A DNA stretch of 34,291 nucleotides from contig JAHDQY010000054.1 in assembly GCA_018433595.1 (NCBI GenBank), positions 1-34,291 on the forward strand. The letters are read 5' to 3'. A program made the translations under genes and the position numbers. The stretch is from Synergistales bacterium (GTDB lineage: Bacteria > Synergistota > Synergistia > Synergistales > Aminithiophilaceae). Within the stretch, counting starts at the first letter, position 1; every line of letters starts with the position of its first letter. The notes below the pieces were generated by a model. That model searched no databases, had not been told where the DNA came from, and saw nothing but the letters and a program-made list of their open reading frames with translations. Of this stretch, positions 1-34,291 are shown one piece after another.

Positions 1-164
1 ACGACGGGAACGCCCATCTGGCGCGTCTTCTTGACCATCTCCATGGCGGCGGCGCGGTCGGCTCCGACATCGACAACGTCGAAGGCGACGCCTTTGCCCT
101 TGAGATAGTCCTTGGCCTTGTCGCACCAGGGGCAGGTTTGGGTGCTGTAGACTTTGACCGTCAT
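1..164 (-). CDS. Glutaredoxin-like thiol-disulfide protein (3' part missing)
   Basis: The first 54 codons of a small thioredoxin-fold protein; the rest lies beyond the left edge. The visible start reads MTVKVYSTQTCPWCDKAKDY, with the redox-active CPWC motif at about residues 10-13, and the visible end contains the conserved MGVPVV stretch, where the cis-proline of glutaredoxins sits. It resembles the short stand-alone glutaredoxin-like (YruB/NrdH) proteins that reduce disulfides in the cytoplasm. Two in-frame ATGs exist (170 and 164). The Shine-Dalgarno GAAGGAG lies 8 bases from the ATG at 164 but only 2 from that at 170, so 164 is preferred. It follows opgH on the same strand, about 85 bases away, with its own candidate promoter. 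The fold is clear; the redox partner cannot be told from a fragment. Confidence 0.85.
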   Translation of the reverse strand, partial: MTVKVYSTQTCPWCDKAKDYLKGKGVAFDVVDVGADRAAAMEMVKKTRQMGVPV

Positions 165-223
165 GGCCATCACTCCTTCATCAGGTCGCCGCCCCGAAAG
201 GGACGAACTCTCGCAACGGGGCT

Positions 224-253
224 ATTCTAGCATATACCCATGGGGGGTTTCAA
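224..253 (-). promoter_or_regulatory. Candidate sigma-70 promoter for the glutaredoxin-like gene
   Basis: On the minus strand TTGAAA (248-253) and TAGAAT (224-229) are separated by 18 bases. The -35 box overlaps the opgH stop codon, so the redox gene may be transcribed apart from the glucan operon. Assigned by eye from consensus match. Confidence 0.5.
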
Positions 254-2337
254 GGGGCCATCCCCAGCCAGTCCGCGAGATCGCCCTCCGTCCAGAGCCG
301 GCGATGCAGTTCGGCCAGACCGGCCGGATCGTCGAGAAGACGGCTTTTTTCGGCGCGATTCAGGCCGCGGGGCCCTTCCCTGAGGGCCTTTTCGACAAGA
401 GACCCGTTTTTGGCGCGGCTCCGCTCGCGGACAGCTTCGCCGCGGCCGACGAGAGCCCTGTGAAGGGCGTTGGCGGCGGGGTCGACGACGGCACGGGCAA
501 ATCCGGAGAGCCCTCTCAGAGGGTCTTCCCTCCGACGGTCCCGCCAGGCCCTTTCAAAGGCTTGGAGATCTCTCAGCTCACGGGGAGGATCGATCTCTTC
601 GGGGATGAGCAGGAGGCCGCGGCCACGGAGCCTGCGGCCGCGGTCGGGACGGCTGGTGTAGACCGATAGGGGGGCACCGAGGACGAGGCCGGCCAGGATG
701 GGCGAGAGCCACCAGAAGAAGGCCCGGTTGAAGACGAAGAGGACGAGCCCCCAGAGCAGGGCGACGGCGGTGCCGACGCCGTGGGCGGTCCAGGCGTCGC
801 TCCAGGGGATCCCCCTGTCGCCCCGGTCCTGGGCGTCCCAGCCGATGTTGCGCCCCAAGAGGGTCACGAAGACGAAGCGGCTGTGAAAGAGCATCCGGAC
901 CGGCGCCAGAAGGGTCCCGACGACGGATTCGAGGAGGACGCCCGCGACGACGGCCCGCCCCCCTCCGAAGGAGTCCGTCCGTCGCTGAAGAAAGGCGAGG
1001 AGGACGCCCAGGATCTTGGGAAGGAAGAGGATGACGGCCGTCGAGGCCAGGAGGGCGACGGCCCAGCGGGCATACCAGACGGGCCACTGGGGAAAGAGGG
1101 TCGGCACGTCGCCGAAGTAGGCCGGCTCCAGGATCGCCTCAGCCAGGGCTTCGACGCTGCCCAGGACGAGGAAGACGAGCCAGAGCAGGGCCGAAACGTA
1201 GGACATGGCGCCGTTGACGAAGAGGATGCGGTAGGCCGGGAAGAGGCCTCGGGCGAAGAGGAGGCGCAGGTGCTGAAGGTTGCCCTGGCACCAGCGGCGG
1301 TCGCGTTTCATTTCGTCGAGAACCGTCGGCGGCGTCTCCTCCCAGCTGCCGTCAAGGTCGTAGGCGAGCCAGACTCCCCAGCCGGCGCGGCGCATGAGGG
1401 CCGATTCGACGAAGTCGTGACTCAGGATCGTGCCGCCCAGAGGCGGTTTGCCCGGCAGATCGGGAAGGGCGCAGTGTTTCATGAAGGGTTCGGTGCGGAT
1501 GATGACGTTGTGTCCCCAGTACTGGGCGTCTCCAAGCTGCCAGTAGTGCAGTCCCGCCGCGAAGAGGGGGCCGTAGAGGTGGGCCGAGAACTGCTGCATC
1601 CGTGCCAGGGGCGAGTCGTGGTTGACGGGCATGGGGACGGTCTGGATCATGCCGGCCTTGGGGGCACGCTCCATCATGTGGACGAGGCGGACCAGCGTCG
1701 ATCCGGCCATGACGCTGTCGGCGTCGAAGACGACCATGTAGCGGTAGGCCCGGCCCCAGCGGCGGCAGAAGTCGGCGACGTTGCCGCTTTTGCGCTTGCG
1801 GTTGCGGCGGCGACGGCGGTAGAAGAGGCTTTCCTCCGCACCCAGCTCGGCCCGCAGTTCGGCCCATCCCCGCTCCTCGTCGAGGCGACGGTCGGGATCA
1901 CCGGTGTCGCTGAGGAGGAAGAAATGAAAGCGGTCCCGCTGTCCCGTCGGACCGAGCGACTCCCAGACGGCGCGGACTCCCGCCAGGACCCGCCCCATCT
2001 CCTCGTTGTAGATGGGGATGAGGATGGCCGTCGTCGCCTCCTCGGGGAGGGGGCTTCGGGGATCGCGGCAGAGGCGGGAGAGGGAGTAGGGGTTCCGCCC
2101 CAGGAGGAGGACGAAGAAGCCGATGACGGCCGTCCAGAAGCCGATGGAGATCCAGGCGAAGAGGGCGGCGAAGACGGCCACCATGGCCTTCTCCAGCATC
2201 GTCCCCCCTTTATGGGGGAGGACGTCGGCCATGTAGGCCGTGGCGAGGACGGTGGGGAGGAAGATGAGACCGGCCAGAAGGATGCGGCGCAGGAAGGCCG
2301 ACCGCATCCACCGCCGGGAGACTCCATCGGCGCTCAT
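250..2337 (-). CDS. opgH: Glucans biosynthesis glucosyltransferase H (OpgH/MdoH)
   Basis: Inner-membrane glycosyltransferase (family GT2) that polymerises UDP-glucose into the backbone of osmoregulated periplasmic glucans. It has 695 residues. Two N-terminal membrane segments (about 17-36 and 50-79) precede the cytoplasmic catalytic domain, which shows ILIPIYNEE (105-113), the metal/UDP-binding DAD (205-207), HDFVESA (307-313) and RRWCQGN (347-353, the Q-x-x-R-W-like acceptor site). Further hydrophobic helices follow. E. coli OpgH is about 847 residues; this one lacks the roughly 100-residue cytoplasmic N-terminal extension. A separate 101-residue ORF lies exactly where that extension would be and overlaps this gene by ATGA. 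The gene is downstream of opgG. Family assignment is secure; the glucan product itself is inferred. Confidence 0.95.
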   Translation of the reverse strand: MSADGVSRRWMRSAFLRRILLAGLIFLPTVLATAYMADVLPHKGGTMLEKAMVAVFAALFAWISIGFWTAVIGFFVLLLGRNPYSLSRLCRDPRSPLPEEATTAILIPIYNEEMGRVLAGVRAVWESLGPTGQRDRFHFFLLSDTGDPDRRLDEERGWAELRAELGAEESLFYRRRRRNRKRKSGNVADFCRRWGRAYRYMVVFDADSVMAGSTLVRLVHMMERAPKAGMIQTVPMPVNHDSPLARMQQFSAHLYGPLFAAGLHYWQLGDAQYWGHNVIIRTEPFMKHCALPDLPGKPPLGGTILSHDFVESALMRRAGWGVWLAYDLDGSWEETPPTVLDEMKRDRRWCQGNLQHLRLLFARGLFPAYRILFVNGAMSYVSALLWLVFLVLGSVEALAEAILEPAYFGDVPTLFPQWPVWYARWAVALLASTAVILFLPKILGVLLAFLQRRTDSFGGGRAVVAGVLLESVVGTLLAPVRMLFHSRFVFVTLLGRNIGWDAQDRGDRGIPWSDAWTAHGVGTAVALLWGLVLFVFNRAFFWWLSPILAGLVLGAPLSVYTSRPDRGRRLRGRGLLLIPEEIDPPRELRDLQAFERAWRDRRREDPLRGLSGFARAVVDPAANALHRALVGRGEAVRERSRAKNGSLVEKALREGPRGLNRAEKSRLLDDPAGLAELHRRLWTEGDLADWLGMAP

Positions 2338-2639
2338 GACGGATCTCCTCCGGCGATGTCGGCGAGGCGGCGCTTCCGCGCGGCGACGAAGGCCCTAAAG
2401 GGGGATGTCTCCAGCTCCTCGGGAACGACGGCACCTCTTTCGAGGGGCGGCACCGGCGCGGCGACGTCGACGGAAGGAGACGCCTCGATGAGACGCTCCA
2501 TCGTCACCGCGACGGGGTTCTCTTTCCCGGCCCCCTCCTCAAGGGCGCTCAAAGCGAGGGCGACTCCCTGAAGAGGTGCGAGAGGCAGGAGACGGATGTA
2601 GAGCAGCGCCCGGTCCCGGGCCTCGGCAAGGGAGGACAT
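2334..2639 (-). CDS. Small ORF between opgG and opgH; possible detached OpgH N-terminal segment
   Basis: A 101-residue ORF starting MSSLAEARDRALLYIRLLPL, 4 bases after the opgG stop and overlapping the opgH start by ATGA, so translation is probably coupled at both ends. There is no signal peptide. A short apolar, alanine-rich stretch (about 12-35) is followed by a proline-rich middle and a basic end (FRAFVAARKRRLADIAGG). I know no domain for it. Its place and pattern (tyrosine-isoleucine and proline near the start, an Ala/Leu stretch, then a basic segment just before OpgH's first membrane helix) recall the N-terminal cytoplasmic extension of proteobacterial OpgH, which is absent from the OpgH here. 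That reading is inference. No strong Shine-Dalgarno precedes it. The alternative is an unrelated accessory protein. Confidence 0.7.
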   Translation of the reverse strand: MSSLAEARDRALLYIRLLPLAPLQGVALALSALEEGAGKENPVAVTMERLIEASPSVDVAAPVPPLERGAVVPEELETSPFRAFVAARKRRLADIAGGDPS

Positions 2640-2643
2640 GGCT

Positions 2644-4209
2644 TCAGAAATTGAGACTGTAGGACCAGGTCTCGGTGAGGACGTCAGGAAGGTTTTCCCC
2701 CTTTTTGAGGAAGGCCCGGAGTTCGACGGGCGGCCGGCCGGTGGCGAAGACGCCCTTGAGCTTCCCCTGCTCTTCGGGAACAACCTGAAAGACGAGGCGC
2801 CATCCGCCGGTGACGACGTTCTTCCGGAGCTGTTTTTCCGTCAGGCGGGCTCCGTCGCCGACGGTGACGACGCTGACCAGGCCGGCATCGGGACCGATAG
2901 CCTCCAGTTCGCCGCCTTCGAAGTCGACGACGATCTTTCGGGCCCCCTGAAGGCGTCCGTCGGCCATGCGGGTGGCGACGACCCGTCCGCTCGACGGTTC
3001 GACGGGGCGGGGAGGGGTCCACCGGAGGACGTAGTCGAGGGACAGGGGCTCGCCGGGCTGGGGAAGATCCCGAGGAACCCAGAAGGCGACGATGTTGTCG
3101 TGCATTTCCAGCTCCGTGGGGATTTCGATGAGCTCGACATGGCCGGCCCCCCAGTCGCCGCGGGGCTCGACCCAGAGGCTGGGACGCCGTTCGTAGCCGG
3201 CCTCCAGGTCCTGATAGTGGTCGAAGTCGATGTCCCGCTGGAGAAGGCCGAAGCCGCGGGGATTGACGGCCTGAAAGGCCGATATTTCGAGGCGGCTGGG
3301 ATTCTTCAGCGGGCGCCAGAGCCACTCTCCCGTGTCGAAGCGCACCTGGAGCCCGTCGGAGTCGTGGACTTCGGGGCGGAAGTCGCCGCGGCGCCCGTTG
3401 GACTCCTCCCCGTAGAAGAACATGCTCGTCAGAGGCGCCATGCCGAGTTTGGCCCCGGGGCGGCGCTGGAAAAGGACGGTCGAGACATCCATGCGGGTCT
3501 CGGCGCCGGGAACGATGATGAAGCGGTAGGCCCCCGTCGCCGAAGGACTGTCGAGAAGGGCGAAGACCTTGATGAAAGTCTCCGTCGGAGCGGGCTTGAG
3601 GACCCAGAACTCGCGGAACCAGGGGAACTCCTCACCCGAGGGGAGGGCCGTGTCGACGGCGAGCCCCCGGGCCGAAAGGCCGTACTGGTGCCCTTTGGCG
3701 ACGGCCCGGAAGTAGCTGGCGCCGAGGAAGACGGCGATCTCGTCGTGGTAATCGTCGCGGTTGATGGGATAATGGATGCGGAAACCGGCATAGCCCAGGT
3801 CGGCGGGGATCCTCTCCTTGAAGCCGTTGGCCCCGTAATCGAAGCTCTCGGGATCGAAGGGAAGAGGGACGGCCCGACCGCCGTCGACGACATGAATCGT
3901 CACCCCGCGGTCGTAGAAAAGGCCGGGGTGGAAAAACTGGAGCTGGAAGGGAAGGCCTTCCTCCTTCCAGAGCGCCTTCTCGGGGCGGAAACGGATATCG
4001 CGCCACCGGTCATAATCGATGTCGAGGAGAAAGTCGGGAATGGTCCGGCTCCGGTCTTCGAAGGGCGTCCCGGCGAGCTCCCGGGCACGATCGACAACGA
4101 CATCGAAGGAGAAGGGCTCTTCCGCTCCGGCCGAAAGCGGCAGGGCGACCAGGAAAAAAAGAAGCTGTGCAAGGGAGAAAACGCGTCTGATCATCTTCTC
4201 GGGAACCAT
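2644..4209 (-). CDS. opgG: Periplasmic glucans biosynthesis protein OpgG (MdoG)
   Basis: Periplasmic protein needed to make osmoregulated periplasmic glucans, thought to act on the glucan backbone (branching or release) after OpgH has made it. It has 521 residues, near the 511 of E. coli OpgG. An N-terminal Sec signal peptide (basic MIRRV followed by a leucine-rich core, cleavage near SAGAEEP) precedes the OpgG domain. Recognisable stretches include MFFYGEES, the family signature FRPEVHDSDG and GEWLWRPLKNP. The ATG at 4209 has GAGGAGG 12 bases upstream, which is long; an internal ATG at 4194 (MIRRV) is possible and would still keep the signal peptide. It is the first gene of the glucan operon with the 101-residue ORF and opgH. 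Confidence 0.94.
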   Translation of the reverse strand: MVPEKMIRRVFSLAQLLFFLVALPLSAGAEEPFSFDVVVDRARELAGTPFEDRSRTIPDFLLDIDYDRWRDIRFRPEKALWKEEGLPFQLQFFHPGLFYDRGVTIHVVDGGRAVPLPFDPESFDYGANGFKERIPADLGYAGFRIHYPINRDDYHDEIAVFLGASYFRAVAKGHQYGLSARGLAVDTALPSGEEFPWFREFWVLKPAPTETFIKVFALLDSPSATGAYRFIIVPGAETRMDVSTVLFQRRPGAKLGMAPLTSMFFYGEESNGRRGDFRPEVHDSDGLQVRFDTGEWLWRPLKNPSRLEISAFQAVNPRGFGLLQRDIDFDHYQDLEAGYERRPSLWVEPRGDWGAGHVELIEIPTELEMHDNIVAFWVPRDLPQPGEPLSLDYVLRWTPPRPVEPSSGRVVATRMADGRLQGARKIVVDFEGGELEAIGPDAGLVSVVTVGDGARLTEKQLRKNVVTGGWRLVFQVVPEEQGKLKGVFATGRPPVELRAFLKKGENLPDVLTETWSYSLNF

Positions 4210-4256
4210 CTCTTAGGGTAACCTCCTCAAAGATAAGGGAACATCTTCAACCGCTT

Positions 4257-4262
4257 ATTATA
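4257..4262 (-). promoter_or_regulatory. Candidate -10 box upstream of opgG
   Basis: A perfect minus-strand TATAAT sits about 50 bases before the opgG start, in the 102-base space between opgG and the divergent gene at 4312. No convincing -35 box is seen at 16-18 bases, so the promoter may be activator-dependent or the match fortuitous. Confidence 0.3.
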
Positions 4263-4311
4263 GAGGCCCTGGGGAGATAAAAGCGAGGACTCCAGGACAA
4301 GGAGGATCATC

Positions 4312-6111
4312 TTGAAACGACGTCTGACCCCGCTTCTGGCCCTGACCCTGCTTCTTTCCTTTGCCCTTCCGCCGGCGGCCCGGGCCGACGAGCGCCCGCC
4401 CTACGACCCGCTTTTCACCATGTTGGCCCTCAACACCTGCGTCGTCTCCGTCTCGGAGACCCTGCACTACGGCGACCGCCTCGTCCTGGACCAGGAGTAT
4501 CGCAACATCATCAACAACATCAGCTTCGGCAACATCGAGGCCGACGAGGAGCTCATCTCCCTCTTTCAGTCCCTTCTGACCCTTCTCCACGACGGCCTTC
4601 TCCGGGAGGCCGAGAAAGACGCCTTCTTCCGGGCCTACCAGCGCAACGTGAAGCGGACGGTGCTCCAGTCCCTCTCGGAAGCGTCATCGACGGCCAAGGG
4701 AAGCTACGGAGCGATTCTCGAAGGAGCCTTCGCCGCCGGGACGACCTATTTCGACCATAAAAACCGCATGGACGACTACCGCGTCGAGCTGGGGGAGAAA
4801 CTCTGGAGCCTCGACAAGGAACAGCGCCGGCAGCTCAACGAACTCCAGAAGGAGCTTTTGGCGGCCTCCTGGAAGCTGCAGCGCCGTTACGGCCTCGACG
4901 ACGCCCTGCGTCTGAGCCAGCAGGACCTGGCCGCCTTTCACGAAGCCCTCGCCGACAGCGACGCCGAGCGGCGTCTCAGGCGGCTGGAGCGGCTGAAGGA
5001 GCGCTTCATCGCCTACCCTCCTTTCTGGTACGTTCTGGGAAGGACGGCCCAGGAGCTGGGGAAAAGCGATGAAGCGAAAGAGGCCTACTCCGCTTTCGAG
5101 AAGAACTGGCGTCCCATCCTGCGCTACGACCCCTTCTACGCCGCCGTGGCCATGAACCGGGCCCAGCTCCGGGGGACCGGCGAAGGAGAGGCGCTGGCTC
5201 GGGACCTGGAAATCCTCCTCGCCCATTCCCGAACGGAAGACGGGGCAAACCGACTGTACGCCGGGCTGCGCTATCTCGACCTTCAGGATCTGGAGCGGGC
5301 GAAGGCCTGTTTTCAGCAGAACGTCGACGAGGGTTACGAAAAAGAGCTGAACCTCTGGATTCTTCACTCCCTTGACGGAGGGTCGTCTCCCCAGGACCTG
5401 GCCAGGGAGCTCGAGACGGAAACGAAAGGGCTGACGGAGCAGCTTCTGGCCGAAAACGGCCTGCGCAACCAGGATCTGCTTCTGATCTACGAAAGGGAAA
5501 AGGACACCGCGGTGCTGCGCAAGTTGGAGCGGGATCTGGCTTCCATCCGCCTGGAGCTGGTCCGGCGCCGGGCCCAGCGGGACACGCTGGCCCTGAGCCT
5601 GCCTGAGGGGTGGGTGACGGGAAGCGGCGCCTTTCAGAAGGACAACCAATTCGTCCTCCGTGACGGCACTTTCGAACTCGTTCTCGCTCTCGGCGAGGGG
5701 CAGGAGATCGCCCGCTTCCGTCCCGACGACGTGAGGCTTCTCGCTCCCGGTTCGGAGCGGCTCTCGCCCCGGGGCGGCGAGGCCGTCATCGGCTACGACC
5801 CCGAGCTCGGACTTTTCGCGGCCTATGCGGGGGGCCAATTCCCCTCGTCCCTGGAAGCATCGCTGAAGATCGTCGACGGCGCCGACGAAATGACCCTCCG
5901 CTTTGCCGGCCACAAGGAGGACCCGAAACTCTTCGCGGAAGGGGAAGGGCTCGACTATGCCGTTCCCGTCGTGGGGCAGATCCGGCTTCTGAAGCATCTT
6001 CTCGACGATTCGGCCCGGCTGGTGACGGAGGCCATCGTCTACGAACCGGTGAGGCTCACCTACCGAAACAAGACCTGGTCCGTGGAGGAAGGGAAACTGG
6101 CCGGGAGGTAG
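4312..6111 (+). CDS. Secreted protein of unknown function with TPR-like middle
   Basis: I do not recognise this 599-residue protein. It starts at TTG, with AAGGAGG ending 6 bases before, and carries a clear Sec signal peptide (MKRRLTPLLALTLLLSFALPPAARADE, cleaved after ARA). Residues about 30-225 are charged and probably helical. Residues about 230-370 look like tetratricopeptide-type helical pairs (for example FWYVLGRTAQELGKSDEAKEAYSAFEK cut down here to its pattern of small and aromatic residues). The C-terminal 170 residues are richer in beta-type sequence. There is no obvious catalytic motif, lipobox or membrane anchor, so it is probably periplasmic. It is divergent from the glucan operon and convergent with the AEC carrier, with 7 bases between the two stops. 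No function is inferred. Confidence 0.85.
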   Translation: MKRRLTPLLALTLLLSFALPPAARADERPPYDPLFTMLALNTCVVSVSETLHYGDRLVLDQEYRNIINNISFGNIEADEELISLFQSLLTLLHDGLLREAEKDAFFRAYQRNVKRTVLQSLSEASSTAKGSYGAILEGAFAAGTTYFDHKNRMDDYRVELGEKLWSLDKEQRRQLNELQKELLAASWKLQRRYGLDDALRLSQQDLAAFHEALADSDAERRLRRLERLKERFIAYPPFWYVLGRTAQELGKSDEAKEAYSAFEKNWRPILRYDPFYAAVAMNRAQLRGTGEGEALARDLEILLAHSRTEDGANRLYAGLRYLDLQDLERAKACFQQNVDEGYEKELNLWILHSLDGGSSPQDLARELETETKGLTEQLLAENGLRNQDLLLIYEREKDTAVLRKLERDLASIRLELVRRRAQRDTLALSLPEGWVTGSGAFQKDNQFVLRDGTFELVLALGEGQEIARFRPDDVRLLAPGSERLSPRGGEAVIGYDPELGLFAAYAGGQFPSSLEASLKIVDGADEMTLRFAGHKEDPKLFAEGEGLDYAVPVVGQIRLLKHLLDDSARLVTEAIVYEPVRLTYRNKTWSVEEGKLAGR

Positions 6112-6118
6112 GTGCACC

Positions 6119-7042
6119 CTAGGCGATCCACCCTATCCATAGGGGGATGGTGACGAGGGAGAGGACCGTCGAGGCGGCGACGACTTCACCGGCGTAGTCG
6201 CTGTCCATTTCCATGCCCTTGGCCAGGATGAAGTTGTTGACGGCGCTGGGCATGGCCGTAGCCAGGATGACGGCGGCGGCGACGACGGGTTCGACGGGAA
6301 AGAGGAAGAAGAGGGCCGCCATGACGGCGGGATGGACGAGAAGGCGAAAGGCCGTGTCCCGCCAGGCGGAGCAGAGCGTCTCCAGAGGGTTGCCGAGACG
6401 GATCGAGGCGCCCAAGGCCAGCAGCGCCAAGGCCGTGGCGAGGTCGCCGAGGATCTCCAGAAAGGCGTCAAGCCACCGCGGCAGCTCGCCGAAGCCCAGG
6501 AGGGATGCGCCGACGCCGGCCAGGCAGGCCAGGAACAGAGGGTTGAACGCCACAGACCGGGCCGTATCGAGAAGATGACGCCGGGAAAGGCCGCCGGAGA
6601 GGGCGACCTGGGCCCAGGCAAGAGAGAGAAGGTTGTAGGAAAAAAGCCCCATGGCGAGATAGAGGGAGAGGGCCTCCACGCCCTCCGGCCCCAGGGTCAG
6701 GGCGATGACGGGCAGTCCCATGTAGACGTTGTTGGAGCGGATCGAGACAAGGGTGGAGACGGCGGCGCGGCGGCGGTCCTCTCCGGCGGCCCGGGCCAGA
6801 AGCCAGGCCAGGGGCGGCATGAAGAGGTAGGAAAGATGTATGGCGATGAAGAGGTTGCCGTTGAGGAGAGCGTCACCACCGACGGAGACGGTTTTCCGGA
6901 AGAGAAGGGCCGGCAGGGAGACCCAGTAGAGAAGCCACATCAGCTGAGAGGCCGTCCCCTCTTTCAGGAAGCCCTTGCGCCGCAGGGCCCAGCCGAGAAA
7001 GACAGTGAGAAGAAGAGGAACGACGGCGGAAAGACCGGTCAT
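6119..7042 (-). CDS. AEC-family (auxin efflux carrier-type) transporter
   Basis: A 307-residue polytopic membrane protein with roughly ten hydrophobic helices and almost no soluble domain. The N-terminus (SAVVPLLLTVFLGWALRRKG) and the region containing RSNNVYMGLPV are typical of bacterial Mem_trans/AEC proteins, which move small organic acids such as malate or malonate, or amino acids. The substrate cannot be read from sequence. The start ATG at 7042 has GGAGGAGG 7 bases upstream. It is divergent from mrfA over about 140 bases. On the minus strand TATGAT at 7094-7099 could be a -10 box, but the -35 is weak. The gene is alone in its transcription unit. Confidence 0.88.
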   Translation of the reverse strand: MTGLSAVVPLLLTVFLGWALRRKGFLKEGTASQLMWLLYWVSLPALLFRKTVSVGGDALLNGNLFIAIHLSYLFMPPLAWLLARAAGEDRRRAAVSTLVSIRSNNVYMGLPVIALTLGPEGVEALSLYLAMGLFSYNLLSLAWAQVALSGGLSRRHLLDTARSVAFNPLFLACLAGVGASLLGFGELPRWLDAFLEILGDLATALALLALGASIRLGNPLETLCSAWRDTAFRLLVHPAVMAALFFLFPVEPVVAAAVILATAMPSAVNNFILAKGMEMDSDYAGEVVAASTVLSLVTIPLWIGWIA

Positions 7043-7117
7043 GGCAATCCTCCTCCGATCATCCCTTTCGAAGAGGGACTCGGGATAGGGACCATCATAG
7101 CAGAAACGACCGGGAAA

Positions 7118-7146
7118 TTGCCCTGAAGGCTGCCGGGAGCTACCAT
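7118..7146 (+). promoter_or_regulatory. Candidate promoter for the mrfA-mrfB operon
   Basis: TTGCCC (7118-7123), 17 bases, then TACCAT (7141-7146), 34 bases before the chosen mrfA start. Consensus match is moderate. I saw no LexA-type operator near it. Confidence 0.4.
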
Positions 7147-7179
7147 AGGGTCATGACAGTCTTCCGAAGGAGGCCGACG

Positions 7180-9450
7180 ATGCTGCTGGAAGGGACAAAG
7201 AAGCTGCCCCAGTTCCTGAACTGGGTCGAGACGCTGCCCGGCGAGGTGACGGCGCGGCGCCGTTTCCCCGCCCGGGAGCCTCAGTTCGCCCCCTGGCCGG
7301 AGCTGGATGACCGGCTGAAGGATTTTTTCGTCTCCTCGGGCATGAGGGGGCTCTACACCCATCAGGAGGAGACCTTCCGGCTCGCCCTGGCAGGAAAGAA
7401 CGTCGTCGTCGTGACGCCGACGGCATCGGGAAAGACGCTCTGCTACACTCTGCCCGTGCTGGAGTCGATCGCCCGGGAGAGCGCCTCGCGGGCCCTTTTC
7501 CTCTTTCCCACGAAGGCCCTGAGCCAGGATCAGCTGGCCTCTCTCTACGAGACGGTGACGGCCTGCGGCCTCGATGTGAGCACCTTCACCTACGACGGCG
7601 ATACGCCCCCCGCGGCGAGGAGCAAGGTCCGCGCCGCCGGGCAGGTGGTGATCACCAACCCCGATATGCTCCACACGGGAATTCTCCCCCATCACACCAA
7701 GTGGGTGAAGCTTTTCGAGAACCTGCGCTACATCGTCATCGACGAGCTTCACAGCTACCGGGGGATTTTCGGCTCCCACATGGCCAACGTCCTGCGGCGG
7801 CTGAAGCGGATCTGCGCCTTCTACGGATCGGATCCGACCTTCATCTGCACGTCGGCGACGATCGCCAACCCGAAGGAGCTGGCCGAGAGACTTCTGGGCG
7901 AGCCCGTCGAGCTGGTGGCGCGCAGCGGCGCCCCGCTGGGCGAACGTCAGGTGCTGCTTTACAACCCGCCCGTCGTGAACCGGTCTCTGGGGATCCGCCG
8001 CTCGTCGCTGCTTGAGACGAGCCGCATCGCCGGCGAGGCTCTGGCGAGCGGCATCAGCACCATCGTCTTCACCCGAAGCCGCATCAACGTGGAGCTGCTG
8101 CTGACCTACCTCCGACGGGAGCTGACGCGGCACAAGGTCGACCCGAACCGGATCGCCGGCTACCGGGGCGGCTATCTCCCGAACGAGCGCCGGGCCATCG
8201 AGCGGGGCCTGCGCAGCGGCGAGCTGCTGGGCGTGGTGAGCACCAACGCCCTGGAGCTGGGCGTCGACATCGGCTCGCTGGAGCTGGCCGTTCTCCACGG
8301 CTATCCGGGGAGCATCGCCTCGGCACGCCAGCAGATGGGGCGGGCCGGACGGCGCCAGGGGCTCTCGGCGGCGATTCTCGTCGCCTCCTCCTTCGCCCTG
8401 GATCAGTTCCTGGCCTACCAGCCGGACTACTTTTTCGGCGGCTCACCGGAGCGGGCCCGGATCAGCCCCGACAACCTCTACATCCTGGTCAATCACGTCA
8501 AGTGCGGCGCCTTCGAACTTCCCTTCCGCGAGGGGGAGCCCTTCGGGGACGCCGAGACGGCGGAGATTCTGACCTACCTGGAGCGCCAGGAGGTCCTTCA
8601 CCGTGCCGGGGGACGCTATCACTGGCAGGCCGACTCCTTCCCCGCCGAGGGATTGTCGCTGCGGAGCGCCACCAGCGAGAACTATGTCATCATCGACCGG
8701 ACCGAGACGGGCAGGCCCGTCGTCATCGGCGAGGTGGACCGCCCCAGCGCCCCCATGCTGATCCACCCCGAGGCGATCTATTTCCACGGCGGGAAGAGCT
8801 ACCAGGTGACGGAGCTGGACAGCGAGGGGATGCGCTGCTACGTGAAGGAGGTGGACGTCGATTACTACACCGACGCCGACCTGGCCGTGCGGCTCGAAGT
8901 GATCGACGAGTTCGAGAGCGGCTCCGCCTGGGGCTGGGGCGAGGTGCTGCTGGCGGCGCGTCCCACGGTCTACAAGAAGATCCGCCTCAACACCCACGAG
9001 AACGTCGGCTACGGCCACATCCATCTCGGCGAGGAGCAGATGCACACGACGGCCTGCCGCCTCTGCCTGCCCGAAGAGCTCTTTTCGGCCTGGGACGAGG
9101 ACGAGAAGAGCACGGCCCTGACCGGCCTGGCCCATCTGCTGCGGATCACGGCACCCCTCTTTCTCATGTGCGACCGGAGCGACATCCAGGTTCACAGCCT
9201 CGTCAAGGACCCCCATTTCGGACGGCCCACGATCTATCTCGTCGATAACTTTCCCGGCGGCGTGGGCCTGGCCGAGGGAGCCTGGCAGAGCCGCGAGAGG
9301 CTGCTCGACTCGGCCCGTGAGGCGCTTCTTGCCTGCCCCTGCGGCGAGGGGTGCCCGGCCTGCGTCGGCGCCCTGGGCCGGGGGATGGGGGCCAAGGAGA
9401 CGACGCGGCGCCTCGTCGACGATCTGACGGCTTGGGGACGATCGCTATGA
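7180..9450 (+). CDS. mrfA: DExH-box DNA helicase MrfA (YprA family) with C-terminal Cys4 zinc site
   Basis: Superfamily 2 helicase that in Bacillus subtilis works with the exonuclease MrfB to remove mitomycin C lesions independently of UvrABC. The protein has 756 residues, close to the roughly 750 of B. subtilis MrfA. Motifs in order: Walker A TPTASGKT (78-85), DELH (188-191), the SAT motif in FICTSATIANP, GVDIG, and motif VI QQMGRAGRRQG. The C-terminal DUF1998/MrfA zinc-binding region ends with CPCGEGCPAC (about 719-728), four cysteines fit to bind zinc. An ATG at 7153 is in frame, but AAGGAGG at 7167-7173 lies 6 bases before the ATG at 7180, so that start is used. Its stop overlaps the mrfB start (ATGA). 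A single-strand or generic repair helicase role is the alternative, but the pairing with mrfB is distinctive. Confidence 0.93.
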   Translation: MLLEGTKKLPQFLNWVETLPGEVTARRRFPAREPQFAPWPELDDRLKDFFVSSGMRGLYTHQEETFRLALAGKNVVVVTPTASGKTLCYTLPVLESIARESASRALFLFPTKALSQDQLASLYETVTACGLDVSTFTYDGDTPPAARSKVRAAGQVVITNPDMLHTGILPHHTKWVKLFENLRYIVIDELHSYRGIFGSHMANVLRRLKRICAFYGSDPTFICTSATIANPKELAERLLGEPVELVARSGAPLGERQVLLYNPPVVNRSLGIRRSSLLETSRIAGEALASGISTIVFTRSRINVELLLTYLRRELTRHKVDPNRIAGYRGGYLPNERRAIERGLRSGELLGVVSTNALELGVDIGSLELAVLHGYPGSIASARQQMGRAGRRQGLSAAILVASSFALDQFLAYQPDYFFGGSPERARISPDNLYILVNHVKCGAFELPFREGEPFGDAETAEILTYLERQEVLHRAGGRYHWQADSFPAEGLSLRSATSENYVIIDRTETGRPVVIGEVDRPSAPMLIHPEAIYFHGGKSYQVTELDSEGMRCYVKEVDVDYYTDADLAVRLEVIDEFESGSAWGWGEVLLAARPTVYKKIRLNTHENVGYGHIHLGEEQMHTTACRLCLPEELFSAWDEDEKSTALTGLAHLLRITAPLFLMCDRSDIQVHSLVKDPHFGRPTIYLVDNFPGGVGLAEGAWQSRERLLDSAREALLACPCGEGCPACVGALGRGMGAKETTRRLVDDLTAWGRSL

Positions 9451-10589
9451 CGCTCCTCTCCCGGCTGGAGACGATGCTGGGCCCGGCCCGACCCAGGGCG
9501 GAAGGGAAGGCTTCCCTGCGGGGCCTTCCCCCGGGGCGGTGGCTCGGCGACGGCGTCTACCTGATGGAGACGACGGTGGAGCTGGACGGGACGGCGACGC
9601 CGCTGCCGGACGGCTGGGGCGACAGCGAGGGAGCCTTCTGTTTCGATCTGGAGACGACGGGCCTGGCAGGCGGAACGGGGACCTACGCCTTTCTGGCCGG
9701 AGTGGGGCGAATCGAGGCCCGCACCCTGGAGGTGACACAGCTTTTTCTCACCTCCCCCGCCGCGGAAAAGACCTGGCTTGAGGCCCTCGACGAGACCCTG
9801 CCGCCCCGCTCGCCCCTGATCACCTACAACGGGAAGCGCTTCGACGTCCCGCTCATGGAGACGCGACGCATCCTCCACCGCAAGGAGCCCCTTGATCCCG
9901 CCGGTCATCTCGATCTTCTCCAGCTGGCCCGGGCCCTCTGGCGCAAGCGCCTCCCCAGCTGCCGCCTCGGCGAGGTGGAACACTCCGTTCTGGGTCTGCG
10001 CCGCAGCGGCGAGGACGTCCCGGGGAGCCTCGTGCCCGAGCTCTACCGGGACTTTCTGCATCGCGGCGACGCCTCCGTCCTGACAGGAGTCTTCTACCAC
10101 AACCGGATGGATCTGGTCGCCCTGGCCCTGCTTCGACAGCGGGTCGCCCGGATCCTGGCCGGAGGGAGCGACGACGGAGAGGAACTCGTCGCCGCAGGCG
10201 AGGCCTGGCGGAGGCGGGGACGGAACGACGAGGCTCTCCGCCTCTGGCACCTCGCCCGCGAGGCGGGGACCGCCGAGGCGCTGGAGTGCCTGGCCCTTGT
10301 CGCCAAGGCGGAACGCCGCTGGGAGGACGCCGTCGCCCTCTGGGAAGAGGCCCTCCCCGGAAGCTCCGACCCTTTCGTCGTCGCCGTCGAGCTGGCCAAG
10401 GCGTGGGAACACCGTCTCGGCAATCTGGACCGGGCCGGAGCCTGGGCCGAAGAGGCAAGAAGAATTCTCGACCGGCTACGCCCCCTCATGGACCCCTTTC
10501 AGTGGCGTCACCGGAGAGAGGCCATCGACCACCGCCTTCGGAGGGTCCGCGGGAAAGCGGCCTCCGCAACCGGAGGGAAGAGAGTATGA
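9447..10589 (+). CDS. mrfB: DEDDh exonuclease MrfB (YprB family) with C-terminal helical repeats
   Basis: Partner of MrfA: a metal-dependent nuclease of the ribonuclease H fold. It has 380 residues from the ATG at 9447, which overlaps the mrfA stop by 4 bases. The exonuclease core shows FDLETTG (D67, E69), YNGKRFDVP (D133) and YHNRMDL (H218, D222). These are the acidic residues and histidine of a DEDDh site, and the four-residue H-to-D spacing matches B. subtilis YprB/MrfB. The glycine-rich TGLAGGTGTYAFLAG loop after the first motif is a family signature. Residues about 240-370 form helix-turn-helix repeats of TPR type (AWRRRGRNDEALRLW and similar). Translational coupling supports a fixed stoichiometry with the helicase. 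Confidence 0.93.
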   Translation: MTLLSRLETMLGPARPRAEGKASLRGLPPGRWLGDGVYLMETTVELDGTATPLPDGWGDSEGAFCFDLETTGLAGGTGTYAFLAGVGRIEARTLEVTQLFLTSPAAEKTWLEALDETLPPRSPLITYNGKRFDVPLMETRRILHRKEPLDPAGHLDLLQLARALWRKRLPSCRLGEVEHSVLGLRRSGEDVPGSLVPELYRDFLHRGDASVLTGVFYHNRMDLVALALLRQRVARILAGGSDDGEELVAAGEAWRRRGRNDEALRLWHLAREAGTAEALECLALVAKAERRWEDAVALWEEALPGSSDPFVVAVELAKAWEHRLGNLDRAGAWAEEARRILDRLRPLMDPFQWRHRREAIDHRLRRVRGKAASATGGKRV

Positions 10590-10633
10590 TAGGCTGCATC
10601 ATCAGACTGATTCCACGCTGAGGAGGTAAAGAC

Positions 10634-12016
10634 ATGACCAACGTTGCGGCGCACATCTTTCGCGAATACGACATCCGAGGCCTTGCCGAGGAAGAGTTGA
10701 CGCCGAGGACGGTGGAGCTCATCGGCCGGGCCCTGGGAACCCGCCTCGTCCGTCAGGGAGTGAAGACGGCCACCGTCGGCGGCGACGTGAGACTCTCGAC
10801 GGAGAGGATCCGCGGGAATCTCCTTGAGGGGCTGACGGCGACAGGCCTTGACGTCATCGATATCGGCAAGGCCACCACGCCCCTTTTCTACTGGAGCCTC
10901 CACCACTGCGAGGCCGGCGGTGGCGTCATGATCACCGGGAGCCACAATCCCAAGGAGTTCAACGGCCTCAAGCTGGCCGAAGGGAAGGCGACCCTCTACG
11001 GCGGGCAGATCCAGGAGATCCTCGGAATGATCGTCGCCGACGATCTCGACGAGGCCAAAAGGCCGGGAGCGGTCACCAGGGCCGATATCGGCGACGCCTA
11101 TGTCAGGATGCTCCTTTCCAGGCTGGAGCTGAAGCGCCCCCTCAAGGTCGTCGCCGACGCCGGCAACGGCACGGCGGCCCTGATGATCGAGCCCTTCCTC
11201 AGGGGCCTCGGCTGCGACGTGATCCCCCTCTTCTGCGAGCCCGACGGGACCTTCCCCAACCACCATCCCGATCCGACGAAGCGGGAGAACCTCCAGGACC
11301 TGATCGCCGCCGTCCTCGAATCGGGAGCCGACCTGGGCGTCGGCTTCGACGGCGATTCGGACCGCATCGGCGTCGTCGACGACCGGGGACGGGTCATCTA
11401 CGGGGACACGCTGATGGCCCTGTACTGGCGGGAGATCCTCCCCAAGCATCCGGGGACGCCCTGCATCGTCGAGGTCAAGTCCTCCCAGGCCCTCGTCGAG
11501 GAGATCGAACACCTCGGCGGCAAGGTCATCTTCTACAAATCGGGCCACTCCCTGATCAAGGCCAAGATGAAGGAAGTGGACGCCCTCTTCACCGGCGAGG
11601 TCTCGGGCCACATGTTCTTCGCCGACGAATTCTACGGCTTCGACGACGCCTTCTACGCCGCCGGACGGCTGCTGCGCCTCCTGGCCGCCCAGGACCGGAA
11701 GCTCTCGGAGATCCTCGACACGATCCCCTCCTACCCCAGCACGGCCGAGACGCGCATCGACTGCCCCGACGCCGTCAAATTCGACGTCGTCGACGCCATC
11801 CGCGACAGCGCCCTCAAGGAGCACGAGGCCATCACCGTCGACGGCGTCCGCGTCCTCTACTCCGACGGCTGGGGACTGGTGCGGGCCTCCAACACCCAGC
11901 CCGTCATCGTCGCCCGCTGCGAGGGCCGGACCGAGGAGGCGCTGCGGCGGATCGAGAAGGACATGAAAGCTCGCATTCTCACCGCCGGCGTGGCCGATTT
12001 CGACTGGGAGTATTGA
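10634..12016 (+). CDS. Phosphomannomutase/phosphoglucomutase
   Basis: Alpha-D-phosphohexomutase interconverting mannose- or glucose-6-phosphate with the 1-phosphates, feeding nucleotide sugars for envelope polysaccharide and possibly UDP-glucose for the periplasmic glucans made by opgGH. It has 460 residues, the usual length of the AlgC-type enzymes. The N-terminal FREYDIRG, the phosphoserine loop ITGSHNPKEFNGLK (serine at about 102), the metal site DGDSDR (about 239-244), the sugar-specificity loop GEVSGHMFF and the C-terminal phosphate-binding RASNTQP are all present. GAGGAGG lies 8 bases before the ATG. It is 44 bases downstream of mrfB on the same strand. The bispecific PMM/PGM assignment is by family; substrate preference is not visible. 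Confidence 0.93.
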   Translation: MTNVAAHIFREYDIRGLAEEELTPRTVELIGRALGTRLVRQGVKTATVGGDVRLSTERIRGNLLEGLTATGLDVIDIGKATTPLFYWSLHHCEAGGGVMITGSHNPKEFNGLKLAEGKATLYGGQIQEILGMIVADDLDEAKRPGAVTRADIGDAYVRMLLSRLELKRPLKVVADAGNGTAALMIEPFLRGLGCDVIPLFCEPDGTFPNHHPDPTKRENLQDLIAAVLESGADLGVGFDGDSDRIGVVDDRGRVIYGDTLMALYWREILPKHPGTPCIVEVKSSQALVEEIEHLGGKVIFYKSGHSLIKAKMKEVDALFTGEVSGHMFFADEFYGFDDAFYAAGRLLRLLAAQDRKLSEILDTIPSYPSTAETRIDCPDAVKFDVVDAIRDSALKEHEAITVDGVRVLYSDGWGLVRASNTQPVIVARCEGRTEEALRRIEKDMKARILTAGVADFDWEY

Positions 12017-12041
12017 GGCCGGGCGATCGGGAGGCGCCGTC

Positions 12042-12482
12042 TTGAAGCGCCTCTTTCCTCCCCTTCTGCTGACGCTCGCCCTCCAGGCCCTGTCGGCGGC
12101 CATCCGCACCCTGGGGCTTTCCGTGACATGGAACGACGGCATCGCCTTCTCGGCCTTCAGAGCCTCGTTCCCCGTCGTCACCGCCGGGGTAGCGGGCCTT
12201 GTCGTCGTGACGCGGCTCTGCCTGAGGCGCCCCGGCCGCCTGACGGCACCGGGACTGACTCTCCTCTGGGGGGGAGCGGCGAGCAACGCCGCCGATCGGA
12301 TCATCCACGGCGCCGTCATGGACTACCTCCCCCTGCCGCTGCCGGAGGCGCTCCCCCTTCTGCCGGCCATGCTCCATCTGAACGGCGCCGACGTGGCTGT
12401 CATCGTCGGCGCCGCGCTGGTGCTGGCAAAGGGGTCAGGGAGGCCGAAGAGCGGGGTCAGACCTACACATTTGACAAGATGA
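12042..12482 (+). CDS. lspA: Lipoprotein signal peptidase (LspA), C-terminus supplied by a repeat element
   Basis: Inner-membrane aspartyl protease that cuts the signal peptide from prolipoproteins after lipid attachment. It has 146 residues and four hydrophobic segments. The family motifs WNDGIAFS (normally N-x-G-x-x-F-S), GGAASNAADRIIHG (catalytic Asp in N-x-x-D-R) and HLNGADVAV (second catalytic Asp) are present. The start is TTG with CGGGAGG 7 bases upstream; no ATG fits. The last 16 residues (GSGRPKSGVRPTHLTR) are read from the left arm and loop of the palindromic repeat beginning at 12431, and the stop codon itself (12480-12482) is in its loop. The catalytic core ends before this tail, so the enzyme is probably active. 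The protein is short, and the original C-terminus may have been replaced. Confidence 0.88.
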   Translation: MKRLFPPLLLTLALQALSAAIRTLGLSVTWNDGIAFSAFRASFPVVTAGVAGLVVVTRLCLRRPGRLTAPGLTLLWGGAASNAADRIIHGAVMDYLPLPLPEALPLLPAMLHLNGADVAVIVGAALVLAKGSGRPKSGVRPTHLTR

Positions 12483-12549
12483 TTCCTTTTGTCAAATGTG
12501 TAGGTCTGACCCCGCTCTTCGGCCTCCCTGACCCCGCTCTTCGGTCTCC
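12431..12549. repeat. Palindromic repeat element, copy 1 (47-bp perfect arms plus 22-bp tandem repeats)
   Basis: Arms 12431-12477 and 12489-12535 are perfect inverted repeats of 47 bases around an 11-base loop. The inner part contains GGGGTCAGACCTACAC followed by TTTGACAA. The right side continues as two 22-base tandem units, 12506-12527 and 12528-12549, differing at one base and built on CTGACCCCGCTCTTCGG. It fills the space between the convergent lspA and dppF genes, enters lspA, and ends two bases before the dppF stop codon. A transcript from either strand would fold into a very long hairpin, so it may act as a bidirectional terminator or mRNA 3'-end protector. A related copy is at 18259-18371. 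The form suggests a REP-like element moved by a RAYT-type (Y1) transposase, but none is in the window. Confidence 0.93.
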
Positions 12550-12551
12550 GC

Positions 12552-13526
12552 TTAATAGAGGAAGCAGGCGACGAAGTGGTCGCCGCCGACATCGACAAAG
12601 GGAGGTTCCTCTTTTCTGCACCGCTCCATGACCTTGGGACAGCGGGTGTGGAAACGGCAGCCCGCAGGCGGGTTGATCGGCGAAGGGACATCCCCTTCAA
12701 GGAGGATGCGTTTCCGCCTTTTCGTGGGGTCCGGCAGAGGGATGGCCGAAAGCAGCGCCTGAGTGTAGGGATGGAGGGGATTGGCGAAGAAGTCGCTCTT
12801 GGCGGCCAGTTCGACGAGACGCCCCAGGTACATGACGGCGATGCGGTCCGAGATGTGGCGGACGACGGAGAGGTCGTGGGAGATGAAGAGGTAGGTGAGC
12901 TTCATCTCCTCCTGGAGGTCCTTGAGAAGGTTGAGGACCTGGCTCTGGATGGAGACGTCGAGAGCCGATACGGGTTCGTCGCAGACGACAAAGCGGGGCT
13001 TGAGGGCCAAGGCGCGGGCGATGCCGATGCGCTGGCGCTGGCCGCCGGAGAATTCGTGGGGATAGCGGAAGCGGTGCTCCGGTCTGAGGCCGCACTTGGC
13101 CAGGATGTCGCAGACGTAGTCATCCAGTTCGGAGCCGCGGGAAAGGCCGTGATACCTGACGGCCTCGCCGACGATGTCCCGGACGGTCATGCGCGGGTTG
13201 AGGCTGCCGTAGGGGTCCTGGAAGATGATCTGCATCTGGCGGCGCAGTTCCTTGGGATTTTTGTGCAGGATTCTGCCAACGTCGCAGCCGTCGAAGTAGA
13301 CCTCCCCCGCCGTGGGTTCCAGCAGGTGAAGCAGGGTCCGACCCGTGGTGGTCTTGCCGCAGCCCGATTCGCCCACAAGCCCCAGCGTCTCCCGTTCGTT
13401 GACGAAGAAGGAGACGTCGTCGACGGCCTTGACGTAGCCGGCGGCGCGGCGGAAGACGCCTTTCCGCAGCGGGAAGTATTTCTTGAGGCCCCTGACGGTG
13501 AGATAGTGCGAGCCCGGCTCAATCAT
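12552..13526 (-). CDS. dppF: Dipeptide/oligopeptide ABC transporter ATP-binding protein (DppF/OppF family)
   Basis: Second ATPase subunit of the peptide importer encoded upstream. It has 324 residues with Walker [10 protein letters not shown], the Q-loop region [13 protein letters not shown], signature FSGGQRQR, Walker [12 protein letters not shown] and the C-terminal oligopeptide-transporter domain [15 protein letters not shown] typical of OppF/DppF. An upstream ATG (13559) would overlap dppD much more. The ATG at 13526 has AAGGAGGG 9 bases before it and overlaps the dppD stop by 8 bases, so it is used. It is the last gene of the operon; its stop abuts the palindromic repeat. Dpp versus Opp naming is by convention, since the peptide length handled is not readable from sequence. 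Confidence 0.92.
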
Positions 13527-14514
13527 CGCAAGAGCCCTCCTTCCGGCCGTCGTCTTCATAGAGCCAGCAGCGGACCTTGCGGCCGCCGCTCAGGGAGTAG
13601 AGGGGCGGCTCCTCGCGGGAACAGCGGTCGAAGACCCTGTCGCAGCGGTTGTGGAAACGGCAGCCCGGGGGAAATTCAAGGGGGTTGGGAACGACGCCGG
13701 GGATGACGTCGAGACGTTCCCGGTCGCAGTCGAGGCGCGGGATGGAGCGCAGCAGCCCCTGGGTGTAGGGGTGAAGAGGGTCAGCGAAGAGGGGCTCCAC
13801 ATCGGCCTCTTCGACGACGCGTCCGGCGTACATGACGACGACGCGCTGGGCCGTTTCGGCGATGACGCCCAGGGCGTGGGTGATGAGCATGACCGAGGAG
13901 CCGAACTGTTCCTTGAGGTCGTTCATGAGGTCCAGGATCTGAGCCTGGACGGTGACGTCGAGGGCCGTCGTCGGCTCGTCGGCGATGAGAAGGGCCGGTC
14001 GGCAGGCCAGGGCCATGGCGATCATGGCCCTCTGGCGCTGGCCCCCTGAAAGCTGGTGGGGGTATTCGGCGACACGCCGCTCTGCGTTGGGGATGCCCAC
14101 GACCTGGAGCATTTCGACGGCCCGGTCCAGGGCCTGACGACGGTTCATTTTCTGATGAAGCATGAGGGGCTCGGAGATCTGCTCGCCGACGGTGAAGACG
14201 GGGTTGAGGCTCGTCATGGGTTCCTGAAAGATCATGGAGATGTCGTTGCCCCGGACGGTCTGCATCTCCTGCTCCGAGAGGGCCAGGAGGTCACGGCCGT
14301 GAAGGCGGATCGAGCCGGCGGCGATGCGCCCCACCGGCTTGGGCAGCAGGCGAAGGATGGAGAGGGCCGTGACGCTCTTTCCGCAGCCCGACTCGCCGAC
14401 GACGCCCAAGGTCCTGCCGGGCTCGACGGAGAAGGAGACGCCGTCGACGGCGCGCACCAGGCCGAGGTCGGTGTCGAAACAGGTTTTCAGTCCCTTGATT
14501 TCGAGAAGGCTCAT
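13519..14514 (-). CDS. dppD: Dipeptide/oligopeptide ABC transporter ATP-binding protein (DppD/OppD family)
   Basis: First ATPase subunit of the peptide importer. From the ATG at 14514 ([16 protein letters not shown]) it has 331 residues. It carries Walker [10 protein letters not shown], the Q-loop region [14 protein letters not shown], signature LSGGQRQR, Walker [15 protein letters not shown] and the C-terminal cysteine-containing extension [19 protein letters not shown] at 14523 is also in frame, but it sits within the AAGGTAGG Shine-Dalgarno region, so the ATG is preferred. Ten bases separate it from dppC and its end overlaps dppF. Together DppD and DppF form the cytoplasmic ATPase heterodimer under the two permeases. 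Confidence 0.93.
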
Positions 14515-14523
14515 GACGGGCAC

Positions 14524-15417
14524 CTACCTTTTGAGACGCACGTCGAGAGCGTCGCGCAGTCCGTCGCCGAGGAAGTTGAAGGCGAGCACCGTGTAGGTGA
14601 TGGCCATGCCGGGGAAGATGGCCCACCACCATTTGCCCAGGCCGAGATATTTCTGCCCCTCCGAGATCATGAGCCCCCAGCTGGGGGTCGGCGGCTGGGC
14701 GCCGAAGCCGAGGAAGGCCAGTCCGGCCTCGATCATGATGATGCTTCCCATGCCGAGGGTGGCCTGGACGATGACGGGGGCCAGGGCGTTGGGAAGGATG
14801 TGGATGAAGATGATGCGCCACGTGGGGAGCCCCAGGGCCCGGGCCGCCTCGACGAACTCCCGATCCCTGAGGGAGATGAACTGGGCTCTCACGACGCGGG
14901 CGATGGCGACCCAGTTGACGAGGCCGATGGCCACATAGACGACGCTCATGCTCGGATTCTGGAAGACGGCGACGACGGCAAGGACGAAGAGAAAGAAGGG
15001 GAAGGCGAAGATGACGTTGATGATCCAGGAGATGAAGTCGTCGGTGAAGCCGCCCCGGTAGCCGGCGAGAGCCCCCAGGGGGACGCCGATGAACAGGGAG
15101 ACGACGGTGGCGAAGATGCCGATCTGGAGGGAGATGCGGGCGCCGAAGAGGACGCGGCTGAGGATGTCCCGGCCGTAGAGATCGGTGCCCATGATGTGTT
15201 CGGCCGACGGCGCGGCGAGGCGGACCGCACGCCCCTCCGTCCAGATGAGCTGCTTGAAGGGGTCGTAGGGGGCCAGCGATGAGGCGAAGATGGCACCCAG
15301 GATGACGGTGACGGCCATGACGAGGCCCGCCATGGCGAGACGGTTGCGGCGGAAGCGGAGCCAGGCCTCGTAGCGGAGACTGGCGCCGGAGGTTTTCGGT
15401 TTCTTTTCGGCTGTCAC
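14524..15417 (-). CDS. dppC: Dipeptide/oligopeptide ABC transporter permease (DppC/OppC family)
   Basis: One of two membrane subunits of the importer; 297 residues. After a short cytoplasmic N-terminus containing the OppC-N type segment RFRRNRLAMAGLVMAVTVIL, there is a periplasmic stretch with the typical HIMGTDLYGRDILSRVLFGARIS. About five more membrane helices follow, and the EAA-type ATPase-contact loop reads EAARALGLPTWRIIFIHILPN. All the family features are in place and no residue is obviously missing. The gene lies 12 bases after dppB. Confidence 0.93.
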   Translation of the reverse strand: MTAEKKPKTSGASLRYEAWLRFRRNRLAMAGLVMAVTVILGAIFASSLAPYDPFKQLIWTEGRAVRLAAPSAEHIMGTDLYGRDILSRVLFGARISLQIGIFATVVSLFIGVPLGALAGYRGGFTDDFISWIINVIFAFPFFLFVLAVVAVFQNPSMSVVYVAIGLVNWVAIARVVRAQFISLRDREFVEAARALGLPTWRIIFIHILPNALAPVIVQATLGMGSIIMIEAGLAFLGFGAQPPTPSWGLMISEGQKYLGLGKWWWAIFPGMAITYTVLAFNFLGDGLRDALDVRLKR

Positions 15418-15429
15418 GGCTGGCGCCTC

Positions 15430-16356
15430 CTAGTCGTAGCGGATCCGCGGGTCGATGATGCCGTAGGAGAGGTCGACGATGAGGTTGGCCACAAGGAAGA
15501 TGACGGCCATGAAGATGACCGTCCCTCGGATCATGGGAAAGTCTCGGGCCACCAGGGCCTCGACGGCGAGGCGCCCCACACCGGGCCAGGCGAAGATCGT
15601 CTCCGTCAGGACGGCCCCGGAGAGAAGCTCGGCCACCTGAGTTCCGATGATGGTGACGACGGGGATGAGGGCGTTCTTGAAGGCGTGCTTGAGGACGACG
15701 ACCTTCTCGGCCAGCCCCTTGGCCCGGGCCGTGCGGATGTAGTCCTGGCTCATCACCTCCAACATGCAGGAGCGGGTGAGGCGGGCGATGAGGGCCGCCG
15801 GACGGACGCCGAGAGTGACGACGGGAAGGACGAGATAGCGCCAGTCGCCGTCGCCGTAGCCGACGCCGGGAATGAGGTGGAAGCCGTAGGCGAAGATGAG
15901 CAGCAGCAGGAGCCCCACCCAGAAGACGGGGGCGCTCACCCCCGATATGGCGATGAACATGGCCGAGTAGTCGAAGAGGGAGTACTGCCTGACGGCCGAG
16001 AGGATGCCGGCGGCGACGCCGATGACGGCGGCGACGACCATGGCCCAGAAGGCCAGGCGCAGGGTGGCGCCGAAACGGTCCACAAGGGCCGACGTGACCT
16101 TCTCGTTGTTGCGGTAGGAAGTTCCGAGATCGCCCCGGACCAGATCGCCGACGAAGCGGAAATACTGCTGATGAAGAGGGAGATCGAGGCCGAGGTCGGC
16201 CCGGATCCGAGCCAGTGTGGCCGGGTCGCCCCGCTGGCCCATCATGAGACGGGCGGGATCTCCGGGAACAATGGCCATGAGGATGAAGACGACGGTGACG
16301 ACTCCCCAGACGACGGGGACGGCGTAGAGGATCTTGCGAAGGATGTAGGAAAACAC
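15430..16356 (-). CDS. dppB: Dipeptide/oligopeptide ABC transporter permease (DppB/OppB family)
   Basis: The second membrane subunit; 308 residues from a GTG at 16356. The longer reading frame upstream has no family resemblance, while GTG is 9 bases after AGGAGGGGAGG and begins the usual FSYILRKILYAVPVVWGVV first helix. The periplasmic loop carries IVPGDPARLMMGQRGDP and DLGTSYRN, and the ATPase-contact loop is YIRTARAKGLAEKVVVLKHAFKN. The C-terminus IDPRIRYD is standard for the family. It is separated from the binding-protein gene by 85 bases that hold a strong hairpin. Confidence 0.93.
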   Translation of the reverse strand: MFSYILRKILYAVPVVWGVVTVVFILMAIVPGDPARLMMGQRGDPATLARIRADLGLDLPLHQQYFRFVGDLVRGDLGTSYRNNEKVTSALVDRFGATLRLAFWAMVVAAVIGVAAGILSAVRQYSLFDYSAMFIAISGVSAPVFWVGLLLLLIFAYGFHLIPGVGYGDGDWRYLVLPVVTLGVRPAALIARLTRSCMLEVMSQDYIRTARAKGLAEKVVVLKHAFKNALIPVVTIIGTQVAELLSGAVLTETIFAWPGVGRLAVEALVARDFPMIRGTVIFMAVIFLVANLIVDLSYGIIDPRIRYD

Positions 16357-16392
16357 GGAATGAGGCCTCCCCTCCTGAACGTCGATGAGGGT

Positions 16393-16422
16393 CCGGGCGC
16401 CGCCCTGAAGGGCGGCGTCCGG
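16393..16422 (-). promoter_or_regulatory. Intercistronic hairpin between the binding-protein and permease genes
   Basis: Arms 16393-16405 and 16410-16422 pair around a 4-base loop. In the minus-strand transcript eight G/C-rich pairs are followed by one A-C mismatch and four more pairs. No U-run follows, so it is not a standard terminator. Hairpins in this position commonly protect the 3' end of the abundant binding-protein message and lower permease expression. That role is inference from position. Confidence 0.6.
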
Positions 16423-16441
16423 CCAGAAAGAAGGGAACGAG

Positions 16442-18073
16442 TTACTTGGCGATCCAGACGGCTTCGAGAGGCGTCGTGTAGTCGCCGAAGGCGGGGAGCC
16501 GAAGGTTCTTGACCCGCTCCTGGCCCAGCAGGCTCGTGGTGTAGTGGAAGAGGAAGATCCAGGGGGCGTCGTCGACGATGATCCTCTCGGCCTCGCGGTA
16601 GAGCTCCACGCGCTTGTCGAAATCGGTCTCGACGCGGGCGGCGGCCATGAGTTCGTCGGCCTTCTCGTTCTTGTAGTAGGCGTAGTTGCCCTTGGCGCCG
16701 AAGTTGGAGGAGTGAAGGAGGACATAGAGGAAGTTGTCGGGGTCGGCGTAGTCGACGACCCAGCCCATGCGGAACATCTCCGTCTCGGCCCGCTCGCAGA
16801 GGTCGAGATGGACGCCCCAGTCGAGGACCTTGACGTTCAGCTTGATGCCCAGTTCGGCCAGCTGAGCCTGGATGGCCTCGGCGACGGCCTTGTGGCGGGG
16901 GTTGTTGTTGACGTTGAGCTCCACCTCGATGCCGTCGGGGTAGCCGGCGTCGGCCATCATCTTCTTGGCCAGCTCGGGGTTGTACTCGTAGCCCTTGAGG
17001 TCGGGATTGTAGCCGGGCATGCCCGGAGGGAGGACGCCGCGTCCGGGATAGTAGCGTCCCTCAAGGACGAGGTCGTTGATGCGCTTGCGGTCGACGGCGT
17101 AGTTCATGGCCTGACGGAGGGTCTTGTTGTCCTTGAAGGGGGGCTTGGAGGTGTTGAAGCCGTAGTAATAGGTCCCCAGCCAGGGGCGTTCCTGGAGAAG
17201 GTCACCGAAGCGGACCTTGGCCTCCAGGTAGAATTCGTCGGGGAAATCGGGGAAGGCGTCGATATTGCCCTTCTTGAACTCCTCGTAGGCGATGGTGTTG
17301 TCGGGAATGACGAAGATCTCGACGCCGTCCAGATAGGGAAGCTGCCGTCCCTGGGCATCCCGTTTCCAGTAGTCGGGGTTGCGCTTGTAGACCGTCTTCT
17401 GGTCGTGGTCCCAACGCTCCAGGATGAAGGCACCCGTCCCGACGGGGTGGAAATTGAAGTCCTTGCCCCACTTTTCGGCATCCTCCCTGGGGACGACCAT
17501 GAAGGAGTTGTAGGCCAGGACGCTGAGGAAGGGGGCGAAGGGGTAATCAAGTTCGAATCGAAGGGTGTAGTCGTCGACGGCCTTGATGCCGACCCAGTCG
17601 GCCGTCTTGCCGTCGACGAAGTCCTGGTAGCCCTTGACCATGTCGATGAAGTAGGCCCGGGGAGAGTTGACCTTGACGAGGCGCTCCATAGAGTATTTCC
17701 AGTCGGCGGCCTTCACCTCGCGGCCGCCGTTCTCGGTGGGCTGGCCCAGGTTTTCCTTATGGAAATGGACGCCCTTGCGGAGATGGAAGGTCCAGACCTT
17801 GCCGCCGTCGCTCCCCTCCCAGCTCTCGGCGAGACGGGGGATGATACCCTTGCCGTCGGGGTCGTTGTCGACGAGCATGTCGAACATGAGATAGATATTG
17901 CGGCTCGAGACGGTGTCCGTCGCTATGGCGGGGTCGAGCTTGGGAGGATCGTTGATCTCGCGCCACCGAAGGATCCCGCCGTAGACGGGCTCCTCCGCCA
18001 TCGCCGCCGAGACGGTGAGGATCAGCAGGAGACCGGCAAGAAGAAGACAGCAGACCCGCAAAGCTTTTCTCAT
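16442..18073 (-). CDS. dppA: Peptide-binding protein of ABC transporter (SBP family 5, DppA/OppA type)
   Basis: Periplasmic solute-binding protein that delivers peptides to DppBC. From the ATG at 18073 it has 543 residues. A Sec signal peptide (RKALRVCCLLLAGLLLILTVSAAMAEE) may be processed after AMA. Adjacent cysteines at the start of its core do not form a good lipobox (no L-x-x-C followed by a small residue at the end of the core), so a soluble periplasmic form is more likely. The family-5 stretches LDPAIATDTVSSRNIY, WTFHLRKGVHFH, GTGAFILERWDHDQ and LRQAMNYAVDRKRI are present. AAAGGTGG lies 11 bases before the start. It heads the operon, with a good promoter at 18167-18195 and a roughly 85-base untranslated leader. 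Nickel or dipeptide binding cannot be excluded by eye. Confidence 0.92.
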   Translation of the reverse strand: MRKALRVCCLLLAGLLLILTVSAAMAEEPVYGGILRWREINDPPKLDPAIATDTVSSRNIYLMFDMLVDNDPDGKGIIPRLAESWEGSDGGKVWTFHLRKGVHFHKENLGQPTENGGREVKAADWKYSMERLVKVNSPRAYFIDMVKGYQDFVDGKTADWVGIKAVDDYTLRFELDYPFAPFLSVLAYNSFMVVPREDAEKWGKDFNFHPVGTGAFILERWDHDQKTVYKRNPDYWKRDAQGRQLPYLDGVEIFVIPDNTIAYEEFKKGNIDAFPDFPDEFYLEAKVRFGDLLQERPWLGTYYYGFNTSKPPFKDNKTLRQAMNYAVDRKRINDLVLEGRYYPGRGVLPPGMPGYNPDLKGYEYNPELAKKMMADAGYPDGIEVELNVNNNPRHKAVAEAIQAQLAELGIKLNVKVLDWGVHLDLCERAETEMFRMGWVVDYADPDNFLYVLLHSSNFGAKGNYAYYKNEKADELMAAARVETDFDKRVELYREAERIIVDDAPWIFLFHYTTSLLGQERVKNLRLPAFGDYTTPLEAVWIAK

Positions 18074-18166
18074 CGTTATCTTCGCCACCTTTCTTGGTCT
18101 TCGCTCCTCCGGTGGGAGGAGAACCGACGTGGATTCCTCTGCCGAAACCATTGACGAACCGTTCTT

Positions 18167-18195
18167 ATTATATTGCCAGTATGTAAAATATGTAA
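18167..18195 (-). promoter_or_regulatory. Promoter of the peptide transporter operon
   Basis: On the minus strand TTACAT (18190-18195), 17 bases, TATAAT (18167-18172, perfect -10) in a locally AT-rich patch unlike the GC-rich surroundings. The leader from here to the start codon contains a small hairpin (18104-18110 with 18115-18121) that presents GGAGGAG in one arm, about 30 bases before the ATG. Apart from this promoter and the palindromic repeat I see nothing in the 307 bases between 18074 and 18380. Confidence 0.65.
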
Positions 18196-18258
18196 GCCCC
18201 GTAGTTCTTCTTTTAATCATCGCGGAAAGGGCGAAGAGGCGACCGGAAGGCAGACCGG

Positions 18259-18371
18259 ACCGAAGATCGGGGTCAGACCTACACTTTTGACAAGAAGACT
18301 CGCCTTGTCAAAAGTGTAGGTCTGACCCCGATCTTCGGTGACCCCACTCTTCGGTCAACCCCGCCTTTCGG
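18259..18371. repeat. Palindromic repeat element, copy 2 (36-bp perfect arms plus three tandem units)
   Basis: Arms 18259-18294 and 18304-18339 are perfect inverted repeats of 36 bases with a 9-base loop. The inner arm GGGGTCAGACCTACAC is the same as in copy 1 at 12431. To the right are three imperfect 16-17-base units, 18323-18338, 18339-18354 and 18355-18371, on the pattern TGACCCC-x-x-CTTCGG. The element lies between the transporter promoter and the 3' end of pepV, ending 9 bases from the pepV stop codon. Both copies keep the same orientation of palindrome then tandem tail, and both tails end against the 3' end of a minus-strand gene. Confidence 0.92.
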
Positions 18372-18380
18372 CGAGACGTT

Positions 18381-19766
18381 CTAGCGGCCCAGCTCGATGA
18401 TGGCGTGGGCCATGATGCGGGCGTTGAGCATGATGTCGTCGACGGTCCAGTATTCGTCGGCCTCGTGGATTTTGTAGTCCTGGCCGGGAAAGACGGGGCC
18501 GAAGGCCACGATGTTGGGCATCGACTTGGCGTAGGTTCCGCCTCCGATGGCAAGCAGGGTCGGCTCCAGGTGCGTGATTTCGAGGTAGACCTTCTGGAGT
18601 TTGCGGATCAGCTCCGATTCGGGAGAAACGTAGAGCGGCTCCTGATGGCTCTCCGAGACGAGGGAAATCCCCCGCGAGGTCAGAGAGAGCCTGAGGGCCG
18701 AGAGCACCTTGTCGGCCCTCTCCGTGACGGGAAAGCGGATGTTGAGGACGAATCGGGTCCTTCCCTCTTCGACGGCGACGGTCCCGACGTTGACGGTGAG
18801 GGCTCCGGAGATGGCGTCGGAACGGGCGATGGCCAGAGACCTGCCGTCCGTCTCGTAGGCGATGAGGGCGCCGAAGGCCTCGAAGAAGGCCGCCTGTTCC
18901 CCGGCCAGCGGGAGACGGCCGAGGAGGTCGGCGAGGCAGGCGATGGCGCTGACGCCCTTTTCCGGCGTGCTGGCATGGGCGGGAAGACCCTTCATGGACA
19001 GCCGCAAGCCTTCGGGGGCAGCGCTGACGGCGACGGAACTGCCCTCGGGGCCGGACCAGGCCCGGGCAATCTTCTCGGCGAGATCCAGGAGGTCCGGCGT
19101 GCCTCCGAGAAGGGCCTCGGCCCTGGAAGCGACGACGTTGGGTGCCGTGCCGCCCGAGAGAAAGAGGACGGAAAGCCCGCCCGAAGGGGCGAAGGGAGCC
19201 TCGCAGAAGGCGTTGATCATGCCCTTTTCGGCGTTGATGATGGGATAGGACGCGTCGGGGGTGAAGCCCGCCACGGGGAGCTCCTCGACCTTGACGTAGT
19301 GGGCCATGCAGCGGCTGCCCGATTCCTCGTTGCAGCCGAAGAGGATGCGGACCCGCCTTTTGAGGGGCCATCCCGCATCGACGACCGCCTTGAGGGCGAA
19401 AAGAGCCGTGAGGGTGGGTCCCTTGTCGTCGAGGACACCCCGGCCGTAGATGCGGTCACCCTCGACGGCGGCCCTGAAGGGGTCGCGGCTCCAACCTTCG
19501 CCGGCGGGGACGACGTCGAGATGGCCCAGGACGGCCACCATTTCCGGCCCTTCGCCGGCTTCGGCATAACCGGCCATGTCGTCGACGTTGACGGCATGAA
19601 AACCCAGGCGGCGGGAGAGGTCCAGGGCGTGATCGAGAGCCTCCCGGACGGGGCGCCCGAAGGGGGCTCCGTCCCGGGCCTCTTCCTGGACGCTGGGGAT
19701 GGAGACGCTGCGGCAGATTTCCGACAGCAGCTGCGGTTTGAAGTGCTGAAGCTGGGAGAGCACCAT
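18381..19766 (-). CDS. pepV: M20 family dipeptidase PepV (Sapep type)
   Basis: Cytoplasmic zinc dipeptidase that splits dipeptides, probably those imported by the transporter next to it. From the ATG at 19766, with AGGAGG 9 bases upstream, it has 461 residues, the usual PepV length. The di-metal site motifs are GHLDVVPAGEGW (His, with the following Asp), GRGVLDDKGPT (bridging Asp) and GCNEESGSRC (catalytic and metal Glu). Late in the protein, LLAIGGGTYAKSMPN and FGPVFPGQ are typical of PepV. A longer upstream reading frame exists but runs into the preceding gene and lacks a ribosome site. It lies 23 bases downstream of the diguanylate cyclase on the same strand and may be cotranscribed with it. 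Confidence 0.93.
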   Translation of the reverse strand: MVLSQLQHFKPQLLSEICRSVSIPSVQEEARDGAPFGRPVREALDHALDLSRRLGFHAVNVDDMAGYAEAGEGPEMVAVLGHLDVVPAGEGWSRDPFRAAVEGDRIYGRGVLDDKGPTLTALFALKAVVDAGWPLKRRVRILFGCNEESGSRCMAHYVKVEELPVAGFTPDASYPIINAEKGMINAFCEAPFAPSGGLSVLFLSGGTAPNVVASRAEALLGGTPDLLDLAEKIARAWSGPEGSSVAVSAAPEGLRLSMKGLPAHASTPEKGVSAIACLADLLGRLPLAGEQAAFFEAFGALIAYETDGRSLAIARSDAISGALTVNVGTVAVEEGRTRFVLNIRFPVTERADKVLSALRLSLTSRGISLVSESHQEPLYVSPESELIRKLQKVYLEITHLEPTLLAIGGGTYAKSMPNIVAFGPVFPGQDYKIHEADEYWTVDDIMLNARIMAHAIIELGR

Positions 19767-19789
19767 GATGACCGACCTCCTGAAGTTTC

Positions 19790-22150
19790 TTATACGTGGA
19801 CCTGGTTTTTGCCCGATCGTTTCGCGCGGTAGAGAGCTTCGTCGACGCGGGCCACCAGGTTTGCGACGGTGTCGCCCTCCTGATAGGCGGCGACGCCGAA
19901 GCTGGCCGTCAGGCGGCCTTCGATGCGGAAATCCTCCTCTTCGATGAGGTTCCGGAGCTTCTCCGACACCTGGACGGCCCCGTCGACGGGGCCCAGGATG
20001 AGAAGGGCGAACTCCTCCCCTCCCCACCGCCCGAAGTAGTCCTGGGCGCGGGTGTGGGCCCGCACGAGATCGCAGACCGAGGAGAGGACCCTGTCGCCGG
20101 CGAGGTGGCCGTGACGGTCGTTGACGGCCTTGAAGTCGTCAAGGTCGAAGAGGATCAGCGAGAGAGGACTGCCATCCCGGCTGCTGCGCCGGACCTGGAG
20201 GGCGAGGAGGTCTTCGAAATACCTGCGGTTCAGCACCCCCGTGAGGCGGTCCGTCATGGCCTCCCGACGGAGCTCCCGCTCCGTCTCCCGCCGCCGGGCC
20301 TCGATCTCCTTGCTCTCGCCGATATCCTGGAGAGTGCCGGCCAGGCGCAGCGGGGCCCCTTTTTCGTCGCTGGCGACGATTCTGCCCCTGACGAGAAACC
20401 AGACCCACCGCCCCGCCGGAGTCCGGAGACGGCACTCGCAGGAGAAGACACCCGAGCGCCCCTCAAGATGGTCTTTCAGGGCCCGGTCGAAGCCGGCCAG
20501 ATCTTCAGGGTAGAGGCGACGGCGCCAGTCGTCAAGGCTCATCTCCTCCTGGCCGCCGATGACGCAATCGAGCCCCTCCATGCGGAAAGCAAGCCTGTCG
20601 ACCGGCACCTCCCAGTCCCAGACGCCTTCGGCGGCCCCCTCCAGGGCCTTCTGGAGGCGCTCTTCCTGACGCCGCAGGGTCTCCTCCCGCTCCTTGTGAT
20701 CCGAGAGGTCGACGATGACGCCGACGAGCCCCCGAAGGCGGCCCGAACGGTCTCGATGAGGCCGCCTGGCGACGAGAGCGTAGCGGGGACGACCCTGGAA
20801 GTCGACGAAAGACATTTCATAGGAGCAATTGTCATCGGCGGCGCAGTCCGCTTCCTTCAGATCGGCCTCACGGGCGCGTTCGGCCCACTCCCGAGGCAGG
20901 ACCTGCTCAGGAGTCCGTCCCAGCAGGCGCTCCCGTTCCACGCCGGTCAGTTCCACGAAAGCCCTGTTGGCGTTGAGGTAGCGGCGGGACTCGTCGCGGT
21001 AGAAGACGGGCAGGGGCAGCATTTCGATGAAGAGACCCAGGAAGCGGCGCTGTTCCTCCAGAGACTCTTCGCTCCGGTTCCGTCTGACGATGACGGAAAG
21101 GGCGATCAGGACCGCCAGGACCGAAAGAAGAGCCCCGGGGACAAGGAGGGGATGGCTTCGATCCGCCCCATCGCCGACGAGGAGGCTTCCTCTGGGGAGG
21201 TCTTTTGCAGCCAGGCCGAAACGGGCGAGGCCCCGGCGGTGGAAGAGGTGGACCTTGGGGCTGGACCAGCGGACGGGGAGCGACTGCGGGGGCACTCCGC
21301 CCAGAATCCGGAGGGCGCTCTCGGCGGCGAAACGCCCTTCCTCCTCGGGAAGGATGACGTACCCTCCGACGGCGGCCCCGGTCTCGATCAGGGGCGCCCA
21401 GAGCGTGTAGACGGGGAGATCGGGCCTCCAGCCGGCGATTCTGCTCAGAATTTCGGCATCGGCGGCATAGGAGAGATAGAGCAGGACGACCTCCTTCGGG
21501 AGGGCCTCGACGGCCTCGCGAAGCTTTTCGGGCGGGAGGTTGACCAGGAGAAGGCAGTCGGCCTGCCAGGCGAAACGGGTTTCGATGTCATGGAGACGGT
21601 TCACGGCGGCCCGGCCGAAATCGGAGAGGTCGCTGACGGCGGCCACGGTGACGGCCTTGGGGTGGAGGCGGAGGGCGACGTTGATCGCCTCTTCCAGATC
21701 GTCGTCGCTGATCGTCCCGGTGACGCCGGGCGGGGGCTCCTGAAAGATGAGGCGCGGATTCTTGACGCCGCAGAAGACGACGGGAACCTCGGGGAAGAGG
21801 TCCTTCCGGTACCGGAGAGAGAATTCGAGGGCATCGTCGCCCACGGCGACGATGAGGTCGAATCCCTCTCCTTCGTAGCGGGATCGCATGTAGTCGAGAA
21901 AGAGATTCTGCCGGAAGAAGTGGGGAGCCCGCATCACATCGAGATAGTTGATGACGAGCGAGATTTCCCTGCCGCTTTCGGTGACGGCGTCGACGAAGGA
22001 TTCCGTGACGGCGTCGGACCAGAGGTGGCCCTGATGGTAGGAGTGAAGGAGCAGAACCCGCTCCTGGGCCCATGCCGCCGGAGGAAGACCCAGGAGGAGG
22101 AGGAGAAAAAGGATCCGTCGTCTCACTGCCTTCGGTATCCCTTCGCGCAT
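19790..22150 (-). CDS. Membrane diguanylate cyclase with ABC substrate-binding-like sensor, two PAS domains and GGDEF
   Basis: A 786-residue signalling protein. Layout: Sec signal or first membrane segment (about 8-29, ending AWAQE); a periplasmic domain of about 300 residues resembling the ABC_sub_bind family (VLLLHSYHQGHLWSD, FDLIVAVGDDALEF, VPVVFCGVKNP); a membrane helix at about 342-362; PAS domain 1 (about 375-490); PAS domain 2 with PAC-type end (about 505-620); and a GGDEF domain. The catalytic signature is GGEEF (710-714). RAQD at 701-704, five residues before it, is an intact inhibitory I-site. It should therefore make cyclic di-GMP and be product-inhibited. AAGGAGGAGG lies 6 bases before the ATG. 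The sensor ligand is unknown; the peptide-utilisation neighbours make a peptide or amino acid a reasonable guess only. Confidence 0.92.
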   Translation of the reverse strand: MREGIPKAVRRRILFLLLLLGLPPAAWAQERVLLLHSYHQGHLWSDAVTESFVDAVTESGREISLVINYLDVMRAPHFFRQNLFLDYMRSRYEGEGFDLIVAVGDDALEFSLRYRKDLFPEVPVVFCGVKNPRLIFQEPPPGVTGTISDDDLEEAINVALRLHPKAVTVAAVSDLSDFGRAAVNRLHDIETRFAWQADCLLLVNLPPEKLREAVEALPKEVVLLYLSYAADAEILSRIAGWRPDLPVYTLWAPLIETGAAVGGYVILPEEEGRFAAESALRILGGVPPQSLPVRWSSPKVHLFHRRGLARFGLAAKDLPRGSLLVGDGADRSHPLLVPGALLSVLAVLIALSVIVRRNRSEESLEEQRRFLGLFIEMLPLPVFYRDESRRYLNANRAFVELTGVERERLLGRTPEQVLPREWAERAREADLKEADCAADDNCSYEMSFVDFQGRPRYALVARRPHRDRSGRLRGLVGVIVDLSDHKEREETLRRQEERLQKALEGAAEGVWDWEVPVDRLAFRMEGLDCVIGGQEEMSLDDWRRRLYPEDLAGFDRALKDHLEGRSGVFSCECRLRTPAGRWVWFLVRGRIVASDEKGAPLRLAGTLQDIGESKEIEARRRETERELRREAMTDRLTGVLNRRYFEDLLALQVRRSSRDGSPLSLILFDLDDFKAVNDRHGHLAGDRVLSSVCDLVRAHTRAQDYFGRWGGEEFALLILGPVDGAVQVSEKLRNLIEEEDFRIEGRLTASFGVAAYQEGDTVANLVARVDEALYRAKRSGKNQVHV

Positions 22151-22194
22151 CGGGTGCCTCCTCCTTCCAGGTGAAAGAATTATTTATTATTCTT

Positions 22195-22222
22195 ATTTTA
22201 AGCCCATTCCCATCGAAATCAA
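22195..22222 (-). promoter_or_regulatory. Candidate promoter for the diguanylate cyclase (and pepV)
   Basis: On the minus strand TTGATT (22217-22222), 16 bases, TAAAAT (22195-22200). The -35 box overlaps the rocB stop codon. The following leader is strikingly AT-rich. Confidence 0.45.
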
Positions 22223-23880
22223 GGGCGCTCTCTCCCCTTTTTCCCTCGGCCCAGCGACTCCAGGAGGATGGCGAGCAGCTTCGGCGCCTTTACGAGGGAG
22301 AAGGAAAGCTCAAGGCGCTCCGTGGCCTTGTGGGCGTCTTTGCCCGAGGGACCGAAGTTGACGACGGGGATGTCGAGGCTCGACAGGGCGTCCAGGGGGA
22401 GGCGGTAGAGACTCCCCCATCCGGGAGTGTTGGCCTCAAGGCATTTGAGATCGGCGGGGGCGCCGTCGAAGCCGAAGTAGCTCAGGTCGCAGATGCCCGA
22501 GAAGTAGCGGACGTGGACGACGGCCTCGTCGAAATCCTTGCGGGCCCTCTCCTGGAGATCCCGGCAGGCGTCAAGGACGTGACGTTCCCTGGCCGTCTTT
22601 CCGTCGTTGCTCCGGTGCGGGTAGTAGCAGGGAAGAAAGCCGACGACGACGAGGGGGCCCTCCCGTCCCGAGCGGTCGAGCAGGGCCCCGGCCAGGGCGG
22701 CGGAGCGCTCCCGCTCGTCGAGGTCTCTGTCGAGGGAGGCCGACGCCTCTTCCATGACCGATTCGGGGGCGATCCCCCGCGCGCGGAGGCGCTCGGCCAG
22801 GGCGGCCACGGTGAGGACCGCAGGTTCCCATCGGGGGTCGGTCCAGGGCCGACCGGTCCGTTCGGCGAAAGCCCTCGCACGGCTTCTGTGGTCGTCAAGA
22901 GCCGAGGCGAGGGCCCGCCGGGCGGCCTCGACCATGAGGTCCAGAACCTGAGCCGGCGTCCAGGTGGCGGTGAGGACGTTGTAGTAGGCCAGGGCCCGCT
23001 CGGCAAGGGTCACCGAGTAGGCCCGGAGCAGGTCCCTCTGGCGGAGGCAGACGGGCGGAGCGAACCACTCCCCGCCGGCGCCGTCGGCGTAGCGGGCGTT
23101 GCCCTCCAGCTCCAGGTTGATCCGGGAGGCGACGGCGTTGGCGTTGAGGCCGTCGAAGCAGGCGCCGACGTGGGCCGCCCGGCCGACGCAGAGGAAGAAG
23201 GGCATGATCTTGCCGACAGTGCCGGTGAAGAGGCTCCGGACCGGCTGCTGTCCTCCGCCCAGGTCGGAGGGCTCGGTGTCGACGGCGGCGATGAAGTCGA
23301 GCCCCTGAGCCTGGAAAGAGGCCAGATGGGGCAGGGCTCCTCTCATGCCGGTCGAGCTGTTTTCCTCGTCGCTGACGGCGAGGAAGGCGACGTTGACGCC
23401 GAAACGGCTCCTGTCGGCGGCAGCCTCGGCGATGAGCCCCATCTCCAGGGCGAGGCCGCATTTCATGTCCATCGTCCCCCGGCCGAAAAGGTAGTCGCCC
23501 GAGTCGAGGTCGGCCCGGACCGAAGGGGGCAGGTCCTGACCGGCCAAGGCCGCCGTGAGTCCTTCGGCGTCGAAGGCCAGGTCTTTCAGGGAGCCGTAGC
23601 CGTCGACACCGACGACGTCCATGTGGCCGGTGAGAATGACGGTCCGCTCCGTCGGCGGGTCGGCTCGGACGAGGGCCCAGAGGTCGGGCCGTCCCAGGGG
23701 GTCGCCCTCGACGGGGAGGAGACGGAGGTCGTCGGGATGATCCTGAAAGTAGGGCATCTCGGCCAGGCGGGCATGGAGGAGGCGGGCGATTTCAGCCTCC
23801 CCGCCCGATGCGGAGACGCTGGGAATTCTGACGAGATCGAGAAGCAGCCGGTAAAGGCTCTCTTTTCCGTTTGACAACAC
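22219..23880 (-). CDS. rocB: M20 family peptidase, RocB type
   Basis: A 553-residue protein of the RocB family, named from the Bacillus arginine/ornithine utilisation operon, where its exact reaction is unsettled. It belongs to the zinc M20 peptidases/deacylases. The motifs are GHMDVVG, GRGTMDMKCGLA (metal Asp) and SDEENSSTGMRG (catalytic Glu pair). The long C-terminal part, with FLPCYYPHRSND and NFGPSGKDAHKATERL, sets RocB apart from ordinary M20 dipeptidases and gives the greater length. The start is GTG at 23880 with GGGAGG 7 bases before; a TTG follows directly. It is divergent from the ACT-domain gene and upstream of the diguanylate cyclase, which has its own promoter. The likely role is release of amino acids from peptides or acylated amino acids. 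Confidence 0.9.
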   Translation of the reverse strand: MLSNGKESLYRLLLDLVRIPSVSASGGEAEIARLLHARLAEMPYFQDHPDDLRLLPVEGDPLGRPDLWALVRADPPTERTVILTGHMDVVGVDGYGSLKDLAFDAEGLTAALAGQDLPPSVRADLDSGDYLFGRGTMDMKCGLALEMGLIAEAAADRSRFGVNVAFLAVSDEENSSTGMRGALPHLASFQAQGLDFIAAVDTEPSDLGGGQQPVRSLFTGTVGKIMPFFLCVGRAAHVGACFDGLNANAVASRINLELEGNARYADGAGGEWFAPPVCLRQRDLLRAYSVTLAERALAYYNVLTATWTPAQVLDLMVEAARRALASALDDHRSRARAFAERTGRPWTDPRWEPAVLTVAALAERLRARGIAPESVMEEASASLDRDLDERERSAALAGALLDRSGREGPLVVVGFLPCYYPHRSNDGKTARERHVLDACRDLQERARKDFDEAVVHVRYFSGICDLSYFGFDGAPADLKCLEANTPGWGSLYRLPLDALSSLDIPVVNFGPSGKDAHKATERLELSFSLVKAPKLLAILLESLGRGKKGRERP

Positions 23881-23940
23881 GGCGGGACCTCCCTTGCGAG
23901 GATGATCTTTCGGCGAAGTCGCGATAGAATGTTATGTCTT

Positions 23941-23969
23941 ATTATCCGCCCCGAAGAACCGATTTTGAA
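23941..23969 (-). promoter_or_regulatory. Candidate promoter for rocB
   Basis: On the minus strand TTCAAA (23964-23969), 17 bases, GATAAT (23941-23946), in the 106 bases between the divergent rocB and ACT-domain genes. No equally good promoter was found for the plus-strand operon. Confidence 0.45.
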
Positions 23970-23986
23970 GGGAGGCTCCATCCGTT

Positions 23987-24271
23987 ATGGAAGAACAGGG
24001 CACGCGGGCCGTCATCACCGTCGTCGGCCAGGACCGGGTCGGCATCATCGCCGGCGTCACGGTCGTTCTCGCCGAGCACGGCGTCAACATTCTCGACATC
24101 AGCCAGACCATCGTCAGCGGTTTTTTCAGCATGATCACCGTCGCCGACATGTCGGGCTGCTCCGTCGGCTTTTCGGAGCTGAAGGAGAAGCTTGAGGCCA
24201 AGGGGCTCGAACTGGGCGTCCAGGTCACGATCCAGCACGAAGACGTCTTTCGCTACATGCACCGCATCTAG
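23987..24271 (+). CDS. ACT domain-containing protein (UPF0237 type)
   Basis: A single ACT domain of 94 residues. ITVVGQDRVGIIAGVTVVLA forms the first beta-alpha unit with the glycine-rich ligand loop, followed by HGVNILDISQTIVSGFFSM and an FRYMHRI tail. Stand-alone ACT proteins of this kind usually dimerise and bind amino acids. The gene order ACT protein then DUF711 protein is widespread in anaerobes and Firmicutes, suggesting that this one senses an amino acid for its partner. The start ATG at 23987 has AAGGGAGG 11 bases before it. The stop overlaps the Shine-Dalgarno of the next gene by one base. Confidence 0.92.
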   Translation: MEEQGTRAVITVVGQDRVGIIAGVTVVLAEHGVNILDISQTIVSGFFSMITVADMSGCSVGFSELKEKLEAKGLELGVQVTIQHEDVFRYMHRI

Positions 24272-24283
24272 GGAGGCCGGACC

Positions 24284-25651
24284 ATGCCCATTCAGTTTCA
24301 ACCGACGGAAATTCTCGAGACGATCCGGATGGTGGCCGATGAGAAGTTCGATATCCGGACCATCACCCTGGGCATCTCCCTTCTCGATTGCGCCCACGAA
24401 GAGATGGGGCCTTTGTGTGACCGCGTCTACGAGAAGGTGGTCCGCTCCGCCGAGAGGCTCGTCGCCACCGGCGAGGCCCTTGAGGAGGCCTACGGCATCC
24501 CCATCGTCAACAAGCGCATCGCCGTGACGCCCATGGCCCACGTGACGGCCCCCTGCAGGAGGGGGAACCCCGCCGAGGCCGCCCGGGCCCTGGACAGGGC
24601 CGCCGCGACGGTGGGGGTCAATTTCATCGGAGGCTTTTCGGCCCTGGTCCAGAAGGGGATGACCGACTCGGACCGGCGCCTCATCGAGTCGATCCCCGAG
24701 GCCCTGGCGACGACGGAGCGGGTCTGCTCCTCCGTCAACGTGGGCTCCACCAAGGCGGGGATCAATATGGACGCCGTGGCCCTCATGGGCCGCGTCATCA
24801 GGGAGACGGCCCGTCGCACCGCCGACCGCGACGGTCTGGGCTGCGCCAAGCTCGTCGTCTTCTGCAACGCCCCCGAGGACAATCCCTTCATGGCCGGAGC
24901 CTTCCACGGCGCCGGCGAGCCCGAGAAGGTCGTCAACGTCGGCATCAGCGGCCCCGGCGTGGTGCTCAACACGGTGCGCCGCAACCCGGACATCCGCTTC
25001 GGCCTCCTGGCCGACCGGATCAAGAGGACGACCTTCAAGATCACCCGCATGGGAGAACTCATCGGGAGGGAGGCGGCACGGCGGCTGGGAGTCCCCTTCG
25101 GCATCGTCGATCTCTCCCTGGCGCCGACGCCGGCCTGGGGCGATTCGGTGGCGGAGATCCTCGAAGCCATGGGGCTGGAGCGGTGCGGCACCCACGGCAC
25201 GACGGCGGCCCTGGCCCTTCTCAACGACGCCGTCAAGAAGGGCGGCGCCATGGCCACCTCCTACGTGGGCGGTCTGACGGGAGCCTTCATCCCCGTCAGC
25301 GAGGACGCCGGCATGATCCGCGCCGTCGAGGAGGGGACACTCTGCATCGACAAGCTCGAAGCCATGACCTGCGTCTGCTCCGTCGGCCTCGACATGATCG
25401 CCGTCCCCGGCGACACGCCTGCCTCGACGCTGAGCGCCGTCATCGCCGACGAGGCCGCCATCGGCATGATCAACCGCAAGACGACGGCGGTGCGCATCAT
25501 TCCCGCCCCGGGCCGACAGGTGGGCGACCGCGTCGAGTTCGGCGGCCTCTTGGGAAGCGCCCCCGTCATGGCCGTCCATCCCGAAAGCTCGGAGGCCTTC
25601 ATCGCCCGGGGAGGGCGCATTCCCGCCCCGATCCAGTCGATGACGAACTGA
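24284..25651 (+). CDS. DUF711 / UPF0210 family protein (PFL-like)
   Basis: A 455-residue cytoplasmic protein of the conserved UPF0210 (DUF711) family, whose reaction is not established. The fold is distantly related to pyruvate formate-lyase, but I see no glycyl-radical motif near the C-terminus. Typical stretches are [13 protein letters not shown] near the start, [65 protein letters not shown] and the C-terminal [11 protein letters not shown]. The start follows GGGAGG by 7 bases, 12 bases after the ACT gene, so both are cotranscribed. The partnership with an amino-acid-binding ACT protein suggests a role tied to amino acid metabolism, which is inference. Confidence 0.93.
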
Positions 25652-25671
25652 AGACGAAGGGAGCAAAAGCC

Positions 25672-26928
25672 TTGAAAGGAGACGTCCACCTGCCCTGGGG
25701 CCGCTTCGGCCTCACCTGGAGAACCGACCTCGACCTGGTCCGCCCCGAAGGGGGGGCTTCCGAACGACCGTCCCGCCTGGCGCCGGAGGCCCTCGACTGC
25801 CCCGTCGCCTCAGCCCCCTTGGAAGAGCTCGCCGCCGGAGCGAAGCGCGTCGCCGTCGTCCTTCCCGACGCGACCCGGGCTTGGCAGGAGATCCCCCTCA
25901 TGGTCGAGGCCGTCGCCGAGAGGCTGGATCGGGCCCGATGCCGCAACGTCCGGTGGATCATCGGCCTTGGGCAGCACCGCCCCGCGACGGAGGCGGAGAA
26001 GGCGCTGATCATGGGGCGTTTCGCCCGCCCCGGCGACAGGGTGTTCTGCCACGACGCCGCCGGAGCGCGGGACCTCGCCAGAAGCACCTCCCGGGGGACG
26101 CCCCTGATCGTCCAGCCCGATGTGGCCGACACCGATCTGGTTGTCCTCGTCGGCGGCATCTGCTACCACGACCTGGCGGGCTTCTCGGGAGGGCGCAAGG
26201 CCGTCCTCCCCGGCGTCAGCTCCAGAGAGAGCATCCAGGCCAATCATCTCCTGGGGATGACTTCAAGCGGCTTCCACCGCTCCGTCGCCGCCGGCGTCCT
26301 CGAAGGCAACCCCGTCGCCGAGGACATGGCCGAGTACCTCGAACTCTTCCTGGCCGGCCGCCAGGCCTTCCTTCTCAACGTCATCCCCGACAGCACCGGC
26401 AGGCCCTACGACTACGTGGCCGGAGACCCCATCAAGGCGTGGAGAAGGGGCGTGGAGCGGGCCGTGGAGCTCCAGACGCTTTGGACGGACCGGAGATGCG
26501 ACATCGCCGTCGTCTCCTCCGGCGGCTACCCCTGCGACATCGATCTCTACCAGGCGACGAAGGCCCTGGCCGCCGTCTACGGAGCCCTCGCTCCCGAAAG
26601 CGGCATCGTCCTCGTCGCCGGTCTGGAAGAGGGGATGGGGACGGAAGTTTTCGACAGGATGATGCGGCTGGCCCTGGAGGATTTCGACGCCGCCATGGCG
26701 GCGCTCCGGGCCGATTTCACCATCCCCGCCTACATCGCCGTCAAGATCGCCTGGGAGCTGGCCGACCGGCCGGCGGCGCTGGTCACGCCGGCCGGCGACC
26801 GAGTCGCCTTCCCGGGCCTCGTCACGACCGATATGGATGAGGCCGTCAGCCACGTCACGGCGGGACGACGCCCCGAGCGAACCCTCCTCGTCCCCTCGGG
26901 CAACGCCGTCCTCGTCCGGACCCGATAG
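25672..26928 (+). CDS. LarA-family nickel-pincer enzyme (DUF2088/DUF4392-type racemase-like)
   Basis: A 418-residue protein of the lactate racemase (LarA) family, whose members racemise or epimerise 2-hydroxyacids with a covalently bound nickel-pincer nucleotide. LarA of Lactobacillus is about 424 residues. Visible cofactor residues are the His of GLGQHRPAT, the His of CYHDLAGFSGGRKAVLPG, the Lys in GGRKAVLPG that would carry the cofactor, and the His of SIQANH that would bind nickel. The start is TTG with AAGGGAG 8 bases before. The gene is 20 bases after the DUF711 gene, and a terminator follows at 27008. The cofactor-making LarB, LarC and LarE are not in the window. The substrate is unknown and need not be lactate: malate, phenyllactate and sugar-acid enzymes share this fold. 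Confidence 0.88.
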   Translation: MKGDVHLPWGRFGLTWRTDLDLVRPEGGASERPSRLAPEALDCPVASAPLEELAAGAKRVAVVLPDATRAWQEIPLMVEAVAERLDRARCRNVRWIIGLGQHRPATEAEKALIMGRFARPGDRVFCHDAAGARDLARSTSRGTPLIVQPDVADTDLVVLVGGICYHDLAGFSGGRKAVLPGVSSRESIQANHLLGMTSSGFHRSVAAGVLEGNPVAEDMAEYLELFLAGRQAFLLNVIPDSTGRPYDYVAGDPIKAWRRGVERAVELQTLWTDRRCDIAVVSSGGYPCDIDLYQATKALAAVYGALAPESGIVLVAGLEEGMGTEVFDRMMRLALEDFDAAMAALRADFTIPAYIAVKIAWELADRPAALVTPAGDRVAFPGLVTTDMDEAVSHVTAGRRPERTLLVPSGNAVLVRTR

Positions 26929-26938
26929 GGCCAGATCG

Positions 26939-27007
26939 GCTCTGGCGAGAGACCTCACAGGACCGGGACGGTCGAAAGTTATCGCGCTATCCTTGTGTCG
27001 TCAGAGC
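26939..27007 (+). ncRNA. Candidate structured leader RNA upstream of the class V aminotransferase gene
   Basis: The space between the LarA-family gene and the next start holds a compact fold. A 10-pair closing stem joins 26939-26948 and 26998-27007 with one G-U pair. Inside, 26956-26962 can pair with 26990-26997 with one bulged base. A small GACCG-GGA-CGGTC hairpin lies at 26961-26973, partly competing with the inner stem, followed by unpaired GAAAG. The closing stem ends exactly one base before the terminator hairpin at 27008. This is the layout of a riboswitch or attenuator aptamer. It does not match the glycine, SAM, cobalamin, TPP, c-di-GMP or T-box consensus as I recall them. It may simply be a spacer fold after the upstream operon. 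Confidence 0.45.
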
Positions 27008-27039
27008 GGCCCCGGCGGTGCAACGGCCGGGGCCTTTTT
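27008..27039 (+). terminator. Rho-independent terminator ahead of the aminotransferase gene
   Basis: GGCCCCGGC (27008-27016) pairs with GCCGGGGCC (27026-27034) around a 9-base loop, followed by TTTTT (27035-27039). It ends two bases before the AAGGAGG of the next gene. It therefore either ends the ACT-DUF711-LarA operon or controls read-through into the aminotransferase gene. Confidence 0.8.
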
Positions 27040-27054
27040 CAAGGAGGTGTGACT

Positions 27055-28137
27055 GTGAAGACCTATCCCGCCCCTCTCGTTCCCGGACCGGTAACGGTCC
27101 CCGAGGAAATCCGCGCCGCCTATGCCATCGACTTCGGCAGCTCCGATCTGGAGGAGGACTTCTTCTCCCTTTACGGCGAGGTCCAAAAGAAGCTCCAGAA
27201 TCTGCTGGAAACGGACGAGACCGTCGTCATCCAGTCCGGAGAGGCCATGGGAGCCCTCTGGGGAGCCCTCAAAAGCGTTCTGGCCCCGCAGAGCCGGGTG
27301 CTGGCCGTCGCCGCCGGCCTCTTCGGCCGGGGATTCGCCGACATGGCCCGCGCCCTGGGACATGACGTAGAAGTCGTCGCCTTCGGCAACGACGAGATCC
27401 CCGAACCCGAGAAGGTCATCGAGCGGATCAAGGCCTACGGCCCTCACCTGGTGACGGCCGTCCACTGCGAGACGCCCAGCGGGACTCTGGCCCGCCTCGA
27501 CGGGATCGGTGACGCCGCCCGCGAGGTGGGAGCTCTCTTCTGCGTCGATTTCGTCTCCAGCGGCGGCGGAGCCCCTCTTTCCGTCGACGGCGAGGCCATC
27601 GATGTGGGCCTTCTGGGAAGCCAGAAGGTTCTGAGCCTGCCGCCCGATCTGGCCGTGACGACGGTGAGCGACCGGGCCTGGAAGGCCATCGGGAAGGCAG
27701 GCTACGTCGGTTACGACGCCCTGGCTCCCTGGAAGGAGGTCCCCGCCTGCCGCGCCCTCCCCTACACCCACAACTGGCAGGCGCTGGAGGCCCTGCGTCG
27801 ATCCCTGGAAGCGATCGAAAGGGAGGGGAAGGAGGCCGCCTTCGAACGACACCGCTCAGTGGCAGCCCACTGCCGCAAGAGGCTTCAGGAGATGGGCATC
27901 GCCCTTCATCCCCGACGGGAACGTTTCAGCTCACCGACGGTGACGGCGGCCAGGATTCCTGACCGATGGACCTGGGCCGAGCTGGACCGCAAATGCCGCG
28001 ACGAGGGCGTCGTCTTCGGTGGCAGCTACGGCGATCTGGCGGGCAAGGTCTTCCGCATCGGCCACATGGGCAGTCAGGCCAGGTTGGACCTCGTCGACCG
28101 GGGGATCGACGCCTTGGCCCGGGTCCTGGGCCGCTGA
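27055..28137 (+). CDS. Class V PLP-dependent aminotransferase (alanine/serine-glyoxylate type)
   Basis: A 360-residue fold-type I aminotransferase. The N-terminal PLVPGPVTVPEEI, the cofactor-binding GEAMGALWGAL, VHCETPSGTLARL, CVDFVSSGGGAPL (PLP-binding Asp) and GSQKVLSLPPDL (Schiff-base Lys) are the landmarks of alanine-glyoxylate, serine-glyoxylate and serine-pyruvate enzymes. The start is GTG at 27055, 7 bases after AAGGAGG; a GTG two codons earlier is too close to the ribosome site. The gene lies after a terminator and a possible leader RNA, so its expression may be conditional. Its substrate pair cannot be settled by eye. A phosphonate- or isocitrate-related member of the same class is less likely from the motifs. 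Confidence 0.9.
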   Translation: MKTYPAPLVPGPVTVPEEIRAAYAIDFGSSDLEEDFFSLYGEVQKKLQNLLETDETVVIQSGEAMGALWGALKSVLAPQSRVLAVAAGLFGRGFADMARALGHDVEVVAFGNDEIPEPEKVIERIKAYGPHLVTAVHCETPSGTLARLDGIGDAAREVGALFCVDFVSSGGGAPLSVDGEAIDVGLLGSQKVLSLPPDLAVTTVSDRAWKAIGKAGYVGYDALAPWKEVPACRALPYTHNWQALEALRRSLEAIEREGKEAAFERHRSVAAHCRKRLQEMGIALHPRRERFSSPTVTAARIPDRWTWAELDRKCRDEGVVFGGSYGDLAGKVFRIGHMGSQARLDLVDRGIDALARVLGR

Positions 28138-28151
28138 GGAAAGCGAAATGA

Positions 28152-28185
28152 AGCAAGCGGGGCTCCCCGGGGAGCCCCGCTTGCT
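28152..28185. terminator. Perfect palindrome between convergent genes, probable bidirectional terminator
   Basis: Seventeen-base perfect arms (28152-28168 and 28169-28185) with no intervening bases, very GC-rich in the middle. It lies 14 bases after the aminotransferase stop and 24 bases from the end of the convergent secreted-protein gene. Neither side has a long T-run (CTCTAAT on the plus side, TTCATTTCG on the minus side), so termination strength is uncertain. Confidence 0.6.
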
Positions 28186-28209
28186 CTAATCGGACCTGCG
28201 ATCAGGGGC

Positions 28210-28587
28210 CTATTCGAGATCGGCCCAGGCCCGCTCCCCGTCGAAGTGGAGGACGACGCGGCCGTACTTGAGAAGGTTGATGTCCTCCCAGGTGAGGGAG
28301 TCGTCGTTCTCGTCGGTGACCATGACGTCCCAGTGGGCCTCGCTGCTGTCGTAGCCGGAGAAGTTGATCTCCAGCGACCCTCCGTCGGGGATGGACGTGT
28401 CCTCGATGAGGTTCTCCTCCCAGGATTCGGTGTCGGAAGGAGAGACGTAGAGGCCGTAGATCGTGACTCCCGTACGGTTGACGACGACGAAGTCCTGGGC
28501 GCCGGCGTAAAGAGGGGCCGCAAGGAACAAGGCGGCGACAGCGAGCAGGGACAGCATGAGAAGACGTTTGGCAAAAGACACGGTCAT
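28210..28587 (-). CDS. Small secreted protein with VNRTGxxIxxLYVSPS motif
   Basis: A 125-residue protein with a clear Sec signal peptide (AKRLLMLSLLAVAALFLAAP, cleavage near YAGAQ) and a mature part of about 96 residues. The mature part begins FVVVNRTGVTIYGLYVSPS and continues as alternating beta-type and acidic turn segments: WEENLIEDTSIPDGG, INFSGYDSSEAHWDVMV, and NLLKYGRVVLHF near the end. Small periplasmic proteins with this pattern occur in several Gram-negative lineages and look like a single beta-sandwich, but I know no function. There are no cysteines in the mature part and no lipobox. AGGAGGAG lies a few bases before the ATG, and a good promoter is at 28658-28686. It lies behind the GTPase gene on the same strand. 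Confidence 0.85.
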   Translation of the reverse strand: MTVSFAKRLLMLSLLAVAALFLAAPLYAGAQDFVVVNRTGVTIYGLYVSPSDTESWEENLIEDTSIPDGGSLEINFSGYDSSEAHWDVMVTDENDDSLTWEDINLLKYGRVVLHFDGERAWADLE

Positions 28588-28657
28588 TCGCTCCTCCTGA
28601 GAGAAGAAAGATAAGGGAAGAGGCCATCAAGGCCCCTTTCCCGGTAGTTTAATATAA

Positions 28658-28686
28658 ATTCTACTACGGCCTGCGTCAGGAGGCAA
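28658..28686 (-). promoter_or_regulatory. Promoter for the small secreted protein gene
   Basis: On the minus strand TTGCCT (28681-28686), 17 bases, TAGAAT (28658-28663), in an AT-rich patch just beyond the end of the GTPase gene. The leader of about 65 bases is otherwise featureless. Confidence 0.55.
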
Positions 28687-28715
28687 GAAGAAACCCCCTT
28701 TTTTCTCAAGTTAAT

Positions 28716-29717
28716 TCAGTTCTTGATGGCCTGAAGAAGAAGGCCGGCCTTGAAGAGGAGGCGCGGGATGGTCTGGGTCTCCTTTTCGCGGCGGATGAAG
28801 ACAGCCAGGTTCTCGTCGGGGACGTCAGCTCCCCTCTCAAGGGGGCTGAAGGTGACGGGACGGCCCTCGACGAGGTCGAAGAGGGTCCATCGCCCCTCTT
28901 CGTCGCGGAAGTAGCCCTTGGCGCGGACGACATCTTCCGGCAGACCTTCGAGGGCCTCACGGAAGGCGGAAGGCTCCCCCGTCCAGGTGACGCTCTGGGA
29001 GAAGAGTTCGTCGGGCGGCGCCAGGTGCGACTCGGCATCGTTCAGAGCCGCTTCGATGTAGGCCTCCCACTCCTCGGCCGAAGGCAGATCCCAGTCTTCG
29101 GCCGTGACGGGACGGGCCGCCTCGGACCGCAGGAGGGACCAGTCGATACGGCCGAAGGAGGTCTCGTAGATGGGCGCTTCGGCGTTGAGCTCGCGCAGCT
29201 GGGCCTTGACGGCCTCGGCCGTCCTGTCGTCGACGAGGTCGCGCTTGTTGACGACGAGGGCCGTCGCCGTTTCGACCTGACGGTTGACGGCGTTGAAATG
29301 ATCGGCCCAGTCGCGGAAGCGGTCGGCGTCGATGACGCAAAGGCTGCCCTTGAGTTCGTAGAAGCGCCCCAGGGGACCGACGGAGAGGTCCCGTTTCATG
29401 TCCCGCGTGTCGGCGACGCCGCTGGCCTCGATGAGCAGGATCGTCGGCTCGTACTCCCGGGCGATGGTGTGGAGACCGCGCATGAAGTCGCCCTTGGCGC
29501 AGGCGCAGAAGATGGAGCCCCTGTTGATCTCGACGATCTCCAGGCCGGCGCGGCGGATGATTTCGCCGTCGACGCCGACGCGACCGAACTCGTTCATCAT
29601 GACGACGAGGGTTTCACCGTCGGGGCGGTTTTCGAGAAGATGGCGCAGCAGCGTCGTCTTGCCGCTGCCGAGAAATCCCGCGAGGAGATAGACGGCGCAA
29701 CCTCTTCTGTTTTCCAT
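28716..29717 (-). CDS. COG0523 (CobW/G3E) family GTPase
   Basis: A 333-residue G3E GTPase of the kind that loads metals or prepares metal cofactors. The landmarks are Walker A GFLGSGKTT (14-22), NEFGRVGVDGEI, IEASGVAD (Walker B region), NKRD (base specificity) and a C-terminal CobW-C-like domain from about residue 230. The usual G-C-x-C-C metal motif is changed to SIFCACAKGD: two cysteines (71 and 73) in a CxC arrangement. AAGGAGG lies 11 bases before the ATG. It is 33 bases downstream of the class III aminotransferase and is the last gene of the corrinoid-activator operon. In that setting a role in cobalt, corrinoid or iron-sulfur handling is plausible. HypB- or UreG-like nickel work is less so, as no histidine-rich stretch is seen. 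Confidence 0.9.
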   Translation of the reverse strand: MENRRGCAVYLLAGFLGSGKTTLLRHLLENRPDGETLVVMMNEFGRVGVDGEIIRRAGLEIVEINRGSIFCACAKGDFMRGLHTIAREYEPTILLIEASGVADTRDMKRDLSVGPLGRFYELKGSLCVIDADRFRDWADHFNAVNRQVETATALVVNKRDLVDDRTAEAVKAQLRELNAEAPIYETSFGRIDWSLLRSEAARPVTAEDWDLPSAEEWEAYIEAALNDAESHLAPPDELFSQSVTWTGEPSAFREALEGLPEDVVRAKGYFRDEEGRWTLFDLVEGRPVTFSPLERGADVPDENLAVFIRREKETQTIPRLLFKAGLLLQAIKN

Positions 29718-29750
29718 TTCCGAAGCGACCTCCTTAAGGCGGAACCCCTT

Positions 29751-31106
29751 CTAGGACCAGCCGCGGGCGAAGCGGAGGGCCTCGTCGCCGATGGAGCCGG
29801 CCCGGTAGTCCTCAAGGGCAAGGCGAAGGATCTCCAGCCCCCGAAGGGCCTCCTCTTCGGTGATGACCAAAGGCGGCTGGATGCGCAGCACGTTGTCGCC
29901 GAGGAAGGTCAGGACCAGCCCCCGCTGCCAGCAGCGGAAGCAGACCCTGGCGCAGGCGTCGCGGTCGGAGTTGCCGTCGCCGTCGACGATCTCCTGGCCG
30001 ATGGTGAGCCCCAGGCCGCGGCAGTCACCGAGAAGAGGGAGGGTTTCCCTCATCGCGGACAGCCTCTCCCGGATGAGGTCTCCCAGGCGGCGGCTCCTCT
30101 CGACGAGCCGTTCCTCCTCGATGACGTCGAGGGTGGCCAGGGCGGCCCGGCAGCAGACGGCGCCCCCGGCCAGGGTGAAGATATGGCCCGGGTCGGAGAG
30201 GGCGTCGGCGATCTCCGATCGCATGACGAGAGCGCTCAGGGGCATGCCCGAGGCGATGGCCTTGCCGAGGACGACGATGTCGGGAACGACGTCGAAGTGT
30301 TCGATGGCGAACCAGCGCCCCGTCCGGCCGAAACCCTGCTGGACCTCGTCGGAGACGAAGAGGATTCCCTCGCGGCGGCAGAGATCGGCCAGGGCCCGGA
30401 CGTAACGGGCGGGCGGAATCATCAGTCCCGCATCGCCGGCGATGGGTTCGAAGAGGACGGCCGCCACCTCCTCGGCAGGAAGGTGGAGGCGGAAGGCCTC
30501 CTCGATATCCTTGAGGCACTCCAGATCGCAGCTTTCCTCCCTTCGGCCGAAGGGGCAGCGGGCGCAGATCGGGTAGGGGAAGACGTGGAATCCGGGAACC
30601 ATGGGGCCGAGGCCGCGCCGCATGTTGAGGCTGATGGCCGAGGCCGAGAGAGCCCCGTAGGTGCTGCCGTGATAGGCCGTCCGAAAGGAGATGATCTCGC
30701 TGCGTCCGGTGTACTTCCTGGCGAACTTGACGGCTCCGTCGATGGCGTCGGACCCGGAAAGGCCGTAGGCGACCTTCTTGGGAAAGGATCCGGGCGTGAC
30801 GGCACAGAGACGTTCGGCCAGTTCGACGGACGACTCCTCGTACATGTAGCCGATGGTGTAGCACAGCAGCGACCGGGCCTGTTCGGTGACGGCCTCGACG
30901 ACTCGGGGGTGGCAGGTGCCCGTGTTGAGGGAGGCGGCCCCGGCCGAAAAGTCGATGAAGCGATTGCCGTCGACATCCTCCAGGACGGCGCCGCGTCCCG
31001 ATTTCACCACCAGAGGATAATAGGGCGACCGGGCGCAGCCCGAGATGACCCTGCCGTCCCGTTCGACGAGATCCAGGCTGCGGGGGAAGGCGTCAAGACC
31101 GTTCAC
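29751..31106 (-). CDS. Class III PLP-dependent aminotransferase or amino acid racemase
   Basis: A 451-residue fold-type I PLP enzyme. The landmarks are GLSGSDAIDGAVKFARKYTGR (116-135), AYHGSTYGALSAS (144-156), FVSDEVQQGFGRTG with PLP-binding Asp253, and LGKAIASGMPLSAL with Schiff-base Lys282. Between them, YPICARCPFGRREESC holds cysteines 181, 184, 193 and 197. This insert is shared with archaeal 4-aminobutyrate/ornithine aminotransferases and the related broad-specificity amino acid racemases and isoleucine 2-epimerases. Transamination of an omega-amino acid or racemisation of a free amino acid are therefore both possible. The start is GTG with AGGGAGG 6 bases before, overlapping the stop of the preceding gene (GTGA). 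It sits inside the corrinoid-activator operon. Confidence 0.9.
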   Translation of the reverse strand: MNGLDAFPRSLDLVERDGRVISGCARSPYYPLVVKSGRGAVLEDVDGNRFIDFSAGAASLNTGTCHPRVVEAVTEQARSLLCYTIGYMYEESSVELAERLCAVTPGSFPKKVAYGLSGSDAIDGAVKFARKYTGRSEIISFRTAYHGSTYGALSASAISLNMRRGLGPMVPGFHVFPYPICARCPFGRREESCDLECLKDIEEAFRLHLPAEEVAAVLFEPIAGDAGLMIPPARYVRALADLCRREGILFVSDEVQQGFGRTGRWFAIEHFDVVPDIVVLGKAIASGMPLSALVMRSEIADALSDPGHIFTLAGGAVCCRAALATLDVIEEERLVERSRRLGDLIRERLSAMRETLPLLGDCRGLGLTIGQEIVDGDGNSDRDACARVCFRCWQRGLVLTFLGDNVLRIQPPLVITEEEALRGLEILRLALEDYRAGSIGDEALRFARGWS

Positions 31107-31855
31107 GGTTTTCCTCCCTTGGCCGTCAGGTGACAGCCGCCGAGCTGATAATAGAGGCAGCGGGCACCGAGGCAGGGCTCGCAGCGCAAGGGGTCCTTCC
31201 GAGTCCCGTCGACGCCTTCACCGATGGCGATGAAGGAGCACTGGGACTTGCGGGGATAGAGCATGGAGGCCCCCCGCGATTCGACGCCGATCGTCTCGGA
31301 AGTGCGCCCCAGGGACTCGATCCCTTCCATCAGGGTTGCGTTGACGCCGCCGAAGCCGGGGTAGAATTCGTCGATGAGGGCAAGGCCCTTCGGTTCGGCC
31401 AGCCCTTCCCGGAACCACTGAAGGACAGCGTCGTGGATGGCGAAAAGGGCCATCGAGCCGGCCACGTCGAGGAGAAGCCCCTTCATCCGCTCTCCGTTGG
31501 TGGCGGTCAGCTCCGAACTCCTGCGCTCCAGCTCTCTGCCGATGGTCCAGACGGCCATGGCCACCGTCCCTTCAGGACGCCGTTGAAGCGGCAGGGCTTC
31601 ACCGAAGGTCTTCCGGAAGGTCTCGTCCGTCATGACGACGATCCGAGCCGCCGGTTCGAGGCAGGCCTCTTCGGCCCCGTCTCTCCAGTAGCGGACGAAT
31701 TCCTCCACGTTCTGGAGGTGACGCTCTCCCAGCTGCCGGTAATGCTCCTTCAGGGGGGAGAAATCGACGGTGACGGCGGGAGCTTTCGTGAGGACGACTT
31801 TTTCCGGATCGGGGCCGGTCAGGTCGGAGTAATGGATCGCGATCGATTTAGCCAT
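31103..31855 (-). CDS. MetH activation-domain-like protein with C-terminal four-cysteine cluster
   Basis: A 250-residue protein resembling the S-adenosylmethionine-binding reactivation domain of cobalamin-dependent methionine synthase, here free-standing. Residues 125-212 match the pattern: KGLLLDVAGSMA, DEFYPGFGG (the R-x-x-x-G-Y loop of MetH, with the Arg missing), then SETIGVESRGASMLYPRKSQ, equivalent to the IG-x-x-L-T-E-S-x-x-M-x-P stretch. The extreme C-terminus carries cysteines 225, 228, 233 and 241 (C-x2-C-x4-C-x7-C), suited to an iron-sulfur cluster or zinc. The ATG at 31855 has GGGAGG 5 bases before it and is preferred to one further upstream. It is 20 bases after the RACo-like gene. 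A corrinoid-protein helper is the likely role; the partner is not seen. Confidence 0.82.
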   Translation of the reverse strand: MAKSIAIHYSDLTGPDPEKVVLTKAPAVTVDFSPLKEHYRQLGERHLQNVEEFVRYWRDGAEEACLEPAARIVVMTDETFRKTFGEALPLQRRPEGTVAMAVWTIGRELERRSSELTATNGERMKGLLLDVAGSMALFAIHDAVLQWFREGLAEPKGLALIDEFYPGFGGVNATLMEGIESLGRTSETIGVESRGASMLYPRKSQCSFIAIGEGVDGTRKDPLRCEPCLGARCLYYQLGGCHLTAKGGKP

Positions 31856-31875
31856 TTTAACCTCCCTGTTCCTCC

Positions 31876-33483
31876 TCAAAAGATCATGGCCCTGACGAAA
31901 CGCTTCTGGAAGTCTGAAAGCGTCGACAGCTCGATGTAGTTCATCCTCTCGGCGATCCGGTGGGTCTTCTCGTAAAAGGAAGCCGAGGCCAGGGCCATGG
32001 CGGCGCCGAGGCCGGCCGTGTTGCGGACGCTGCGGATCTTCTTGAGTCCCACCGGAGGCAGGAGGCCGACGGCGACGGCGCTTTCATGATCGATGTAGTT
32101 GCCGAAGGCCCCGGCGAGAAGCACCTCGTCGACGGCCTCCACGGCAATGCCCGCCCGTTCCAGGAGGACCTCGACGCCGACGCGGATGGCGCCCAGGGCA
32201 AGCTGCACCTCCCGGATATCTTTCTGGGTGAGGTAAACCGGATGAGCCCGGTCCGTCAGGAGAACGCGGACGATCCCCTGGGGATCGCGGTCCATCTGTT
32301 CGCAGAACCAGGGATCGCCGCACCGGTCGGGAGCGACCATCCGTCCCCGCCTGTCGACGATGCCGGCCCGAAGAAGGACGGCGACGGCATCGACGAGACC
32401 GGAGCCGCAGATCCCCCGGGGGTGAGCGTCGGCGATGGTCCGGACGACGAGGCGGTCCTCGTCGAGGAAGACCCGCTCGATGGCCCCGGAGGCGGCCCTC
32501 ATGCCGCCGGCGATGCGGGCCCCCTCGAAGGCGGGGCCGGCGGCGGCGGCACAGCAGTAGAGGGCGTCGCGGTTGCCGAGAACGATCTCGTTGTTGGTCC
32601 CGATGTCGATGAGAAGGCGCATGGCCGGCGAATCGGCCATGGCCGTGGCGGCGACGCCGGCGACGATATCGGAGCCGACGTAGCCGGCGACGTTGGGCAG
32701 AAGCTTGACGCGCCCGTCAGGGCGGATTTTCAGTCCCAGCGAGGCGGCCTCCAGAGGAGGCATGGCAAGATAGGCGGGACGGTAGGGGCTGACGCCGATC
32801 GACGCGGGCGAGACGCCGGCGAAGAGGTGCTGGACGACGGTGTTGGCGGCGATGGTCACCTGAGTGACGGCATCGGCGGAGAGACCGTTTTTCGCCGTCA
32901 GGGCGGCGAAGGCCTCGTTGAGGCCGTCGATGAGGACGGCCTGCAACCGTCTCAGCCCCCCGTCGGACGCCGAGTAGGCGATGCGGGAGATGACATCGTC
33001 GCCGTAGGGAATCTGGGGATTGAGGAAGGAGACGACATCGACGACGCGCCGTCCCTCAAGATCGAGCAGGTAGGCGACGACGGTGGTGGTGCCGATGTCG
33101 ACGGCGACGCCGAAACCGGCGCCGTCGGGGGCCCACTGGACGGTCTCGTCGGAGAGGTCGGCAAGAATCCTGGAGCCTTTCGTCTCCACCTCGTCGACGA
33201 CGAAAACCTCTCCCGGTCCCGTCACCGTGGCGGAACAGGCCAGACGGAGGCCACGGAGAAGAGAGTCCTCGCCGAGGACTCTCTTCTCCGTTTCCGTCGG
33301 GGGGGCGACGCAGTCGCGGGCCCGAACGCGGCACTTGCCGCAGATGCCGGAACCTCCGCAGGGGCGGGCGATGTTGACGCCCGCCCTCGCGGCGACATCG
33401 TGGAGCGTCTCGCCCTCACGGGCCCAGGCGATGGTGCCGGAGGGCAGAAAGGTGATCTGAAAAAGGTCTTTACTCTCATTCAT
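31876..33483 (-). CDS. RACo-like corrinoid activator: N-terminal [2Fe-2S] ferredoxin plus ASKHA (DUF4445) domain
   Basis: A 535-residue ATP-driven reductive activator that returns corrinoid proteins from Co(II) to Co(I). The N-terminal ferredoxin domain has C42, C48, C51 and C83 in the plant-type [2Fe-2S] spacing (PCGGSGICGKC). After a linker comes the ASKHA ATPase fold: AVDIGTTTVVAYLLD (phosphate 1), LLIDIGTNNEIVLG (phosphate 2), GICGSGLVDAV and LLAGAFGNYIDH. The length fits the shorter members; acetogen RACo is about 630 residues. GGAGGG lies 9 bases before the ATG. It is 39 bases downstream of nhaC and followed by the MetH-activation-like gene. No methyltransferase or B12-binding protein is in the window, so the client must be elsewhere. 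Confidence 0.92.
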   Translation of the reverse strand: MNESKDLFQITFLPSGTIAWAREGETLHDVAARAGVNIARPCGGSGICGKCRVRARDCVAPPTETEKRVLGEDSLLRGLRLACSATVTGPGEVFVVDEVETKGSRILADLSDETVQWAPDGAGFGVAVDIGTTTVVAYLLDLEGRRVVDVVSFLNPQIPYGDDVISRIAYSASDGGLRRLQAVLIDGLNEAFAALTAKNGLSADAVTQVTIAANTVVQHLFAGVSPASIGVSPYRPAYLAMPPLEAASLGLKIRPDGRVKLLPNVAGYVGSDIVAGVAATAMADSPAMRLLIDIGTNNEIVLGNRDALYCCAAAAGPAFEGARIAGGMRAASGAIERVFLDEDRLVVRTIADAHPRGICGSGLVDAVAVLLRAGIVDRRGRMVAPDRCGDPWFCEQMDRDPQGIVRVLLTDRAHPVYLTQKDIREVQLALGAIRVGVEVLLERAGIAVEAVDEVLLAGAFGNYIDHESAVAVGLLPPVGLKKIRSVRNTAGLGAAMALASASFYEKTHRIAERMNYIELSTLSDFQKRFVRAMIF

Positions 33484-33522
33484 CGTTGGCAGCCCTCCGG
33501 CACGAAAGAAGATAAGCCTCGG

Positions 33523-34291
33523 CTACTGTACCGTTGCGGCAGACGTCTCGTCGTCGTCGTGACGGAGGAAGTCGAAGCTGATGTCGGTCCGCTTTTCGAC
33601 CTTGTCCTCGCCGTCCTTGCCCCAGTAGATGCCGATGCCGAGATAGGTCAAAACGGCGGCGACGATGGGGTTGAGGATGTTGAGGAAGCAGTAGGGAAGA
33701 TACTCCAGCGTCGGAACGCCGAGAGCGCTGCTCTGGAAGGCGCCGCAGCCGGTCCAGGGAACGAGGACGGCCGTCATGGTGCCGCAGTCCTCAAGGGTCC
33801 GGGAGAGCATCCGGGGCGAAAGTCCCGAACGGGCCACGGCGCTGTTGAACATGCGGCCGGGAACGACGATGCCCAGATACTGGTCGCCGAGGAAAACGTT
33901 GCCAATGAAGCTCGAAGCCATGACGAGAGAGACCAGGCCCCCCACCTTTCTAACCTTCAGGAGCAGAGGCGTCAACATGGCCTCGAGGTAGCCGCAGCGC
34001 TCCATGACGCCGCCGAGGACGAGGGCGATCATGATCAGCGAGAGGGACCACATCATGCTGTCGATGCCGCCTCGGGCGAGGAGATCGGAGAGAAGCTCCC
34101 CCACCTCGGTGGCCGTTTCGGGGGCCATCGAAAGCCCGTGCTGGGCCAGAAGGGCCGCGGCCCCGTCTCCGGCCTCGGCGAATTCGGCGGCCACCGTCGG
34201 CGAGTAGCCGTAGTGAATGGCCGTGAGGACGTCGGAGAGGGAATGACCGTTGACAAGGGACATGAAAGAGGCGGCGAAGGTCCCGGCCATC
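33523..34291 (-). CDS. nhaC: Na+/H+ antiporter NhaC family (5' end beyond window)
   Basis: The C-terminal 256 residues of a polytopic membrane protein; the start is beyond the right edge. Residues such as MMWSLSLIMIALVLGGVMERCGYLEAML, shortened here to the segment SLIMIALVLGGVMERCG, then FIGNVFLGDQYLGIVVPGRMF, RTLEDCGTMTAVLVPWTGCG and EYLPYCFLNILNP, are characteristic of NhaC-type antiporters, including members that exchange malate or lactate with Na+/H+. A charged cytoplasmic tail of about 35 residues ends the protein. It is upstream of the RACo-like gene on the same strand with 39 bases between, so probably cotranscribed. The ion or substrate handled is not certain from this half. Confidence 0.88.
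   Translation of the reverse strand, partial: MAGTFAASFMSLVNGHSLSDVLTAIHYGYSPTVAAEFAEAGDGAAALLAQHGLSMAPETATEVGELLSDLLARGGIDSMMWSLSLIMIALVLGGVMERCGYLEAMLTPLLLKVRKVGGLVSLVMASSFIGNVFLGDQYLGIVVPGRMFNSAVARSGLSPRMLSRTLEDCGTMTAVLVPWTGCGAFQSSALGVPTLEYLPYCFLNILNPIVAAVLTYLGIGIYWGKDGEDKVEKRTDISFDFLRHDDDETSAATVQ

Follow-up and report, generated by a model that had tools for sequence, protein, structure and literature searches.

The locus considered here raises the question of which corrinoid protein is served by a group of corrinoid-activation genes that appears to lack one. The window, that is, the whole 34,291-nucleotide stretch of DNA that was analysed, is the complete contig C31 of a Synergistales genome (2.53 Mb in 72 contigs, 99.65% complete). 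At its right end, five genes are encoded on the minus strand and transcribed in this order: the 3' part of nhaC (33523-34290), specifying the C-terminal part of an NhaC/ArcD-family transporter (PF03553, 106 bits) and open at the contig end; a RACo-type ATP-driven reductive activator (31876-33483); X258 (31103-31879), a free-standing protein of 258 amino acids with a predicted MetH-activation fold and a four-cysteine C-terminal tail; a class III aminotransferase-fold PLP enzyme (29751-31106; PF00202, 349 bits); and a CobW/COG0523 GTPase that is probably a metal chaperone (28716-29717; PF02492, 135 bits). These gene identities agree with those proposed in the preliminary description. RACo overlaps X258 by 4 bp, as X258 does the class III enzyme, and the same overlaps are seen in the relative G003, so these three genes are regarded as one unit.

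The activator matches PF14574 (263 bits), PF17651 (186 bits) and Fer2 (31.5 bits), and the combination of Fer2, Raco_middle and RACo_C_ter places it among the RACo-type proteins. All three parts, the [2Fe-2S] domain, the RACo middle domain and the ASKHA domain, are present in the same architecture as in RACo of Carboxydothermus (AcsV), to whose structure the sequence is strongly matched (PDB 3zyy, E 1e-94). Unlike the Carboxydothermus protein, the activator described here would serve a methyltransferase operon rather than CO dehydrogenase/acetyl-CoA synthase, and it is paired with X258.

The locus had been described as an activation operon without a corrinoid protein, which is true of the window only. 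Positions 33938-34291 of the window (minus strand) correspond to positions 10581-10934 of L037, on contig C28, over 354 bp at 98.3% identity, and this contig-end overlap lies inside nhaC. Contig C28 holds the 5' part of nhaC (L037:9784-10934), which runs into the contig end, and upstream of it, in operon order, a corrinoid protein (L037:6068-6709), an MtmB-family methyltransferase (L037:6777-8168) and a UroD-thioredoxin protein (L037:8255-9640). The corrinoid protein contains both the B12-binding_2 and the B12-binding domain (PF02607 and PF02310), and it is one of three strong places found in a search of the genome for B12-binding domains. In addition, C28 and C31 each align end to end (95.5-95.6%) with adjoining parts of a single stretch of the complete genome of Synergistota bacterium strain L-13 (G003; CP074691), where all eight genes follow one another on the same strand. 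The apparent absence of a corrinoid protein is thus an artefact of a contig break. Probably, then, a corrinoid methyltransfer operon of eight genes is interrupted by the contig end, with its downstream half in the window; its predicted order is corrinoid protein, non-pyrrolysine MtmB, UroD/MtaA-like protein with a thioredoxin-like tail, NhaC, RACo, X258, racemase-like PLP enzyme and COG0523 GTPase.

Conserved synteny, which the preliminary description had tied to the existence of a functional unit, is clearly present, as the core is found again in about 17 other Synergistota genomes. With small changes, the order in relatives is corrinoid protein, MtmB-like protein, UroD protein, NhaC, (PLP enzyme), RACo, X258 and (COG0523). 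Most of the row is held in G002, G044, G153, G145, G144, G180, G183, G075, G184, G185, G031, G024, G084 and G017, while the rows in G146, G076 and G148 are partial, in that the contig or examined stretch ends or the order differs. The PLP enzyme lies within the row in 11 genomes, including the one studied here, and is absent from others, for example G184, G185, G031 and G024. The COG0523 gene is linked to the row in several relatives and likewise absent from several otherwise complete loci. Because they are missing from such loci, the genes for the PLP enzyme and the COG0523 GTPase are considered accessory. As judged by gene content, order and conservation, the row is a real, conserved bacterial operon predicted to encode a non-pyrrolysine MtmB together with an activator pair. 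It also occurs in a cultured strain with a complete genome, L-13, where a single row contains a transporter, a downstream amino-acid enzyme and an activator, and the substrate is therefore directly testable.

By its sequence, the C28 METHYLTRANSFERASE is a non-pyrrolysine MtmB. PF05369 covers residues 6-458 of its 463 amino acids with a score of 247 bits against a cut-off of 25, and the protein matches the Methanosarcina MtmB structure 1l2q (E 3e-47). When the orthologous group was aligned with 1NTH and with a Synergistota MtmB of the true pyrrolysine type, Pyl202 was found to be replaced by Val, E229 by Met, E259 by Leu and Q333 by Asn. In the MtmB structure, E229, E259 and Q333 are presumably the residues that contact pyrrolysine. 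The protein thus falls outside MtmB in the strict sense of a monomethylamine methyltransferase, with neither an in-frame TAG nor the residues in contact with pyrrolysine. A pyrrolysine enzyme is ruled out by the absent TAG, the changed contact residues and the lack of any PylB above the family cut-off in the same genome. A betaine methyltransferase of the MttB/MtgB type is also ruled out for this genome, from which PF06253 is absent; the genome encodes one MtmB, one RACo and no MTTB. Among 188 Synergistota genomes, 25 encode a PF05369 protein above the cut-off, and two of these (G160 and G164) have a true MtmB with an in-frame TAG, directly followed by a row of further genes, putative pyl genes as judged by their N-termini.

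Compared with the MtmB/MtmC/MtbA system of Methanosarcina (1nth/1l2q), the operon draws on the same families (PF05369, B12-binding and MtaA/MtbA-type UroD), but its MtmB lacks pyrrolysine and E229/E259/Q333, and in its UroD protein the zinc His is missing and a thioredoxin-like tail is present. Another related system is MtqB/MtqC of Methanococcoides methylutens (PMC13044021), in which a non-pyrrolysine homologue of MtmB likewise has a dedicated corrinoid protein and a second methyltransferase of the MtbA/MtaA type. MtqB is the only non-pyrrolysine MtmB with a demonstrated function, on tetramethylammonium and choline, and the function of the other non-pyrrolysine members of a 1,061-sequence MtmB tree is unknown according to its authors (PMC13044021; 2026). 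The comparison made here is with the published description of MtqB. The MtqB system is archaeal and methanogenic and is activated by RamA, whereas in Synergistota the rows also contain genes for RACo, X258, an NhaC transporter and a racemase-like protein. In the literature library searched, no paper links Synergistota to an MtmB-type function.

The second METHYLTRANSFERASE of C28 is a UroD protein resembling MtaA and CmuA (172 bits), with a thioredoxin-like tail that contains a CxPC motif. The His-Cys-Cys zinc site of MtaA/MtbA (SCMT) is incomplete in this protein: the position of the zinc His is occupied by Phe in all 13 UroD-thioredoxin proteins compared, while both zinc Cys are kept, with an extra Cys beside one of them. 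Because of this replacement, the methyl acceptor is uncertain; we infer that it may be a thiol. Tetrahydrofolate was also considered as acceptor; the PF00809 matches in the same genome are MetH, two strong matches that look like dihydropteroate synthases, and one weak match.

X258 gave no match to any Pfam or NCBIfam model, that of PF02965 included. The preliminary description had likened it to a MetH activation domain, and here it proved accurate: a profile built from 23 X258 homologues matched TM0269 (1j6r) with an E-value of 4e-10, and for an AlphaFold2 model with a mean pLDDT of 87 the leading Foldseek matches (1j6r, 8sse, 1k7y and 1msk) were all MetH activation domains, with probability 1.00. 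X258 is accordingly modelled with the MetH activation-domain fold. The four C-terminal cysteines reported earlier are also real, with C233, C236 and C241 invariant among the homologues and C249 nearly so.

X258 is closely tied to RACo. At each of the 29 places in the 188 Synergistota genomes where X258 scores above 210 bits, RACo is adjacent or within about 3.5 kb; by distances counted by hand from the search tables, 26 are immediately adjacent, one has a gene between and two are divergent at about 3.3 kb. A trace of MtmB is found in 21 of the 29 genomes (in two of them as a partial or contig-end fragment only) and in none of the remaining 8. Given this constant linkage and the absence of MtmB from 8 genomes, RACo and X258 appear to form a portable pair.

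The strongest surviving alternative of the preliminary description is a general repair kit, in which RACo and X258 would reactivate several corrinoid enzymes in trans, MetH of the same genome included, and the MtmB operon would be one use among others. In G053, G007, G054 and G012, the stretches of about 10 kb that flank RACo-X258 on each side contain no corrinoid protein, so that action in trans is plausible there, and a related cluster is found in G008; all these genomes encode their corrinoid proteins at other loci, among them short MetH frames of 802-866 amino acids. The proposal thus stays plausible for other genomes. In the genome studied here it is possible, as MetH has 860 amino acids and no activation domain, the genome contains no PF02965 or second X258-type protein, and one RACo is found for three corrinoid proteins. 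However, X258 is present in all genomes with a close MtmB orthologue, mostly in the same row, and SAM-type activation proteins, with the RxxPGY motif, adjoin metH in other Synergistota (e.g., L051). We therefore see the repair kit as a possibility to be kept in mind rather than as the expected role of the pair.

In the operon reading, the substrate class is suggested by gene context and family. All five PDB matches of the PLP enzyme at E-values of 1e-100 or below are amino-acid racemases or epimerases, and although no NCBIfam equivalog cut-off is reached, its similarity suggests an amino-acid-racemase-like enzyme. The transporter is full length in G003, where it scores 420 bits, above the cut-off, with TIGR00931 (NhaC). 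Substrates of the NhaC family are too varied for one to be predicted. We lean slightly towards a quaternary or N-methyl amino compound. The NhaC-family transporter would import an N-methylated amino compound, most likely of the quaternary or betaine type, from which the MtmB-like enzyme would methylate the Co(I) centre of the corrinoid protein. The next step, transfer of the methyl group, probably to a thiol, would fall to the UroD-thioredoxin protein, and the racemase-like enzyme would process the demethylated amino acid. Whenever the corrinoid lapses to Co(II), RACo, with the help of X258, would reduce it at the cost of ATP. A non-pyrrolysine MtmB-family protein with a racemase-like neighbour gives broad support to the earlier suggestion that an undescribed pathway for an amino acid or methylamine depends on a corrinoid here.

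Alternatively, the methyl group may come from a sulfur or selenium compound (e.g., methionine or S-methylcysteine), as in the mlp gene clusters, although this is unlikely. Like those clusters, the row contains a UroD-family methyltransferase, a corrinoid protein and a RACo-like activator, and no folate methyltransferase (PMC10418091), and the amino-acid-racemase-like gene next to them would suit such a donor. On the other hand, mlp clusters have several UroD proteins and a described core without MtmB (PMC10418091), whereas the Synergistota row has one UroD protein plus an MtmB-family enzyme. Furthermore, the characterised MtmB-family enzymes, MtmB and MtqB, act on amines.

The preliminary description also read the locus as two different reactivation chemistries side by side, with X258 as a true SAM-dependent reductive-methylation module and RACo as an independent, second route. 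The fold of X258 speaks for this, and X258 shares with TM0269, a free-standing MetH activation domain, the PGxG + PRK motif region. However, the R-x-x-P-G-Y pattern common to TM0269 and the metH-linked homologue L051 reads E-x-x-P-G-x in X258, in which Glu171 takes the place of the SAM-site Arg. The same is true of all 21 aligned RACo-linked homologues, in which the Arg is replaced by Glu and the terminal Tyr by other residues; neither is seen in L052, a remote homologue that is also linked to RACo. In the E. coli MetH structure, the arginine of this motif contacts SAM. X258 differs further from TM0269 in its extra Cys-rich tail and in being linked to RACo rather than to metH. The claim of two chemistries is thereby weakened, and a SAM-dependent module must be considered very doubtful.

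Given the change from Arg to Glu and the constant linkage to RACo, it is more probable that X258 assists RACo than that it provides a SAM-based second route. More likely, X258 is a partner of RACo that no longer uses SAM, and the two belong to one RACo-driven system. At low confidence, it can be proposed that RACo and X258 together constitute a two-part corrinoid reactivase in Synergistota, in which a MetH activation domain without SAM acts as docking or redox partner, serving the non-pyrrolysine MtmB pathway and, in trans, a MetH that lacks an activation domain. A MetH-activation fold that is linked to RACo and lacks the arginine of the SAM site suggests a reactivation partner of which no earlier description was found, as a literature search for RACo together with a MetH activation domain returned no papers.

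An orphan activation locus with no partner nearby, in line with the lack of a corrinoid gene within the window, has next to no chance of being correct given the overlap with C28 and the synteny, since the corrinoid protein-methyltransferase pair whose presence just beyond the window the preliminary description had set as a refutation is found on C28 and in the row of complete relatives.

Simple promoter and terminator scans of the C28 half were at chance level. Between uroD and nhaC lies a strong hairpin followed by UCUUUUU, which a simple scanner did not detect and at which transcription of the row may be divided in two.

The preliminary description's title for the window, a corrinoid-activation operon without a corrinoid protein, really fits a row in the Synergistota genome G008, where genes for a COG0523 GTPase, RACo, an X258-like protein (resembling the 258-aa MetH-activation-fold protein encoded beside RACo) and a UroD-thioredoxin protein are consecutive on the minus strand (stretch L052, G008:C7:24001-44000, at 7727-13468). 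MtmB is absent from this genome, and no strong corrinoid gene lies near the row. Strain L-13 (G003) encodes a second, long RACo of 873 aa (L053:8037-10658) adjoining a weak X258-like gene, a pair also present in G001, whereas the window's genome has one RACo. An orphan MtgC-like corrinoid protein (G000:C66:53199-53864; L035:9199-9864) has no adjoining methyltransferase gene, and its flanking genes look like a sugar-phosphotransferase and a regulator.

Within Synergistota, true pyrrolysine MtmB, recognized by an in-frame TAG, is encoded in G164 (L099:7374-8771) and G160 (L100:6743-8140), in both cases with a corrinoid gene 5' and, immediately 3', genes that look like pylS/B/C/D. Divergent MtmB-like proteins, with 22-23% identity to the window genome's MtmB-like group, occur in G171 (L114:10061-11452) and G170 (L115:15247-16638), accompanied by a corrinoid protein, a permease and, judging from the N-terminus only, a possible homocysteine S-methyltransferase-like protein. 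Another (27%) is encoded in G130 (L116:8944-14840), in a row that also contains genes for a corrinoid protein, a RACo of 653 aa and a UroD protein. Immediately 3' of the main row in G183 is a second corrinoid and MtmB-like pair (L104:5215-7347), 69% identical to the first. Its neighbors are genes for a different transporter and a peptidase-like protein, and it may be a paralogue with another substrate.

Close to the MtmB row, many relatives encode a regulator-like protein of about 980-1010 aa (L102, L103, L105, L106, L110, L111, L112, L113) with the common N-terminus MKYKARFLGxPELF...; the window's genome has a similar 1011-aa gene on contig C40 (L036:16098-19133). Within the row on contig C28 of the same genome, a strong G+C-rich hairpin followed by UCUUUUU separates uroD from nhaC (L037:9663-9712), is also found in G003, and may be a terminator or attenuator. 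A second stable stem-loop lies between the mtmB-like gene and uroD (L037:8190-8235).
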